DNA of 64,000 nucleotides. Origin: Thomasclavelia saccharogumia DSM 17460 (lineage in GTDB: Bacteria > Bacillota_I > Bacilli_A > Erysipelotrichales > Coprobacillaceae). Positions 1 through 64,000 of this stretch are shown one piece after another. Where the stretch lies: the NCBI RefSeq assembly GCF_000686665.1, contig NZ_JMLH01000001.1, positions 62,001 through 126,000 on the forward strand. Direction: 5' to 3'. Made by a program: the position numbers and the translations under genes. The notes beneath the pieces were generated by a model that searched no databases, had not been told where the DNA came from, and worked only from the letters and a program-made list of their open reading frames with translations. Position 1 is the stretch's first letter; each line of letters starts with the position of its first letter.

Positions 1-19
1 ATTTAATTTTAAAAAATTA

Positions 20-41
20 TTGGTGCCACGGTGGTGCCAAA
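20..41. repeat. Paired GGTGCC motif at the left edge
   Basis: Two copies of GGTGCC lie 11 bases apart inside a partly palindromic stretch (TTGG..CCAC-G-GTGG..CCAA). No coding frame here looks real. It could be a protein-binding site or the edge of something lying left of the window. Function is not known. Confidence 0.3.
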
Positions 42-58
42 AGCTCTATAAAACGGGA

Positions 59-84
59 AAAGTCTCTTTGGGACAAGAGACTTT
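59..84 (-). terminator. Hairpin downstream of the thioesterase gene
   Basis: Perfect 10-bp inverted repeat (AAAGTCTCTT / AAGAGACTTT) with a 6-base loop. On the minus strand it is followed by a T-rich stretch broken by CCCG. It lies about 130 bases past the thioesterase stop, so its role as that gene's terminator is likely but not certain. Confidence 0.5.
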
Positions 85-215
85 CAATATCTGTATTCTA
101 TACGGGAAAACGAATACTATTATAGATATTTGGGACATGATTATAATAGCATATTATTTTACAAATTGTTTTCAAATGATGAAAATCAGTTTTCAAATAA
201 TGAAAATAAAATTTA

Positions 216-953
216 TTAACAGCAGCTTATTTCTGCTCCTAATTCAAAATATGTTTCTATATCGTCTTTTGCTTTAAAAACTACTTTTATATAATTATCA
301 TCAATATAACGATATATCTTAGCTGTCGTTCCTGGCATCATTTCCTTTTTAAAAATAATACTTATTTTTTTGAAATAATTATTCTCAAAAAATTCAAATG
401 GTAAAACATCAAACGCCCATTCAATATATCTACTATTATTTAAATGCTGATTTACATCAACATCACTATATAAAACAGTTCGCTCCATTATAAATGATAA
501 TTCCAATCCTTCTTTAATTTTATGAAAAGTGTCTATACTATATTTATATGGCACAATCTGCGGAATAATAATCCCAGCTTTTTCTGGCCTAGTAATTCTT
601 CTTTTTTTCAAATCAATCAAAGTCCATAATGAATAGACGGCCGCAATCTCTTCACCACTTTCATCTTCCACCCAATAATTACGCATAAACTGGATTTTTT
701 TATATCCTGAAGCCCTTGTATATAAGTTGATTAACTCATTTATTTTAATTGGCCTTTTTAAAATTATTGTTTCTTTAGCTAAAACAAAACCATAATTTTC
801 AGCTAATTTATCATTCCAAATTCCAATTTTAAATGCATTTATAGTAGCTAAATCTGATAATTTGGACATTAAAGAAGAGATTCGATAATTACCTTTATAA
901 TCAGCTTCTTGACATTGAACTAAAACTTTTAATGATGAAATTTTATTTTCCAT
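216..953 (-). CDS. Acyl-ACP thioesterase (FatA/FatB-type)
   Basis: A 245-residue cytosolic double-hotdog protein that hydrolyses acyl-ACP to free fatty acid and ACP, ending chain elongation. The N-terminal hotdog covers about residues 5-125. The C-terminal repeat carries the family signature YSDVDVNQHLNNSRYIEW at about 162-179, with the Asn and His of the NQHxNN motif that plant FatA/FatB use in catalysis. Length fits the bacterial family. The start is set by AAAGGAG a few bases upstream of ATG. It is monocistronic and divergent from the VanY-like gene. In gut Firmicutes this family is common; preferred chain length cannot be read from sequence. Confidence 0.88.
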   Translation of the reverse strand: MENKISSLKVLVQCQEADYKGNYRISSLMSKLSDLATINAFKIGIWNDKLAENYGFVLAKETIILKRPIKINELINLYTRASGYKKIQFMRNYWVEDESGEEIAAVYSLWTLIDLKKRRITRPEKAGIIIPQIVPYKYSIDTFHKIKEGLELSFIMERTVLYSDVDVNQHLNNSRYIEWAFDVLPFEFFENNYFKKISIIFKKEMMPGTTAKIYRYIDDNYIKVVFKAKDDIETYFELGAEISCC

Positions 954-1380
954 ATTTGCTCCTTTCTGTTATGAAGTGACTTTTGTCAAGTAAAAATTAC
1001 ACATTGATCATTTTATTTTATCATCAAGAGCATAAAATTCAAAAATTTATCAATAGTTACCTGCTTCTGTAATATGATAAACGCCTCATACCAACACTAC
1101 CTATTACATAAATCATAAATAATTGTTAATATATCTTATTTATACTACAAGTGAAAAACCAAAGATAACTAAATCTGCTTATCATTTTTTAGTTTATCTA
1201 TATCCTACTGCTGTATTCTATTTTCTTGACATTTATCCTTCTTTTTATTTTTTATGTTTTCTATTGAGCTAATAATAATGCAAAAAACTTTAATTGTATA
1301 GTAATTGTTCATAAAAAATTAAAGTTTTTTATGGTATTATTTATATAGAAGAACTATTCTATTACTTTAGAGGTAAAAAA
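954..1380. other. Divergent intergenic region, no gene seen
   Basis: This 427-base AT-rich stretch separates the thioesterase and VanY-like genes and must hold both promoters. No ORF or tRNA is visible. A long inverted repeat at 1282-1330 is annotated separately, and a weaker one (AGATAACTAAA / TTTAGTTTATCT) lies at about 1162-1200. Confidence 0.6.
1282..1330 (+). promoter_or_regulatory. 13-bp inverted repeat upstream of the VanY-like gene
   Basis: AAAAAACTTTAAT at 1282-1294 is mirrored exactly by ATTAAAGTTTTTT at 1318-1330, with a 23-base loop. The T-run of the right arm makes it terminator-like on the plus strand, but there is no plus-strand gene before it. A -10-like TATTAT follows at about 1335. 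It may be an operator or an early terminator in the leader. Confidence 0.35.
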
Positions 1381-2274
1381 ATGAAACGTCGAATAAATAA
1401 AAAAAGAGTTGCCTTTATAGCAGCTGTTTTTACAATCATTATTTCAATTATCATATACTTAATAATAAATATAATTTTTCTAATCAGTACACCAAATACA
1501 CCTACTGTTCAAAAAGCAAAGAAAGTTTCAAAAAAAGATCCTTTTACATCACTAAACTATTATTTACCTTCACAAAAAAAACGTTATGAAAATTATAAAA
1601 CTAAATATCCTGATTTATCAGATGAAGAAGTAGTTACCTATGTTAATATGAATTTAGATTATAATTTTTATGACCATATTATTATCCAGTCTAATCCTAG
1701 TGCTTTAAATACACTTGTAAATAAATATTATCGTTTAGATAACAATTTTTCTCCCTCAGATCTCGTCTATATCAATGATGGCTATACTAGTACTAATGAT
1801 CCCGCCTATAAATATCGCAAACATCAAATGTCAAGCGTTGTTTATAACGATTTTGTAGCATTAAGAAACAAATGCCGTGAAAGAGGAATAAGTTTTTATG
1901 TTGTTAGTGGCTATCGCTCAACACTAGCACAAGAAAAAAGTTATAATCATATGGTTAATACCTTTAGTGTTGATGAAGCTGATAAAACATGTAGTCGTCC
2001 TGGTCACAGTGAACATACCTTAGGTTTAGCATGTGATGTGGCTTTAGATAATTATTCTTTTGAAACTATCGTTAATCATCCTGATTACCAATGGTTTGCT
2101 GAAATAATATCAGATTATGGATTTATTATACGTTATCCTGAGGGTAAAGATTCTTTGACTGGTTATAGTTATGAGCCTTGGCATCTTCGCTATTTAGGAA
2201 AAGATTTAGCTAAGAAAGTAACAAAGAGTAAACTTACTTACGATGAATATTATGCTCGTAATTTTATGTCTTAA
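1381..2274 (+). CDS. VanY-type D-alanyl-D-alanine carboxypeptidase (peptidase M15B)
   Basis: A 297-residue membrane-anchored zinc peptidase that trims the terminal D-Ala from peptidoglycan stem peptides. A single N-terminal transmembrane anchor covers about residues 10-35, followed by a linker and the M15 domain at about 150-285. The metal and catalytic motifs are complete: SGYRS at 176-180, SEHTLGLACD with H212 and D219, and EPWH with E265 and H268. A GAGGT-containing SD precedes the ATG. VanY proteins contribute to glycopeptide resistance only alongside vanHAX-type genes, which are absent here, so a wall-maturation role is the better guess. Confidence 0.9.
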   Translation: MKRRINKKRVAFIAAVFTIIISIIIYLIINIIFLISTPNTPTVQKAKKVSKKDPFTSLNYYLPSQKKRYENYKTKYPDLSDEEVVTYVNMNLDYNFYDHIIIQSNPSALNTLVNKYYRLDNNFSPSDLVYINDGYTSTNDPAYKYRKHQMSSVVYNDFVALRNKCRERGISFYVVSGYRSTLAQEKSYNHMVNTFSVDEADKTCSRPGHSEHTLGLACDVALDNYSFETIVNHPDYQWFAEIISDYGFIIRYPEGKDSLTGYSYEPWHLRYLGKDLAKKVTKSKLTYDEYYARNFMS

Positions 2275-2364
2275 ATGACTTATATATAGATTTTAGTAAT
2301 TTTAATATGTAATATTTAACGATTTTCTTGTATAATAATGTTATTGAAAGAAGGAGTATATTTA

Positions 2365-2856
2365 ATGAATACTGTTTTTAATATCTTACCTTTTTTGGTA
2401 TTTTTAGCTTTATTATGGTTTACATACATAAACATTTCTTATGGCATAATCGTATATCGCACCACTAAAGATGATCATACTTTGACTTCATGTCTTAGTG
2501 AGTCTGGGAAATATTTTTACATAGCTTTATTGATTTTTTATGCTTTTACATTTTGTATTTGTTTAACCCTTATAATCTTAAATGTTATTTCTAATAATTT
2601 AGATGGAGCATATGCACCATTAAACATCCTTACTATTGTAACATTAGCTGTCAGTATTTTATTACAACAAATTATCTACGTTGGTCATCGCCAAATGATG
2701 ATTGGTAAAATTAAATTAGACTATCGTAAAATAAAACGTGTTACATATCCTAAAGCAAAAAAACTTAGATTTGTTTATGGACAAAAATCATTTGAAACTT
2801 CTCTTCGTTTTATAGATGATTTTAAATTAAAAAAAGCATTGCAAAAAACTAGATAG
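2365..2856 (+). CDS. Small membrane protein of unknown function
   Basis: I do not recognise the family. The protein has three hydrophobic segments (about residues 5-25, 50-75 and 83-102 from the chosen start) and a basic cytosolic C-terminal tail rich in Lys, Arg and Tyr, resembling short stress-related membrane proteins. The start is placed at 2365 because AAGGAG lies 8 bases before it. An in-frame ATG at 2338 has no SD and overlaps the TATAAT of a probable promoter at 2331-2336. It follows the VanY-like gene by about 90 bases with its own promoter, and ends at a bidirectional terminator shared with the convergent LtaS-like gene. Confidence 0.7.
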   Translation: MNTVFNILPFLVFLALLWFTYINISYGIIVYRTTKDDHTLTSCLSESGKYFYIALLIFYAFTFCICLTLIILNVISNNLDGAYAPLNILTIVTLAVSILLQQIIYVGHRQMMIGKIKLDYRKIKRVTYPKAKKLRFVYGQKSFETSLRFIDDFKLKKALQKTR

Positions 2857-2904
2857 TAATATAAAAAGAATAATAATATGTTCCCAACAAAAAAATTATT
2901 CATT

Positions 2905-3008
2905 ATTTTTTACTTTAGGATAAGCGTAAAAAAGAGATTTTCAAATAACTATATCAGTTAATTTGGAAATCTCTTTATTTTTATACTATTTATAATCAAG
3001 TAAAAACC
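2905..3008. repeat. Intergenic two-stem element, copy A, acting as bidirectional terminator
   Basis: The inner stem AAAGAGATTT / AAATCTCTTT (2931-2976) is followed by T-runs on both strands. The outer ends form an imperfect inverted repeat (TTTTTACTT..GGAT at the left; ATAATCAAGTAAAAACC at the right). The same ends recur in copy B at 55590-55700, also between convergent genes. It terminates the gene at 2365 and the LtaS-like gene. Confidence 0.65.
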
Positions 3009-3011
3009 GAA

Positions 3012-4544
3012 TTAGTTCTTATTACTTTTTGTCTTATACGAAGAAAATCTTTTACTTTTCTTTCTTTTAGTTTCGCCTACTAAACGTTCTTGATAATAAC
3101 TAGAATATTTTTTAATTTCAGAATTAATTTTATTAAACCCATATTGTTCAATAAGTGTTTTCTTATTTGAAAATAAATTAGTACCTAATCCAAGTCTATC
3201 TCCATCAATATCGATTCCTAACGAAGCAAGAATAGTAGGATACATATCAAGAATTGAAAATTTTCGATTTTTTGTATTCTGTTTATTAACTGCACTATTT
3301 ATAAAACAATTATATGGTGTTCGTAAATAATTTTTATCTACATTTTTAAAGTACTTCTCTGCCATACTTTTATGATCACCAGTAATAACGATTGTAGTAT
3401 TTTCATACCACGACTGTTTTTTGCACCATTCAATGAAATCACTTACTTGTTTTGATTGACAAGAAATAACATTAGCATACTGGTTTTTATGAATAGATTT
3501 ACAATATGGACAAACATACCCATCAGGTGTATGCGTATCAATTGTTACCAGTTCAAAATTAAAGGGCTTATTATTAGAGGCTAATTCCGTGAGTTCTTTT
3601 CTAGCAAACTTAAATAATTTTGCATCCTCAATTCCCCAAAAAACAAAATAATCATCTGGAATATAACCATTTTCTTTGAAATAATTATAATCAGCTATTT
3701 TATAATTACCATGTTGTCGATAAAAATTAGATGTACAAGCAAAATCACCATCACTACCCATCATGATTTCATTGACATATCCTTGCTTTTCTAATACTTC
3801 TCCAATCGTATAAACCCCTGGTAAAAAACTTGAAGTATGGGTATATGATTTTCCATTAAAAGGGATTAAAAGCGGTATACCAGATTCTTGACCAACCATT
3901 GAAGCAACAGTCCACTGCGTTCCTTCCAATGTCATACTTCCACCAATTAAATCATTATGTGAAAAATTAATATTATCCTTTGCAAGCGATTGCAATTCTG
4001 GCATATAACTTGTCTGTTGAATTCCACCAGATTCGATATCTAAATAACTGTTTTCCATTGATTCCAAATAAATATGGATCAGATTTCTTTTTTGCTTTGG
4101 GTAAGTTATTTTTACTTTATTAAAATCAACGTAATGATCTTCATACAGAGTGGTCTTTTTAATCATATCAAATAGATAACCAACTATTTGATAATTATAT
4201 AATGCATAAACTATTGCCATTATAATCACTATCCAACCAATCGTTAATATATGATCGGTCAAAAATAAATGCAACGTTTTAAACGGTAAATTAAATAAAA
4301 TAATTTCTGTAACCATTACAATAACAAAACTAGCTGGTACAGTTTTTATAAACCAATCTGCATAAATGCCACCGTCAGTTCCATCAGCAGGTGCTTTTAA
4401 ATGAAAAATCATTTGATTTAAGGTCTTTACAGAAAACGTTCGATTACCCCAAATAATTGAAAAAACAGCTAATAATCCCACAAATATTAATACCGACCCC
4501 ACAACTTCTTTAATTGTTATCAATTTAAAAATATAATTTAACAT
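3012..4544 (-). CDS. LTA synthase family sulfatase-fold phosphoglycerol transferase
   Basis: A 510-residue membrane enzyme of the LtaS/MdoB family, expected to transfer glycerol-phosphate from phosphatidylglycerol to a surface glycolipid or glycan outside the membrane. It has about three N-terminal membrane segments (12-33, 68-88, 98-118) rather than the five of classical LtaS. The extracellular sulfatase domain (about 152-460) keeps the metal and nucleophile residues: E161 in IYLES, T209 in EGTQWT, and D390-H391 in TGDHKS. A CPYC pair near 345 plus a Cys near 362 is unusual and could hold a disulfide or metal. The C-terminus is strongly basic. The short membrane part makes a variant polymer substrate possible. 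Confidence 0.85.
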   Translation of the reverse strand: MLNYIFKLITIKEVVGSVLIFVGLLAVFSIIWGNRTFSVKTLNQMIFHLKAPADGTDGGIYADWFIKTVPASFVIVMVTEIILFNLPFKTLHLFLTDHILTIGWIVIIMAIVYALYNYQIVGYLFDMIKKTTLYEDHYVDFNKVKITYPKQKRNLIHIYLESMENSYLDIESGGIQQTSYMPELQSLAKDNINFSHNDLIGGSMTLEGTQWTVASMVGQESGIPLLIPFNGKSYTHTSSFLPGVYTIGEVLEKQGYVNEIMMGSDGDFACTSNFYRQHGNYKIADYNYFKENGYIPDDYFVFWGIEDAKLFKFARKELTELASNNKPFNFELVTIDTHTPDGYVCPYCKSIHKNQYANVISCQSKQVSDFIEWCKKQSWYENTTIVITGDHKSMAEKYFKNVDKNYLRTPYNCFINSAVNKQNTKNRKFSILDMYPTILASLGIDIDGDRLGLGTNLFSNKKTLIEQYGFNKINSEIKKYSSYYQERLVGETKRKKSKRFSSYKTKSNKN

Positions 4545-4658
4545 TTACATCATCTCTCTATTTATATCACGATATCTAATATACATACATTTTGTTAACT
4601 AAATATGTCTATCCAAAAATTTTAGTGCCAAACTATATTATTAATACTATTTAGAGCG

Positions 4659-4841
4659 TTATTGAATTATGACTTTTTTTAATTTTTTTTCAAATTCACG
4701 ACGTGAAAACATCACTATAGCTCCACACCCTAAACATTTAATTTTAATATCAGCACCCATTCTTATAATCTGCCATTGGTTCGATTTTTTACATGGATGC
4801 TGCTTTTTCATTTCCACAATATCATTTAAATTATAATTCAT
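4659..4841 (-). CDS. DUF951 family protein
   Basis: A 60-residue protein matching the DUF951 family: a short basic protein with DIVEMKKQHPC near the N-terminus and CLGCGAIVMFSRREFEKK near the C-terminus. The Cys pair and conserved HPC suggest a small metal or nucleic-acid-binding fold; function is not established. The start at 4841 is preferred because GGAG lies 7 bases upstream and the gene then begins one base after the folD stop. A start at 4853 would overlap folD. It is translated from the dusB-folD operon. Confidence 0.82.
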   Translation of the reverse strand: MNYNLNDIVEMKKQHPCKKSNQWQIIRMGADIKIKCLGCGAIVMFSRREFEKKLKKVIIQ

Positions 4842-4842
4842 T

Positions 4843-5691
4843 TTACTCTCCATTCCGTTTATAAAAAGCTTCTAGTGTATTTTGCATTAACATCGTTATC
4901 GTCATTGGTCCAACTCCTCCAGGAACTGGTGTAATAGCCATTACTCTATCTTTTACATCTTCAAAATCTACATCACCACATAATTTATTATTTTCATCAC
5001 GATTGATTCCTACATCTAAAACAACAGCTCCATCTTTTATATATTCATGATTAAAAAACTTAGGTTTACCAATTGCCGCAATCAAAACATCAGCTCGAGA
5101 ACATATTTTTTTTAAATCTTTAGTCTTACTATGAGCTATTGTCACAGTCGCATCTTTTTGTAAACATAATAAAGATATTGGCTTGCCAACGATATTACTA
5201 CGCCCAACAACAACAACCTCTTTACCTTTCAAATCATAATTGATCTCATCTAACAATACTAACATTCCTTTAGGCGTACATGGTACAAATGACTGCTGTC
5301 CTAAAAATAATCTTGCTGCATTTTGAGGATGAAAACCATCTACATCTTTATTTGGATCAATAGCTTTCAACACTTTTTCTTCTTCAATATGTTGTGGTAA
5401 AGGCAACTGTACAAGAATACCGTCAACACTATCATCATTATTTAGACGGCTAATTTCTGCTAATAACTCTGCTTCACTAAATGTATCATCATGTTTTAAC
5501 ACTTCTGATTCAATTCCAATATAAGCACATCCCCGCTCTTTATTTCTTACATATGTCTTACTTGCCTGATTATCACCTACTAAAATTACAACCAATTTTG
5601 GCAATCGGGAATAATTTTCTTTAATAGCTGCAACTTCTTCTTTCAACTGCTCTTTTATTTTCATTGATATCTCTTTTCCGCTAATGATCAT
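4843..5691 (-). CDS. folD: Bifunctional methylenetetrahydrofolate dehydrogenase / methenyltetrahydrofolate cyclohydrolase
   Basis: A 282-residue cytosolic FolD that interconverts 5,10-methylene-THF and 10-formyl-THF, feeding purine and formyl-Met synthesis. Visible signatures are YVRNKERGC with the catalytic-lysine region, ILVQLPLPQHI, the NADP-binding VVVGRSNIVGKP and the C-terminal TPVPGGVGPMT. Length is normal. A GGGGGA SD lies 6 bases before the ATG. It lies 48 bases downstream of dusB and abuts the DUF951 gene, so the three are probably one transcript. Confidence 0.97.
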   Translation of the reverse strand: MIISGKEISMKIKEQLKEEVAAIKENYSRLPKLVVILVGDNQASKTYVRNKERGCAYIGIESEVLKHDDTFSEAELLAEISRLNNDDSVDGILVQLPLPQHIEEEKVLKAIDPNKDVDGFHPQNAARLFLGQQSFVPCTPKGMLVLLDEINYDLKGKEVVVVGRSNIVGKPISLLCLQKDATVTIAHSKTKDLKKICSRADVLIAAIGKPKFFNHEYIKDGAVVLDVGINRDENNKLCGDVDFEDVKDRVMAITPVPGGVGPMTITMLMQNTLEAFYKRNGE

Positions 5692-5739
5692 TTTTATATC
5701 CCCCTTAAATTATTAAGTCCAATTATACCAAAATATTTT

Positions 5740-6732
5740 CTACATGCAACAATTAGATATCCCATCAAGATATAACTTATATTCAGCTAAAATCGTCTCT
5801 AACTGCTCGTATGTATCAATTTTTGATAGTTCATTTTTTACTCTTGCTGATGACTTCAATCCTTTTATATACCATGGCGCATGTCCTCGCATTTGAAACA
5901 TCGCAACCTTTTCTGGTTCTATTTCCATTAATTTTTTTGCATGAGCTAAACATTGAGCGATTTTTTCTTGATATGTTGGTTCCAAAATTTCTTCACCGGT
6001 TTTTAAAGATTCAACAACTTGTTTTATCAACCAGGGATTTCCTAGAGCAGCACGACCAATCATCACAGCATCCACATTTGTTTGGGCTAACATTCTTTTA
6101 GCATCATCAACAGATTTAATATCACCATTGCCAATCACAGGGATTTTTACTGCTGCTTTTACGTCAGCAATAATACCCCAATCAGCCTTCCCTTCATACA
6201 TCTGCGATCTCGTTCTTCCATGGACAGCAATAGCACTAGCCCCTGCTTTTTCAACTAACTCTGCAATTTTTACAGCATTGATATGTTCTTTATCAAAACC
6301 ACTTCTAATTTTAACAGTTACTGGTTTAGAAACATTTTCAACAATTCCTTTAACGATTTCATATATTTTATCAGGATAAAGTAATAACTTACTTCCGGCT
6401 TCAGCCTTTAATACTTTATTAACTGGACATCCCATATTTATATCAATAATATCACAATTAGAATGCTGATCAATAAATTTAGCAGCTTTGACCATAGTTT
6501 CTACTTCACCACCAAATAATTGAATACTAACAGGATGTTCTCCTTCATCTACTTGAAGCATCTCTATCGTTTTAGCATTACCGTAACAAAGAGCTTTATC
6601 ACTAACCATCTCTGAATAAACTAATCCTGCTCCAAAATCTTTAATTATTTTTCGAAAAGCCATATTTGTAATTCCCGCCATCGGTGCCATAACAACAGGA
6701 TTTTCAATCTCAACATTTCCTATTTTAAACAT
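5740..6732 (-). CDS. dusB: tRNA-dihydrouridine synthase (DusB family)
   Basis: A 330-residue flavoenzyme that reduces uridine to dihydrouridine in the tRNA D-loop. It has the TIM-barrel start NPVVMAPMAGITN, the catalytic-cysteine motif DINMGCPVNKV at about residue 100, IAVHGRTRSQMYEG for FMN binding, and NGDI/IGRAALGNPW near the phosphate site. The C-terminal helical RNA-binding domain is present. GAGGAG precedes the ATG. It heads the dusB-folD-DUF951 cluster. Placement near hslO and ftsH parallels yacF (dus) near yacC (hslO) in Bacillus. Confidence 0.95.
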   Translation of the reverse strand: MFKIGNVEIENPVVMAPMAGITNMAFRKIIKDFGAGLVYSEMVSDKALCYGNAKTIEMLQVDEGEHPVSIQLFGGEVETMVKAAKFIDQHSNCDIIDINMGCPVNKVLKAEAGSKLLLYPDKIYEIVKGIVENVSKPVTVKIRSGFDKEHINAVKIAELVEKAGASAIAVHGRTRSQMYEGKADWGIIADVKAAVKIPVIGNGDIKSVDDAKRMLAQTNVDAVMIGRAALGNPWLIKQVVESLKTGEEILEPTYQEKIAQCLAHAKKLMEIEPEKVAMFQMRGHAPWYIKGLKSSARVKNELSKIDTYEQLETILAEYKLYLDGISNCCM

Positions 6733-6821
6733 TTACTCACTCCTCATGCAGTATCTTAACAATTATTCTAAAAAAAAGAAATATAAATGTATAAAAATTT
6801 TTACTCTGTTTATAATATTTA

Positions 6822-6945
6822 CAGATAACTTACACTTCCCCGCTATTTTCCTCCCCGAAATAGAAGTAAGTTATCGAGTTAGTTATATTCCTAAATATGT
6901 TGGTAAACCAACTAAAAAGAAAGGCATCCCCCGCCTTTCTTTTTA
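6822..6945 (+). ncRNA. Candidate small RNA with three C-rich loops
   Basis: TATAAT at 6811-6816 lies just before an outer 10-bp perfect stem (6824-6833 / 6866-6875). Inside are a stem CTATTT / AAATAG (6843-6848 / 6858-6863), a C-rich bulge ACTTCCCCG and a C-rich loop TCCTCCCCG. A terminator follows (6916-6925 / 6933-6942) with loop ATCCCCC and a T-run. All C-rich parts are unpaired, as in Firmicutes regulatory RNAs that pair with Shine-Dalgarno sequences. The terminator also serves hslO on the other strand, and the -35 box is weak. On the minus strand the structure would sit in the dusB leader. Confidence 0.42.
6914..6945. terminator. Bidirectional terminator between hslO and the dusB-side RNA
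   Basis: Stem AAAGAAAGGC / GCCTTTCTTT with a 7-base loop and T-runs on both strands. It lies 15 bases past the hslO stop. Confidence 0.85.
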
Positions 6946-6959
6946 TATAACATAAACTA

Positions 6960-7829
6960 TTAAATTTTTTCTTTTATAGCTTTTAATTCATTTTCATCAA
7001 ACTGATACTTAGTATTACAAAATTGACAATTTATTTCACAACCATGATCCTCATCGATCATTGCCTGCAGTTCATCTTTTCCTAACGTAATCAAAGCATC
7101 TGCCATTTTTTCTTTCGAACAATCACAATTAAAAAATAAATCCTGCGTTTCTGTAATTTCCACGTCATCAAATAACGATTTTAATATATCTTCAGGATCT
7201 TTTTTGTTATTGATCAATTCAGAAACTGGTGGACATTCTTTTACAGCTTTTTCGATATAACTAATGTCCTCTTCAGTTGCTTCAGGCAATAGTTGAATAA
7301 TATAACCACCAGATGCTAATACCTCATTAGTATCATTTACTAACACACCAACTGATACAACTGATGGTGTTTGTTCACTTACTGCAAAATAATAGCTAAA
7401 ATCATCACCGATCTCACCTGTTTGTAAAGGAACCGCTCCTGTAAATGGTTCCTTCAACCCCATATCCTTGATGACTTGCAAAGTCCCTTCATGTCCAACA
7501 GCAACACCTACTGCCAATTTACCAGTATCATTATATGTATAATGTACTTCTGGATTAGCAACGAAGCCTTTAATATTACCATTTCCATTAGTAATACACA
7601 TCATTGTTCCAATTGGACCACCACCATTGATTACAACGGTCATCTTTTCAGCGTTTTTATTCATTCTAGCCATCATCAAAGTCGCTGACATCATTCTTCC
7701 TAATGCTGCAGATGCTGTTGGCCACAAATTATGTTTTTTTCTGGCAATCTCTACTAGATTTGTAGTTCTACATGCAAAAACTCGACAATTTTTACTATTA
7801 ACTAAACCTCTAACTAAATAATCTTCCAT
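6960..7829 (-). CDS. hslO: Redox-regulated chaperone Hsp33
   Basis: A 289-residue cytosolic holdase activated by oxidative unfolding. The N-terminal core domain is followed by a linker and a C-terminal zinc centre made of NCDCS (CxC) near residue 235 and CEINCQFCN near 268, which together supply the four redox-sensitive cysteines. Start 7829 is chosen because AAGGAGGG sits 4 bases upstream; a longer frame to 7856 would run into the preceding 30-codon ORF. It lies downstream of ftsH and the small membrane peptide, as hslO follows ftsH in Bacillus. Confidence 0.95.
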   Translation of the reverse strand: MEDYLVRGLVNSKNCRVFACRTTNLVEIARKKHNLWPTASAALGRMMSATLMMARMNKNAEKMTVVINGGGPIGTMMCITNGNGNIKGFVANPEVHYTYNDTGKLAVGVAVGHEGTLQVIKDMGLKEPFTGAVPLQTGEIGDDFSYYFAVSEQTPSVVSVGVLVNDTNEVLASGGYIIQLLPEATEEDISYIEKAVKECPPVSELINNKKDPEDILKSLFDDVEITETQDLFFNCDCSKEKMADALITLGKDELQAMIDEDHGCEINCQFCNTKYQFDENELKAIKEKI

Positions 7830-7839
7830 ATAACCCTCC

Positions 7840-7932
7840 TTAAAAAAACACTGCAATTGACGATAAAATCATTGGAATTATCATACATAAAACAATAAAT
7901 AAAATAAATATCTTTTTACTATACTTTTTCAT
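7840..7932 (-). CDS. Putative 30-residue membrane peptide between ftsH and hslO
   Basis: A short ORF with a good SD (AGAGGTGG, 6 bases before ATG). It encodes a lysine-rich N-terminus (MKKYSKK) followed by one hydrophobic helix of about 20 residues (IFILFIVLCMIIPMIL) and a short tail ending in VFF. It stops 10 bases before the hslO start, and the hslO SD follows its stop codon directly. The SD, topology and tight coupling support translation. No family is recognised. It could be a membrane modulator of FtsH or simply a leader ORF for hslO. Confidence 0.55.
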   Translation of the reverse strand: MKKYSKKIFILFIVLCMIIPMILSSIAVFF

Positions 7933-7950
7933 TTTTCCACCTCTAAATAT

Positions 7951-7974
7951 GAAAAAAAGCGGATACCGCTTTAT
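7951..7974 (-). terminator. ftsH terminator
   Basis: AAAGCGG / CCGCTTT stem with a 3-base loop overlaps the ftsH stop codon. The T-run lies on the minus strand. It separates ftsH from the 30-codon ORF and hslO. Confidence 0.82.
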
Positions 7975-9917
7975 TTCATATCATCTAACAAATCATCAGC
8001 ATCATCAAACGAAGAACTTGAACTATTTGAATTCTCATCATTTGGTCGATCATCTACCGTTCCATCATGACGATCTAACATTCGACCAGTATTAAACAAT
8101 GCCTCAATTTGTTCACCTGCTAATGTTTCATATTCCAATAAAGCATCAGCAATAACTACCAATTTATCTTTATTTGCTTCAATAATTTCTTTTGCTTTAG
8201 CATAACATTCATCAATAATTTTTCGAACTTGAACATCAATTTCATAAGCTATCTGTCCTGAATGAGAATTACTATGTTGAGTGTAATCTCGTCCTAAGAA
8301 AACATTTCCTTGCTCAGAATCATATTTAATTGGTCCTAACTCCGACATTCCTAATTCAGTAACCATCATTCTTGCAATTCTAGTTGCCTGTTCAATATCG
8401 TTATGAGCCCCAGAACTTACATCACCAAAGAAAATTTCTTCAGCAACACGTCCACCCATAAATCCTGCGATATTTGCTTCTAGCTGAGTTTTAGTTTGAA
8501 AATATGTTTCTTCTTTTGGTGTCATCAAGTTATAACCACCAGCTTGTCCACGAGGAATGATCGTAACTTTCTGCACTTTATTAGCATCTTCTAAAGTTAA
8601 TCCTAAAACGGCATGTCCAGCTTCATGGTATGCAACTAAACGTCGTTCTTTTTCACTATATTTTCGAGATTTTTTAGCTGGTCCACCCATAACTCGATCT
8701 ACTGCTTCATCAATGTCTGCCATTGAAATAACTTTATGATCTTCACGAACTGCTAATAAAGCTGCCTCATTTAATACATTTTCCAATTCTGCTCCAGAAA
8801 ATCCTGGCGTTCTTTGCGCAATGTTATTAAAGTCAACATCAGGTGCAAATTTTTTATTACGCGCATGTACTTTTAAAATCTCTGTACGAGCATTTTTGTC
8901 CGGATTAGCTACTTGTATCTGTCTATCAAAACGACCTGGTCGTAACAATGCCGGATCCAAAACATCAGCACGGTTTGTTGCTGCTAAAATGATAATTCCT
9001 TCATTACCACTAAATCCATCCATTTCAACTAATAACTGATTAAGTGTTTGTTCACGTTCATCATGTCCACCACCCATACCAGTACCTCTTTGACGTCCAA
9101 CTGCATCAATTTCATCAATGAAAATGATACATGGTGCTGTTTGTTTAGCTTTTTTAAACATATCACGAACACGTCCAGCTCCGACTCCGACAAACATCTC
9201 TACGAATTCAGACCCAGAAATCGAATAATATGGTACGCTAGCTTCACCAGAAACAGCTCTTGCAAGTAATGTTTTACCAGTACCCGGTGGCCCTACCAAT
9301 AATACTCCCTTAGGAATACGAGCTCCCATCTGCGCAAATTTTTTAGGATTTTTTAAAAATTCAACCAGCTCTTTTAACTCTTCTTTTTCTTCATCAGCAC
9401 CCGCTACATCAGAAAATCTTGTTTTTTGATTTTTTTCTAACTTAGCTCTAGAATTTCCAAAATCAAAAGCCTTAGCATTACCGCCACCTTGAGACATCAT
9501 TCTAAAAATAAAGAACATTCCCCCAAGTAATAATACATAAGGTAAGATATTTGCAACGATACGCATAAACATGCCACGATCATTAGCATCTACAATTGTA
9601 GTTTCAATTCCTTTTTCGCTTAATAAGCTTGTCAATGACTGTATCTCAGCTTCAGTATTAGGAATAGTTGTAGTAAATTCAACTTCTGTAGATTTTCCAT
9701 CGACTTTCTTCGTATATTTACCTGAAACGTCAACAACTAAAGATGAAGGAACAATTTCAACTTCCTTGATTTTTTCATCCTGTACTACTTCCACAAACTC
9801 ACTATACTTAATTTCTTTACCGTTACTTTGATTCATAAAAGTAACCGCTCCACCAATTAAGACTAGTACTAACAGCCAGGGAAGAATTGATTTTAATAAT
9901 CCATTCTTATTGTTCAT
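7971..9917 (-). CDS. ftsH: ATP-dependent zinc metalloprotease FtsH
   Basis: A 648-residue inner-membrane AAA+ protease that degrades misassembled membrane proteins and regulators. Transmembrane segments are at about 11-28 and 120-140, flanking the small extracytoplasmic domain. The AAA module has Walker A GPPGTGKT at 209-216, Walker [10 protein letters not shown], and the second region of homology ending [12 protein letters not shown]. The M41 protease domain has the zinc motif HEAGH, and the third ligand lies downstream. The C-terminus is Ser/Asp rich. It lies 10 bases after hpt, matching the tilS-hpt-ftsH operon of Bacillus. Confidence 0.98.
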
Positions 9918-9926
9918 AAACTCTCC

Positions 9927-10457
9927 TTACTTATAACACTCTTCTTTTAAAATACCAACATATGGCAATTGACGATACTTTTCGTTAAAATCTAATCCAT
10001 AGCCAACAACAAAAGCATTAGGAATTTTAAATCCGACATAATCTGCTTTCATATCAATAACACGACCTTCTTCTTTATCCAGCATTGTGACAATTTTAAC
10101 ACTATTGGCTTTACGCTTTAAAAGCATCTCTTTAACGTTAAACAATGTTTTACCAGTATCAAGAATATCTTCAACAATTAAAATATTTTTACCCATTACA
10201 TCCTCTTTTAAATCTTGTTTAACTACAAGCGTTTTAGATTCAACACCGTCATAGCTGCTTACATTCATATAGTCAAATGTAACATCACTATTTAAATGTT
10301 TTGAAAGTTCAGCCATAAAAGGCACAGATCCTTTTAATAAGCCAACTAACAAAACTTCTTTACCTTCATAATCTTTATCAATAATTTTTCCTAACTCTTC
10401 ACACTTTGCACTTATTTGTTCTTCAGTGATCAACACTTCTTTTATATTCTTATGCAT
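9927..10457 (-). CDS. hpt: Hypoxanthine phosphoribosyltransferase
   Basis: A 176-residue purine salvage enzyme converting hypoxanthine or guanine plus PRPP to IMP or GMP. It shows LLVGLLKGSVPFMAEL near the N-terminus, the flexible-loop SSYDG, and the PRPP-binding ILIVEDILDTGKTL. The ATG at 10457 has AGGAG 8 bases upstream; the longer reading from a GTG at 10466 would overlap that SD. It sits between tilS (25 bases upstream) and ftsH, as in Bacillus. Confidence 0.96.
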   Translation of the reverse strand: MHKNIKEVLITEEQISAKCEELGKIIDKDYEGKEVLLVGLLKGSVPFMAELSKHLNSDVTFDYMNVSSYDGVESKTLVVKQDLKEDVMGKNILIVEDILDTGKTLFNVKEMLLKRKANSVKIVTMLDKEEGRVIDMKADYVGFKIPNAFVVGYGLDFNEKYRQLPYVGILKEECYK

Positions 10458-10482
10458 TTTATTCACTCCTAGCCATATATGA

Positions 10483-11718
10483 CTATAATTTTACCACATA
10501 TAAATTAGGTTTTGAATATAAATACCCAATATTTTTTGCAAGATGTGGTACAAGAATTATATCACCATGGCAATTTTCAACAACTGGCCAAATTTCCCTT
10601 TCACTTTTAGGAATTTTATTATCAATAAATAAACGTGATAATTTTTTACTTCCTCCAGCACTAACTATGGTATCACCTGGTCTAAACGTTCTTATCGTAA
10701 TAGGAAAATCTTCATTTGTCAAATAAATTCCTTCATTTAAATGACCTTTCTTACTTAAATAAAAGTGCTCATGTTTATCATAAACTATTTGTTCATATTT
10801 TAAACAATAGCCTATATTAATTTTTAATTTAGAAACACGTATATTATTATATTCTTTTATGAACCTAATATTAACAGGTAAATCCATTTCAATATTTGGT
10901 TTATCACTTTTAATCTGCTTAATGATTTCTTTAATCAAAGCATCACTGATCAAAGGAGGATATACTTCTTCTTTAACTATTTCATAAATAAAACTATTTA
11001 AAAGATCATAAGGGATCAAACGGTAATCAATAACTTTATCATCATGATACTTATCAAGATATGGTTTCACCCTTTCGATATTTTTTAGATACCGCTGATT
11101 ATGCAAATCAGCCTTATTTAATAAATCTTTTACCTGCTGTTCCGTATAATTTTTTAGTGTTACATTCCTAACAAAATCGCGAGTAAAATCTGTTTGAAAA
11201 TTAGTATAGTCATCACGATAACTAACATTATGATCATGACAGTACGCTCTTAAAACCTGTTTATTAACTCGTAAAAGTGGTCTAATTACAGTCACCCCAA
11301 ATACTTCACTAATATTTTTTATTCCTAAATATCCTTTCGTATTATGTCGTTGCAGCTGCATTACGATATTTTCAATTACATCATCTTGATGATGCGCCAA
11401 AACAACTTTATCAACATTATATTTACAAGCTATTTGACGATAAAAGTAATATCGCAGTTTTCTAGCTTGGGTTTGAAAATTTTCTTTTCCATATTCACAT
11501 GTATCTATTTCCTTTACATAGCAAGGAAGATTATGCTTATGACAGTAGTTTTCAACTGTTTTTTGATCTAAATCACTATCTTCTCTTAAATGATAATTAA
11601 CATGACAAACAACGATTTGATATCCGTGATTATACATCATATCCAAAAGTGCCATTGAATCACAGCCTCCAGATACCCCTACTATGTATAGCTGCTTCAA
11701 ATTTAATAATTTCTCCAT
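10483..11718 (-). CDS. tilS: tRNA(Ile)-lysidine synthetase
   Basis: A 411-residue essential enzyme that ligates lysine to C34 of the CAU tRNA-Ile so that it reads AUA. The N-terminal N-type ATP pyrophosphatase has the P-loop VSGGCDSMALL at about 14-24. VLAHHQDD with the conserved LAHH follows near residue 107. The C-terminal tRNA-binding domain includes RTFRPGDTI. Length is slightly short of the 430-460 usual. The ATG at 11718 follows GAGGTGAT. It begins the tilS-hpt-ftsH cluster, with a TATAAT on the minus strand at about 11734. Confidence 0.95.
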   Translation of the reverse strand: MEKLLNLKQLYIVGVSGGCDSMALLDMMYNHGYQIVVCHVNYHLREDSDLDQKTVENYCHKHNLPCYVKEIDTCEYGKENFQTQARKLRYYFYRQIACKYNVDKVVLAHHQDDVIENIVMQLQRHNTKGYLGIKNISEVFGVTVIRPLLRVNKQVLRAYCHDHNVSYRDDYTNFQTDFTRDFVRNVTLKNYTEQQVKDLLNKADLHNQRYLKNIERVKPYLDKYHDDKVIDYRLIPYDLLNSFIYEIVKEEVYPPLISDALIKEIIKQIKSDKPNIEMDLPVNIRFIKEYNNIRVSKLKINIGYCLKYEQIVYDKHEHFYLSKKGHLNEGIYLTNEDFPITIRTFRPGDTIVSAGGSKKLSRLFIDNKIPKSEREIWPVVENCHGDIILVPHLAKNIGYLYSKPNLYVVKL

Positions 11719-11842
11719 CACATCACCTCAAATACCTTTATCATTATAACAAATTATCCTTTTTTTTACATATAGTTTTAACTATTTTAGTCACTAAAAA
11801 AGCACGTTTATAACAGTTTTTATTTAAAACTATAAACAAAAA

Positions 11843-11889
11843 CAGGAAGATTTAAAATTATTGAATTTCAATAAAACCAATTCTTCCTT
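11843..11889 (-). terminator. spoIIE terminator
   Basis: Arms AGGAAGA and TCTTCCT enclose a second inverted repeat (ATTGAAATTCAAT). A T-rich run follows on the minus strand, just beyond the spoIIE stop. Confidence 0.7.
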
Positions 11890-11902
11890 TTTAACGTACC
11901 TT

Positions 11903-14107
11903 TTATTTCAACAATTCACTTTTTACTATTTTGATTACTACAATGCTAATATCATCGAGATTATTTTCTTCTAAAACCCGATCCATTAATAACGTTGCTG
12001 CCTCTTGAGGATGCATATGATTGATTATCTTAATATTTCTTTTAATAATCTGTTCAAAATTACTACCAGTTCCATCACTAGACATAATGACAATATCATT
12101 ATCTTTTAATAACATTTCATAACTAGACATCTTTAATTTAGAAACGATTCCTACCGGTAATGAATTAGTTGCAATTTTTTCTACAGTTCCATTACGAATA
12201 TGATAGCTGGGATTAGCCCCATATTTGATTAATTTCATTTTCGCATTCGCTAAATTTATATGACACAAATCTAATGTCGTAAACATATCATTATGATTTT
12301 TTATTTTTAATAACGCATTTATAGAATCAATAGTATCTTTTAAACTAATACCATTTAAAATTAATTTAGATAGTACTTCCAAAGTCAATTTACTTTCTGC
12401 TGCTGCCATCTTTCCCTGACCCATTCCATCACTCAAAGCTAAATAATGTAGATTATCTTGATGAAAAGCACTAAAAGAATCTCCACAATTTAAGGGCTCT
12501 AATGCATATTGCTGTAACCCAAACTGTAAAGAATAGTTTGGCTGGTGCTTTAAAACCACTGAAGTATAACCTAAATAATGCATTGCATCTTTGATTGAAA
12601 TAATTTCTAATGATTCGTTTAAATAGCTTTCAATAATTGGCACTAATTCATTGATTACATCTTCTTTATTTATATCCATTAAACCTATTTCCAAGGTATA
12701 AACATCTAAAGATATTTGATGTTTATACAAATATGTAATATTAAATTGATACCCTAGTAAATGTTCCTTCAGCTGTTGATCACCAAACGGTGCCTGTTCT
12801 AAAGAATTACTAAAATTGTCAAACACTTCACTCAATAAAGAAAATTCATAAAACAAATCTCTTTTTAAATGCAGATTTTCCTGATTTACTCTTTTTATCT
12901 TTTCATAACTTTCTTTATACTCATTAATTCCTTTTAAAAATTTATCAGGACTAATACAATTACTATTTATATATTTTAAATCCTCTTCACTATATTTAGA
13001 TTTAAAGCCCTTATTAATAAGTTTACCTAATCTACCCACACTGCCATCTTGATAAAAACATAAATCTCGACTTGGACAATGCAAACAGACATCTTCATAT
13101 ACATAACCAACAAATTCTCCAACATTCACATTATGATTAGCTTCTTGAAAAATATTAGTTAATTGTTTAAATAACGAGGCAAATGTATTGGCTCGCTGAA
13201 TCAATTTATTACGACTTGTAATATTTTTATAGTCTTCATTAAGCAATTTAGGGCGACGTTTGAAAGTAGGAATAAACAAAAATAAAGCTGCACTTACTAT
13301 AATAATAAAATTATGATAGTAATAGTCATAGTTAATAAAAAATGGAAGAACTAAATGACTTAATATATATGTTGATGAACAAGTTAATTTATTTTTAGGG
13401 TTGTACATAAAGAAGATACTGAAAGGAAGGATCAACGATAGTATTTCATCTTTAAGTAAGGGATCAATAAACATTAAAATAATTGATATATATAAAATCG
13501 CTGGCATCGTACTATTAATACCTAAATAGTACGTACTTAATAATAAAAAGAAGCGTAGTAATATCATCATGTATAACTGATTAACTTCTACCAATGAAAC
13601 AATAGCTAACATTATCATCACGGAAAGAATTATCATCCGTTTATTCGTATATACTTCAATTGTATTATGGATAAAGACGGGAACTACTTCTAAGCATAAT
13701 AAACTATGTATTAATGTAAAGGATAAAATAACTAGTACTTCTATGTAGTTATAATTATATATGTAAAGAAAGATTAAACTTACTAAAGTAACTACAAAGG
13801 CCAAGTATTTACTTTTAATAAATTTAAAATGCATTAGTACCTGCATTAGTATTACACTTGTTAAGGAGACTAACAATAACATGTAATTTTCATAAGATAG
13901 ATAGGTTATTAATACTAAAGCACTCATATATACGATCAGATGTCGATATCCACATAAAAATGATATTACTAGCATCGGAATTATAAAACAAAGCGATGTA
14001 TTATATATTTTTACTAAACCTAAAAAGAGGGTTAAACAAAAAATTGTAATATAAGTCATCCCAGCATTTTTTATTTTTACTTTATTTTTTTCTACTGACA
14101 AATCCAT
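11903..14107 (-). CDS. spoIIE: Stage II sporulation protein E (PP2C phosphatase)
   Basis: A 734-residue polytopic protein. In spore formers it dephosphorylates SpoIIAA to activate sigma-F in the forespore, and also acts at the polar septum. About ten membrane segments fill roughly residues 20-290. A regulatory middle region contains a cysteine group (CLHCPSRDLC) near 350-365. The C-terminal PP2C domain (about 530-734) has the metal motifs LSDGMGQG and MSSDGTGSNF. ATG 14107 is preferred, with GAGG 9 bases upstream; a GTG at 14116 overlaps the SD. Its presence shows a sporulation programme. Confidence 0.95.
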   Translation of the reverse strand: MDLSVEKNKVKIKNAGMTYITIFCLTLFLGLVKIYNTSLCFIIPMLVISFLCGYRHLIVYMSALVLITYLSYENYMLLLVSLTSVILMQVLMHFKFIKSKYLAFVVTLVSLIFLYIYNYNYIEVLVILSFTLIHSLLCLEVVPVFIHNTIEVYTNKRMIILSVMIMLAIVSLVEVNQLYMMILLRFFLLLSTYYLGINSTMPAILYISIILMFIDPLLKDEILSLILPFSIFFMYNPKNKLTCSSTYILSHLVLPFFINYDYYYHNFIIIVSAALFLFIPTFKRRPKLLNEDYKNITSRNKLIQRANTFASLFKQLTNIFQEANHNVNVGEFVGYVYEDVCLHCPSRDLCFYQDGSVGRLGKLINKGFKSKYSEEDLKYINSNCISPDKFLKGINEYKESYEKIKRVNQENLHLKRDLFYEFSLLSEVFDNFSNSLEQAPFGDQQLKEHLLGYQFNITYLYKHQISLDVYTLEIGLMDINKEDVINELVPIIESYLNESLEIISIKDAMHYLGYTSVVLKHQPNYSLQFGLQQYALEPLNCGDSFSAFHQDNLHYLALSDGMGQGKMAAAESKLTLEVLSKLILNGISLKDTIDSINALLKIKNHNDMFTTLDLCHINLANAKMKLIKYGANPSYHIRNGTVEKIATNSLPVGIVSKLKMSSYEMLLKDNDIVIMSSDGTGSNFEQIIKRNIKIINHMHPQEAATLLMDRVLEENNLDDISIVVIKIVKSELLK

Positions 14108-14171
14108 TTCATTCACCTCGTACTATAAATTATATGAATTTATGATAAATAATTTGTCATTTTTTAAGTTC

Positions 14172-14308
14172 AATTAAAATAATCTAGTTAAATACGCTAT
14201 AACGAAGCAGATTTATTTGCAAAAATATTGAATTTATCAATATTTTTAAAACTGTATATATAAAAAAATGATTAAACAAAATTTTATTCTGAATTTATAC
14301 TCATACCA
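14172..14308 (+). repeat. Cassette repeat X, copy 0 (left remnant)
   Basis: This 137-base block aligns with 17758-17892 with about ten mismatches counted by eye. It contains the hairpin AAAAATATTGA / TCAATATTTTT, which reads as a plus-strand terminator, yet no plus-strand gene precedes it. It therefore looks like the 3' end of a lost ATPase cassette left of the first DUF4143 gene. Confidence 0.7.
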
Positions 14309-14551
14309 AAAAAATAAAAATAATTGTGCGATTTTTCACCAAAAAGGCTTTATTATTAAAGCTTTATTCATTATTTTGGATGTTTTTTATAGATGGTGTT
14401 AATTCATTAATAATTGAATAGTAAGTTTGTTTATGGGTTAGAAATGTTTTTGGTATAAAAGCAGCTTGGAAGTTTATTGACCAAAAATGATTTTTTTTCA
14501 ATTTTGGTCAATAATATGATATAATAGATATACTAAAGGAGTTGTTAATTT

Positions 14552-15751
14552 ATGAAGTTAATTAAACGAAAAGATTATTTAAATATTTTAATAAACGTTA
14601 AGAATACACCAGATATAAAAGTTATTACAGGAGTGAGGCGTTCAGGCAAATCAAAATTACTTCTTTCATTTATAGAATGGTTAAAAAAACAAGAACAGGA
14701 TTCTCATATTGTATATATTAATTTGCAAGAAACAGAAAATGAACAATTTTTAGAATATCATTGTTTGCATGATTACATTTTAGAACAATATGTTGAAGGC
14801 AAAAATAATTATCTTTTTATAGATGAAGTTCAATTATGCACACATTTTGAAAAAGCAGTAAATAGTATTCATGCTAAAGAAATATATGATATATATGTGA
14901 CAGGATCTAATGCTTTTTTATTAAGTAGTGATTTAGCAACTTTATTCACAGGAAGAACATTTACAATAGAGGTTTTTCCTTTTTCCTTTCAAGAGTTTCT
15001 TGTTTATTTTGATAGAGATGATACAGATCAGGCATTTAATGATTATTTAAGAATTGGTGGATTTGCTGGATCATATTTATATCACCAAATAGAACAAAAG
15101 TATGATTATATTCAAAAAGATGTTTATGAAACAATAGTGACACGAGATATTGTTCAAAAATATAAGATCAGAAACAAAGGCCTTTTTGAAAATTTAACAA
15201 ATTATCTTATTGACAACATCTCCAATTTAACATCATCTAGAAACATTACAAACTACTTAATTAGTAATTATGATAAAGTTAGTCACAATACGATTATCAA
15301 TTATATAAAATATCTTTGTCATGCATTTGTATTTTATAGAGTAAAGAGATTTGATATAAAAAGGAAAAAGTATTTAGCTACTGAACAAAAATATTATCTT
15401 GTTGATCATTCTATTAAATATGCAACTCTTGGAATTAAGAATCAAGATTTAGGTAGAACATTAGAAAATATTGTTTATATAGAGTTATTAAGAAGAAGAT
15501 ATGAGGTCTATGTTGGTAAGCTTTATAAGAAAGAAATTGATTTTGTAGCATTAAAAAGAAATGAGCAAATTTATATTCAAGTTTCAACGTTCTTAGAAGA
15601 TGAAAATACAATTGATAGAGAAGTAACACCTTTGTTGAAGATAAAAGATGCCTATCCTAAAATAATTATAGCGAGAACACATCAAGAAATGTATACGATT
15701 CAAGGTATAAAAGTTATAGATATTGCAGATTGGTTGATAAATAATAAATAG
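14552..15751 (+). CDS. AAA-family ATPase with C-terminal DUF4143 domain (cassette gene A)
   Basis: A 399-residue cytosolic protein. The N-terminal ATPase has Walker A GVRRSGKS at about 27-34, Walker B YLFIDEVQ near 92, a sensor-like VTGSNAFLLS near 128 and a TGR near 143. The C-terminal DUF4143 region (about 205-360) ends with EIDFVALKRNEQIYIQVS, resembling the core of PD-(D/E)XK nuclease folds. Function of the family is not settled. It has an AAAGGAG SD and a TATAAT at about 14518. It resembles gene B (16241) clearly but loosely, while their flanks are nearly identical. Base composition is as AT-rich as its surroundings. Confidence 0.85.
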   Translation: MKLIKRKDYLNILINVKNTPDIKVITGVRRSGKSKLLLSFIEWLKKQEQDSHIVYINLQETENEQFLEYHCLHDYILEQYVEGKNNYLFIDEVQLCTHFEKAVNSIHAKEIYDIYVTGSNAFLLSSDLATLFTGRTFTIEVFPFSFQEFLVYFDRDDTDQAFNDYLRIGGFAGSYLYHQIEQKYDYIQKDVYETIVTRDIVQKYKIRNKGLFENLTNYLIDNISNLTSSRNITNYLISNYDKVSHNTIINYIKYLCHAFVFYRVKRFDIKRKKYLATEQKYYLVDHSIKYATLGIKNQDLGRTLENIVYIELLRRRYEVYVGKLYKKEIDFVALKRNEQIYIQVSTFLEDENTIDREVTPLLKIKDAYPKIIIARTHQEMYTIQGIKVIDIADWLINNK

Positions 15752-15770
15752 GTTAAAAGTTAAATTCATT

Positions 15771-16040
15771 GATATTAGCAATGTCGTAAGTTAATATTCA
15801 AGCAGGTTCAGAAAGATATTGACTACGGTCGATATCTTCTTTTTTATATGTAATATTTCGTTGAATTATTTTTATCATAATTCATATCAAAAAAATATCA
15901 AAATTATTCCTAAATAATATGAATTAATAAAGATAGAATAAAATAGAAAAGATTGAAATTGCTTGTTTTTAAAGGAGTTTAAAGTCAAATAATATGTATT
16001 TGATAATTAAAATAATCCAGTTAAATACGCTATAATGAAA
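15771..16040 (+). repeat. Cassette repeat Y-X, copy 1 (downstream of gene A)
   Basis: About 270 bases matching 17516-17790 nearly base for base in long runs, including the terminator hairpin, a purine-rich AAAGGAGTTTAAAG segment and the closing AATTAAAATAATC.AG. After about 16040 the match to X ends, so X is truncated here. Confidence 0.75.
15813..15845 (+). terminator. Terminator of DUF4143 gene A
   Basis: An 11-bp stem AAGATATTGAC / GTCGATATCTT closes a TACG tetraloop and is followed by a T-run. The second copy at 17568 keeps the stem with G-T wobble changes. Confidence 0.8.
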
Positions 16041-16105
16041 AAATTTTTTTGGTAAAAAGAAGCTTTTTCCCATTCAAAAACATTTACACAATTAATGAAA
16101 ATGTG

Positions 16106-16154
16106 ATTTAACGTTACCATTTTTAAAAAAAACAAAAAAATAGCAACGTTAAAT
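16106..16154 (+). promoter_or_regulatory. Large palindrome upstream of DUF4143 gene B (repeat Z1)
   Basis: ATTTAACGTT at 16106-16115 is mirrored by AACGTTAAAT at 16145-16154, with further T/A pairing inside. It lies just upstream of an extended -10 promoter (TGTTATAAT, 16176-16183), where an operator would sit. A decayed copy lies at 18044-18085. Confidence 0.5.
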
Positions 16155-16204
16155 CATTAAAATAAAAAACTATGTGTTATAATATGAATGGTGATATGAG
16201 ATCT

Positions 16205-16228
16205 ATGCATTATAAATTCGAGAGGTGA
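16205..16228 (+). CDS. Possible 7-codon leader ORF before DUF4143 gene B
   Basis: ATG-CAT-TAT-AAA-TTC-GAG-AGG-TGA encodes MHYKFER. It has its own SD-like GGTGATATGAGAT. The same motif (GGTGATATAAGAT) recurs 36 bases later as the SD of gene B, and the mini-ORF stop codon overlaps it. This could couple translation, or it may be a chance duplication. Confidence 0.3.
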   Translation: MHYKFER

Positions 16229-16240
16229 TATAAGATTATT

Positions 16241-17473
16241 ATGAAATTATATAAAAGAGAAAACTATTTAAAAAAGATAAGAGGCTTTTATGAAGCAGAA
16301 GATATTATCAAAGTTATTACAGGAGTTCGTAGATGTGGTAAATCATCATTAATGCAAACTATAGCTGAAGAACTTATATCTAATGGTATTTCAAAAGAAA
16401 ATATTATATATATTGACTTAGATAAAAGAGAATTTAGAAAAATAAAAGATGCTGATCAATTAGAAATAGTAATTGATAAAAAAATAGAAAATATTGAGGG
16501 ATTAAAATATCTTTTTATAGATGAGGTACAAAATGTAAATGGATTTGAAGAAGTTTTAAATGGATTTAGAAATGAGGGGGAATACTCAATCTTTATAACT
16601 GGGTCTAACTCATATTTGTTAAGTGGAGAGCTGATAACAAAATTGACTGGGCGTTATATAGAATTTGAAATGTTCACTTTAAGTTTAGAAGAATATATAG
16701 ATATGAAGAAGTTTTATAATAAAACTGTTAGTTCTAATCTTTTAGAAGAATTAAACTCATATATATTAGAAGGTGGATTTCCCCGTACTGTACAAATGGA
16801 TAATTTGGCTGATAAAAGGACTTATACACAGAGTGTCATAAAAGAAATATTTGAAAAAGATATAAGAAGGAGAATAAAAGTAAGAGATAGAGATGCATTT
16901 GAAATAGTGAAAAATTTTATAATCAATAATTATGGGTCTTTGATTAGTATTAATAGTATTGTTAATTCATTGAGAAAGACAGGAACTTTAATTAGTAAAG
17001 CAACAGTCACTAGATATATTCAAGCGCTTTTAGATGCTAAAATTATTTATGAATGTTATAGATTTGATATGAAATCTAAAAAAGCAATCAAGGGAGAAAA
17101 GAAGTATTATATAGCGGATTTAAGTTTTTATTATGCACTTAATACAGATAATCAAATGAATTATGGACCATGTCTAGAAAATATTGTATATATTTACGCA
17201 AGAAGTCAAGATTATTCAGTAAGCATTGGAAGAATTGGTAAATTAGAATGTGATTTTATTTTACGTGATAGAGAATTAAATTATTCTTATGTTCAAGTAT
17301 CATATACAATAATGTTAAATAAAGAAACAGAAGATAGAGAGTATAAACCACTAGAACAAATCAAAGATAATTATCCTAAATACGTTGCAACGACGGATTA
17401 TTTACTACAAAAAAGAAATGGAATCAAACATATTAATATCATAGATTTTATGAAAAACAATGAACTATTTTAA
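16241..17473 (+). CDS. AAA-family ATPase with C-terminal DUF4143 domain (cassette gene B)
   Basis: A 410-residue paralogue of gene A with the same order of parts: Walker A GVRRCGKS at about 28-35, Walker B YLFIDEVQ near 90, FITGSNSYLLS near 125, LTGRYIEFEMF near 140, then the DUF4143 region with ECDFILRDRELNYSYVQVS near 340. It starts with MKLYKRENYL against MKLIKRKDYL in A. Identity to A is moderate, well below that of the flanking DNA. The SD is GAGAGGTGAT. The gene has its own promoter and terminator. Gene B ends at a terminator repeat copy and is the last intact gene of the array. Confidence 0.85.
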   Translation: MKLYKRENYLKKIRGFYEAEDIIKVITGVRRCGKSSLMQTIAEELISNGISKENIIYIDLDKREFRKIKDADQLEIVIDKKIENIEGLKYLFIDEVQNVNGFEEVLNGFRNEGEYSIFITGSNSYLLSGELITKLTGRYIEFEMFTLSLEEYIDMKKFYNKTVSSNLLEELNSYILEGGFPRTVQMDNLADKRTYTQSVIKEIFEKDIRRRIKVRDRDAFEIVKNFIINNYGSLISINSIVNSLRKTGTLISKATVTRYIQALLDAKIIYECYRFDMKSKKAIKGEKKYYIADLSFYYALNTDNQMNYGPCLENIVYIYARSQDYSVSIGRIGKLECDFILRDRELNYSYVQVSYTIMLNKETEDREYKPLEQIKDNYPKYVATTDYLLQKRNGIKHINIIDFMKNNELF

Positions 17474-17515
17474 TCACTACGAGATTAAAATAGTTCATTT
17501 GTATAAACTTAATGA

Positions 17516-17892
17516 AATTCATTGACAGAAATAAAGTTATACGATAATATTCAAAAATGGGTTCAGAAAGATATTGGCTATGGTCGGTATCTTCTTTTTA
17601 TATGTAATATTTCGCTGAATTATTTTTATCATAATTCACACCAAAAAATACCAAAATAATTCATGATTTATATGAATTAATAAGTACAGAATAAAATAGA
17701 AAAGATTGGAATTACTTGATTTTAAAGGGGGGTAAAGTTAAATAATCTGTATTTAATAATTAAAATAATCTAGTTAAATACGCCATAATGAAGCAGATTT
17801 ATTTGCAAAAATATTGAATTTATCAGCATTTTTAAAATTGTACATATAAAAAAATGATTAAACAAAATTTTATGATGAACTTATGCTCATAC
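17516..17892 (+). repeat. Cassette repeat Y-X, copy 2 (downstream of gene B)
   Basis: Y2 (17516-17757) matches the block after gene A. X2 (17758-17892) matches the block at 14172-14308. Together they define a repeat unit of the form Z - ATPase - Y - X. Confidence 0.75.
17568..17600 (+). terminator. Terminator of DUF4143 gene B
   Basis: Stem AAGATATTGGC / GTCGGTATCTT with loop TATG, then T-rich. Base changes relative to the copy at 15813 keep the pairing. Confidence 0.8.
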
Positions 17893-18225
17893 AAAAAATA
17901 AATATGAAATTTTTATTGATAAACTAAAAATAATAAAAAAGACATCTGTTTTAATTTATAAGTAATAGAAAATAAGTATTATTTAATAAATTTCGATGTT
18001 TATAAAAAATTTAAAAATATTTATATAATTAATAATAAAAGCTATTTAACGTTGCCAATTTTAAAAAATAAAAAACAGCAATTAAAATACTGTTAGTTCC
18101 TATTTGACCTTACGCATATCATATTTAACAGTCAAATATCTATTGAAAAAATTTTGTTTTTAAATCTTTTATATCACTTATTATCAAGTAAAAACCTAAA
18201 TGACTTAAAGTTGGTGTTTAATACA
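17893..18225. other. Gene-free tail of the ATPase array with decayed repeat Z2
   Basis: No ORF is seen. TATTTAACGTTGCC at about 18043-18056 with the following A-rich tract and CAGCAATTAAAAT matches the palindrome upstream of gene B, but the right arm is degraded and no ATPase follows. A right-half copy of the two-stem element (TTATCAAGTAAAAACC) ends at 18196. The stretch looks like the remains of a third cassette. Confidence 0.45.
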
Positions 18226-18255
18226 TAAAAAGCGTTAAAATTTTTAACGCTTTTT
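18226..18255 (-). terminator. Terminator of the GNAT gene
   Basis: AAAAAGCGTTAAAA / TTTTTAACGCTTTTT hairpin with T-runs on both strands, directly beyond the GNAT stop codon. Confidence 0.85.
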
Positions 18256-18258
18256 CTA

Positions 18259-18753
18259 CTATAAATCCAATCTAAAACCAATATCTCCCATCAATAAAGA
18301 ACGCTCATACTGGCTAAAACCTAATTTTTCTAACAACCTGATTGAACGATAATTATCATTATAAACATGTGCAAATACACTTTTAAAATTATAATCATTT
18401 TTTAAAACATCTAATAATACTCTGAGCGACTCCGTTGCATATCCCCGATGCCAATAATCACTATCAAAAGTATAGCCAATCATTATGGAACTAGTTTCTA
18501 TAACTTCTAAAAAATAATCACCTATCAGGTAATTATTTTCTTTTAATACCACACCTAACTGATAACTGCCTCTAGAACCATCAAATGGATGTTTTAAACA
18601 ATATTCTATTCTTTTAACTGCTTTATTATAAGGATATCGCCACCACGACTGATAAAACGCTACTTCTTTTTTATTACGATATTCACTTAAACGCTTTGCA
18701 TCAGACATAGTTAATTCCCTTATTATTAAACGCTGAGTTTCAAAAGTTTCCAT
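18259..18753 (-). CDS. GNAT family N-acetyltransferase (RimJ/RimL-like)
   Basis: A 164-residue acetyl-CoA-dependent acetyltransferase. It opens with METFETQRLIIRELTMSDA, typical of the RimJ/RimL branch. The acetyl-CoA binding region YWHRGYATESLRVLLD lies near residue 95, and VYNDNYRSIRLLEKLGF near 135. The target (a protein N-terminus, an antibiotic or a small molecule) cannot be read from sequence. GAGGTGG precedes the ATG. It is last in a minus-strand run with the YgbA-like and ABC genes, but the 47-base gap may hold its own promoter. Confidence 0.85.
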   Translation of the reverse strand: METFETQRLIIRELTMSDAKRLSEYRNKKEVAFYQSWWRYPYNKAVKRIEYCLKHPFDGSRGSYQLGVVLKENNYLIGDYFLEVIETSSIMIGYTFDSDYWHRGYATESLRVLLDVLKNDYNFKSVFAHVYNDNYRSIRLLEKLGFSQYERSLLMGDIGFRLDL

Positions 18754-18800
18754 CCTGCCACCTCACCGATAATTATCATAACATAAATTATATTATTATT

Positions 18801-19094
18801 TTAGCCTTTTATAGCATATTTGATTGTATTTATTAAATGTTTTATCGTTATGAGAGGATGTTTAAACAGCATTCTTTTGCCCGAATATTTCATTACTTCC
18901 TTTATTTGATTACGATATTTTTTTTGATAACAATGAATAGGGCAAGAGGAGCAGAATGTTTTTTCATCTTTACGAGGACAACAATCGATTCTTTTAAATG
19001 CATATTCTTTTAATTCACTTAAATCCTGCTGATGACCTTTTTCATATATTGAAATCATTATTGTTAGTAATTCTTTTTCTTTTTCTGTTGTCAT
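18801..19094 (-). CDS. YgbA-like 'nitrous oxide-stimulated promoter' family protein
   Basis: A 97-residue cytosolic protein with the family's cysteine pattern: CCP at 38-40, then FCSSCPIHCY at 47-56, giving five cysteines and a His. This suggests an iron-sulfur or zinc site. In enterobacteria the YgbA family is induced by nitric oxide through NsrR and helps growth under nitrosative stress. Its ATG overlaps the stop of the upstream ABC gene (one-base overlap), so the two are translated together. Pairing with a CydDC-type exporter suggests a redox or nitrosative stress role, by inference. Confidence 0.75.
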   Translation of the reverse strand: MTTEKEKELLTIMISIYEKGHQQDLSELKEYAFKRIDCCPRKDEKTFCSSCPIHCYQKKYRNQIKEVMKYSGKRMLFKHPLITIKHLINTIKYAIKG

Positions 19095-20740
19095 TAACTT
19101 TGCCTACCTTGTTCAATTTTAATTATTCGATCACAAATCTTTAATGAGGAAGGTCGGTGACTTACCAAAATAATCGTTTTTCCTTCACGATTATCATTTA
19201 ATGATTTTAAAACTAATGCTTCATTTAAACTATCTAAATTACTTGTTGGCTCATCTAATAAAATTAATGGTGAATCATGCAAAAAGGCTCTTGCTAATGA
19301 TAATCTTTGTAATTGTCCGCCCGATAAAGATTGATAAAGACTTCCGATCATTGTTTCATATCCATCTTTTAAACTTATAATAAACTCATGTAAATTGGCT
19401 TTTTTACAAGCTTCTATTACTTCTTCTTGACTAGCTTCCATTCCTAATTTTATATTATTAATAATACTATCATTAAACACATAAGTATCTTGGGTAACAT
19501 AACTAATAAGTTTAGCTAAAGAATCACTTTGCCATGATTTTAGATTATGGCCATTTATCAAAATATCACCACTGCTAGGATCATAAAAACGCATTAATAA
19601 TTTTAATAACGTTGTCTTTCCACTACCACTACGACCTTCTATTCCAACTATCTCGCCTGGTTTGATTACCATATTGATTTTATCTAAAATCACTTCATTT
19701 TCATACTTAAATGATACATCTTTTATTTCAATTGTTCCTAAATCACCTTGATACCCATCACTAACCTCAGCAACTTGCGGCATTTCATCCAACAAATCAA
19801 GAACCCTATTGCCACTGGCAAATGTTATTACTAAATTATGTGCTAGTGATGATAGAGCCAATACTGGTCCAAATGAAGACATTAAAGCAATCGTTCCAAT
19901 TAAAACACCATTAAAACTAATCAACTGATGAAGATATAAATAATAACTTAAAATAAACATCGCCAATGAAAATAAGCTAACACTGATATCTCCGATCATG
20001 CGATACTGCCCTTCTAAATCTTTTAACTCTTCGTTTTGATCATTTAGTAATTCACTTTTTTGGGCAATCTCATTTAAACGTTTTTTACCACATAGAAATT
20101 GATCAACGATCCTTAACCCATGAACAGACTCCAATACATAACTAGTATATTTACCATAAGTATTTCGATAATCTAATCCTTTATTACCAGATACTTTACC
20201 TACTACTAGTGGAATGAATACACCAATAAATAAATATGCTAGCGCCGCCAACAAGGCTAGTGCAATATGAAAACTTCCTAAATAAACAATCATGATAATT
20301 GAAACAATTAAAGCTATCATAACTGGTGAAATTGTATGAGCATAAAATACCTCTAATAGCTCAACATCACTAGTGATCATTGCAACTAAATTCCCATGAT
20401 CTTTTCCATCTAGTTTTGCTGGTGCTAATTTTCTCAATTTTGCAAAAACAATATCTCTTATCATTGCCAATAATTTAAAAGCAATAAAATGATTACACCA
20501 CTGTTCACCATAACGTAAAAAACCACGTAAAACACCACAAGCAATCAAAAGATAAAGTAAATTAGTAAAAGTTTCTTTGTTTACTATTTTAATTATTATT
20601 TCTCCTGCAATAATTGTCAAAAATATAGCCGCCAAATAACCAATTACACCAAGGACAATTGCCAACAGCATCGTTAATATCATCGATTTAACTAGAGCAA
20701 TCAAGCTAATTACAACCTTTAAATTACTACGCTTTTTCAC
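19094..20740 (-). CDS. cydC: CydC-type ABC exporter subunit (ATPase-permease)
   Basis: A 548-residue half-transporter: six membrane segments over about residues 1-310, then an ATPase with Walker A GRSGSGKTTLLK near 360, signature LSGGQLQRLSLARA and Walker B LILLDEPTSNLD. In CydDC the heterodimer exports cysteine or glutathione and supports cytochrome bd assembly. GTG at 20740 is chosen as start, with GGGGG 8 bases upstream and a short overlap with the preceding gene; an ATG at 20764 overlaps further. No cydAB is in the window, so the substrate is open. Confidence 0.75.
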   Translation of the reverse strand: MKKRSNLKVVISLIALVKSMILTMLLAIVLGVIGYLAAIFLTIIAGEIIIKIVNKETFTNLLYLLIACGVLRGFLRYGEQWCNHFIAFKLLAMIRDIVFAKLRKLAPAKLDGKDHGNLVAMITSDVELLEVFYAHTISPVMIALIVSIIMIVYLGSFHIALALLAALAYLFIGVFIPLVVGKVSGNKGLDYRNTYGKYTSYVLESVHGLRIVDQFLCGKKRLNEIAQKSELLNDQNEELKDLEGQYRMIGDISVSLFSLAMFILSYYLYLHQLISFNGVLIGTIALMSSFGPVLALSSLAHNLVITFASGNRVLDLLDEMPQVAEVSDGYQGDLGTIEIKDVSFKYENEVILDKINMVIKPGEIVGIEGRSGSGKTTLLKLLMRFYDPSSGDILINGHNLKSWQSDSLAKLISYVTQDTYVFNDSIINNIKLGMEASQEEVIEACKKANLHEFIISLKDGYETMIGSLYQSLSGGQLQRLSLARAFLHDSPLILLDEPTSNLDSLNEALVLKSLNDNREGKTIILVSHRPSSLKICDRIIKIEQGRQS

Positions 20741-22460
20741 TTGTATTACCCCCATAATTTTCAATTTCTTTTTGCGTGTTAACTAATATTCGGTATTCCT
20801 CATTTTCTTTCATTAACATTTCATGATTTCCATAACCTACAAGCTTACCATGACTAAAGACATAGTTGCACTTACAATTTTCAACACATGCTAAACGATG
20901 ACTAATCAAAATAACGATCTTATCTTTTTGCATTTGTTCAATTACTTTCATGATAATTTCTTCACTTTCAATATCTATATTTGAAGTAGCTTCGTCAAAA
21001 ATATATACTTTTGTATCATGTAATAATGCTCTAGCAATGCTCAAACGTTGTTTTTGACCACCTGATAAATTATTTCCCCGTTCTTCAATTACACTATCTA
21101 ATCCTGCTATCCCATCAAAATAATTCCACAAATTAACTTTTTTCAAAACATCTATCATCATTGTATCATCACTATTACAATTACCATCTAATAGATTTGA
21201 ACGTAAAGTTCCTGCAAAAATATATGGATCATGCTCAACCATAGTTATTTCTTTCATTAAACTATGATGATTGATTTTATTTACCTGTTTACCATTATAA
21301 GTCAATTTACCCTGATAATTATCATAATAACCCATTAGCAGTTTTGCAATCGTACTCTTTCCACTTCCCGAACTTCCAACGACTCCATAAACACCAGGTT
21401 GATCGATCTTTAAACAGATATCTTTTAATACGATTTTTTCATCATAGCCAAACGATAAATTGCTAATTTCAATTTCATTAATATCTTCAATTTCTAAATT
21501 CTTATCATCTTTAATCTCGACATCTAATAATCTAAAAATCTTTTCACTCGCTGCATTACCATTCATAGCAATATGGAAAAACGATCCTAATAATCTAAGC
21601 GGAATAAAAAACTCAGCTGATAACATAATCATCATAAACGCTTGTCCTAAATCAATTGCACCCGCTTGATAGCTATACAACGATATAATAATTCCCAGTG
21701 CAGCACCACCATAAGCAACTAAATCCATAACACTAATTGAATTTAACTGCATCACTAATACTTTCATCGTAATATTTCTAAAACGTTGTGCTTCTTCATT
21801 CATCTCAATATGTTTATATTGGTCACCACGATACCCTTTTAATGTTGTTAAGCCTTTAACATTATCTAAAAATCGCTCTGCTAGATTTCCATACAATCCC
21901 CAATATTTACTCAATAATCTTTTTGCAAATTTTTGTACTAATACGATTGACATCGGAATCAACGGAACACAAATAAAAAGCACTAATGCTGCCTTAAATT
22001 CTACTTGCCCAAGAATAATAAACAATGTCACTGGTGCTAACATACTGTAAAAGAACTGAGGTAAATATTTACCAAAGTATATTTCTAACTGTTCTACGCC
22101 TTCACTCATTAACTGGGTAAGTGAAGCAGTACTAATCACTTCATTATAGTGATTATTTAATAATAAGATTTTTTTATAAATATCACATCTAAGTTTCCCT
22201 TTTATATTTTTTCCAGCTTTAAAAGAATACGTGGATGCCAGTTTTCCAAAATACCCCTTTATTAAAACTAAGACTACGATAATTATTATCTTAACTATAA
22301 AATAATCTGTCTTACTATAGTAGTAAACCTTATTTATCATATCAGCCATAATGGCAATGATCATAATTTGCATGATTAGTCCTAACCATTGCATCAATAC
22401 TTGTAAATATACATATTTTTTATCATCTTTTAAATAACTAACTAATCTTTTATTAATCAT
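20727..22460 (-). CDS. cydD: CydD-type ABC exporter subunit (ATPase-permease)
   Basis: A 577-residue partner of the next gene. The membrane half contains TASLTQLMSEGVEQLEIYFG followed by LPQFFYSMLAP, a stretch characteristic of CydD. The ATPase has Walker A GSSGSGKSTIAK near 355, LSGGQKQRLSIARA and YIFDEATSNID. It overlaps its downstream partner and begins eight bases before the YbaN stop, so yeaN-like, cydD, cydC and ygbA form one translational unit. Absence of cydAB leaves thiol or haem-related export as the family-based guess. Confidence 0.78.
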   Translation of the reverse strand: MINKRLVSYLKDDKKYVYLQVLMQWLGLIMQIMIIAIMADMINKVYYYSKTDYFIVKIIIIVVLVLIKGYFGKLASTYSFKAGKNIKGKLRCDIYKKILLLNNHYNEVISTASLTQLMSEGVEQLEIYFGKYLPQFFYSMLAPVTLFIILGQVEFKAALVLFICVPLIPMSIVLVQKFAKRLLSKYWGLYGNLAERFLDNVKGLTTLKGYRGDQYKHIEMNEEAQRFRNITMKVLVMQLNSISVMDLVAYGGAALGIIISLYSYQAGAIDLGQAFMMIMLSAEFFIPLRLLGSFFHIAMNGNAASEKIFRLLDVEIKDDKNLEIEDINEIEISNLSFGYDEKIVLKDICLKIDQPGVYGVVGSSGSGKSTIAKLLMGYYDNYQGKLTYNGKQVNKINHHSLMKEITMVEHDPYIFAGTLRSNLLDGNCNSDDTMMIDVLKKVNLWNYFDGIAGLDSVIEERGNNLSGGQKQRLSIARALLHDTKVYIFDEATSNIDIESEEIIMKVIEQMQKDKIVILISHRLACVENCKCNYVFSHGKLVGYGNHEMLMKENEEYRILVNTQKEIENYGGNTSEKA

Positions 22461-22827
22461 TACCCACTTTTTTAATTGTTTCTATTCGGGATATAAAATA
22501 ATAATATTTAAATATCACTAATAAAACAATCGTTATCCTTCCATAAATATTATTCATCATTAAAAATGCAATTAAAAGCATAGTACTGGCAAACGATAAT
22601 AACATCACTTTAGTTCGTAATGTCATTGCTCTTCTAGTAACAAAATCATTTAAATGATTTTGATACAATTTAGTTCCTTGAAACCAAATTTTAGCCCGCG
22701 ATGAACTCTTCGTAAAAAAGAATAAAGCAGCCAAAAGAAACGGGGTTGTTGGTAAAATCGGCAACACCACACCTATCATTCCAATCAGCATAAATACCAA
22801 TCCCAAAATAAAATACAAATATTTCAT
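22453..22827 (-). CDS. YbaN family membrane protein (DUF454)
   Basis: A 124-residue protein with membrane helices at about 3-42 (two close segments) and 78-112. It carries the family hallmark LPILPTTPFLLAALFFF near residues 23-39. Function is unknown; the family is often found next to haem, iron or respiratory ABC genes in Firmicutes. AAGGAG precedes the ATG. It leads the CydDC-YgbA operon and overlaps the cydD start by eight bases. Confidence 0.85.
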   Translation of the reverse strand: MKYLYFILGLVFMLIGMIGVVLPILPTTPFLLAALFFFTKSSSRAKIWFQGTKLYQNHLNDFVTRRAMTLRTKVMLLSFASTMLLIAFLMMNNIYGRITIVLLVIFKYYYFISRIETIKKVGND

Positions 22828-22920
22828 ATTATCTCCTTTTTATTATAAATATCAGATTTACTTTAACATTATCAAAAGATATTTTCAATATAAATGTTAG
22901 TCTTTTTTAACATCTATCAT

Positions 22921-22957
22921 AAAAAAAAGGATTCATGATAAATTCACGAACCCTTTA
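22921..22957 (-). terminator. Terminator of the secreted hydrolase gene
   Basis: AAAGGGTTCGTGA / TCATGAATCCTTT hairpin with an eight-base T-run on the minus strand. Confidence 0.8.
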
Positions 22958-22961
22958 AATA

Positions 22962-24503
22962 TTAATTAAATTTTCTTTTTACAAATGCCAATCCACAAAC
23001 ACTTAATAATGCTGCTGTTGCATACAAACTAGTTAAAACATTATCACCAGTTGGTACAGCTTTTTCAGGACTATCTGGACTAGGTGCAACTGGTGTTACT
23101 GGTTGCTCTACACTAACATTATAATTAGCTGCCCATTCCATAATTGACGTTCCATTAGCATCTTTTGGATTATTATTTAATGTAAAAATCCATGTCCAGT
23201 GATCATTATAATGAACTAATGTAGGAGTACTATCCATATCATAATCTTCTTCAAGATTTATTTTATTGGCACCATCAACATTTACTGTATCATATAATGT
23301 TAATTTATATTTATTGTCTTTAGTTTCATAAGTTGTAAAATCAGAATTAATATTTTGCAAATATCTTATTTCCGTAGTTTCTTGACCTTCAGTTAAAATC
23401 TTAAACATTCTCTTTGAACATTCATCTGTTGCAACACTTGAATCTGTTACCCCTTGAACTAACCAAATTGCAGTATCAGATTTTGTTAGTGAAGCTAATT
23501 CTTCATCAGTTGGTGTTTGTCCACCACGAGCAGTCGCTACATCTAAAGCTGGACAGTTGATCATAGCAGCTTTAAATAAATCAGGATATGCAATTAACAT
23601 TCTTGTAGTCATATAACCACCAGCTGAACAACCTGATACATATACTTTTTCAGGATCAATATTTTTAGCTTTAATTAAATCATTGATTTCATTATATGCT
23701 ATTTCTAATAAACCATCTCTTTGAGCATAATACCAAGTATCAGGTGCCTGGAATGACATAACATGAGCCCCACCAAAAATTTCTTGTGCTTCATCACTAG
23801 CCCAAGCTACAGTTCCTCTGTTTGCAAGCATTTGAGCTACGTTATTACCAGAATTTAAAAGATCTCCTTCACCATTTCCATGGAACCAAACAATAAGTGA
23901 ATCTGCATTCCCTGCATCATAATATTGATAGTTAATACCATTTTCGACTATTACAGATTCAAATTTAGCTGTTTCATCATTAGTTACAGTATTATCTGTA
24001 GTATATTTTGCAATATAATTATCATCGATTTCTCGACCATCAGCAGCAGTCAATGTTACACCTTTATTTTGAACGATCGTATACTCTAATTCAGCAGGAT
24101 AATTTCTTGCATATCCTTTTTTGGCATCACTTATGTATGTCAATGTTGATCCATACCCATCGTTTTCATCAAAATAAACATTAACATATTGACCATCTGT
24201 CTCTACTTTTACAATTTTACGATTGCCATTGTATTGCTCTTTTCCTTTATAATCCTCGTCTTCAATTTTAATAGTTGATTTTGCAGTAACTGTAAAAGTA
24301 TCAAGATCTACATTTGAAACCCTATACCCTGCTCCAAAATCAATTGTCATTTTGTTTACCACTTCACCCGCATCAGTGACTCTTGCAGATAAACTACAAT
24401 CATAAGTAGTATCTACAGTTTCTGCTAATACCGGTGCACTGAAAGCGGTTACCGCTAATGCCATACTGGCAGCAGCTGCAAAAATTTTTCTAAATTTTTT
24501 CAT
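22962..24503 (-). CDS. Secreted alpha/beta hydrolase with C-terminal wall-anchor-like tail
   Basis: A 513-residue exported enzyme. Residues 1-28 form a Sec signal peptide (cleavage after VLA). An Ig-like beta domain covers about 30-180. The hydrolase domain (about 185-460) has the oxyanion-hole region WFHGNGEG near 206-213, nucleophile S293 in GCSAGGY, a likely acid D354 and H435 in HYNDHW. It resembles prolyl-oligopeptidase, feruloyl-esterase or depolymerase-like lipases; substrate is unclear. After a Pro-rich linker the tail has VPTGDN (483-488), a hydrophobic helix and KRKFN. This fits a sortase signal lacking the LPxTG leucine spacing. SD is AGGAGG. Confidence 0.8.
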   Translation of the reverse strand: MKKFRKIFAAAASMALAVTAFSAPVLAETVDTTYDCSLSARVTDAGEVVNKMTIDFGAGYRVSNVDLDTFTVTAKSTIKIEDEDYKGKEQYNGNRKIVKVETDGQYVNVYFDENDGYGSTLTYISDAKKGYARNYPAELEYTIVQNKGVTLTAADGREIDDNYIAKYTTDNTVTNDETAKFESVIVENGINYQYYDAGNADSLIVWFHGNGEGDLLNSGNNVAQMLANRGTVAWASDEAQEIFGGAHVMSFQAPDTWYYAQRDGLLEIAYNEINDLIKAKNIDPEKVYVSGCSAGGYMTTRMLIAYPDLFKAAMINCPALDVATARGGQTPTDEELASLTKSDTAIWLVQGVTDSSVATDECSKRMFKILTEGQETTEIRYLQNINSDFTTYETKDNKYKLTLYDTVNVDGANKINLEEDYDMDSTPTLVHYNDHWTWIFTLNNNPKDANGTSIMEWAANYNVSVEQPVTPVAPSPDSPEKAVPTGDNVLTSLYATAALLSVCGLAFVKRKFN

Positions 24504-24677
24504 TTCCTTATACCTCCTAAATATTATTATAACATTGCTTACTTTTAGCTGTATTTACATATTTATACATTTAGGTTCAAAAATTGGTACTATATTTATA
24601 AAATTTAGTCTTGAAAAAACAATAAATTTATGATATGTAATTTGAAATTTTAATATGAAATGTTGATTTAAAAATGT

Positions 24678-24741
24678 TATAATATAAACAGATCAACGTG
24701 TAGTTTGCAGAACGTAAATCCAGTTGCAACTACACTTTTTT
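24678..24741 (+). promoter_or_regulatory. Promoter plus leader terminator ahead of the CarD-like pair
   Basis: TATAAT at 24678-24683 predicts a start near 24690. Within 50 bases comes a strong hairpin, GTGTAGTTTGCA (24698-24709) with TGCAACTACAC (24725-24735), and six Ts. The only upstream gene is divergent, so this plus-strand terminator cannot belong to it. It either attenuates the CarD operon or ends a roughly 48-base RNA. Confidence 0.6.
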
Positions 24742-24760
24742 AATTATAGGAGGATAATAA

Positions 24761-25282
24761 ATGTATAAAATTGGTGAAAATGTTTTATATGGTAGTGAAG
24801 GGGTATGTAAAATAACAGATATTGTTTCAAGAGTAATCAATAATCAAGAAAAAAAATTTTATCTCTTGACTTCTTCCAGCAATAAAATGAAAATTCTTGT
24901 TCCTTTAGATAATGAACTTTCTTTAGCAAAAATGCGTAAAATTTTATCAAAAGAAGAAATATATAAACTTATTGAAGCTATGCCTGATAATGAAACTATT
25001 TGGATAAAAGATAAAAATTTACGAAAAAAAAAGTATAATGAAATTATTATAAAAGGTGACCATGAACAAATCGTCAAACTGATCAAAACTTTGTATTTAA
25101 ACAAACAAGAGCAAATAAAAAAAGGCAAAAAATTTCATGTTCAAGACATGTATTTACTTGATGCCGCTGAAAAAATGCTTTATGAAGAATTTTCTTATAC
25201 TTTAGACATTCAACCTGACGAGGTTCTTCCTTTTATTTTAAAAAACATTAAATTAAACGAAAAAGGTAACAATAATGTATAG
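24761..25282 (+). CDS. CarD/CdnL-family transcription regulator
   Basis: A 173-residue protein. The N-terminal RNA-polymerase-interacting Tudor-like domain starts MYKIGENVLYGSEGVCKI, typical of CarD (about 1-60). The helical C-terminal domain (about 65-165) contains YLLDAAEKMLYEEFSYTL. CarD proteins bind RNA polymerase beta and stabilise open complexes. TAGGAGGA precedes the ATG. The leader holds a terminator hairpin, suggesting attenuation. Its stop overlaps the start of a second, divergent CarD-like gene. Confidence 0.85.
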   Translation: MYKIGENVLYGSEGVCKITDIVSRVINNQEKKFYLLTSSSNKMKILVPLDNELSLAKMRKILSKEEIYKLIEAMPDNETIWIKDKNLRKKKYNEIIIKGDHEQIVKLIKTLYLNKQEQIKKGKKFHVQDMYLLDAAEKMLYEEFSYTLDIQPDEVLPFILKNIKLNEKGNNNV

Positions 25283-25718
25283 TATCAATGATTACGTAAT
25301 TCATCAAAATAATCATATTTATCAAATCATTGCAATAAATAATCAGATCACCTTAAAGTCTCCTTTAAACAACAACTCTATTTTAGCTGATTCTAAAGAT
25401 ATTATTCGAAAAGTCACAACTAAAAAGGAACTCGAAGAAATTATTGAGCGAATTCCCTATATCCGCACTCTAGAAATAACAAGCGAACGCTTTCGTCAAG
25501 AACTATATCGAAAAACGTTTGATAGCTACTTAGAAATAGAATGGATCAAACTAATAAAAACAATTTATTTGCGCCATCGTTTTCATAAAGCTCAGTCATA
25601 TGAATTAGATTATTTAAAACAAACCCAAACTCTTTTTCATGAAGAAGTTGCAATTGTATTAAATATGCCAATTGATAAAGTAGATGATTATATTAAAAAT
25701 AAGATCATGGAATTTTAA
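25275..25718 (+). CDS. Divergent second CarD-like protein
   Basis: A 147-residue protein overlapping the preceding gene by eight bases. The C-terminal helical half matches CarD (WIKLIKTIYLRHRF near 95 and LKQTQTLFHEEVAIVL near 118). The N-terminal Tudor-like domain is shortened to about 40 residues and lacks the GVCKI core seen in its neighbour. It could partner with the upstream CarD protein or act as a decoy without strong polymerase binding. The gene pair shares one terminator. Confidence 0.72.
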   Translation: MYSINDYVIHQNNHIYQIIAINNQITLKSPLNNNSILADSKDIIRKVTTKKELEEIIERIPYIRTLEITSERFRQELYRKTFDSYLEIEWIKLIKTIYLRHRFHKAQSYELDYLKQTQTLFHEEVAIVLNMPIDKVDDYIKNKIMEF

Positions 25719-25814
25719 ATTTATAATTATTCGTAATAAACAACTAAAAATAAGATATTTCAAATAATGAGTCACTTTTATCAAATAAACAAGTAATAAT
25801 TAAAATTACTTTAT

Positions 25815-25846
25815 ATGAAGTTGTCGAATAGACAGCTTCATTTTTA
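25815..25846 (+). terminator. Terminator of the CarD-like operon
   Basis: ATGAAGTTGTC / GACAGCTTCAT stem with a five-base loop and T-run. Confidence 0.85.
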
Positions 25847-25917
25847 TTTAAAAATCATTTTTCGTTTTATATCAAAAACAATATACAAATATCTTTATTA
25901 TCATTGTAAAGATAAAT

Positions 25918-25957
25918 AAAAATAGTATCTATAAATAAGATATCTATAGATACTATT
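25918..25957 (-). terminator. Terminator of the GH31 gene
   Basis: A 13-bp perfect inverted repeat, AATAGTATCTATA / TATAGATACTATT, with T-rich sequence on the minus strand. Confidence 0.75.
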
Positions 25958-25969
25958 ATGACTTATACA

Positions 25970-28900
25970 TTAGTCTTCTTTTCTTTTGTAACTCGTTACA
26001 ACTGTAGCCATACTTAATAATCCAAGTCCTGCAAATAAACCAATTAAACTGTCATCTCCAGTCTTGATACTTACCGTTGTATCTCCGGCTTTTACTGCTG
26101 GATTAATATTTCCTTCATTAGCTACTAATCTAGCTAACCCTTTTGCTAAGATATCTTTAGCGTTATCAACTTGATCCTGTGTTGCTTCTGGATCTTCTAA
26201 TACCGCCTTGGCTTCATTTAAAGCATCTGTGACTACTGCCCATGATTCAGCACTGTAGTTTGCCGCGTTTAAGTTATTTGCCTTATTGATCAACTCTTGT
26301 AATAAGTCTTTATTTGGTTTTAATCTTAAGTTCAAGAACGCTTTTACTAATTCACTATATACTTCATCAACTTCACCTTGCATTGCATTAACATTGTCCA
26401 ATACATAATTTGCTTTATCTAATACTGGTAACATATCAGACCATGATGATTCAACGTATTTGCTTTCATCTAAACCATTGATTTGATCTACTTGTTTTTG
26501 TAATGCACTCTTATCACCTTTGTAGAATTGTAGCATATGCATTACATCTGCTAGTCGATCAAAGGCATTATCTACTTCACTTTGAGTGGCATTAGTTTTT
26601 GCATATACTTCTTTTGCATTTGTTAAAGCTTCGTTGAATTCTGTTACTACAACTGGTACGATATTTTCTAAGTCGGCTTTTTCTGCCATTTCAATAGCAA
26701 TTTGTAAAGCTGTTTTATCACTTTCGATTACTTGTTCAACTAAAGCATCTTTTGCAGTTTGTAACAATATTACTGCATTATTTACTTCTGCTTGAGTTGC
26801 CTCTTCACTATCTAATATATTTTTAGCTTCTGTCATTGTCTCAATAAATGATGCCCAAGTTTGGGATGTATAGTTTTCTTCTTTAAGAGTTAAACATTCA
26901 TCATATAATCCTTGTAATTCATCTTTATTGATTTCAACTTTATCAAAACGCATATAATCAAGATTAAAGTTTCCTGGATTAATATCGCCTTCTGAGCGAA
27001 TCATGATGGTATTTTTACCAGCTTTTAATGCTATATTACTGATTGCAACTTCATTCCATACACCATTTTTCTGACTATCACCCCATGTTGGTGTTACTTC
27101 AATTTCAAAATCAGCTCTTTTTTCATCATTAATATATAATGCTCCAGTTCGTGGTGTATCATCATAAACTGCTGATCCTTTTTTACCACATCCAGCATTT
27201 AATACTAAATTATAAATACCAGATTCTTTTAAATCAACTGTGAATTGCACATAGTTTCCGACATTTTTCCATCCTGCCAAATAACCAGTTCCTGAATATC
27301 CTTTCCATTCTCTATCAATTCTTAATTGATTTTTTGATGAATCAGTTACTCCTTCACCATTTTCTAACTCGAAAATATCACCAGGATTAATTTCTGGTAA
27401 TTTAGGCTCAAAATAGAACCAGTCAACATCACACTGAAAATCAGTATCATCTATACCATTAAATTCTAAAAAGATATTACTTTCAATAGCATCTGTATCT
27501 TTACACATTACTTCTAATGTTGTCCACTGATCATCTTTTGGTATATCTAAAGTGGTTAGAATCTTATCACCTATACCATTTTCATATACTGTAATCTTCC
27601 CACCAGTACTACTCTTTAATCTAATTGCAATACCACCTTTGTCTTCACCTTTAACTTCATTAAACTCTAGCCAAGAACCACTTGTATTTGTTGACATAAT
27701 TTTGCGATTACCTGCTGCATCATCGTCAATAATTGTAAATCCTTTTGAAGCAGTAGCATTTTCTGCCTCTATTTGACTAAATGCGTCAATAGAACGATCA
27801 ATTCGATTAAATGTCAATGAATCTAAGTTATAATTTCCAGGATTTGTATCCCCTTCGGCGACAAATTTAAATGTATTTACACCAGCTTCTAAAGGAACAT
27901 TTTCAATTGTATATTTGACCCATACGCCTTGTTTTACTCCATTAACCGTTTCACCCCACTTATCAGTTATCGCAAATTCCATATCCTGAAGCTTTTGACC
28001 ATTCAAATACATTGTTCCCTGTCGTGGACTATTATCATATCTTGAATCATTTTTAATTCCATTATTAACATTTAATACTAAGTTATAATCTCCGGCTCTT
28101 TGAATATCAACACTAAATTCTACTGCATCTCCAACTGTTTTAAATCCTTTAGCAAATCCTGTTCCGGTATACCCTTTCCATTCTGTATCAACAGAGACAC
28201 TACCATACATTTTAGCTTCTTCTAATTCAAAAACATCCCCATCATTGATTTTTTGTGGTGGAACACTTTGTTCTTCTTCACCCAATTCTACTTCTTTTTC
28301 AACAACATCAAGTAGTTTGATATTAATTTCTGTTCCCGTATCTTTAGTTTTTACATAAACAAGATTATTTTCTGTATCTAACCAATATGCTTGTGTAGCA
28401 TTGTTATAATCATCTAAAGTTTTCACTTCAGTAATCTCTAAACCATCAACATAAACACCAGCTAATGCTTCAATATGGTTAAATTTCAAATTGTAATTAC
28501 GATCTACTGGCGTATATACATCTGCATTCCCATTTACTCTTTCATTAATTTTAAAATTAATTTCTGTTCCATTTACTGCACAATCAAATTTAGTTGTAGT
28601 ATAAGCATTTTTAGTGATATATTCACGTGTCTGCCCATCATCTTCATATAATGTAAATGTGCTTTCACCTTTTGGATAAATATCTAAAGTTAATGGATCC
28701 AATGGTTTTTCATCAGCATAATTTACATCAGGCCCCATTGGTACAATTGCCCCTGCTTTTATAAATACTGGTATTTCATCTAATGGAGCTGCTACTCTAA
28801 TAGTTTTTCCATTTTCGCCACCTTCATAGCGCTCACCACTATAATAATTATACCATGTTGTTTTTGGTGGCAACCAAACTGATACCACTGTATCTTTAGT

Positions 28901-30694
28901 ATCTGCAGCAGGTGCTACTAAAAAATAATCCCCATAATAATATTGTTCATTTAAATCCCAAGCATCAGGATTATATTGACTATCATCTTCCAAAAGCATT
29001 GCTCTCATGATTGGAACACCTTGACTATATCCTTGCCAAGCAAGTGAATATGTATATGGGTATAAAGAATAACGTATTTTTAAATTCTCTCTTAATGTTT
29101 CTTGAGCTGTTTCGTTATAATCCCAAGGTTCACGACCATCATGACCATGAGTCCGCATAATCCCATTCCAAGCTCCAAATTCTCCAACCCAGCGAGTATA
29201 CAATTCATCAGTTGGTCTTTTCATGAATCCGCCAAGATCATGTGATGTTGCCCAATAACCAATTAGCCCAGTATCAATACTATAACCGATTTGATTGATT
29301 AATTCTTGTGAAGTTGGATTAATATCACCTGACCAGGCAGTTGCATAATGCTGCCCTGCATAACTTCCACGAGTTATAAACATCGGACGACTTTGATCTG
29401 TGTATTCCTGCCAAGCCTCATATGCCCCTTTTGATGAAAAAGTTGGTGCTGTATTACTTCCCAAAACATCAAATTCATCAGGCCAGAACCAATCTCCATA
29501 ACCAGTTGTAATGACACTGTCCATATATGATTTTACCCATATTTCTTCATTTTCTGGTTTATATAACTCTGCTCCACCAGAAGCTTCTGGAGTTCCTGCG
29601 TTGTTATGAAGACCCACTCTAAAACCTAATTCATCAGCTTCTTCAAACATAGCTGCAATATCAGGGAATTTGGTAGTATCATTACTCCACATTTGTTTCC
29701 CCCACTTTTCACCAGCACCGCTTTGATTTCCACCGTTATCAGCAACATCGCCACGCCAGCCAAAATCGAAAACATAACAGTCACTTGGATAATCTTCATC
29801 TCTTAAACGATGAATCCATTCCAAAAATTCTTCTTGAGTTGCATTATCGTTTCCATATTTAGACAACATAAATCCATGGGCCCATTTACCATACATTTCC
29901 ATTCTTCCAGTAATTTCTGCATATTCATTCAATATTGTCTTAAAATCAGGACCATACATAAAATAATAATCTAAATAATTCTTAGTCTGAAATCCACCAC
30001 CGTGTTTAAAGAATGTCGTTTCTTTTTCTATCGTGTTTAAAAACATCCCATATCCCACAGTACTCATAAAAAACGGTGCTACTACTCTACCGTGAGACAT
30101 TGAAAATTCTGAAAAATCTTGATCATACCGATTTAGATTACTTCTTCGACCATGATCCCCTGAACCAAATCCAAAAATACCACCAGCATTTATTTGACCT
30201 TCTACTTTTTTTACTCCCCGAACACCTGAATCATTCCAATACATTCCTTGATCATCAGCATCTTTGCTAATTAAATTTCCTTCTAAATCATACATTCCAA
30301 CCCGAAACGGATCTTTTTGTACTCTGACTTCAATCGCTTCTGTCAAGATTTGAATATAATCACCTTGATCAGTAACCGTTTTATCAACTAATGGCCAATC
30401 ATTTTTTTGGACCATATAATATTGTGGATCTTCTGGTCGATATCCTTCCTTACCATCAAGTGATAATTGTACCCTTATTGTTCTAGCAGTACATAATTCA
30501 ATTTTTACTTGTGCATTTTCATTGTTGAAAATAAGCACATTTCCATCTTCATTATTATTATGATCTGTATAATTGCCTATTACGCTTTCCGTAGCAGCTA
30601 ATACTTTGGTATCAACCCTTAAACCTAAAAATGTCGAAATACAAATCATTACTACTAATAATAAACATGTACTTTTTTTGATTTTCCTAATCAT
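25970..30694 (-). CDS. Large secreted GH31 glycosidase with CBM, FIVAR and anchor domains
   Basis: A 1574-residue exported enzyme. Order: signal peptide (1-34), GH31 N-domain (about 50-265), GH31 barrel (about 270-600) with probable nucleophile D406 in WFWPDEFDV and acid/base D457 in AWSGDINP, a C-terminal beta domain (to about 740), CBM35/6-like modules at about 820-965, 975-1097 and 1106-1252 (first and third are alike), four FIVAR-like helical repeats (about 1258-1524), and a tail with IKTGDD, a membrane helix and KRKED. GH31 includes alpha-glucosidases, alpha-xylosidases and mucin-acting alpha-N-acetylgalactosaminidases; the domain set fits a host-glycan or mucin enzyme, by inference. A cre-like site lies upstream. 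Confidence 0.88.
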   Translation of the reverse strand: MIRKIKKSTCLLLVVMICISTFLGLRVDTKVLAATESVIGNYTDHNNNEDGNVLIFNNENAQVKIELCTARTIRVQLSLDGKEGYRPEDPQYYMVQKNDWPLVDKTVTDQGDYIQILTEAIEVRVQKDPFRVGMYDLEGNLISKDADDQGMYWNDSGVRGVKKVEGQINAGGIFGFGSGDHGRRSNLNRYDQDFSEFSMSHGRVVAPFFMSTVGYGMFLNTIEKETTFFKHGGGFQTKNYLDYYFMYGPDFKTILNEYAEITGRMEMYGKWAHGFMLSKYGNDNATQEEFLEWIHRLRDEDYPSDCYVFDFGWRGDVADNGGNQSGAGEKWGKQMWSNDTTKFPDIAAMFEEADELGFRVGLHNNAGTPEASGGAELYKPENEEIWVKSYMDSVITTGYGDWFWPDEFDVLGSNTAPTFSSKGAYEAWQEYTDQSRPMFITRGSYAGQHYATAWSGDINPTSQELINQIGYSIDTGLIGYWATSHDLGGFMKRPTDELYTRWVGEFGAWNGIMRTHGHDGREPWDYNETAQETLRENLKIRYSLYPYTYSLAWQGYSQGVPIMRAMLLEDDSQYNPDAWDLNEQYYYGDYFLVAPAADTKDTVVSVWLPPKTTWYNYYSGERYEGGENGKTIRVAAPLDEIPVFIKAGAIVPMGPDVNYADEKPLDPLTLDIYPKGESTFTLYEDDGQTREYITKNAYTTTKFDCAVNGTEINFKINERVNGNADVYTPVDRNYNLKFNHIEALAGVYVDGLEITEVKTLDDYNNATQAYWLDTENNLVYVKTKDTGTEINIKLLDVVEKEVELGEEEQSVPPQKINDGDVFELEEAKMYGSVSVDTEWKGYTGTGFAKGFKTVGDAVEFSVDIQRAGDYNLVLNVNNGIKNDSRYDNSPRQGTMYLNGQKLQDMEFAITDKWGETVNGVKQGVWVKYTIENVPLEAGVNTFKFVAEGDTNPGNYNLDSLTFNRIDRSIDAFSQIEAENATASKGFTIIDDDAAGNRKIMSTNTSGSWLEFNEVKGEDKGGIAIRLKSSTGGKITVYENGIGDKILTTLDIPKDDQWTTLEVMCKDTDAIESNIFLEFNGIDDTDFQCDVDWFYFEPKLPEINPGDIFELENGEGVTDSSKNQLRIDREWKGYSGTGYLAGWKNVGNYVQFTVDLKESGIYNLVLNAGCGKKGSAVYDDTPRTGALYINDEKRADFEIEVTPTWGDSQKNGVWNEVAISNIALKAGKNTIMIRSEGDINPGNFNLDYMRFDKVEINKDELQGLYDECLTLKEENYTSQTWASFIETMTEAKNILDSEEATQAEVNNAVILLQTAKDALVEQVIESDKTALQIAIEMAEKADLENIVPVVVTEFNEALTNAKEVYAKTNATQSEVDNAFDRLADVMHMLQFYKGDKSALQKQVDQINGLDESKYVESSWSDMLPVLDKANYVLDNVNAMQGEVDEVYSELVKAFLNLRLKPNKDLLQELINKANNLNAANYSAESWAVVTDALNEAKAVLEDPEATQDQVDNAKDILAKGLARLVANEGNINPAVKAGDTTVSIKTGDDSLIGLFAGLGLLSMATVVTSYKRKED

Positions 30695-30783
30695 TTTCCT
30701 TCTCCTTTCACGTTGATATCATGTCACTCCTTTACCCCTGCCAAAATACAACACATACCAATCTGATTATATAATAACAATTA

Positions 30784-30800
30784 TTGCATGCGCTTACAAT
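30784..30800 (-). promoter_or_regulatory. cre-like catabolite repression site upstream of the GH31 gene
   Basis: On the minus strand TTGTAAGCGCATGCAA fits the CcpA consensus WTGNAANCGNWNNCAW at every fixed position. It lies about 90-105 bases upstream of the GH31 start and about 20 bases before a TATAAT, so CcpA control by preferred sugars is likely. Confidence 0.6.
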
Positions 30801-30896
30801 TACTGATTTTTGTAATTATTTATTTCAATAATTACATCCTTGATGAAAAAAATACTTTTTTACAAAGAATTATATAGCCATAATATTTTAAAAACA

Positions 30897-30944
30897 AAAA
30901 GTGTGTAATAACATGAGTTAATTCATTACTTATCCACACACTTT
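30897..30944 (-). terminator. prmC terminator
   Basis: AAAGTGTGT / ACACACTTT arms with an inner imperfect stem. T-rich on the minus strand. Confidence 0.7.
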
Positions 30945-30960
30945 ATCTTAGTATTTTTTA

Positions 30961-31818
30961 TTATTTCAAATTATGATAAATAAACAACATTCTATCCTTA
31001 CCATTAATATCCTTAATAATTTCATAACAATCATCAGGAAAATATTTTTGTAATGCTTCTTCCATTAGTTCCCGTTGATCAAACCCCATTTCAAATGCAA
31101 GCAGTGCACGATCATTCAATAAACTTCTCACGCCTTTGAAGATCTTACGATAAAAATACAAACCATCAGCACCACCAAAAAGAGCAACATGTGGTTCATT
31201 ATCTTTAACAATAGCTTCTATCTCCTGTTCTTGAGGAATATAAGGAGGATTAGAGACAAAAATATCTACCTTTATATTACGATCAATCAATGGTTCCAGC
31301 ATATCACCGACCATAAATTCAACATCTGCATTTAAATTTTTAGCATTTTCTTTAGCCACATTAACAGCATTTACAGAAATATCTGTTGCATATACCTTTA
31401 ATCTTGGCTCTTCTAACGCTAAACTTGTAGCAATAGCCCCACTCCCAGTACCAACATCACATAAAGTAATTGTCTGATAATCCGCAAAATAATCATCTAT
31501 ACGATATAAAATATTTTCAACTAATTCTTCTGTTTCATAACGAGGAATCAAAACATCTTCATTTACTTTAAAATCACGACCAAAAAATGTTTCTACTCCC
31601 TTGATATATTGAATTGGTCTACCATTATAATACTCTTCCATTCCCGCTAAAAATTCCTTTTTTAATTCATCATCAACCTCTTGATCATACATTAAGTATA
31701 ACTCATGCGGTTCTTTTTTAGCTAAATGATAAAACAATACTTTTGCAACATTAACATCTTTATTATCATCATCTAAGCGACTTTCTGCTTGTTTAATTAG
31801 TTCCTTTACAGTTGCCAT
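30961..31818 (-). CDS. prmC: Release factor glutamine methyltransferase
   Basis: A 285-residue SAM-dependent methyltransferase that methylates the Gln of the GGQ motif in release factors. The N-terminal helical domain (about 1-80) is followed by the Rossmann domain with DVGTGSGAIATSLA near 120 and the catalytic NPPYIPQEQ near 190. It overlaps the prfA stop codon by one base, the usual prfA-prmC arrangement, so the enzyme is made with its substrate. Confidence 0.96.
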   Translation of the reverse strand: MATVKELIKQAESRLDDDNKDVNVAKVLFYHLAKKEPHELYLMYDQEVDDELKKEFLAGMEEYYNGRPIQYIKGVETFFGRDFKVNEDVLIPRYETEELVENILYRIDDYFADYQTITLCDVGTGSGAIATSLALEEPRLKVYATDISVNAVNVAKENAKNLNADVEFMVGDMLEPLIDRNIKVDIFVSNPPYIPQEQEIEAIVKDNEPHVALFGGADGLYFYRKIFKGVRSLLNDRALLAFEMGFDQRELMEEALQKYFPDDCYEIIKDINGKDRMLFIYHNLK

Positions 31819-32894
31819 TAATGCTGTCCTTCCATTTTTAAACGTTGATCTTCATTGATTAAAGCTGTAATGATATCATCTAATTTACCATCAATAATTC
31901 GATCTAACTGTTGAATCGTCAAACCAATACGATGATCAGTTACTCGATTTTGAGGATAATTATAAGTTCTAATTTTCTCTGCTCTATCACCTGAACCAAC
32001 TTTACTCTTTCTTTCATTTCCAACTTGTTCATCTTGCTGTTGTTGATAATAATCATAGATTCTAGCAATTAAAGCTCTCATTGCTTTATCTTTATTATCA
32101 TGTTGGGAACGACCATCTTGGCTGGCTGCAACGATTCCCGTTGGAAGGTGCGTAATTCTTACTGCTGAATCTGTCTTATTAATATGTTGACCCCCAGCCC
32201 CACTAGCACGATAAGTATCAATTCTTAAATCACTTTTATTAATTTCAACATCTACTTCTTCAACTTCCGGCATAACTAAAACGGTAGCAGTAGAAGTATG
32301 CACGCGGCCTTGAGTTTCTGTTTTTGGAACACGTTGAACACGATGAGAACCAGATTCAAATTTTAATTTTCCATATACCCCTTCGCCTTTAACCATAAAA
32401 GAAATCAATGAATAACCACCAGCTTCAGCATCAACTGCTTCCATTACTTCGATTTTCCAACCTTGAGATTCTGCATATTTTACATACATCCGATACAAAT
32501 CACCAGCAAAGATGTTTCCTTCATCTCCACCTGCAGCACCACGAATTTCCATAATTACATCTTTATTATCATTTGGATCTTTAGGAATTAATTCAATTTC
32601 CAGCTTTTTTATAATTTCTGGCAATTTTTCTTCCAATTCAGCTAATTCCATTTTAGCCATTTCTTTAATCTCGGGATCTGATTCTTTTGTTAATTCTTTA
32701 GCATCTTCTATTCCCGCTTCAATTTCTTTATATTCTTGATATAAATCATATGCTGTTTGTAATGACGCCTGTTCTTTAGTAACTTCAGTCATTTTTTTAA
32801 TATCACTGCCAATATCTGGATCCATCAGCATATGTCCTAATTCTTCATATCTGTTTTCCATTGTTTTTAAACGATCTAACATACTTTCATTCAT
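31818..32894 (-). CDS. prfA: Peptide chain release factor 1
   Basis: A 358-residue RF1 that ends translation at UAA and UAG. It carries the GGQ loop YRASGAGGQHINKTDSAVRI near 225, the codon-recognition region near RVHTSTATV (the PxT-type loop) and the helical N-terminal domain. Length is normal. GAGGTATAAATC precedes the ATG. It is co-transcribed with prmC. Confidence 0.97.
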   Translation of the reverse strand: MNESMLDRLKTMENRYEELGHMLMDPDIGSDIKKMTEVTKEQASLQTAYDLYQEYKEIEAGIEDAKELTKESDPEIKEMAKMELAELEEKLPEIIKKLEIELIPKDPNDNKDVIMEIRGAAGGDEGNIFAGDLYRMYVKYAESQGWKIEVMEAVDAEAGGYSLISFMVKGEGVYGKLKFESGSHRVQRVPKTETQGRVHTSTATVLVMPEVEEVDVEINKSDLRIDTYRASGAGGQHINKTDSAVRITHLPTGIVAASQDGRSQHDNKDKAMRALIARIYDYYQQQQDEQVGNERKSKVGSGDRAEKIRTYNYPQNRVTDHRIGLTIQQLDRIIDGKLDDIITALINEDQRLKMEGQH

Positions 32895-33025
32895 GATTTA
32901 TACCTCCAAACCTCTCATATTATATAATAAACATAGAAAATAAGCAAAATATATTTTATTTGTTTTAATTTTACTTATAGTATAATTTTAGTAAAAAAAT
33001 TATTATATAATAATTATAGTTCACA

Positions 33026-33130
33026 TTGAGTTCACCTAATCATTTTATTATATAAGTGTAGTAAGAAAACTACCCCTCCCTTTAATCATAGAAAACGAAG
33101 ACAAGTTACCCAAAAGTAACTTGTCTTTAT
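33026..33130 (+). ncRNA. Candidate small RNA with an unpaired CCCCTCCC
   Basis: A promoter with TTGAGT (33026-33031), a 17-base spacer and TATATA (33049-33054) predicts a start near 33061. The RNA would carry CCCCTCCC (33073-33080) in a single-stranded 5' part, then a hairpin AGACAAGTTAC / GTAACTTGTCT (33099-33126) and TTATTTT. The C-rich run could pair with Shine-Dalgarno sequences. The same hairpin may terminate the tdk remnant from the other strand, so the evidence is moderate. Confidence 0.42.
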
Positions 33131-33220
33131 TTTCGTTAAAATATCTATAAAATTTTATTTACTAAAATAATCACATATATAATTATTTATAATAAAAGCA
33201 AGTCGATATAAAACTTTCTT

Positions 33221-33729
33221 TTATTCAAATTTATTTGGTTTATCAAAAATTTCATGACAATGTCTACACCTTGGCTCATAATGCTCAACTGCACCTACTA
33301 ATACAATCGAATCATTGAAAAATGCTGGTTTGCCATTAACCAATCGCTGGGTTCTGGTTGCAGGAGCACCACACTTAGTACACACAGCTGTTAACTTAGT
33401 AACAAACTCAGCTCTTGTAAGTAATTGTGGCATCACCCCAAAAAGTTTTTCTCTAAAATCTTTATCCAATCCCGCAACAACTTGTGTATCTGCTTTTATC
33501 TCTTTTAATACTTTCTCAGCTTTATTAATTACTAAACATGGTACTTTAATTCCTGAATGAGACACAATTTCTATAGCTGAATAACGATCATCTATCCGAG
33601 GTTTAAAAACAATAATCTTCATTTTAGCATAACTTAATACATTATTCTACGAATCAACTCTTCTGTTTTACCTGCAAACATACAACCACAAATTACTTCT
33701 AGCCAGCCTTCACGATATTGATGATACAT
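33221..33729 (-). pseudogene. tdk: Thymidine kinase, frameshifted and internally deleted
   Basis: From a good SD (AAGGAGGG) and ATG at 33729 the frame encodes the kinase N-terminus with the P-loop [14 protein letters not shown], then stops at TAA. One base out of frame the protein resumes as [20 protein letters not shown]. Further on, KADTQVVAGLDKDF joins two places that in intact Tdk are about 30 residues apart, so the DEVQFF (Walker B) segment is missing. The zinc cysteines (CTKCG, CRHCH) remain. Either lesion should abolish activity. A 133-residue ORF from 33622 is only the C-terminal fragment. Confidence 0.85.
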
Positions 33730-33742
33730 CTAAGCCCTCCTT

Positions 33743-35113
33743 TTAGCTTCTAAGATCACGAACACCCTCACTAGTGCCATCTGGTCCTATTTGGGCTAAA
33801 TCCGAAAAACGGCTATAGTTTTTTTCAAACGCTAAATTGACTTCTCCTGTAGCCCCATTTCGATGTTTTGCAATGATTATTTCTGTCAATCCATTATCTT
33901 CACCTTCACTAGGATCTTTATAATAATCTTCACGATAAATAAACGAAACTATATCAGCATCTTGTTCGATTGCTCCTGATTCTCTTAAATCTGACATCAT
34001 CGGACGCTTATTAGGACGTTGTTCCACTGAACGTGATAATTGTGAAAGCGAAATAATCGGAACTTCTAATTCTCTTGCCAACGCTTTTAATGTTCTAGAA
34101 ATTTCAGAAACTTCCTGTTGTCTACTTTCACGATTTTTTGAAGATGAAGTAATTAATTGTAAATAATCGATTACAATCATTTTTAAACCATGCTCCGTTT
34201 TTAATTTTCGACTTTTTGCAACAATATCATTGATTTTAATTCCTGGGCTATCATCAATATATAAATTACATTTAGAAACCCGCTCTGCAGCAGCATAATA
34301 TTTATTAGCATTAGTTTTTAAAATTTCTCCGGTCCGCATTGAAGAACCTTCGATACTTCCCATAGAGCAAATAATACGCTGAACTAATTGTTCAGCTGGC
34401 ATTTCTAATGAGAAAATAGCTACTGGTTCATCTGCTTTATATGCGGCGTTATGAGCAATATTCAAAGCAAAAGCTGTTTTTCCCATCGCTGGACGTGCTG
34501 CCAGAATAATTAAATCACCTTTTTGAAAACCTGAAGTAATTCTATCAAGATCACGAAATCCTGATCTAACACCAGAAATATTTCCATCGATCTTTTGCAA
34601 TAAATTTAAACGATCTGTGACACTTTTGATAACACTACGAATTTCTCTAAATTCACCAGCGCTACGATCTTGAGTAACTTGTAAAATCGTTTTCTCTGTT
34701 TCGTCAATAAAAACATCTATGTTCTCTACATCATCATAAGCACTTTCAGCAATCTTAGTAGTTTCTTTAATGATCCGTCTAAGTATTGCCTTGTTATGCA
34801 ATATTTTTAAATAATAATCACTATGAGCTACAGTGGGAACAGATTCGCTTAAACGAAATAAATAGTCTACACCACCGACTTTATCTAATTGATTATGATC
34901 CATAAGATAAGATGTTACGGTAGTAACATCTACTGGTGTATTATTATCATTAATAGCAGCCATTGCTTTAAAAATAGTTTGATGATTATTATCATAAAAA
35001 TCATCTTCATTAGTCTTATTTAAAATGTCAATACATTTATCCTTCGATATTAACATCGCCCCAAGCAATGATCTTTCTGCTTCAATATCATGAGGATACT
35101 CTCGATTTGCCAT
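33743..35113 (-). CDS. dnaB: Replicative DNA helicase
   Basis: A 456-residue hexameric helicase of the replication fork (called DnaC in Bacillus). The N-terminal primase-interacting domain (about 1-105) is followed by the RecA-like motor with Walker A ARPAMGKTAFALN near 207, Walker B MIVIDYLQL near 310 and the QQEVSEISRTLKALARE segment. GTAGGAGA precedes the ATG. It follows rplI by nine bases, as in many Firmicutes near the origin. No intein is present. Confidence 0.97.
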   Translation of the reverse strand: MANREYPHDIEAERSLLGAMLISKDKCIDILNKTNEDDFYDNNHQTIFKAMAAINDNNTPVDVTTVTSYLMDHNQLDKVGGVDYLFRLSESVPTVAHSDYYLKILHNKAILRRIIKETTKIAESAYDDVENIDVFIDETEKTILQVTQDRSAGEFREIRSVIKSVTDRLNLLQKIDGNISGVRSGFRDLDRITSGFQKGDLIILAARPAMGKTAFALNIAHNAAYKADEPVAIFSLEMPAEQLVQRIICSMGSIEGSSMRTGEILKTNANKYYAAAERVSKCNLYIDDSPGIKINDIVAKSRKLKTEHGLKMIVIDYLQLITSSSKNRESRQQEVSEISRTLKALARELEVPIISLSQLSRSVEQRPNKRPMMSDLRESGAIEQDADIVSFIYREDYYKDPSEGEDNGLTEIIIAKHRNGATGEVNLAFEKNYSRFSDLAQIGPDGTSEGVRDLRS

Positions 35114-35122
35114 ACTATTCTC

Positions 35123-35569
35123 CTACTGTTCTTTTAGATGAACATTTATTGTTGCAATTATTCCCTTATATAACTCAACTTTTAACTTCGTATATCCTAG
35201 TGCTCCAATTGGATGAGCATCAACAAACTTTCTTTTATCAATTTTAATATCATATTTATCTCTTAGCTGTTCTACTACTTGCTTAGTTGAAACACTTCCA
35301 AATGTTTTTCCATCTTTACCTGATTTCAAAGTAAATTCAAGAGTCACTGACTCTATTTGCTTTGCTAGTTCTCTAGCCTTTGCTTGATTTTCTAAATCTA
35401 GTTGATGAGCTGCTTCTTTTTCATGTTCAACAATTTTACGACTTGTATCAGTTTCTAAAACAGCTAATTTATTTTTAATTAAAAAATTTTGTCCATAGCC
35501 ATCTGCAACCTTAACTATATCTCCTTTTTTTCCTAATTTCTTTACATCTTGTAATAAAATAACTTTCAT
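35123..35569 (-). CDS. rplI: 50S ribosomal protein L9
   Basis: A 148-residue ribosomal protein. The N-terminal signature VILLQDVKKLGKKGDIVKVA is clear, followed by the long connecting helix and the C-terminal rRNA-binding domain (SVSTKQVVEQL, TINVHLKEQ). Its ATG overlaps the stop of gdpP by one base. Normal length. Confidence 0.97.
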   Translation of the reverse strand: MKVILLQDVKKLGKKGDIVKVADGYGQNFLIKNKLAVLETDTSRKIVEHEKEAAHQLDLENQAKARELAKQIESVTLEFTLKSGKDGKTFGSVSTKQVVEQLRDKYDIKIDKRKFVDAHPIGALGYTKLKVELYKGIIATINVHLKEQ

Positions 35570-37542
35570 TATTCACTCTTCCTTTCATCTAAATATGTAT
35601 TTATTGCTTCTTCTAATAAATTTATCGCTCTTGTAACTTCTTCTGTTTTTAATTGACAGGCAGCCATCGAAAAATGCCCGCCACCACCAAGTTTTTCCAT
35701 AATCAACTGAACATTTATATCTCTTGTACTACGTGCACTGATGGAAACTTCCTCTTTACCAGTTTTTCCAACTATAAAGACTGCCTTTACGCCGCTAATT
35801 CCTAACAGTTCATTACCCGCTTTAGCTAATAAAGTTCTGCTATAAATTTTATCAGACCTGCCAAAAGCAATCAAAATATCACTTCCATAGCGATATGCAG
35901 TTTGCGTAATTGATAATTTCGTTAAAGTCGTATCATAGTCATCCTCTAAATACTTATATGCTTCACTAACATTTGCCTGCAGTTCTTTTAATTTTGCTGC
36001 AGCTTGAAAAGTTCTCGTTCCAACTCTTGTTCTAAAATAATTTGTATCAATTAACATTCCAGTATACATAATTGTTGCTTCTCGTTCAGTTACACTGATT
36101 TTTTCTTTTTGATATTCAAATAATTCAACAATCAGCTCAACTGTTGACGAAGCAGCAGGTTCTAGATATGTCAGTAATGGTAATTCAATAAATTCTTCAC
36201 CCCGACGATGATGATCGATAACTACTTTATTTTTTACTAAATCTAAAATATTATAATCGATTGCTAGAGATGGCTTATGATTATCTACGATCACTAATAA
36301 AGTATTAGCCTGACACAGCTCCTGAGCTCTTAGTGGTGATACGAATACTCCGCGATATCTTTCATCATCTCTAAGACTTGTAGCAATTACTTTAGTTTTT
36401 TCTTCTAAAGAATCATAATTAATAATGATCGATACTTTCTTTTCATAAGCCTTACACATCGCATACATTGCAATAGAAGCACCAAAAGAATCAAAATCCG
36501 ATTGCTTATGCCCCATAATAAGCACATTGTCTGACTGTTTTATTATTGTCGATAATGTTTGAGCAATAACCCGAGCTCTAATCATACTAGATTTTTCATA
36601 ACTTTCACTATTACCACCAAAATAACGAATAGGTTCATCATTTGATTTCACGGTAACCTGATCACCACCTCGAGAATAGGCCAATGATAAAGCTGAAAAA
36701 GCTAATTCATCTAATTCACGCAAAATGTTGCTGCCACGTCCTATTCCAATCGATAATGTCATTACTTGACCTAACTGTTCTGCCTGTTCCTTAAAATAAT
36801 CTAATAATTTAAATTTATCTTCTACCTGCTTTCGATAAGTACGTTCATTAAAGACAGCTATATATCCATCGCTTTTATATCTTTTTAAAACCACACCATT
36901 TTCTTTAGCCCAATCAATAATTATTTGTCTTGTTGTTGATTGAATCGAAGCTGCTGTCTGTTCATCTGCCTGTTCAATCGATTCATCATAATTATCAACA
37001 GTGATATAAGCCACACAAATTTGTTGATCTTCAAATTCTTTTGAAATCCCAACATAATCACTGACATCTTTAAGATAAAGGATTCTATTTTCTTTACTAT
37101 TATATACTTCATACTTTCGCGAATTAATATCAATAATTTTTATATCATCATCTTCAAATAACGATGCTAATAACGGTTGCCACTCTAATAACTTTTTACC
37201 TACAATATTTATTTTCATCTCTGTAAATAGATCACTTATCCATGAAATATTTCTATTTTCATCATATTTAATTAATCCAATTCCTCCAAAAATAAACGCA
37301 TTTTTAGCCTCATCATTCAAAATCTCACTAACACTTAAATTATTTTCTGTAATCAAACTAGTTACATAAAAAAGCAAACCAAAAATAATAATGTTTTTAA
37401 CAAAAATATATATTGCCAACACTAAAGATGTTCTACTTGAAAAAAAGATATAACCTAACATTCCAATAACCAATTCAATCAACAATAAGATTATAATTCC
37501 ATTTCTAAGTCGTGTCATCTTTACCGTCATTTTCCTCACCAT
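35569..37542 (-). CDS. gdpP: Cyclic-di-AMP phosphodiesterase GdpP
   Basis: A 657-residue membrane protein that hydrolyses c-di-AMP and so sets wall and potassium homeostasis. Two N-terminal helices (about 15-60) precede a degenerate PAS domain (to about 150), a degenerate GGDEF-like domain (about 170-300, SYSRGGDQ region near 295), and the DHH-DHHA1 phosphodiesterase with GHKQSDFDSFGAS, VIVDNHKPS, VVIDHHRRG and C-terminal GGGGHFSMAACQ. The first ATG (37542) has a weak SD; an in-frame ATG at 37530 after GGTGAGG is also possible. Part of the yybS-gdpP-rplI-dnaB cluster. Confidence 0.95.
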   Translation of the reverse strand: MVRKMTVKMTRLRNGIIILLLIELVIGMLGYIFFSSRTSLVLAIYIFVKNIIIFGLLFYVTSLITENNLSVSEILNDEAKNAFIFGGIGLIKYDENRNISWISDLFTEMKINIVGKKLLEWQPLLASLFEDDDIKIIDINSRKYEVYNSKENRILYLKDVSDYVGISKEFEDQQICVAYITVDNYDESIEQADEQTAASIQSTTRQIIIDWAKENGVVLKRYKSDGYIAVFNERTYRKQVEDKFKLLDYFKEQAEQLGQVMTLSIGIGRGSNILRELDELAFSALSLAYSRGGDQVTVKSNDEPIRYFGGNSESYEKSSMIRARVIAQTLSTIIKQSDNVLIMGHKQSDFDSFGASIAMYAMCKAYEKKVSIIINYDSLEEKTKVIATSLRDDERYRGVFVSPLRAQELCQANTLLVIVDNHKPSLAIDYNILDLVKNKVVIDHHRRGEEFIELPLLTYLEPAASSTVELIVELFEYQKEKISVTEREATIMYTGMLIDTNYFRTRVGTRTFQAAAKLKELQANVSEAYKYLEDDYDTTLTKLSITQTAYRYGSDILIAFGRSDKIYSRTLLAKAGNELLGISGVKAVFIVGKTGKEEVSISARSTRDINVQLIMEKLGGGGHFSMAACQLKTEEVTRAINLLEEAINTYLDERKSE

Positions 37543-37565
37543 CCTGTCAATAACTTTATTATACC

Positions 37566-38138
37566 TTAATTCAATTTTCTTTTCATTAACTTACTTATTA
37601 ATATATCTGAATATACTCTAATAACATATGATTCACAAATAAACATGAACACCCATAACAAAACAAATGTAACTTCCGGTGTAAACACATTTTTTAAAAA
37701 TGGAATCATTCCAATAATATCACTATATATCTCTAAACCTTCTTGATAAACATCGATCCCTAAAAGACCTCCCAATAAAAAGAAAATCAAGAAATTTTTA
37801 ACTGCAGAAATAATCATTAACCCATATTTAGAAAAGCGCTTCGTTTTTTTACTTTTTAAACTATAACCATAAAATACTCCCATACTTAATGTAGCGGTTG
37901 CATAAAATGTAAAGAACATCTCACCAACTAAAAACAATACTACAAAAGTTACAGCTAAAACACTTAATCCAGCTTTATAACCATATAAATAAGTGTAGTA
38001 AGTTAATCCTAAAACCATTATATAAGCAAAAATAATATCAAAAAAACTACCAGTATAGATATTAATAATTCCTAATACGCCAAATAACGATGCTAACATT
38101 GCTCCTTGAGCCATTATTCTAACTTTACTTCCACTCAT
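37566..38138 (-). CDS. DUF2232 (YybS-like) membrane protein
   Basis: A 190-residue protein with about five hydrophobic segments and little else. It sits directly before gdpP, exactly where yybS lies in Bacillus, and the first half resembles that family, though it is much shorter than the usual 300 residues. YybS has no proven function; the architecture is that of a small permease component. The start at 38138 has GGAGGTAATT directly upstream; ATG 38150 lacks an SD. Confidence 0.7.
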   Translation of the reverse strand: MSGSKVRIMAQGAMLASLFGVLGIINIYTGSFFDIIFAYIMVLGLTYYTYLYGYKAGLSVLAVTFVVLFLVGEMFFTFYATATLSMGVFYGYSLKSKKTKRFSKYGLMIISAVKNFLIFFLLGGLLGIDVYQEGLEIYSDIIGMIPFLKNVFTPEVTFVLLWVFMFICESYVIRVYSDILISKLMKRKLN

Positions 38139-38324
38139 AATTACCTCCATTATATCAAAACACTTTTGCTAATCATCTAAGACATATTTGTGCGTTAATT
38201 TATCAAATAATAACATATTAATGACTTATATTCAATTATCATGTTTTCAACAAATTTAAACACTATATATTTTTACTTTCATTTTACAAAAGGACTCTTT
38301 AACCTATTTAGGACTTTTATGATA

Positions 38325-38400
38325 TTGTATAATATTAATAATTTGGTCTATAATTAGTAATAGGCGCAACTAAACCTCTCCCAGTTGCGCCCTTTTTTAT
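38325..38400 (+). ncRNA. Candidate short RNA: promoter plus C-rich-loop terminator
   Basis: TTGTAT (38325-38330), an 18-base spacer and TATAAT (38349-38354) predict a start near 38361. A GGCGCAACT / AGTTGCGCC stem (38363-38371 / 38383-38391) with loop AAACCTCTCCC is followed by six Ts on the plus strand. Both neighbours are on the minus strand and the T-run is only on plus, so it is not a terminator for either. The CCTCTCCC loop could pair with Shine-Dalgarno sequences. A second TATAAT at 38328 could give a longer RNA. Confidence 0.45.
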
Positions 38401-38466
38401 TATATTAATATCAATTATTTGTTATTAATATATGTTCTTTAAAAAATTATTTTATCATGACGTTTA

Positions 38467-40023
38467 CTACTCACTTTTTAATTCTCGTCCATTCATCATA
38501 TTTTGACATCCATATAAAATTAAAAAACTAACAGCAAAATTCATTATTAAACTCACATAACTTCCCCATATTATAGCTCTACTTCCAACAATAAGATAAA
38601 TTACAACAATGATAATGGCACTAGGAATAGATCCTATTAACATTATTATCATTCTCATAAAATTTTCAAACATTGCTGAAGAACGACTCTTAAGAATTCT
38701 AAGTGATAAAACATTACCACTAATAAAAATACTTGTATATCCTAAAACATATAATAAGTAAGTAAAAATCATTACTAAATTAATTTGATAATATAATCCC
38801 ATTAAAATAAAAGCAATTGCTGTTACAATAAATATTTTAATAAATGTAGGCACGATTACAGCTATTAATTTATTAAATGGTTTATCGGGAATTAAATATA
38901 TTTGATAATTCTTCAATTCATTTGTCAAAGCAGAATTTTGTAATGATGAAAAAACCCATATAACCATCATATAAACAAACATCCCAAAACCAATATCTGT
39001 AACGATCGTTACCACAATATAAATACCAATTGAAATTAAATCATTGATGCCAATAAAATTATTTGTCTTTTTCATCAATAATATGTTTTTAGACATAACT
39101 GCATAAGCACCTTGTTTAAAATTTCCAGAAACACTCTTTTTTATTTTTATATTTCTAAGAGCATCTTGATTACCAGCCTTTGCTTTATTCATTCTTCTTG
39201 ATAAATCCAAAGCATCTTGTAAAGCTTGTTCATAAAAGTTTCCTTTATAATTAATAAAAAGCGCATATACTAGAATTATTATTCCTAATAAACAGCCAAA
39301 TCCCAATAATACCAACTGATAATTTTGTTCTACATATGCCACCAATACTAATTTCATCCAGCCAAAAACCGGTACAATATAAAATAAATCAGATTTTATA
39401 AAATCTATAAACAATGTCTTATAATTACCAGTTTGGATATATATAACTATAATAATCAATGCAACAAAAGCTATGATCATAGCAGGTATGAGCTTTGAAT
39501 AAATACGATATTTTTCATCACCAATCGATAAAACATAAAGATAATCTGTTAATAACAAAAAGAAAAATACTACTAATGTTGATACTAAATAAGCAAGAAA
39601 AATAAATGTAAAAGTATAACCACTTCCTATACTAAAAAAAGCAAAAATAACTAACCCTATCAGGCTCAGCAATGCTGATTGAACTGTCGTTTGAAATGTT
39701 AAATAACTCATGATTTGCCTTTTAGTAAATGGTCCTGTAAATAAATAAAAAGCATCTTCACCATAAAACAAAGCTTTTTTAGACTGCATCAAAGTTGAAA
39801 AGAGCAGTAAAGCTAGAAAACCAATTAAAATTAAAATACTTATATGAAAATCATTTTTATTTGTTGAAATCATTTGCGTATTATCAATATTAAAAAGACT
39901 AACAATTATCGCTCCATAAAATATAATCATTATAATTACAAAAACACCACTAAGTTTATGTTTAAATAAGTTTCTAAGCGTTCCTTTTAATTTCAATAAC
40001 CATAATTTAAATAATATCCCCAT
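38467..40023 (-). CDS. ABC transporter permease (exporter type)
   Basis: A 518-residue membrane protein with about twelve hydrophobic segments, likely the membrane subunit for the ATPase encoded just upstream. It matches the broad group of putative ABC exporter permeases in Firmicutes (ABC-2-like, with paired six-helix halves and a hydrophilic basic loop near residue 280-310). The start at 40023 lies one base after the ATPase stop, with GGATGG as SD. Substrate is unknown. Confidence 0.75.
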   Translation of the reverse strand: MGILFKLWLLKLKGTLRNLFKHKLSGVFVIIMIIFYGAIIVSLFNIDNTQMISTNKNDFHISILILIGFLALLLFSTLMQSKKALFYGEDAFYLFTGPFTKRQIMSYLTFQTTVQSALLSLIGLVIFAFFSIGSGYTFTFIFLAYLVSTLVVFFFLLLTDYLYVLSIGDEKYRIYSKLIPAMIIAFVALIIIVIYIQTGNYKTLFIDFIKSDLFYIVPVFGWMKLVLVAYVEQNYQLVLLGFGCLLGIIILVYALFINYKGNFYEQALQDALDLSRRMNKAKAGNQDALRNIKIKKSVSGNFKQGAYAVMSKNILLMKKTNNFIGINDLISIGIYIVVTIVTDIGFGMFVYMMVIWVFSSLQNSALTNELKNYQIYLIPDKPFNKLIAVIVPTFIKIFIVTAIAFILMGLYYQINLVMIFTYLLYVLGYTSIFISGNVLSLRILKSRSSAMFENFMRMIIMLIGSIPSAIIIVVIYLIVGSRAIIWGSYVSLIMNFAVSFLILYGCQNMMNGRELKSE

Positions 40024-40024
40024 C

Positions 40025-40717
40025 TTATTTACCATCCGTTAATTCAAAAAAGTATTCTTTTAATGTTTCTTTTTCTAACTCATCTTTTAAAACATGTTTA
40101 ATAATTTTTCCTTTATTCATAATATATGCCTCATCATAAATGTCATCTACAATATCAATAATATGGGTACTTATTAAAATTGCACACCCTTCTTTTTTTA
40201 ATTGTTTAAAAATATTCAGTACATCTTCAATACTTCCAGGATCTAATCCAACCATTGGTTCATCTACTAACAATGCTTTAGGCTGTATTAATAAAGCTAA
40301 TAACATACTAAGTTTTTGAGTCATTCCTTTTGATAATTCTTTAGCAATACTCTTCCTTTTTTCTGTAATTTTAAATAATTCAAGATATTTTTGAGCAGTT
40401 TCTTGATAATTTTTAATTCGATAAGCATTACCAATAAAATCAATATGTTCATCAATCGTTAATAAATCATATAAAATTGGAGTTTCTGGTACATAACCAA
40501 AGCACTTTTTAGCTTCAATCGTATCGTTTTCATACCCACATATTTTTATTTTACCTTCAAAATTCAATAAATTAGCAATACTTTTGATCGTTGTTGATTT
40601 ACCAGCACCATTTGGTCCTAATAGAACTGTTATTTTCCCTGGTTTAACTTCAAAATTAAGATTATCTACAGCTTTAAAACCATCATATTGTTTCGTTAGA
40701 TTTATAACTTCAATCAT
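40025..40717 (-). CDS. ABC transporter ATP-binding protein
   Basis: A 230-residue ATPase with Walker A GPNGAGKSTTIK near 34, signature LSKGMTQKLSML and Walker B ALLVDEPMVGLDP, plus the switch His in STHIIDIV. This set is typical of drug, peptide or lipid exporters of the CcmA type. GGGAGG lies 6 bases before the ATG. Operon with the permease; it probably has its own promoter, since the parB terminator lies just upstream on the same strand's other side. Confidence 0.88.
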   Translation of the reverse strand: MIEVINLTKQYDGFKAVDNLNFEVKPGKITVLLGPNGAGKSTTIKSIANLLNFEGKIKICGYENDTIEAKKCFGYVPETPILYDLLTIDEHIDFIGNAYRIKNYQETAQKYLELFKITEKRKSIAKELSKGMTQKLSMLLALLIQPKALLVDEPMVGLDPGSIEDVLNIFKQLKKEGCAILISTHIIDIVDDIYDEAYIMNKGKIIKHVLKDELEKETLKEYFFELTDGK

Positions 40718-40778
40718 AAAATACCTCCCTTAATAATAATATTAATATATATTATTTATATTTAGCAAATATAATAAT

Positions 40779-40804
40779 AAAAAGTTAGATAATCATCTAA
40801 CTTT
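40779..40804 (-). terminator. parB terminator
   Basis: AAAGTTAGAT / ATCTAACTTT stem overlapping the parB stop, T-rich on the minus strand. Confidence 0.85.
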
Positions 40805-41711
40805 CCTCAATAACTCCCATTAATTCCAAAATTCGATTCAAATCCTTAGTATCCGTATACTTAATTACCACCGATTTATCATCAACTTTGATTTTTGTCC
40901 TAAATTTCTTTCGTAACAACCCTTCAACATAAGTATATTCTTTAGGTTTCTCTACTTTAGGACGATCTTTGCGACTATTTCCCAGTTCAATTCCTTTAAC
41001 GATATTTTCGATATCGCGAACTGATAGCCCTTCATCAATACATCTTTTAGCTAAACTCTCAGCTTTTTCTTTAGGTAAAGTTATTAAAGCTCGAGCATGC
41101 CCCATTGTCAGTTTACCTTCTAAGACATAGTTTTGGATCATTTCTGGTAATTGCAATAATCTTAAAGTATTAGCAATGTAACTTCTTGATTTACCAATCC
41201 GTTTCGCTAACTGATCTTGCGTAAGTTCTAATTTTTCCATCATTGCTTGATAAGCATTTGCTTCTTCAATTGAATTCAAATTTTCTCTTTGAATATTTTC
41301 CAGTAAAGCTATTTCCATCATTTGATCATCGCTAAATTCAACGATTATCGCTGGTACTTCTGTCAATCCAGCAATTTTCGCTGCTCGACATCTTCTTTCT
41401 CCCGCAACAATTTCATATCCTTGAATCGATGATTTTAAAATAACTGGCTGAAAGATTCCATGTTCCTTAATAGAAACTGCTAATTCCTGTAATTTTTCTT
41501 CGTCAAATAATCGTCGTGGCTGATAAGGATTAGGACGAATTTCATCTAATGCAACTTTTACTTGTTTTGATTCAGGCGTATTTTTTTCTATATCATCAAT
41601 TAAAGTTGATATATCTCCGCCAAAAATAGCGTCTAAACCTTTTCCTAGTTTTTTATTTTTTACTGTCCCACTTTTTTTTACGGTCGTTTTTTTAGTTGTA
41701 TTACTTGGCAT
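40797..41711 (-). CDS. parB: Chromosome partitioning protein ParB (Spo0J)
   Basis: A 304-residue CTP-dependent clamp that loads at parS sites. It has a basic tail, KLGKGLDAIFGG near the N-terminus, the CTP/arginine motif GERRCRAAK near 95, the helix-turn-helix around LAKRIGKSRSYIANTLRLL and a C-terminal dimer domain. The start at 41711 (MPSNTTKK) overlaps the parA stop; the longer frame to 41780 reads through parA coding sequence in another frame and is unlikely. I found no perfect 16-base parS site in this window. Confidence 0.95.
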   Translation of the reverse strand: MPSNTTKKTTVKKSGTVKNKKLGKGLDAIFGGDISTLIDDIEKNTPESKQVKVALDEIRPNPYQPRRLFDEEKLQELAVSIKEHGIFQPVILKSSIQGYEIVAGERRCRAAKIAGLTEVPAIIVEFSDDQMMEIALLENIQRENLNSIEEANAYQAMMEKLELTQDQLAKRIGKSRSYIANTLRLLQLPEMIQNYVLEGKLTMGHARALITLPKEKAESLAKRCIDEGLSVRDIENIVKGIELGNSRKDRPKVEKPKEYTYVEGLLRKKFRTKIKVDDKSVVIKYTDTKDLNRILELMGVIEES

Positions 41712-42471
41712 TACGTTTACACACTTCCTTTGCAAAATCTCGGTATGCTCTAGCACCTTCAGAATTATTATCGTAATCAAAAATTGCTAATCCTTCTGAT
41801 GGTGCTTCTGATAATTTAACATTTCTAGGAATTGCTGTTTTATAGACCTTCTCTTTGAAATATTTACGAACTTCCTGAGATACCTCAACTCCTAAATTAG
41901 TTCTTTGATCCAGCATCGTTAATAAAACACCTTCAATCGTTAGTTTCGGGTTAAACACACTTTGTGTTAACAGTACCGTATTTAATAACTGTGTCAATCC
42001 CTCAAGGGCATAATATTCACATTGGACTGGGATTAAAACAGAATCACATGCAGTAAGGGCATTTGTATTTAATAAACCTAGTGCCGGAGGACAATCTATA
42101 ATAATATAATTATAATTCTTTTTAACAGCATCTAAAGCTTTTTTTAATCGTTGTTCTCGACCACGTTTAACATTTGCTAATTCTAAATCAGCTCCAGCTA
42201 GATCAATGCTGCCAGGTGCCACATCGAGTTTAGCAATATATGAAGGGATGATCACATCTTTCATATCACATTCTTCAACTATAATATTATAAGTAGATAG
42301 TTCAATATTATCACGATCAATTCCAATTCCCTGAGTAGCATTGGCTTGGGGGTCCATATCAACTAGAAGTACCCGATTTTTAGCATTTGCTAATGCTGCT
42401 GCTAAATTAATACTGGTTGTTGTTTTCCCAACGCCACCTTTTTGATTTGTAATCGCAATTATTTTCGTCAT
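41701..42471 (-). CDS. parA: Chromosome partitioning ATPase ParA (Soj)
   Basis: A 256-residue deviant Walker ATPase that works with ParB in origin segregation and, in Bacillus, in control of DnaA. It shows NQKGGVGKTTTSINLAA at about 8-24, DMDPQANATQGIGI near 40 and IIIDCPPALGLL near 120. AAGGAGG precedes the ATG. It abuts psd (one-base overlap) and overlaps parB, so segregation genes share a transcript with phosphatidylethanolamine synthesis. Confidence 0.96.
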   Translation of the reverse strand: MTKIIAITNQKGGVGKTTTSINLAAALANAKNRVLLVDMDPQANATQGIGIDRDNIELSTYNIIVEECDMKDVIIPSYIAKLDVAPGSIDLAGADLELANVKRGREQRLKKALDAVKKNYNYIIIDCPPALGLLNTNALTACDSVLIPVQCEYYALEGLTQLLNTVLLTQSVFNPKLTIEGVLLTMLDQRTNLGVEVSQEVRKYFKEKVYKTAIPRNVKLSEAPSEGLAIFDYDNNSEGARAYRDFAKEVCKRNAK

Positions 42472-43346
42472 TATTTAACCTCCTTTAAGTACTTCCGGCC
42501 AATAGTTTCACCTAGTTTAACTACTGTTTCTTTATTCTTATTTGTATTTTCTATAATATCGTTATCAATGACTACCTGATTTTCTTTTAATAAAATAATT
42601 ACTGTAGAACCGCCAAATTCAAAATATCCTTTTTCTTCACCTTTAAGACAATATTTTTTATTATGATTAACTATTTTACCAACCATCATTGCCCCAACTT
42701 CCATTTGAATCATCATTCCAAAATTTTTGGAATCAATAATAGTGTAATTTCGACTATTTTGTTTATAAATTGGATAATAATCATTAGCTATTGGATTAAC
42801 TGTGTGAAATATCCCTGGGATGTATTTACTTCTTATAATTTTCCCATCATCAATAAAACTATAACGATGATAATCATCTACTGTTAATCTAAAAATCATG
42901 CAATAACCATTTAAATATTCATTAGCCAATTTTTCATCATCTAATAGATCCACTAATGAATAAACAGTATCTTTGATCGTAAAATGACTATCTAAACCAA
43001 TTTTATAGCAAGTCAATTTAGAATCTGCTGGACTGATCAAAACATTATCATCTACTAAAAAAGGCCTTTTTCCATCAAGAATTTTACGCGTAAAAAAGTC
43101 ATTATAACTAGCATATTCCCTTTGCTCATACTGACTCATATCAATTTCATTAGCTCTAATAAATCCTTCGATTCTAGATTTTGATAAACTAGAATTCATG
43201 TACCAGCCGCCAATATTACTTACAAATCTACAAACAAGGACTTTTAAAACACATCTTCCTAAAAATGTGCCATATAATTTTTTTAATAAATTATTTTGAT
43301 TTTCCCCTTTAGTTATAACATTTCCTAAACGATCAACGACTATCAT
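42471..43346 (-). CDS. psd: Phosphatidylserine decarboxylase proenzyme
   Basis: A 291-residue membrane-associated enzyme making phosphatidylethanolamine. The self-cleavage motif that yields the pyruvoyl Ser is visible as FEFGGSTVIIL near residue 250. Earlier motifs include DSKLTCYKI and DDYHRYSFIDDG near 155, and a HTVNPIAN segment. Length fits the type found in clostridia. Its ATG overlaps the pssA stop codon and an SD GGTGAT lies in the pssA end. Confidence 0.94.
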   Translation of the reverse strand: MIVVDRLGNVITKGENQNNLLKKLYGTFLGRCVLKVLVCRFVSNIGGWYMNSSLSKSRIEGFIRANEIDMSQYEQREYASYNDFFTRKILDGKRPFLVDDNVLISPADSKLTCYKIGLDSHFTIKDTVYSLVDLLDDEKLANEYLNGYCMIFRLTVDDYHRYSFIDDGKIIRSKYIPGIFHTVNPIANDYYPIYKQNSRNYTIIDSKNFGMMIQMEVGAMMVGKIVNHNKKYCLKGEEKGYFEFGGSTVIILLKENQVVIDNDIIENTNKNKETVVKLGETIGRKYLKEVK

Positions 43347-43957
43347 TTCATCACCACAATCTGAATTAATTCCACAATAACAAGAATCCCTAGTGCTACT
43401 AATCCTTTTGATTGAACCTTAGGAACCTTAATATCTACAATAAACAAAATTCCCGTAATCAACATTAATGTCCCATATACATATGATAAATCAAAAACCA
43501 CATAACGTAAAGCATATGCCATTGGTAAAATAAATGATGATGTTGTTACTGGTAAGCCTTGATAATATTTTCTCTTTTCGTTAGTTTCCTTTTGTCTTGT
43601 TTCTTCTTGAACATTAAAATAAGCTAATCTTATTACTGCAGCCAAAACATAAAATATTTCAATTGCTAGCCATCCCATCGAACTTAAGCCCACATTATAA
43701 CCTAAAATAGATGGAAATACACCAAAAGCAACTAAATCACATAATGAATCAATCTGAATTCCAAAACGTTTTTCTTCATCAGTACGATTTTTCTTACTGC
43801 GCGCTACCATTCCATCAAAAGTATCACAGATACCACACATAATTAAACAAATAAAAGCCCACTGGTACATGCCATTAAATGATAGATGAATTCCAGCCAT
43901 TGCAAATACTAATGATAAATATGTAAGAATAACCGTATAACTATAATAACCGATCAT
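43343..43957 (-). CDS. pssA: CDP-diacylglycerol-serine O-phosphatidyltransferase
   Basis: A 204-residue integral membrane enzyme making phosphatidylserine from CDP-DAG and serine. The CDP-alcohol phosphotransferase motif DG(x2)AR(x8)G(x3)D(x3)D is present in CDTFDGMVARSK and FGIQIDSLCD near residues 45-75. About six membrane helices follow. ATG 43957 is chosen because GGGAG lies 7 bases upstream. The longer frame starts at TTG with no SD. Immediately followed by psd, the next step in the pathway. Confidence 0.93.
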   Translation of the reverse strand: MIGYYSYTVILTYLSLVFAMAGIHLSFNGMYQWAFICLIMCGICDTFDGMVARSKKNRTDEEKRFGIQIDSLCDLVAFGVFPSILGYNVGLSSMGWLAIEIFYVLAAVIRLAYFNVQEETRQKETNEKRKYYQGLPVTTSSFILPMAYALRYVVFDLSYVYGTLMLITGILFIVDIKVPKVQSKGLVALGILVIVELIQIVVMK

Positions 43958-44075
43958 TTTTCTACTCCCTAATAATTTTTTCAACAAAAACAGTATAGCA
44001 CATATTTAACTAATAAGGTACATTAATCTAAATTTTGTAACTCAAATAATGTTTTAAACAGGCACAATATTATTT

Positions 44076-44103
44076 AAAAACTACCTAATTAAAGGTAGTT
44101 TTT
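44076..44103. terminator. nrdG terminator
   Basis: AAAAACTACCT / AGGTAGTTTTT stem with a 6-base loop, T-runs on both strands. Confidence 0.85.
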
Positions 44104-44119
44104 AGGCTGCGCAAATCTT

Positions 44120-44644
44120 TTACATTAACTCTTTATTATAATAACGACTGCCACTATATAAAATGATCTCCTGCTTTTTTAAAGTTAATTGAACATCAAT
44201 TATTCTTTGATTAGAAGAACCCCGAAACCTCAATTTACGATCTTTTAATTCATCTATAAAAGGTCCATCTACTAATATATCTATATATGATAATATCTCT
44301 TCATCAAACTCTTCGATTTCCTCATATAGATAAGAAGAATAAAGCCATATCGTTTTATTTTGACAGTGCTGTTTGACCTTCTTTAATAAGTTAGATATAT
44401 CTTTTCGATTTTCTGGTTCTAACGGTTCACCACCAAGAATTGTTAAACCGACAATATGCGGCTGATTTATTAACTCAATCAAAATATTTTCAATTTCATC
44501 ATCGAATACTTCTCCACCATTAAAATCCCATGTTTCTGGATTAAAACAATTAGGACAATGACGATGACATCCCTGAACATATAGCGAAACTCTTATTCCC
44601 TCGCCATTAGCAATATCTGTTTTTCTTATCTGAGCAAATCTCAT
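44120..44644 (-). CDS. nrdG: Anaerobic ribonucleotide reductase activating protein
   Basis: A 174-residue radical-SAM enzyme that makes the glycyl radical on NrdD. The cluster-binding CxxxCxxC is YVQGCHRHCPNCF near residues 27-39, with SAM-binding GGEPLEPEN near 83. Two bases separate it from nrdD, so the pair is translationally linked. AGGAATAATA is its SD. Length is in the normal range for the NrdG family. Confidence 0.96.
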   Translation of the reverse strand: MRFAQIRKTDIANGEGIRVSLYVQGCHRHCPNCFNPETWDFNGGEVFDDEIENILIELINQPHIVGLTILGGEPLEPENRKDISNLLKKVKQHCQNKTIWLYSSYLYEEIEEFDEEILSYIDILVDGPFIDELKDRKLRFRGSSNQRIIDVQLTLKKQEIILYSGSRYYNKELM

Positions 44645-44646
44645 TA

Positions 44647-46806
44647 TTATTCCTCATATAAATGGTTATCTAAATGAACAAAACGTTCAGCAATTTCTTG
44701 AGTTCTTCCTTGATTCCAGAAATTATCACCTAGATATCCACATGTCCGACGACATACATTTAATGTCTTATGATTACGATTGCCACAATTTGGACAATAC
44801 CATTCACGATTTTCATCTAATAAAATTTCACCATCAAAACCACATTCTTGACAATAATCAGATTTAGTATTGATTTCTGCATATTGAATCGTTTCATACA
44901 TATAATCGATCAAAGCAGAAAGGGCATCTAAATTTTCTGACATATTAGTTACTTCAACATAACTGATTGCCCCTCCAGAAGAAACTTTTTGAAATTTAGC
45001 TTCCACTTCTAATTTTTCAAAAGCATCAATATGTTCTTTTACATTAACATGATATGAATTAGTTAAATAATCTTTATCCGTAATTCCTTCAATAATTCCA
45101 AAACGTTTTTTCAAGGCTTTCGCAAAAGTATATGTAGTCGATTCTGCTGGTGTTCCATACAATCCAAAACCAAGACCTGTTTCTTCCTTCCAGCTGTCAC
45201 AAGCTTCTCTTAAACGTTCCATGATCTTAGTAGCTAACTCATTACCTTCTTTTGAAGTATGAGTTTGCCCTATCAATGCCACAACACATTCATATAATCC
45301 TATATAGCCAAGAGAAATCGTTGAATAACCATTTTCTAATAATTTATCAATTTTTTCTCCTGATTTCAAACGGGCTAAAGCTCCATAACGCCAATGAATC
45401 GGACTTACATCAGCTAATGTTCCTTTCAAGCTTTCGTGACGTAATAATAAAGCTTCTTTACATAATTCTAATCTTTCATCTAAAATTTTCCAGAAATTAT
45501 CAAGTTTATGATTAGCAGATAATCCAGCATCCGCTAAATTTAAAGTAACGACTCCCTGATTAAAACGTCCATACCACTTATATTCACCGTTTTCATCTTT
45601 CCAAGGCGATAAAAAGCTTCGACATCCCATACATGGAAATACTTGTCCTTCATAATTTTCTCTCATAACTTTAGCCGAAATAAAATCTGGCATCATCCGT
45701 TTAGAAACACATTTAACCGCTAAATCAGTCAAATAACGATATTCACTATCTTGAGGGACATTATTATCATCTAACACATATAACAGTTTTGGAAAAGCTG
45801 GTGTTACATAAGCTCCAACTGGATTTTTCATCCCAACATAGCGTTGCCGTAATGTTTCTTCAATAAGCATTGCTGTTTCTTTGATATATTCTGGTTCTTC
45901 TTTTAAATACATAAATACTGACAAAAATGGTGCTTGACCATTAGTAGTAGAAAATGTATTAATTTGATACTGAATTGTTTGGATTCCTGCCTTTATTTCA
46001 TCTTTTAATCTTGTATTGGCAATTTTTTCTACTTGCTCATCAGTATATTCAATACCGATCAAACGTCCTTCATGACGAACATTACGTTGATGTTTTTCAT
46101 AACTTATTCTAACATATGGTGATAAATGTGCTAAAGAAATCGTCTGACCACCATATTGACCATTGGCCACCTGCTGAACGATTTGTGTCGCCACTGTACA
46201 TGCTGTTTGTAATGATTTTGGTGTTTCAATCAATTTATCATTAATTACTGTTCCATGAGCAAACATATCTTTTAAGTTTACTAAATCACAATTATGCATT
46301 TTTTGAATGTAATAATCCATATCATGAAAATGAATGATTCCATCATCATGAGCTTGTACGATTTTCGGAGGCAAAAGTAGTCTACGACAATAATCTTTAG
46401 AAAATTCACCAGCAATCAAATCTCTTTGCGTTGCTAAAACAGTTGCATCTTTATTAGAATTTTCTTCCATTGCCTCTTTATTAGTTTGATTTACGATTCC
46501 ATAAATTTCATTATCAATTGTATTAGTTTCACGTTGAAATTCTCTTACTTTGCGATAACCTTCATACGCTTTTGCAGTTAAAATCTGACCTTTTTCAATC
46601 AATTTTTCAAAAACTTGTCCTTCAATACGATAAATTGAAATATTATTTCCATCATATTTATGCCAATCTTCTATTTCTACTGCAATATCATGAGCACATT
46701 TTTCATCAACGATGCCACTTCCACATTTCATTGCTTTTAATATCGCATTTTCGATCTTCTCAGCGTTAAATTCAACTTTTTGTCCATCTCTTTTTACTAC
46801 TTTCAT
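44647..46806 (-). CDS. nrdD: Anaerobic ribonucleoside-triphosphate reductase
   Basis: A 719-residue class III reductase reducing rNTPs under anaerobiosis. An N-terminal ATP-cone (KVVKRDGQKVEFNAEKI) gives allosteric control. The C-terminus has two zinc-binding CxxC pairs (CQECG and CPNCG near 650-670) and the glycyl-radical site RRTCGYLG near 690. GGAGGG lies upstream of the ATG. It is paired with nrdG. I see no clear NrdR box upstream. Confidence 0.97.
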   Translation of the reverse strand: MKVVKRDGQKVEFNAEKIENAILKAMKCGSGIVDEKCAHDIAVEIEDWHKYDGNNISIYRIEGQVFEKLIEKGQILTAKAYEGYRKVREFQRETNTIDNEIYGIVNQTNKEAMEENSNKDATVLATQRDLIAGEFSKDYCRRLLLPPKIVQAHDDGIIHFHDMDYYIQKMHNCDLVNLKDMFAHGTVINDKLIETPKSLQTACTVATQIVQQVANGQYGGQTISLAHLSPYVRISYEKHQRNVRHEGRLIGIEYTDEQVEKIANTRLKDEIKAGIQTIQYQINTFSTTNGQAPFLSVFMYLKEEPEYIKETAMLIEETLRQRYVGMKNPVGAYVTPAFPKLLYVLDDNNVPQDSEYRYLTDLAVKCVSKRMMPDFISAKVMRENYEGQVFPCMGCRSFLSPWKDENGEYKWYGRFNQGVVTLNLADAGLSANHKLDNFWKILDERLELCKEALLLRHESLKGTLADVSPIHWRYGALARLKSGEKIDKLLENGYSTISLGYIGLYECVVALIGQTHTSKEGNELATKIMERLREACDSWKEETGLGFGLYGTPAESTTYTFAKALKKRFGIIEGITDKDYLTNSYHVNVKEHIDAFEKLEVEAKFQKVSSGGAISYVEVTNMSENLDALSALIDYMYETIQYAEINTKSDYCQECGFDGEILLDENREWYCPNCGNRNHKTLNVCRRTCGYLGDNFWNQGRTQEIAERFVHLDNHLYEE

Positions 46807-47150
46807 ACTACCTTTTCCCTCCTAAAAATTCTATATCCATCGTATCAAAAAATAACCAAATATAAAAATAATATGCACCATTACTAGCATCTTATCTTCA
46901 AACAATTACTAATTATAACTGAAATCACAACGAATTTCTTCAATTTTAGAAAATTAGTAAATAAAAATTCAAACTCATTCATTCCTCAATAATTTACATT
47001 GTTGCTTTTTCCTAAAACAACCAAATATCTATTTAAACCAACGAAAGAGATTTTAACAATTATATCTAAATAAATCAATATTTAGATAATCTTAAGTTCT
47101 TTTAAGAAAGCTTTTATTTTATTAATTCATTATCATGTTAAAATTAAAAC
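46807..47150. other. Divergent promoter region of nrdD and the PIG-L lipoprotein
   Basis: This 344-base AT-rich stretch has no ORF. A perfect palindrome, TATCTAAATA / TATTTAGATA, lies at about 47071-47096, upstream of the PIG-L gene. An extended -10 (TGTTAAAAT at 47136-47144) lies so near the ATG that the transcript would start at or beside it. Confidence 0.5.
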
Positions 47151-47831
47151 ATGAAAAAAATTATCGTTATCTGTTTAATATTACTTTGCGGCTGTACAAA
47201 TGCTAGTGTTAAAATACAGCAAATAAAAAATAAAGATTTATTTGATAAATTTAATATTTCTAATTATCAAAATATTATGATCGCAGCACATCCTGATGAT
47301 GAAACAATTTGGGGAGGTGGCCATCTTTTACAAGATGATTATCTTGTAATTTGCTTAACTAATGGAAATAATCAGATTCGTGCTAAAGAATTCGAGAAAG
47401 TTATGAATCAAAGTCATAATACTGGGATTATTCTTGATTATCCTGATAAAACTAATGGTAAACGTGATAACTGGAAAAAAGTTTATCATGAAATTGAAGC
47501 TGATTTAAATTACATATTAGCTAATCATTCCTTTTCAACAATCGTTACCCATAACCCCCAAGGTGAATACGGCCATGAGCATCATAAAATGACTAGTACT
47601 ATTGTTACAAATATCGTTAAAAATTTAAAAATCACTAATAATTTATTTTATTTTGGTCGTTACTATAAAAAAAGCAATCCTATTTTACCAATGAAATATA
47701 CTTATGATGATAATTTATTAATACAAAAAAATCAGCTGATTTCTAATTATCGCTCTCAGAAGAAAGTATGTGATAATCTAAGTCATATGTTCCCATATGA
47801 AAATTGGATCAGTTATAATGACTGGCATTAA
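47151..47831 (+). CDS. PIG-L family deacetylase lipoprotein
   Basis: A 226-residue predicted lipoprotein: signal peptide with lipobox LCGC (Cys at about 14), then a PIG-L/LmbE fold. Zinc and catalytic residues are in AAHPDDETIWGGGH near 44-57 and in THNPQGEYGHEHHKM near 133-147. The family deacetylates N-acetylglucosamine-type sugars, so a surface-glycan modification role is plausible. There is no SD: the bases before ATG are TTAAAATTAAAAC. With the extended -10 just upstream this looks like a leaderless mRNA. Confidence 0.85.
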   Translation: MKKIIVICLILLCGCTNASVKIQQIKNKDLFDKFNISNYQNIMIAAHPDDETIWGGGHLLQDDYLVICLTNGNNQIRAKEFEKVMNQSHNTGIILDYPDKTNGKRDNWKKVYHEIEADLNYILANHSFSTIVTHNPQGEYGHEHHKMTSTIVTNIVKNLKITNNLFYFGRYYKKSNPILPMKYTYDDNLLIQKNQLISNYRSQKKVCDNLSHMFPYENWISYNDWH

Positions 47832-47866
47832 AGTATATTTTTTACTTAATATCTTTTTAAATGAAT

Positions 47867-47926
47867 AAAAAGTCTAAATTATTAATTCTTAGTATATGCT
47901 AAGTAAAATAATATTTAGACTTTTTT
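47867..47926. terminator. Terminator of the PIG-L gene
   Basis: AAAAAGTCTAAAT / ATTTAGACTTTTTT with inner stem CTTAG/CTAAG, T-rich on the plus strand. Confidence 0.75.
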
Positions 47927-48122
47927 GTTACAGTAAACTAGAATTTTGTTGCATTCTATTGTCGCAAGTTTTTTATTTAATTACTTAACACGTTTGTATT
48001 ATGTAATTATTTTTTCCAAAAACATTACATACATTCTGTCGAAAAAAGCTATTATAAATATTATATTTTTCCTGCCCTTAAACCATAATAATATCATCTA
48101 TTATTATGAGCAATAATATCAT
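47927..48122. other. Gene-free stretch between convergent genes
   Basis: No ORF is visible. It contains a perfect 10-bp inverted repeat CATAATAATA / TATTATTATG at about 48086-48110 and is otherwise unremarkable AT-rich DNA. Confidence 0.45.
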
Positions 48123-48150
48123 TAAAAAAGAGTGCTACTTTATAACACTC
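48123..48150 (-). terminator. Terminator of the 281-residue membrane protein gene
   Basis: GAGTG / CACTC stem overlapping the stop codon with T6 on the minus strand. Short stem, so moderate strength. Confidence 0.65.
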
Positions 48151-48994
48151 AATAATAATTACGATCATATGTAGGATATTTACGCTTTAAAATCATATAA
48201 ACAATAATCAACACGACACCTATTACACCACAAATCAAGCCTGAAAAATGTAAACTGTCGACAGGAATATCAATACTCATACCTAATACTCTCATTCCAA
48301 TAGTGAATTCCATGGCATTAACTACTAAAGGTAAGAATAAGCCAATGATTATTCCTGAACTCAATGAACTAATTCCACTATATAAAGTCCATTTAAAATA
48401 TGATTTATTAACCACCCCTAATAATACAATAATAACTATTAAACTAATTATACAAGCCACTCTAGTAAAAGTATCACTTAAAGTACTATATGTTTTAATA
48501 AACTGTTTTGTTCCTGGGGTTGCTGTCTGAATCTTTTCCACTGTGCTTTTTATCTTATTTTGTAATGTACTGTCTTCATCAGCTAATTTAGTTTGAATTT
48601 TATCTATTTGTTCTTGGGGAATTTCTTTTCCAATTGCTTCTTCGATTTCAGGAATACTTTTATCTAGAGCATCTGATAATTGTGATAAAATTTCATCCGT
48701 CTTCACTTCTCTGCCATTATTTATAGATTCTGTAATCTGATCTAATAAATCACCAGTAACATTATTTAATGTATCATTATTTTTGATTACATCTTCAACT
48801 TTATCAATAGTTTCATTACTAACATCTGGAAATGTACTATTTAAAATTTCTTTAATTCCAGTGCTTGCCTCTTGAACAACAACTGCATTAGTTACTGTTT
48901 TTGTCGACATTGTTCGAATTGATAAATTTACACATAATATTATAGTTACCCCCACCATAATAACTGTTAAAAGTATATTTAAAAATTTTTTCAT
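48149..48994 (-). CDS. Membrane protein of unknown function
   Basis: A 281-residue protein I do not recognise. One N-terminal helix (about 5-26) is followed by a roughly 150-residue extracellular acidic helical domain rich in Asp, Glu, Ile and Asn, then three membrane helices (about 180-200, 205-230, 245-268) and a basic tyrosine-rich tail (KRKYPTYDRNYY). The start at 48994 follows GGAGG; an upstream ATG at 49051 has no SD. It lies 71 bases downstream of the GT2 gene on the same strand and may be part of that surface-glycosylation transcript. Confidence 0.65.
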   Translation of the reverse strand: MKKFLNILLTVIMVGVTIILCVNLSIRTMSTKTVTNAVVVQEASTGIKEILNSTFPDVSNETIDKVEDVIKNNDTLNNVTGDLLDQITESINNGREVKTDEILSQLSDALDKSIPEIEEAIGKEIPQEQIDKIQTKLADEDSTLQNKIKSTVEKIQTATPGTKQFIKTYSTLSDTFTRVACIISLIVIIVLLGVVNKSYFKWTLYSGISSLSSGIIIGLFLPLVVNAMEFTIGMRVLGMSIDIPVDSLHFSGLICGVIGVVLIIVYMILKRKYPTYDRNYY

Positions 48995-49065
48995 TTTATA
49001 TACCTCCATATCCTCTAATCTAATTATAATTCCTTTTATTCTATAAGTCAAAAAAGGATTTCTCT

Positions 49066-50010
49066 TTAATTATATTCCTGTTTACGATTACTATCTTTAA
49101 CTATATAAATAGGTCGTGCTTTATTTTCCATATAGTCTTTAGACACATACTCTCCTATTATAGCAATCAGTAGCATTTGTGTCCCGCTTAGAAACAAAAT
49201 TAAACAAACTATTGTTGTATAACCACTAACACTATTTCCAAATAATAAAGTTGATATGGCGGTATAAAGAGATAAAATTATTGATCCAATAAATAGAAAT
49301 ACTCCAAAAACTCCTGCTAATTTTAGTGGTGCTGTAGAAAAAGAAAACATTCCTTCTAAAGCATAAGAAAATAAACTTTTAAAATTCCACTTTGTACATC
49401 CCGCAGCTCTTTCGACATTATTAAAGGGAATCCATTTAGTTTCAAAACCAACATAAGAAAATAGACCTTTCATATAACGATTATATTCCCTTATTTTTAA
49501 AATCGAATTTACCATCAATCTACTCATCATCCTAAAATCACCAGCGCCATCTGACATATCCAATTTTGACAAACGCTGCATAACTTTATAAAAAGATTTA
49601 CTTAAAAAATTACGTAAAGCGCCTTCTCCTTCGCGATCCATCCGTTTTCCAGCACAGCAATCATATCCTTCTTGACTAACGGCCTGATACATTGGAGCTA
49701 ATAATTTAGGCGGATGCTGGAGATCAGCATCCATAATAACACAATAATCACCTGCAGATTTTTCTAGCCCTGCAAACATTGCCGCCTCTTTTCCGAAATT
49801 ACGAGAAAAAGAATAGTAACTACAATGATCATCTATAGCACAAATATCTTTCAATAAACTGATCGTATGATCACTACTGCCATCATCAATAAATAAGATT
49901 TCATAGTCAATATTTTCAATTTTTTCCAACTCTTTAGTTACTTCTTGATGAAATAATGGTAAGACCTCTTCTTCATTATAACAAGGAACAATAACACTAA
50001 TTTTGTCCAT
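49066..50010 (-). CDS. GT2 polyprenol-phosphate glycosyltransferase (CsbB/GtrB-like)
   Basis: A 314-residue enzyme that makes an undecaprenyl-phosphate sugar on the cytosolic face. It opens SVIVPCYNEEEVLPLF, has LFIDDGSSDHT and DADLQHPPKL near 96, and ends with two membrane helices (about 230-255 and 265-290). ATG 50010 is preferred over 50016 because of spacing from GAGGGG. It overlaps the GtrA gene. In Bacillus and Listeria such enzymes (CsbB/GtcB) act with GtcA and YfhO/GtlA to add sugars to teichoic acids outside the cell. Confidence 0.9.
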   Translation of the reverse strand: MDKISVIVPCYNEEEVLPLFHQEVTKELEKIENIDYEILFIDDGSSDHTISLLKDICAIDDHCSYYSFSRNFGKEAAMFAGLEKSAGDYCVIMDADLQHPPKLLAPMYQAVSQEGYDCCAGKRMDREGEGALRNFLSKSFYKVMQRLSKLDMSDGAGDFRMMSRLMVNSILKIREYNRYMKGLFSYVGFETKWIPFNNVERAAGCTKWNFKSLFSYALEGMFSFSTAPLKLAGVFGVFLFIGSIILSLYTAISTLLFGNSVSGYTTIVCLILFLSGTQMLLIAIIGEYVSKDYMENKARPIYIVKDSNRKQEYN

Positions 50011-50404
50011 ATTCATGATCCCCTCTCACTGCAAAAATACTAAATTTGCATAAACTATAATTTGAAATAACAGTAATTATACTAACGACTATTTTAGAGA
50101 GCAGCTCATTAGCTCCCAATAGCTGGATGAACCCAAACAATAAGACACTTTCAACGATTAATGTTCCTAAACGCATTGCAAAGAAATGATAAGCTTCCCT
50201 TCCCGCTTCATTAATACTTTTAAAAACAAAACGCTTATTAGCCCAAAATGCAAAAATTACTGCCCCGATCCATGAAACAACATTTGCAATCAACCAGTTT
50301 TGATTAATGATCTTAATAACGAACCAATAAATAACAAAATTAACCATGGTTGTACAACCACCTACAAACACATAACTAATCAATTCTTTTAACTCTTTTT
50401 TCAT
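49997..50404 (-). CDS. GtrA family flippase-like membrane protein
   Basis: A 135-residue protein with four hydrophobic helices, beginning MKKELKELISYVFVGGCTTMVNF and containing KRFVFKS near 60, both typical of GtrA/GtcA. It is thought to flip the polyprenol-linked sugar. An SD GGAG lies 8 bases upstream. It overlaps the YfhO gene by 29 bases and the GT2 gene, making three linked genes. Confidence 0.88.
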   Translation of the reverse strand: MKKELKELISYVFVGGCTTMVNFVIYWFVIKIINQNWLIANVVSWIGAVIFAFWANKRFVFKSINEAGREAYHFFAMRLGTLIVESVLLFGFIQLLGANELLSKIVVSIITVISNYSLCKFSIFAVRGDHEYGQN

Positions 50405-52814
50405 CCTGCCATCTCCCTTGAAAAACTAATAAAATAATTCCTAAACAACTTATTAAAAGGCTAGCATTTTTCATCGGAGCATTAAACATAATTGTAACTT
50501 GATGTTTTCCTTTAGATATTTTTGCCCCTAAAAAAGCCTTATTAACGCATTCATTTTTTACTTCTTTACCATCAATTAATATTTTATAACCATCTTGATA
50601 AACAAATGAGGTTACAAGATAGCCATCTTCTTTTACATCGATCATGCCTTTTGCAAGCGTATTTCTTTGATTATATTCACCTTTAAAAGCATCAATTTCC
50701 TGATTACGGTTTTTTATAACATCATAATCGATTACATGAATCTTTATATTAGATAAGTCATATCGTCCTTTTGAAAATTCAATCGCTAATTTATCTAATC
50801 TTTCATTTTGACTTAATACATATGTAAAATGATCATTATGATTAGGGTATGGAGCACTCATTGCTGATAATTTATTTTTGATGCCATTGATCGTAATACT
50901 TGTATCTGTATTTTTTATCAATTTCACTTTCTTTAAATCAAACTCAATAATTAAAATCTTATTTTCTAAATTCTGCTCAAGACTTAATACCAGCTCAGAT
51001 TTTTTCTTTGTATTTATACGATAACCATTATCTAACTTAATTATCCCTAAATCGTCACTTTTATTATTAATTGTTGTTTTTAAATCAATTGATTCTACTT
51101 TACTTTGATAATCACTTCGATCAGTTTTTACAATTGTGTTATTATAAATCGTATCTAGTGTTTTCGGAAAAGTTAATTTATCAAACTCATCTTCACCATA
51201 AATATCACTTGAAGCATATATTAATGGTAATACATCATTATTTTGATACACATGATTTTCTATTTCTTGATAACCGATAGGAACGATCGTTTCACTATAT
51301 ATTGTTTTTACTGCCATCAGTCCTTGAAAAAATATATTTGAATTAGATAAACACGCAACTCTATTTCGGATACTTATCGGATTATTAATAATATCATAAT
51401 AAAATTGGTTATATCGCGAATTACTGATTGAACTATAAATAGAAGTTCTAAAAATATTATCTTTTACCTGATTTACGGTATTTAAAGACTCTTTAAAAAT
51501 ATCTGTTCGACTATCATTATCATATTTAAGATTATTTATTTTAGAGACCTGTTGATATGTCGTAGTTGTAACAAAATTTTCGGTCTGATTATCAAAATAA
51601 CTTATAATAAGGGGAAATGTCATTAATAACAAAACTTTAGATTTTGTAAATTTTAAATATAATAACAAAGCTATCATACATGCTGCCATATCCAAAACAA
51701 CTAACGGCTGTCGATAAATTGTTACTACTGGTAAAAGTAATAAAATAATTATCTTGAAATCCAGCTTTATTGAATTTTGTTTAAAATATTGTAATACATA
51801 AATAGTTAAATATATTATTAAAGGAATTAGGGGTATTAAAATCTTTGCTCTGGGATATAAAAAACCATTTAAAACAAATGAAAAAACGGGAATAAACAAA
51901 AGTAATAATAGCCAGATACTTAAATAACGAACTTTTTTGATTTTTAATCCCAATATCAATCCTATCCAGGCAAAATAACCAAGTCCACATCCATAATGAT
52001 CATACAATAATGATTCAAAATTAAATCTTGGAATCAATAAACTCCCTATATTTATTGACGTATTGCTGCTTTGATGATTTTCAAGCATTACATATGCGGT
52101 AGGCAACAGTAAAACAGCACAAATCATTATTCCTATTATTAAGGGCCTGATAAAGAAAAGTACTTCTTTAAAACTTAATTTTCTTTCAAGTCTTATCATT
52201 TCAAAACAATAATAACTAAAAATCACTAATAAAGCAGCAATACTAAAAAAATAACTATTTGTAATTATTCCTACAACTGCCACGATCAACAGACTTACTT
52301 TCTTTTTTTCAATATATATATCAACTGCTATTAACGCTAAAATCAACATTGCCATATAATCAACAAACATTATTTGGCGATGACTTTGAAAAAGCAAAGA
52401 AGAAGATAGTAATGTAACTGCACCAGTTAAACATAACCAAATATTAAATTGCTTACGTTTTAACCAGTAATAGCATAAATTAACACTTAAAACTATATTA
52501 ATTAGCATATAGGTAATTATTATATCTTTCATTTCTACTGACGGTAATAGACAACTAATTAATACATCTATTCTGAATAAACCATAATAAGATAAATTAT
52601 AAATATTTTGTCCAGCACCAATGTTAAAAGCAAAGTCAGGAAAAATCGTTTTGTTTTCTAACATTACATTTCTAATGTAATCAGCCAGATTAACATGTTG
52701 CGAAAGCCAATCTGTATTAGAACCAAAGATACTTAAAGAAGGCATAATAAAATAAACTATCAATATAGCTAAACATGTTAAAAATATAAACGGATAAACA
52801 TTTCTTCTTTTCAT
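50376..52814 (-). CDS. YfhO family GT-C glycosyltransferase
   Basis: An 812-residue membrane protein of the YfhO family with about eleven helices over residues 1-440, an external beta-rich region (450-780) and a final helix. In Bacillus YfhO attaches sugar to lipoteichoic acid using the CsbB product. This is the third member of the GT2-GtrA-YfhO set here. ATG 52814 is chosen for AGGAGA 8 bases upstream; the in-frame ATG at 52874 has no SD. The lipoteichoic-acid-type polymer may come from the LtaS-like enzyme at 3012-4544. The acceptor is inference. Confidence 0.85.
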   Translation of the reverse strand: MKRRNVYPFIFLTCLAILIVYFIMPSLSIFGSNTDWLSQHVNLADYIRNVMLENKTIFPDFAFNIGAGQNIYNLSYYGLFRIDVLISCLLPSVEMKDIIITYMLINIVLSVNLCYYWLKRKQFNIWLCLTGAVTLLSSSLLFQSHRQIMFVDYMAMLILALIAVDIYIEKKKVSLLIVAVVGIITNSYFFSIAALLVIFSYYCFEMIRLERKLSFKEVLFFIRPLIIGIMICAVLLLPTAYVMLENHQSSNTSINIGSLLIPRFNFESLLYDHYGCGLGYFAWIGLILGLKIKKVRYLSIWLLLLLFIPVFSFVLNGFLYPRAKILIPLIPLIIYLTIYVLQYFKQNSIKLDFKIIILLLLPVVTIYRQPLVVLDMAACMIALLLYLKFTKSKVLLLMTFPLIISYFDNQTENFVTTTTYQQVSKINNLKYDNDSRTDIFKESLNTVNQVKDNIFRTSIYSSISNSRYNQFYYDIINNPISIRNRVACLSNSNIFFQGLMAVKTIYSETIVPIGYQEIENHVYQNNDVLPLIYASSDIYGEDEFDKLTFPKTLDTIYNNTIVKTDRSDYQSKVESIDLKTTINNKSDDLGIIKLDNGYRINTKKKSELVLSLEQNLENKILIIEFDLKKVKLIKNTDTSITINGIKNKLSAMSAPYPNHNDHFTYVLSQNERLDKLAIEFSKGRYDLSNIKIHVIDYDVIKNRNQEIDAFKGEYNQRNTLAKGMIDVKEDGYLVTSFVYQDGYKILIDGKEVKNECVNKAFLGAKISKGKHQVTIMFNAPMKNASLLISCLGIILLVFQGRWQDEKRVKRID

Positions 52815-52954
52815 TACAATCTTCTCCTGTTTAGTATTATCTACCATATTCCTTAAGAACAGCCTAAAGAACATCTAAATATTTCTTAATTTTTGGTTTA
52901 TTAATTTCTTAATAATCAATATAATGTATAATAAATACGAAAGTTGGTGAATAT

Positions 52955-53656
52955 ATGATAAATAATAAAATTTTAATTGCTGATGATAATCCTGAGATTC
53001 GAGAAGTTCTAAATGTACTTTTATCTAGTGAAGGTTATGAAGTTATTGAAGCTAAAGATGGTCAAGAAGTAATTAACTTAATTGATGCTGATATTGATTT
53101 ATATATTCTTGATATTATGATGCCTGTTATAAATGGTTATCAAGCATGTATCGAAATTCGTAAAAAATCAAATGCTCCTATTTTATTTTTAACAGCTAAA
53201 ACTCAAGAAAGTGACAAAACCCTTGGTTTTTCTAGTGGTGGCGATGATTATCTTTCAAAACCCTTTTCTTACAATGAACTAACAACAAGAGTTAAAGCAT
53301 TATTAAGAAGATATTATATCTATCAAGGAAAAGTTGATAAATATAATATGACTGAAAATAAAATCATATACAACAATATAGTTATTGATCCTAATAACGA
53401 AACCGTATTTTTAGATAATAAACAAATCGAATTAACATATATTGAATATCAAATTCTGTATCTGCTTTTAAGTAATCGCAAACATATATACTCTACCCAG
53501 GCTCTTTATGAAAAAATTTGGAATGAACCATATTACTACAGTGCTAATAATACTATCATGGTCCATATTCGTAATTTGCGAAAAAAGATCGAAAGCGACC
53601 CTCAAAATCCTAAAATAATTAAAACTATCTGGGGTAAAGGTTATCGTTGTGATTAA
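52955..53656 (+). CDS. OmpR-family response regulator
   Basis: A 233-residue two-component regulator. The receiver has acidic pair near ADDNPE (10-14), phosphoacceptor D53 in ILDIMMP and Lys in LSKPF near 102. The winged helix C-terminal domain (about 135-233) includes LTYIEYQILYLLLSNRK and HIRNLRKKIESD. Its stop overlaps the histidine kinase start. Closest in style to VanR/VncR-type regulators of wall stress, though no resistance genes are adjacent. Confidence 0.9.
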   Translation: MINNKILIADDNPEIREVLNVLLSSEGYEVIEAKDGQEVINLIDADIDLYILDIMMPVINGYQACIEIRKKSNAPILFLTAKTQESDKTLGFSSGGDDYLSKPFSYNELTTRVKALLRRYYIYQGKVDKYNMTENKIIYNNIVIDPNNETVFLDNKQIELTYIEYQILYLLLSNRKHIYSTQALYEKIWNEPYYYSANNTIMVHIRNLRKKIESDPQNPKIIKTIWGKGYRCD

Positions 53657-54971
53657 GCATTTTTTTAATAAACTTAGTATTCAAATAAGTGCTGTAATTA
53701 TTTTATTAGGTACTCTTGCAATCGTTGTATTTTGTTTGTTGTATATGGCAAGAGAAAATTTTTTTGAATTCACTCAGGATTTGGGAATTATTTCTGAAAA
53801 TACTGAGGCTTATGCAATCAATATTGAAAATCAACTAATTGATAATAATGTATCGATCAATGATGTTGAAGAAATAGACAAAATTATTGGTACTAGTGAG
53901 ATTTATAGTGTAAATCTTTATAATAAAGCTGATAATCTTGCTATAACGGGATCTTTTGCAACTATGCTTGATAATTTATTTATTGGTTATACTGTTTATG
54001 ACACTGATATCATCTATGATGGTGATGAATATCATACTGATATTCAATTAAAAGATGGTAATGTTGAAATGTATGTGTATTCTTATGCAATCGCAAAACT
54101 TGTTATCCCTTATCTTGTATTTTCAATTATCATTGCCTTAGCTGTTTTTTTAATTCCTACATATTTATTTATAAAACGAAAAGTTCATTATATTGAGAAT
54201 TTAAAAAACGATGTTACATATATGTCCCAAGGGGATCTTAATCATCCAATTTTGATAAATAGTAATGATGAAATTGGTGAGCTGTCTGAGCAAATCAATA
54301 ATCTTCGTCTAATCTTAAAAGATAATTTTGCTACTGAGGAAGCAAATCGCAAAGCTAATTATGAGCTCGTAACAGCTCTGTCTCATGACATTCGAACACC
54401 ATTAACATCATTGATGGGATATTTAGATATTATTAGACTTAAAAAATACAGAAATGATGAACAGTATAATTTATATCTTAATAATTCAATCGATAAAGTT
54501 AATCAGATCAATGAACTAGCAAATAAAATGTTTGAGTATTTTCTTGTTTTTAGTAAAGAACAGGATGCAGAATTAACAAAAATGTCTTTAGGTGTGATTT
54601 ATGAATACATGATTGAAAATATTGATGTATTAAATGAACATGGTTTTATTATTGAAAAAACTTTAGAACCAAGAGATGCATTTATTCGTGGTAACATTAA
54701 TTTGATCAAAAGAATTATTAATAATATTTTTTCAAATCTGTTAAAATATGCAAATATTAATCAGCCGGTTTATATAAAAATGACCACTGATGAAAATAAT
54801 TTAAAACTAGTATTTAAAAATCAAAAGAAAAATACGACTAATTATATTGAAAGTAATCAAATCGGATTAAGAAGTGTCCAGCAAATGTTAAAAATTCATG
54901 ATGGTTCTTTTATGGTTGTTGATGATGAAAATACTTTTAATGTTACGATTACAATTCCTTTGATGAAATAA
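53649..54971 (+). CDS. Sensor histidine kinase
   Basis: A 440-residue membrane sensor. TM1 (about 11-33), extracellular sensing domain (35-148), TM2 (about 152-174), HAMP (to about 228), HisKA with H246 in ALSHDIRTPLTSLMG and a HATPase domain with N-box INNIFSNLLKYAN near 355 and a G2-like GLRSVQQML. The usual DxGxG G1 box is replaced by FKNQKKN, a variant seen in some VncS-type kinases. GTG start at 53649 overlaps the regulator stop by eight bases. Confidence 0.88.
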   Translation: MIKHFFNKLSIQISAVIILLGTLAIVVFCLLYMARENFFEFTQDLGIISENTEAYAINIENQLIDNNVSINDVEEIDKIIGTSEIYSVNLYNKADNLAITGSFATMLDNLFIGYTVYDTDIIYDGDEYHTDIQLKDGNVEMYVYSYAIAKLVIPYLVFSIIIALAVFLIPTYLFIKRKVHYIENLKNDVTYMSQGDLNHPILINSNDEIGELSEQINNLRLILKDNFATEEANRKANYELVTALSHDIRTPLTSLMGYLDIIRLKKYRNDEQYNLYLNNSIDKVNQINELANKMFEYFLVFSKEQDAELTKMSLGVIYEYMIENIDVLNEHGFIIEKTLEPRDAFIRGNINLIKRIINNIFSNLLKYANINQPVYIKMTTDENNLKLVFKNQKKNTTNYIESNQIGLRSVQQMLKIHDGSFMVVDDENTFNVTITIPLMK

Positions 54972-55011
54972 TTAGTGTATAATGATGATATATTTTAATT
55001 GAGGTGAACAT

Positions 55012-55524
55012 ATGCAAACAATCGCAAAATTTGAAAAAGTATCAGTTAAACAGTTTTTAAATGATTTTAAAGACAGTTTTCCTGAGTATCATGAAACAAC
55101 AATAAATGAAATTTATGATTCATTGACATTGCCAAAAAGAGCTACAGTAGGCTCAGCCGGATATGATTTTTATACTCCGATCGATTTTATTTTAAAACCT
55201 AATGAAACTATCAAAATTCCTACTGGAATTAGAGTTTCTATTAATGAAGGCTGGTTTTTAGCAATCTTCCCAAGAAGTGGTTTAGGCTTTAAATATCGTT
55301 TACAATTAAACAACACTGTCGGGATAATTGACAGTGACTACTATTATAGTGATAATGAAGGTCATATTTTTATTAAGATCACTAATGATAGTAATGAAAA
55401 TAAAACGGTGGAAATAAAAAAAGGACAAGGATTTGCCCAAGGAATATTTATGCCTTTTGGTATTTGTGAAGATGACGATACTGATCAACAGCGTAATGGT
55501 GGCTTCGGTTCAACAACTAAATAA
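55012..55524 (+). CDS. dut: dUTP diphosphatase
   Basis: A 170-residue trimeric dUTPase. Motif 1 GSAGYDF near 45, motif 3 FPRSGLGFKYRLQL near 85 and GIIDSDYY, and motif 5 GGFGSTTK at the C-terminus are all present. About 40 extra N-terminal residues exceed the usual 140-150. GAGGTG precedes the ATG. It prevents uracil entry into DNA and supplies dUMP for thymidylate, which matters since tdk is broken. Confidence 0.94.
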   Translation: MQTIAKFEKVSVKQFLNDFKDSFPEYHETTINEIYDSLTLPKRATVGSAGYDFYTPIDFILKPNETIKIPTGIRVSINEGWFLAIFPRSGLGFKYRLQLNNTVGIIDSDYYYSDNEGHIFIKITNDSNENKTVEIKKGQGFAQGIFMPFGICEDDDTDQQRNGGFGSTTK

Positions 55525-55528
55525 TGTA

Positions 55529-55554
55529 ACAGTACAATTTAAGTACTGTTTTTT
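55529..55554 (+). terminator. dut terminator
   Basis: ACAGTAC / GTACTGT stem, seven-base loop and T-run just past the stop. Confidence 0.85.
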
Positions 55555-55589
55555 ATTATAAACAAAAAATGGATAGACTTCTTTAAATC

Positions 55590-55700
55590 GGTTCTTTCTT
55601 ACTTTAGGGTAAACATTAAAAAAAGATTTCTTAAATGATTATTAAATATGATCATTTTTTGAAATCTCTTTTTTTAACTACCCATTATCGAGTAAGAACC
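55590..55700. repeat. Intergenic two-stem element, copy B
   Basis: Ends GGTTCTTTCTTACTTTAGGG and TTATCGAGTAAGAACC are imperfectly inverted. The inner stem AAAGATTTC / GAAATCT has T-runs on both strands (55622-55676). It matches copy A (2905-3008) along both arms, while the inner loop differs. It also lies between convergent genes (dut and the LytTR regulator) and can terminate both. Confidence 0.65.
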
Positions 55701-55718
55701 TTTAAATCAACCTACTGT

Positions 55719-56414
55719 TTATTTCTTTAAATATTCATCAATAAATGTATAAATTTCTTTTGATCTTGAATGAGCAATTTCAAAAGTTTGATATGTTTCA
55801 TTGGTTTTAACCACGATTTGATAATGATTATATCTTAATATATGTTTTAAATTAACGATACTATCACGATTAACCATAATGAAACATGAATTTAATTTCT
55901 TATAAATATCTTTTAATGTCTTTTCCATTAATCGCTCTTCTTTATTGGTAAATAGATATATTTTCCGATCAAGCATTTTAATATATTTAATATTTTTTTG
56001 TTTAAATAAAGTACTATTATTTCCAGCTGTTTTCAAACTAACATATTCCCTAATAAGAAGCTTGAAACAATCTTTAATATCTTTAAGCAATAATTTATCA
56101 ATATCTTTTATGTCAATAAAATCATAAACATTAAGAAAATAAGAATTGTATCTTTTATATTTATCATTAGAAATAAAAATAATAATTATTTCTTTATTAA
56201 AAAAATAAAGTTCTTTAGCGATATTAGCTCCTGTACAACTAAAATCATCTAAATCGATTATTACTATTTCATAATTCTTTTTTTCATCTACTAATTCATC
56301 TAATTTAGATATTTTAAAAATTCGATAATCATAGTTTTCTTTAAATAATTCTTTTGAAATAAAATTATGAATAGCTTGATTCATCAGTTTTGATAATACT
56401 GCGATATTTATCAT
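55719..56414 (-). CDS. LytTR DNA-binding regulator with atypical receiver
   Basis: A 231-residue protein. The N-terminal receiver-like domain (about 1-115) keeps a candidate D in IVIIDLDDF near 53 but begins NIAVLSKLMN, lacking the usual acidic pair, so phosphorylation may not operate. The LytTR domain (about 135-231) includes CFIMVNRDSIVNLKHI and YNHYQIVVKT. No histidine kinase lies beside it. It is divergent from the secreted protein and ATPase-permease genes, which it probably controls. GGAGAGGGC is its SD. Confidence 0.8.
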   Translation of the reverse strand: MINIAVLSKLMNQAIHNFISKELFKENYDYRIFKISKLDELVDEKKNYEIVIIDLDDFSCTGANIAKELYFFNKEIIIIFISNDKYKRYNSYFLNVYDFIDIKDIDKLLLKDIKDCFKLLIREYVSLKTAGNNSTLFKQKNIKYIKMLDRKIYLFTNKEERLMEKTLKDIYKKLNSCFIMVNRDSIVNLKHILRYNHYQIVVKTNETYQTFEIAHSRSKEIYTFIDEYLKK

Positions 56415-56479
56415 TTTTAATGCCCTCTCCCATATTTTTAAACATCATTTTTCTCTTTTTAAACATATAATTATATAAT

Positions 56480-56530
56480 TTATAAAAATTATAATATAAT
56501 ACAAGTATCTAACAAGTGACAAATGTCATA
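56480..56530. promoter_or_regulatory. Promoter and palindrome between LytTR regulator and secreted protein
   Basis: TATAAT at about 56491 on the plus strand is followed by TGACAAATGTCA (56517-56528), a perfect five-base-arm palindrome. It could be an operator for the divergent regulator. A repressor there would block the plus-strand operon. Confidence 0.4.
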
Positions 56531-56609
56531 TAATTACAATAGTTTTTATTCACTACAATACACTAATTATGAACAACTATAAATCATGGGGAAAGGATAA
56601 AGATATATT

Positions 56610-57002
56610 ATGAAAAAATTTAAAAATATTTGTTTTATAACTATTTTAGTATTATTAGTATTTACTGGATTTAATGTTTGCCAAATAAATGCCCAAACTA
56701 AATCAACCGAAAAATTCCATGCTATTTGGGATGCTTTGCATACTGCCAGAATGACATTAACAGCCTCTGGGGGAACAAAGTTTACTAATGCCAGCTATAA
56801 AGAAGAACTATCAATAGAAACTTTATTTAAAAATAAATCAGGTGCAAAAATATCTTCTGACGGAAAATCAGCTTATATCTCATATACTTTTTATGCAACA
56901 TGTACTGACAAGATTGGTAAAAAACATGTATATGAAGAACCTACATCTTTAAGAGTTTATTGGTCTAATCCAAATTATCAATCAGTAACAGAAACTGAAT
57001 AA
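56610..57002 (+). CDS. Small secreted protein of unknown function
   Basis: A 130-residue exported protein with no family I recognise. A signal peptide (about 1-28, cleavage after INA) is followed by a roughly 100-residue mature part that begins TKSTEKFHAIWDALHTAR and is rich in Ser, Thr, Tyr and Lys, with a single Cys, suggestive of a small beta fold. It has no bacteriocin leader (double glycine) or lactococcin-972 pattern. It sits right before two ATPase-FtsX fusions, under the LytTR regulator, which suggests a role as a signal, a toxin or a partner of the transporter. SD is GGGGAAAGG. Confidence 0.7.
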   Translation: MKKFKNICFITILVLLVFTGFNVCQINAQTKSTEKFHAIWDALHTARMTLTASGGTKFTNASYKEELSIETLFKNKSGAKISSDGKSAYISYTFYATCTDKIGKKHVYEEPTSLRVYWSNPNYQSVTETE

Positions 57003-57054
57003 AATTAAATAGTTGTTCATAATTGGGTATCTATACTTAGAAAGAGGGATTCTA

Positions 57055-59034
57055 ATGATTAAATTAGATAATATAAAAATTAAGTATAATAACAATGTTA
57101 TTATCAAACAAGGAAGCATCTCATTGTTTAATGGTGAAATTACTTGTATTAGCGGTAAATCTGGTTGTGGTAAAACATCATTATTATATTTGATTGGCTT
57201 ACTTACAACAGAACAAAATTATTCTTATTATCTCGATGATCAATTGATCGATCTTCACGATAATAAGAAAATTGAATTAATCAGACAAAATAAAATAGGT
57301 TTCATTTTACAAGATAATACGATTCTTGAAGATTTATCAGTGATTGATAACATCTTTTTTCATAATAATGATAATAAATTAGCTAATGAGTTATTATCAT
57401 ATTTTGATCTTATAACTAAAAAAGATGTTTATCCTAAAAATTTATCAACTGGTGAAAAAAGACGTTTATCAATATGTATTGCCTTAGCTAAAGAACCAGC
57501 AATTCTTATTGGTGATGAAATAACTGCTTCACTAGATCCTGAGCAAAAAAATAATGTTTTTCAAAAGTTAAAACATTATGCTTTAGAAAATAATATTTGT
57601 GTTGTTCTTGCTTCTCATGATGATATGATCATCAATAATTGTAATCATCTTTATGAAATTAGAAATCAAGAAATTATTGAATTAAGACATGTTTCATTAT
57701 CAAAACCAGCTGTTTCAAAAAATAAAGATCATGTCTACGATCTTAAAAAATATTTAAAAGCATATCAGAAAAAACATTATTTTAACTATCTTATTTCAAC
57801 CTTTTTGATTGCTCTAGCATTATTAATGTGCAGTGCTATTACCTCAACCTTTCATGCCATCGAAACTGATTTCAACCAAACTTTTGATACTTTATCACCT
57901 AAAAAAATTGGTATCGTTAAATTAAATGAAGAAGAGCTTAAAAACCGTGAAGAATCACCGCAATCTTATGAAAATGATGTTCCCTACATTAGAGAATCAT
58001 GGACAACGTTAACTGATAAAGAGATTCAAGCTATTGAAGACCTTAAAAACGTTGAAAATATCTATCCTTATTATGAATTGGAATATCGTATTGGTACAGT
58101 CTATATAAATAATAAATCATTTATTTTTCCAGAAAATACAATAGTTTCTTTACAACCATATTACCAAAATGAAAGCAGTTATGATTATCGAGATGATGGT
58201 ATATATATAAGTCAGAGATTTGCCGATGATTTTAATATTAAAGTTAATGATACTATCAAAATCCCTTTAACAGCAGGAATTGCTCAAAATATTGATTCTT
58301 CTGTAGATAAAATTATCTTGGAAACAAAAGTAATTGGAATTAAAAAAGACGATACTACTATTGTCAGTAGAAGTGAAAATTCAGAACATGTATTATTATT
58401 AAGCCCTTACTATTTAAAAATCAGTGATAAACAATTTTATGATTTGTATCAACAGCTTACCCCGACATTACCACCGACAGGATCTTATATTATTTTTGCA
58501 ACTAAAAATGAATATGTTCCTACAATTATAAATAATCTAAAAAAAACCTTTAATGAAGGTGAAATAGCTTATACTTATCCAATTTATAAAGAAATGGAAA
58601 CAATGAAACAAAACCAATTGGGTACTGAATACTTAGTGGAAATTACTGTCAGTGTAATGATTATTGGGTTATTGACTCTTATTAAATATATTCAATTAAA
58701 AAATCGTCAAAACGAATTAAATATGTTAAGAGCCAATGGTATTTCTAATAAAAAAATAATATCGGCTTTTTGTCAGGAATCATTGATTCAAAGTTTAAAA
58801 GTACTAGCAATAACAATGATCATCTATATTTTTATTTCTTTACCAAATCTATTTTTAGAGATTAAATTTCCTAATCTATTAATAGAGTTATCTTTATATG
58901 CTCGTCTATCAACATATGATCTAATAATTCTAATTATAGTCGCTATTCTTTCCTTTACCGCTCCAACATATCTTGTTCTTCGCACAATCTTGAAAAAAGA
59001 TATTACAACATTATTAAGGGAAACTTATGATTAA
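57055..59034 (+). CDS. ATPase-FtsX-type permease fusion (ABC transporter)
   Basis: A 659-residue protein. The N-terminal ATPase has Walker A GKSGCGKTSLLY near 36, signature LSTGEKRR (not LSGGQ) and Walker B ILIGDEITASLDP. After about 235 a helix (about 245-265), a large external domain and three more helices (525-545, 575-600, 620-640) give an FtsX/MacB-like topology. ATG 57055 is chosen for AGAGGG 8 bases upstream. It overlaps its paralogue. Such fused ATPase-permeases handle peptides, lantibiotic immunity or lipoproteins. Confidence 0.82.
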   Translation: MIKLDNIKIKYNNNVIIKQGSISLFNGEITCISGKSGCGKTSLLYLIGLLTTEQNYSYYLDDQLIDLHDNKKIELIRQNKIGFILQDNTILEDLSVIDNIFFHNNDNKLANELLSYFDLITKKDVYPKNLSTGEKRRLSICIALAKEPAILIGDEITASLDPEQKNNVFQKLKHYALENNICVVLASHDDMIINNCNHLYEIRNQEIIELRHVSLSKPAVSKNKDHVYDLKKYLKAYQKKHYFNYLISTFLIALALLMCSAITSTFHAIETDFNQTFDTLSPKKIGIVKLNEEELKNREESPQSYENDVPYIRESWTTLTDKEIQAIEDLKNVENIYPYYELEYRIGTVYINNKSFIFPENTIVSLQPYYQNESSYDYRDDGIYISQRFADDFNIKVNDTIKIPLTAGIAQNIDSSVDKIILETKVIGIKKDDTTIVSRSENSEHVLLLSPYYLKISDKQFYDLYQQLTPTLPPTGSYIIFATKNEYVPTIINNLKKTFNEGEIAYTYPIYKEMETMKQNQLGTEYLVEITVSVMIIGLLTLIKYIQLKNRQNELNMLRANGISNKKIISAFCQESLIQSLKVLAITMIIYIFISLPNLFLEIKFPNLLIELSLYARLSTYDLIILIIVAILSFTAPTYLVLRTILKKDITTLLRETYD

Positions 59035-60697
59035 AATTGAAAATATTGATCTTGCTTATGACCAGACATTAATCAAAGATGGTCGATTATTATTAAATGA
59101 AGGACAAATTACTGTGCTTAGCGGAAATAGCGGCTGTGGTAAAACCACATTACTATACTTAGTTGGATTAATTAATACTAATTGGCAGTGTGATTATTAT
59201 TTCTATGATAAAAAAATTAATTTACGAGATGAGCAGAATAACAGTTTATTAAGAAGATATTATATTAGTAATGTTCTTCAAGAATTTGATTTACTTGATG
59301 ATCTTAAAATAGATGAAGTACTTAAATCATTATCTTTATTAGCAAACCAAAAATACGATCCTGATGAGATTACAAATTTACTTTTACAACTTGATCTCGA
59401 TATAAACTTAAATACTCTTATAAAAAATCTTTCTACTGGGCAAAAACAACGTCTTAATCTTTTATTTGCCCTAATAAAAAAACCAAAATTATTAATTCTT
59501 GATGAACCAACAAGTGCTCTTGATAAAGAAAATACTAAACTTTTTATCAAGATTCTAAAAGAAATCACAATTAAAAATAATTTAATTGTAGTTATTGCCA
59601 GTCATGATCAACAGATAATTGATAATAGTGATGTAGTTTACCAAATTCAAGATCAACACTTAAAATGTCTTAATCATGTTAATGAAATCCCCTCTACTTT
59701 AATTTATCAGAATGGATCAATTATTCCCTTTTTAAAAAATTACATTATTAATCACTTAAAAAGTAAACAATGTATGATCCTTTTACTTACAATTACATTG
59801 ATTATTAATATTTGTATAATTTTCCAAACATATTTTGAATCCATACAAAATAAACAGTTAGAAAATATTATTTTAATGGGCGGTAATGAATGTCTTTTAA
59901 CAAAATCCGACAATTCTAAAATAAATAATTCTGAATTATTAAAATTTAAAAAACAGTATCGTTATTTAAAAGCTTATCCCTATACTAAAATAAAAACAAC
60001 GCTCGAAGATAATACCACAGTTACTTTGATTCCCTATTTTCCTGAACAAGATAGATTTACTGATGGTTTCTACGCCACATCTAAAGTATATGATAAAATG
60101 AAGAATAAAAAATTTTTCACAGTTAATGTCTATGACAAAACAATTGTTATTAATAATTTAAAAAAATATCAATTTTCTCAAGATAAAATCATTTACTTAG
60201 ATAATAATCTAATCAATGAATATCTAACCAATGATCAACACCTTCTTATCTTTACAAATCCTGAAGATGTATTAGCTGTTTGTAAAAACAGTACTTATGA
60301 ATGTACCCCTTTATTAAATAATTTAGATAGTCTATTACATCATTATCATAGTACTGGTATTTATTTAAATTTGATTTTAGGTTTAATTTATGCCCTTTCA
60401 ACAGTATTATCATACATTATTCAGTTTCAACTGCTTTATCACACCCAAAAAAGATTAACTTTATTTAAAGTACACGGTTTATCAATTAAACAATCTAATT
60501 TAATCCATATAATTATTTTATTTTTACAATATTTATCAATTACCATAATATCATTATTTATTTTATCTTTCTTTACTAACCTTTTAAATTCATTATTAAA
60601 AATTTGTATTTGTCTTATCATTACAATAATAATTCCCCATATTTTTATAATTTATAAGTTGACTAATAAAAAAATAATAGCCACAATAAGAAACTAA
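59027..60697 (+). CDS. Second ATPase-permease fusion of the LytTR locus
   Basis: A 556-residue relative of the preceding protein starting MIKIENIDLAYDQ, with Walker A GNSGCGKTTLLY near 38, signature LSTGQKQRLNLL and Walker B LILDEPTSALD. One helix (about 246-268), a shorter external domain, then three C-terminal helices (about 441-545) end the protein. The two fusions may form a heterodimer. It overlaps the previous gene by eight bases and is followed by the bidirectional terminator at 60697. Confidence 0.82.
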   Translation: MIKIENIDLAYDQTLIKDGRLLLNEGQITVLSGNSGCGKTTLLYLVGLINTNWQCDYYFYDKKINLRDEQNNSLLRRYYISNVLQEFDLLDDLKIDEVLKSLSLLANQKYDPDEITNLLLQLDLDINLNTLIKNLSTGQKQRLNLLFALIKKPKLLILDEPTSALDKENTKLFIKILKEITIKNNLIVVIASHDQQIIDNSDVVYQIQDQHLKCLNHVNEIPSTLIYQNGSIIPFLKNYIINHLKSKQCMILLLTITLIINICIIFQTYFESIQNKQLENIILMGGNECLLTKSDNSKINNSELLKFKKQYRYLKAYPYTKIKTTLEDNTTVTLIPYFPEQDRFTDGFYATSKVYDKMKNKKFFTVNVYDKTIVINNLKKYQFSQDKIIYLDNNLINEYLTNDQHLLIFTNPEDVLAVCKNSTYECTPLLNNLDSLLHHYHSTGIYLNLILGLIYALSTVLSYIIQFQLLYHTQKRLTLFKVHGLSIKQSNLIHIIILFLQYLSITIISLFILSFFTNLLNSLLKICICLIITIIIPHIFIIYKLTNKKIIATIRN

Positions 60698-60719
60698 AAA
60701 GACTCATTTCGAGTCTTTT
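60697..60719. terminator. Bidirectional terminator
   Basis: AAAAGACTC / GAGTCTTTT between convergent transcripts, T-rich on both strands. Confidence 0.85.
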
Positions 60720-60720
60720 A

Positions 60721-62496
60721 TTAATTATTTACAAACTGTGAATTATATAGTTTTTCATACACCCCCTGTTTAGCTAATAATTCCTCATGCGTCCCTTGTT
60801 CTACAATATCGCCATTATTGATTACTAAAATTAAATCCGCACTTTTTATCGTTGATAACCGATGGGCGATAACAAAACTTGTTCTACCTTTCATAACTGT
60901 TTGCATTGCCTCTTGTAGCATTTTTTCTAAGCGAGTATCTACTGATGAGGTTGCCTCATCTAAAATTAAAATTTGAGGATCTTTTAAAATAGCTCGCGCA
61001 ATCGTCAATAACTGTTTTTCACCCTGAGAAATGTTATTTGCTTCTTCATTAATATATGCATTATAACCATCAGGTAAAGTCCGAATAAAATGATGAACAT
61101 TCGCCATTTTAGCTGCTTTGATTATTTCATCTTTACGGGCATCTAAACGACCATAGCGAATATTATCATAAATAGTTCCCGAATATAACCAAGTATCTTG
61201 CAGCACCATTCCAAACATTGCCCGCAGTTCATTTCGTGGTAAATCTCGTATATCAATGCCATCAATCTTGATACTACCGCCTTTAACATCATAAAAACGT
61301 AATAATAGATTGATAATCGTCGTTTTACCAGCACCTGTAGGACCAACAATTGCTACCATTTGTCCTTTTTTTATCTGGACATTTAAATCTTTCATCAAAT
61401 TTTCTTCATAATAACCAAATTGAACATGTTCAAAACTTACATCTCCCTGTACTTGATCAAGATGTTTAGGCAAATCAGCCTCTGGTACTTCTTCATTTTC
61501 ATCAAGTAATTCAATAACTCTTCCTAGTGCTGCAAAAGCTGATTGAATTTGTGATGATAAACTAGAAATCTGTGATAAGGGATCATTGATTTGCCAAATA
61601 TAACGAATAAATGCTTGTAATTGCCCAACTTGAAATGTTCCTGCAATTACCTCAATCGTTCCAACTACGGCTATTGCTCCGATAGCTAAATATGTAACTA
61701 ATGAATTTAGTGGGGCAATAGTTGATGAAACAAATTGTGCTTTAAAAGCATTTGCTTTCAAGTTTTCATTAATACTTTCAAATTTTTCAATCGATTCCAT
61801 TTGTTGATTATATAATAGAATTTCATTATACCCCGTATACATTTCTGTTATCGCACTATTTAATTCACCTAAAGCATCCTGTTGATTTTTAAATAATTTT
61901 TGACTTTTTCTAACTATTAATTTTGTTACTAATAGCGATAAAGGAATGATCATCGTTCCAATCAATGCCATTTTAAAATTAAGCATATACATCATACTCA
62001 ACGCTAAAATAAGCGTTAATATCCCACTGACAATTTGCGTAAAACTTTGTTGTAAGGCATTTGAAATAGCATCGACATCATTTGTAATCCGACTTAAAAC
62101 ATCACCATAATGATGATTATCAAAATATCTTACTGGTAATTTACGAATTTTATTTTGTAAAGCATTACGAAGATCTTCCATTGTATGTTGAATTGCATTA
62201 GTTAAAAATACTGCTGATATCATTTGTGAAACAGTCTTGATAATGTAAATGATTGCTAGAGTGATGATTATTTTAATAATTATATCAAAACTAATTGTTA
62301 TATTTGTCAAGTTACTGCTTTTAGCTACATCACTAGCTAATTGCGTTGTTATTTTTCCCTCAAAAGATGGAGCTAAAGCAATCGAAATATTAAAAGCAAA
62401 AATCATTATGATTGCAATAACAAATTGCCATTTATAGGGTCTAATATATGGTAAGAGTCCTTTTAAACTCTTTTTCAAACTATATTTATTATTCAT
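60721..62496 (-). CDS. ABC exporter half-transporter (MdlB/LmrA-like)
   Basis: A 591-residue ATPase-permease of the multidrug/lipid family. Six helices precede the ATPase with Walker A GPTGAGKTTIIN near 375, signature NISQGEKQLLTIARA (ISQGE in place of LSGGQ) and Walker B LILDEATSSVD. It overlaps its partner by eight bases, so they are translated together and probably heterodimerise. The variant signature suggests that the two ATP sites are unequal. The substrate cannot be read from sequence. Confidence 0.88.
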   Translation of the reverse strand: MNNKYSLKKSLKGLLPYIRPYKWQFVIAIIMIFAFNISIALAPSFEGKITTQLASDVAKSSNLTNITISFDIIIKIIITLAIIYIIKTVSQMISAVFLTNAIQHTMEDLRNALQNKIRKLPVRYFDNHHYGDVLSRITNDVDAISNALQQSFTQIVSGILTLILALSMMYMLNFKMALIGTMIIPLSLLVTKLIVRKSQKLFKNQQDALGELNSAITEMYTGYNEILLYNQQMESIEKFESINENLKANAFKAQFVSSTIAPLNSLVTYLAIGAIAVVGTIEVIAGTFQVGQLQAFIRYIWQINDPLSQISSLSSQIQSAFAALGRVIELLDENEEVPEADLPKHLDQVQGDVSFEHVQFGYYEENLMKDLNVQIKKGQMVAIVGPTGAGKTTIINLLLRFYDVKGGSIKIDGIDIRDLPRNELRAMFGMVLQDTWLYSGTIYDNIRYGRLDARKDEIIKAAKMANVHHFIRTLPDGYNAYINEEANNISQGEKQLLTIARAILKDPQILILDEATSSVDTRLEKMLQEAMQTVMKGRTSFVIAHRLSTIKSADLILVINNGDIVEQGTHEELLAKQGVYEKLYNSQFVNN

Positions 62497-64000
62497 AATT
62501 TAATTCCTCCTCACTTAATTGAGAAGTTGCAATCTCATAGTAAATTTGACACTCTTTTAATAATTGATGATGTGTTCCCTGCCCAACTACTTTTCCTTCA
62601 TTTAAAACAATAATTTGATCAGCATCCATAATACTGGAAATTCTCTGGGCCACAACTAACATGATCGATTCACTTAGTTCTTTTTTCAATTCTTTTCTTA
62701 AAACCGCATCCGTTTTAAAATCTAAAGCCGAAAAGGAATCATCAAAAATATAAATTTGGGCTTTTCTCACTAATGCTCTAGCAATACTTAATCGCTGTTT
62801 TTGACCACCTGAAACATTAGTAGCACCTTCACTTATAGGCTCATTAAAACCATTTTTTTTATCCATAATAAATGAATAAGCCTGAGCTACTTTAGCTGCA
62901 TGAATAACTTCTTCATCAGTAGCATCTTTTTTACCAAAGCGAATATTATCTGCAATACTACCACTAAAAAGTACTGCTTTTTGGGGAATCACCCCTAATT
63001 TATCACGTAGTTGTAAAACATCATAATCTCGAATATCTTTTCCATTAATTTTTATTCTTCCTTTACTTACATCATAAAATCTTGGAATTAAATTAACTAA
63101 CGTACTTTTACCTGAACCTGTGCTGCCAATAAATGCCACTACTTCTCCTTTTTTAGCTTTAAAAGACACATCATATAATACAGGTTCCTCACCATCAGGA
63201 TATACAAAAGTAACATGATCAAATTCGATACTTACTTCATCATTAGAGTTATCATCAACAGGATTATTTTTTATTGATGGTTCCAAATTAAGCACTTCTT
63301 CAATTCGCTTAGCTGACACTTCTGCTCGTGGATACATCATAAAAACTGTACAAAAAAGCATAATTGAAAACATCGCATGAAATAAATAATCCATAAAAGC
63401 AACAAGCTGACCAATTTCTAAAGAACCACTAGAAATCAGATGTGCTGCTACCCAATATATTGACATCCCCGCAATATTCATCAGCATAAAGAAAATTGGC
63501 TGGGTCATGATCATAATTTTAAATAATTTCTTTGAATATTTAGTAAAATGATAATTAGTTTCCTCAAAACGTTTTTGTTCATACGAATCATTGTTAAATG
63601 CCCTAATTACCCTGATTCCACTAAGATTTTCTCTAGAAATGCGATTTAAATCATCTAATGAATGCTGTTGATTTTCAGAAATAGGCTTAGTTATTTTCGC
63701 AACTAAAAAAACTCCTAAAATAATGATAGGAATCGTTGCAGCAATAATATACGATAAGCGAAGCGATGCTTGAGCAGTCATAATAAAACTAAAAATGAAC
63801 ATAATTGGCGTCATTAACGCTGTTCTAAGCAATACATTTACAAACTGCTGTATCTGAAATGCATCGTTATTCGTTCTTGTAATCATTGAAGATGTTCCTA
63901 TTTGATTAAATTCATTAGCTGTAAATTGTTGTACTTTTTTAAAAACATCATTTCTAATATCACGTGTAATTGAAGTTGAAATTTTAGCACAGCAATAACC
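62489..64000 (-). CDS. ABC exporter half-transporter, N-terminal part missing at the window edge
   Basis: The frame stays open to base 64000, so the gene continues to the right and only its last 504 codons lie here. An in-frame ATG at 63886 is not the real start: the preceding codons (GYCCAKISTSITRDIRNDVF) are typical of the ABC exporter membrane domain. The visible part has the last helices, Walker A GSTGSGKSTLVN, signature VSGGQKQRLSIARA and YIFDDSFSALD. Walker B shows FDDS instead of DEA, so its Glu is replaced by Asp and ATP hydrolysis at one site may be impaired. Confidence 0.88.
   Translation of the reverse strand, partial: GYCCAKISTSITRDIRNDVFKKVQQFTANEFNQIGTSSMITRTNNDAFQIQQFVNVLLRTALMTPIMFIFSFIMTAQASLRLSYIIAATIPIIILGVFLVAKITKPISENQQHSLDDLNRISRENLSGIRVIRAFNNDSYEQKRFEETNYHFTKYSKKLFKIMIMTQPIFFMLMNIAGMSIYWVAAHLISSGSLEIGQLVAFMDYLFHAMFSIMLFCTVFMMYPRAEVSAKRIEEVLNLEPSIKNNPVDDNSNDEVSIEFDHVTFVYPDGEEPVLYDVSFKAKKGEVVAFIGSTGSGKSTLVNLIPRFYDVSKGRIKINGKDIRDYDVLQLRDKLGVIPQKAVLFSGSIADNIRFGKKDATDEEVIHAAKVAQAYSFIMDKKNGFNEPISEGATNVSGGQKQRLSIARALVRKAQIYIFDDSFSALDFKTDAVLRKELKKELSESIMLVVAQRISSIMDADQIIVLNEGKVVGQGTHHQLLKECQIYYEIATSQLSEEELNYE

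What the first reader, a model, noticed from the sequence alone, without database searches (positions are those of the whole stretch)
14172..18085. Tandem DUF4143 ATPase cassettes whose flanks are far more conserved than their genes
Seen: repeat Y-X follows each ATPase gene, and a third X copy lies left of the first gene. X0 and X2 differ at about ten of 137 bases. Y1 and Y2 match in long runs including a terminator. The two proteins share motifs but are clearly divergent. A decayed Z palindrome lies right of the last copy with no gene. The unit reads Z-ATPase-Y-X with truncated units at both ends. Inference: recombination between conserved flanks swaps or loses ATPase genes, giving a variable cassette array.
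Basis: partly seen in the sequence, partly recalled or inferred. Interest (0 to 1): 0.72.

Follow-up and report, generated by a model that had tools for sequence, protein, structure and literature searches.

The report
Defence-candidate ATPases reading their own promoters
Two neighbouring genes for an uncharacterised but very common class of suspected phage-defence ATPases each carry, in their own promoter, a long palindrome whose key letters can largely be predicted from a few amino acids in the protein, so these proteins very probably recognise and regulate their own genes; the repeated flanks that drew attention look like debris of local duplication.

Summary
The repeats are real: X (14172-14325 / 17758-17911, 90-91%) and Y-X (15762-16057 / 17515-17811, 84%). 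They occur only at this locus in the genome. A sister species has the same site with the first ATPase (A1) only; two other species of the genus have an empty site. So the array is a recent, variable insertion between spoIIE and a GNAT gene. No example was found of a different ATPase between the same X/Y flanks. Between species A1 (97%) is more conserved than its flanks (80-93%), so 'conserved flanks, exchanged genes' is only partly supported.

The main result is the palindrome. Of 75 related DUF4143 ATPases, 65 have an odd-centred palindrome upstream (13 of 74 control genes): two half-sites around a constant 23-bp A/T-rich spacer, near the -10 box. A 4-letter half-site word varies between homologues and covaries with residues 230, 245, 246 and 249 of the protein. 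These lie in the winged helix; 245-249 open its recognition helix in a pLDDT 90 model. The learned code predicted 33.5 of 40 letters in ten unused loci (20.3 when permuted). These proteins (PADLOC candidate PDC-S01) very probably bind and regulate their own promoters. DNA binding and defence remain untested.

The parts
14187..18219 (.). Insertion relative to the empty site of related species (between spoIIE and a GNAT acetyltransferase gene)
   Evidence: G003: window 14186 and 18220 align to positions only 58 bp apart; G005 about 65-75 bp apart
14172..14325 (+). X0 repeat; its first ~16 bp resemble the native spoIIE-side sequence
   Evidence: 90-91% to X2; empty-site comparison
14475..14513 (.). 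A1 cognate palindrome (operator): half-sites TATTGACC, 23-bp A/T spacer, GGTCAATA
   Evidence: Exact match in the window; half-sites identical in G007 and G028, spacer changed at 10 of 23 positions in G007
14520..14525 (+). -10-like box TATAAT of the A1 promoter, close behind the palindrome
   Evidence: preferred position relative to the dyad in homologues
14552..15751 (+). A1: AAA_14 ATPase - winged helix - DUF4143, PADLOC PDC-S01
   Evidence: Pfam, PADLOC E 9e-146, AlphaFold2 pLDDT 90.3
15278..15304 (+). Codons of A1 residues 243-251, N-terminal part of the recognition helix (S244 H245 N246 T247 I249)
   Evidence: Covariation with half-site letters; helix 245-257 in model
15239..15241 (+). 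Codon of R230, covaries with half-site letter at offset 12
15762..16004 (+). Y1 repeat with transcription terminator 15813-15838
   Evidence: 84.6% to Y2; hairpin plus T-run
16005..16057 (+). X1, truncated X copy
16107..16153 (.). A2 cognate palindrome (Z1): arms TTTAACGTTACC, 23-bp spacer, one imperfect arm
   Evidence: same palindrome upstream of A2 homologues in other genera
16178..16183 (+). -10-like box TATAAT of the A2 promoter
   Evidence: 47-49 bp from the dyad in 13 of 18 A2-clade loci
16241..17473 (+). A2: second AAA_14 - winged helix - DUF4143 ATPase, PDC-S01
   Evidence: nearest relatives in Traorella (83%) and Longibaculum (80%)
17515..17757 (+). Y2 repeat with terminator 17568-17593
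17758..17911 (+). X2 repeat
18009..18087 (.). Z2: decayed copy of the A2 promoter/palindrome, no gene follows; absent in G007
   Evidence: 78% to 16072-16153; G007 lacks about 18004-18222

Best explanation
The locus is a recently inserted, variable array of two single-gene defence-candidate ATPases (AAA_14 - winged helix - DUF4143, PADLOC PDC-S01). Each ATPase recognises a long spaced palindrome in its own promoter through its own winged helix: residues 245, 246 and 249 at the start of the recognition helix and residue 230 read the four variable letters of each half-site. Bound as a symmetric dimer or larger oligomer, it most likely represses its own transcription until a trigger, inferred to be infection or an ATP/DNA-dependent rearrangement, releases it. 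A1 and A2 use different words, so they should stay independent. The X/Y repeats are products of local duplication and recombination around these insertions, not the functional core. Shown here by computation: the palindromes, their geometry, the protein-DNA covariation and its out-of-sample prediction, presence/absence of the array. Inferred: physical binding, oligomeric state, the direction of regulation, any role in defence.
For: Odd-centred palindrome in 65/75 A1/A2-clade upstream regions vs 13/74 control genes (score >=8); 50/75 vs 5/74 and 2.4% of dinucleotide shuffles (score >=10), even-centred 3/75; Fisher p 4e-15. Constant 23-bp spacer, variable half-sites; at offsets 12-15 the two arms are complementary in 92-100% of A1-clade loci vs 35-50% expected. 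Covariation, controlled for overall identity, 26 representatives <80% identical: DNA offset 14 with residue 246 r=0.95, 13 with 245 r=0.68, 12 with 230 r=0.71, 15 with 249 r=0.56 (residue 256 scores 0.57); the best column of each offset was reached by none of 500 permutations (all 43 sequences). Out of sample: 33.5/40 letters in ten unused loci vs 20.3 permuted and 22.5 for the commonest word. Residues 245-249 lie at the start of helix 245-257 of a winged helix (209-283), pLDDT 90.3. Preferred distance to a -10-like box: 47-49 bp from the dyad in 13/18 A2-clade loci, mostly 21-27 bp in the A1 clade. No excess of other sites for the A1 word in its genome: 5 vs 6 for the reversed control. Variable presence.
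Against: No binding or expression data exist. Direction of control is inferred from position only; in the A2 clade the palindrome lies upstream of the -35 region, where activation is also possible. Seven loci have a second cognate palindrome just after the gene, which simple autorepression does not explain. About 10 of 75 loci showed no clear site, some because of start-codon choice. Permutations do not fully model phylogeny. Three half-sites were read by eye and misassigned dyads were excluded by hand.
Confidence: 0.76

Rival explanations
1. The palindromes are the ends or target sites of a mobile cassette: the ATPase-nuclease acts on its cognate palindrome to move its gene, and P-gene-P and the X/Y arrays are insertion products.
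For: Seven of 75 loci carry a second cognate palindrome downstream (L057, L157, L176, L074, L189, L047, L141), in six of them within about 15 bp of the stop codon; 0.32 non-cognate hits expected against 5 counted at fixed geometry. The locus is an insertion with long direct repeats; solo A1-type palindromes stand upstream of A2-type genes in T. cocleata, G148 and Longibaculum.
Against: Over 90% of loci have no downstream copy; position is tied to the promoter; no solo sites in excess in the genome; no clean target duplication at the palindromes was found; DUF4143 here shows QxS where PD-(D/E)XK nucleases usually have ExK.
Confidence: 0.12
2. One reading: homologous recombination between conserved X/Y flanks exchanges ATPase genes, giving a variable cassette array. 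This concerns the origin of the array and could be true alongside the best explanation.
For: Presence/absence differs between species; A1 and A2 come from different clades but sit in similar flanks; a second array with repeated flanks and different ATPases in G170.
Against: No different gene found between the same flanks anywhere; A1 is more conserved between species than its flanks; only one genome per species could be compared.
Confidence: 0.25
3. The palindromes are RNA elements (attenuators or small-RNA terminators) rather than protein binding sites.
For: They are inverted repeats upstream of genes.
Against: They lie upstream of the -10 box, so are not in the expected transcript; loops are long, A/T-rich and not paired; half-site letters covary with protein residues; no Rfam match.
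Confidence: 0.03

Closest known systems
PDC-S01 (PADLOC phage-defence candidate; AAA_14 PF13173 + DUF4143 PF13635, COG1373)
   Same: Both proteins match PDLC04787 at E 9e-146 and 3e-136. PDC-S01 is described as an ATPase fused to a PD-(D/E)XK-type domain and as the fourth most common defence across prokaryotes, with experimental validation pending for most PDCs (PMC12988326).
   Different: No description of a cognate promoter palindrome or of DNA recognition by these proteins was found in the held literature.
Self-repressing regulators of defence systems (restriction-modification controller proteins, BrxR/CapW, RptR)
   Same: A defence locus whose own product or neighbour binds an inverted repeat in its promoter (general knowledge; RptR, PMC12255303, title and abstract seen only).
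   Different: There the repressor is a dedicated small protein; here the DNA reader appears to be built into the ATPase itself, and the recognised word changes from homologue to homologue.
Cdc6/Orc1 origin-binding AAA+ proteins and STAND/NLR ATPases
   Same: AAA+ module followed by a winged helix; best Foldseek matches include 2qby, 2v1u and NLR resistosomes.
   Different: Whole-chain TM-scores only about 0.3-0.4; sites are promoter palindromes, not origins; DUF4143 C-terminal domain instead.
REP/RAYT, IS200/IS605 and integron cassettes
   Same: Gene next to a family-specific palindrome.
   Different: No transposase or integrase; palindrome in the promoter; one site per gene in most loci.

Membership tests
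PDC-S01 / DUF4143 ATPase | AAA_14 P-loop ATPase domain (Walker A GxxRxGKS, Walker B DE) | tested here: met
   Pfam AAA_14 E 2e-34 and 3e-34; invariant G27, G32, K33, S34, D91, E92 in 72 homologues
PDC-S01 / DUF4143 ATPase | C-terminal DUF4143 domain | tested here: met
   E 1.9e-18 and 1e-11, above the curated cut-off
PDC-S01 / DUF4143 ATPase | PADLOC model match | tested here: met
   PDLC04787 over the full length
PDC-S01 / DUF4143 ATPase | Antiphage activity | not testable with these tools
   Needs plaque assays; reported as not validated for most PDCs
Autoregulated gene with operator | Conserved inverted repeat in the promoter of the gene | tested here: met
   65/75 vs 13/74 controls; preferred -10 distance
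Autoregulated gene with operator | DNA-binding domain in the gene product that specifies the site | tested here: met
   Covariation and out-of-sample prediction; winged helix in the model. Computational only
Autoregulated gene with operator | Binding and change in expression | not testable with these tools
   Experiment needed
Mobile element / gene cassette | Filled and empty sites in relatives | tested here: met
   G003 and G005 empty, G007 one gene, G000 two genes
Mobile element / gene cassette | Defined ends at both sides of each unit | tested here: inconclusive
   Cognate palindrome on both sides in 7/75 loci only; X/Y repeats unique to this locus
Mobile element / gene cassette | Recombinase or transposase | tested here: not met
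   No such gene in 14172-18225; only the two ATPase genes lie there
   X/Y found in one other species only, with the same A1

The most novel reading that the evidence does not exclude
DUF4143/PDC-S01 ATPases are sequence-specific DNA-binding machines with a rapidly diversifying, readable specificity code. The cognate palindrome is not only an operator but the site where the ATPase-DUF4143 complex acts (arming, cutting or self/non-self discrimination, or moving its gene), so these very common genes form a new class of site-addressed defence or mobile systems.
Probability: 0.2. Interest if true: 0.85.

Novelty: new variant of a known kind. Interest (0 to 1): 0.64.

Why it matters
PDC-S01-type ATPases are reported to be among the most abundant defence candidates in bacteria and archaea, but what they recognise is unknown. 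A specific DNA site for each protein, with a residue-to-base code that can be tested by simple binding and reporter assays, gives a concrete handle on this family. It also suggests a defence-candidate ATPase that carries its own promoter reader with diversifying specificity, which could let paralogues coexist without cross-talk.

Tried and rejected
Rfam scan: no known RNA. NCBIfam: no match. Plasmid and phage collections: only weak gene-level matches, no flank matches. A1 palindrome in viral contigs: none. X/Y as dispersed repeats: rejected, only at this locus. The Y-like match in G018 (74%) follows an unrelated ABC gene and was left as weak A/T-rich similarity. X-copy history: three sites support X0/X2 orthology and three support within-species similarity, so gene conversion cannot be resolved. 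Covariation in the A2 clade alone (18 sequences) is underpowered. More distant DUF4143 clades (about 40% identity, L199-L205) do not show this geometry. Within-genome paralogues use different words in 7 of 8 genomes, but random pairs differ in 91%, so this is not evidence by itself.
Full report
Observation. The repeats described are present. X0 (14172-14325) and X2 (17758-17911) are 90-91% identical; Y1X1 (15762-16057) and Y2X2 (17515-17811) 84%, including matching terminators. The two genes encode 399 and 410 aa proteins with AAA_14 and DUF4143 domains, 39% identical, both matching PADLOC's phage-defence candidate PDC-S01. A decayed copy of the second gene's palindrome lies at 18009-18087. 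In the 3.14-Mb genome the repeats occur only here; the genome has six DUF4143 matches.

History of the locus. In sister species G007 (spoIIE 99% aa) the site reads spoIIE - X - A1 - Y - X; its contig continues into DNA matching the right end of the window's insertion and stops next to the GNAT side, and no A2 homologue above about 37% was found in that genome. In G003 and G005 spoIIE and the GNAT gene lie about 60-75 bp apart at the alignment breakpoints; G001 and G002 have unrelated genes there. So about 4 kb (14187-18219) is an insertion, with A2 gained in G000 or lost in G007. The first 16 bases or so of every X copy resemble the native sequence next to spoIIE in G003 and G001, so X copies look like duplicated left junctions. 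Between G000 and G007, A1 is 97.2% identical, spoIIE 97.5%, X0 93%, the A1 leader 83% and Y 80%. The title's contrast holds only for the within-window paralogues; it reflects that A1 and A2 belong to old, separate clades (nearest relatives in other genera, 75% for A1, 83% for A2) while the flanks were duplicated recently.

The palindromes. Upstream of A1 lies TATTGACC-N23-GGTCAATA (14475-14513), upstream of A2 TTTAACGTTACC-N23-(imperfect arm) (16107-16153). The A1 half-sites are unchanged in G007 and in G028 of another genus although 10 of 23 spacer bases changed in G007; the A2 palindrome recurs before A2 homologues in Traorella, Longibaculum and others. I collected 75 non-redundant homologues with upstream DNA. 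An odd-centred palindrome was found in 65 of 75 against 13 of 74 other genes of the same loci; at a stricter score 50 of 75 against 5 of 74, 2.4% of dinucleotide shuffles, and 3 of 75 for even-centred ones. Inverted repeats with odd spacers vastly outnumber even ones. Aligned on the dyad, the A1 clade shows constant T16, A18 and A-rich spacer and four variable letters at offsets 15-12; in these the two arms match each other in 92-100% of loci against 35-50% expected. A -10-like box follows at 47-49 bp from the dyad in 13 of 18 A2-clade loci and mostly at 21-27 bp in the A1 clade. The site is thus a promoter element, not part of the expected transcript.

The code. Using all pairs of A1-clade proteins below 80% identity and removing the effect of overall identity, the letter at offset 14 correlates with residue 246 (r 0.94; K with C, N with A, V with T or A, S with G), offset 13 with 245 (H or R with C, D with G, N with A or T), offset 15 with 249 (G with T, I with G) and offset 12 with 230 (R with C; N, S or K mostly with A). 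With 26 representatives below 80% identity these correlations are 0.95, 0.68, 0.56 and 0.71; the best column of each offset was reached by none of 500 permutations; for offset 15 the best column is residue 256 (0.57), with 249 next. The table was then applied to ten loci not used for it (eight from other families of the class, two from IMG/VR contigs), taking the top-scoring dyad without regard to the prediction: 33.5 of 40 letters matched, against 20.3 on average when predictions were permuted and 22.5 for always guessing the commonest word. For L258 the second-ranked dyad, not the first, has the expected form. In an AlphaFold2 model (pLDDT 90.3) residues 209-283 form a winged helix, with helices 229-239 and 245-257; the specificity residues are at the start of the recognition helix and of the preceding helix. 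No homologue has a solved structure (only a weak partial match); fold matches are to Cdc6/Orc1, DnaA, clamp loaders and NLR ATPases at TM 0.3-0.4.

Interpretation. The simplest reading is that each ATPase binds the palindrome in its own promoter through its own winged helix. Genome-wide the A1 half-site pair is not in excess (5 sites with up to one mismatch, 6 for the reversed control), so this is self-regulation rather than a regulon. In the A1 clade the inner promoter is covered, which favours repression; in the A2 clade the site is just upstream of the -35 region and activation is possible. What releases or uses the bound ATPase is unknown. Binding, oligomeric state and defence are inferred.

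Loose ends. Seven loci have a second cognate palindrome after the gene, in six starting within about 15 bp of the stop codon, and in T. cocleata, G148 and Longibaculum an A1-type palindrome stands before an A2-type gene. These keep a mobile-cassette role open. G170 has another array of different ATPases preceded by a repeated intergenic segment, so repeated flanks in such arrays are not unique to this window.

Literature. In the held library one paper contains DUF4143 and none PF13635; PDC-S01 appears in three, described as an ATPase fused to a PD-(D/E)XK-type domain, very common, with validation pending for most such candidates (PMC12988326, PMC13356809). No report of cognate palindromes was found; subscription papers and preprints were not searchable, so novelty is provisional.

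Noticed in passing
L181 (G170:C149) 779-888, 3808-4018, 6638-6854: A second array: A2-type, another AAA ATPase and A1-type genes, each preceded by copies (77-96% identical) of one intergenic segment that includes a CCCCCCTATGGCACC stretch. It ends just before the A1-type palindrome.
   Followed up: partly
L033 (G000:C98) 1857-3376 and 3325-4863: Tandem duplication (77% nt) of a different DUF4143 ATPase gene in the window's own genome, one copy apparently truncated.
   Followed up: no
L157, L176, L074, L189, L047, L141, L057: ATPase gene bracketed by two copies of its cognate palindrome, in six of them the second within about 15 bp of the stop codon.
   Followed up: partly
L066, L064, L055, L050, L051, L053: Other DUF4143 clades have different, compact upstream palindromes (AGTTTTGCGGTTNNNAACCGCAAAACT; TATTTTATCAGTTATAACTGATAAAATA), suggesting the rule extends beyond the A1 and A2 clades.
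   Followed up: no
L115 (G001) 2482-3348 and L117 (G002) 1485-3327: The spoIIE-GNAT junction carries unrelated inserted genes in other species of the genus, so it looks like an insertion-prone site.
   Followed up: partly
window 11903-14116: The spoIIE-like gene left of the array starts with GTG; the insertion lies about 60-70 bp from its start, so it may affect its promoter.
   Followed up: no
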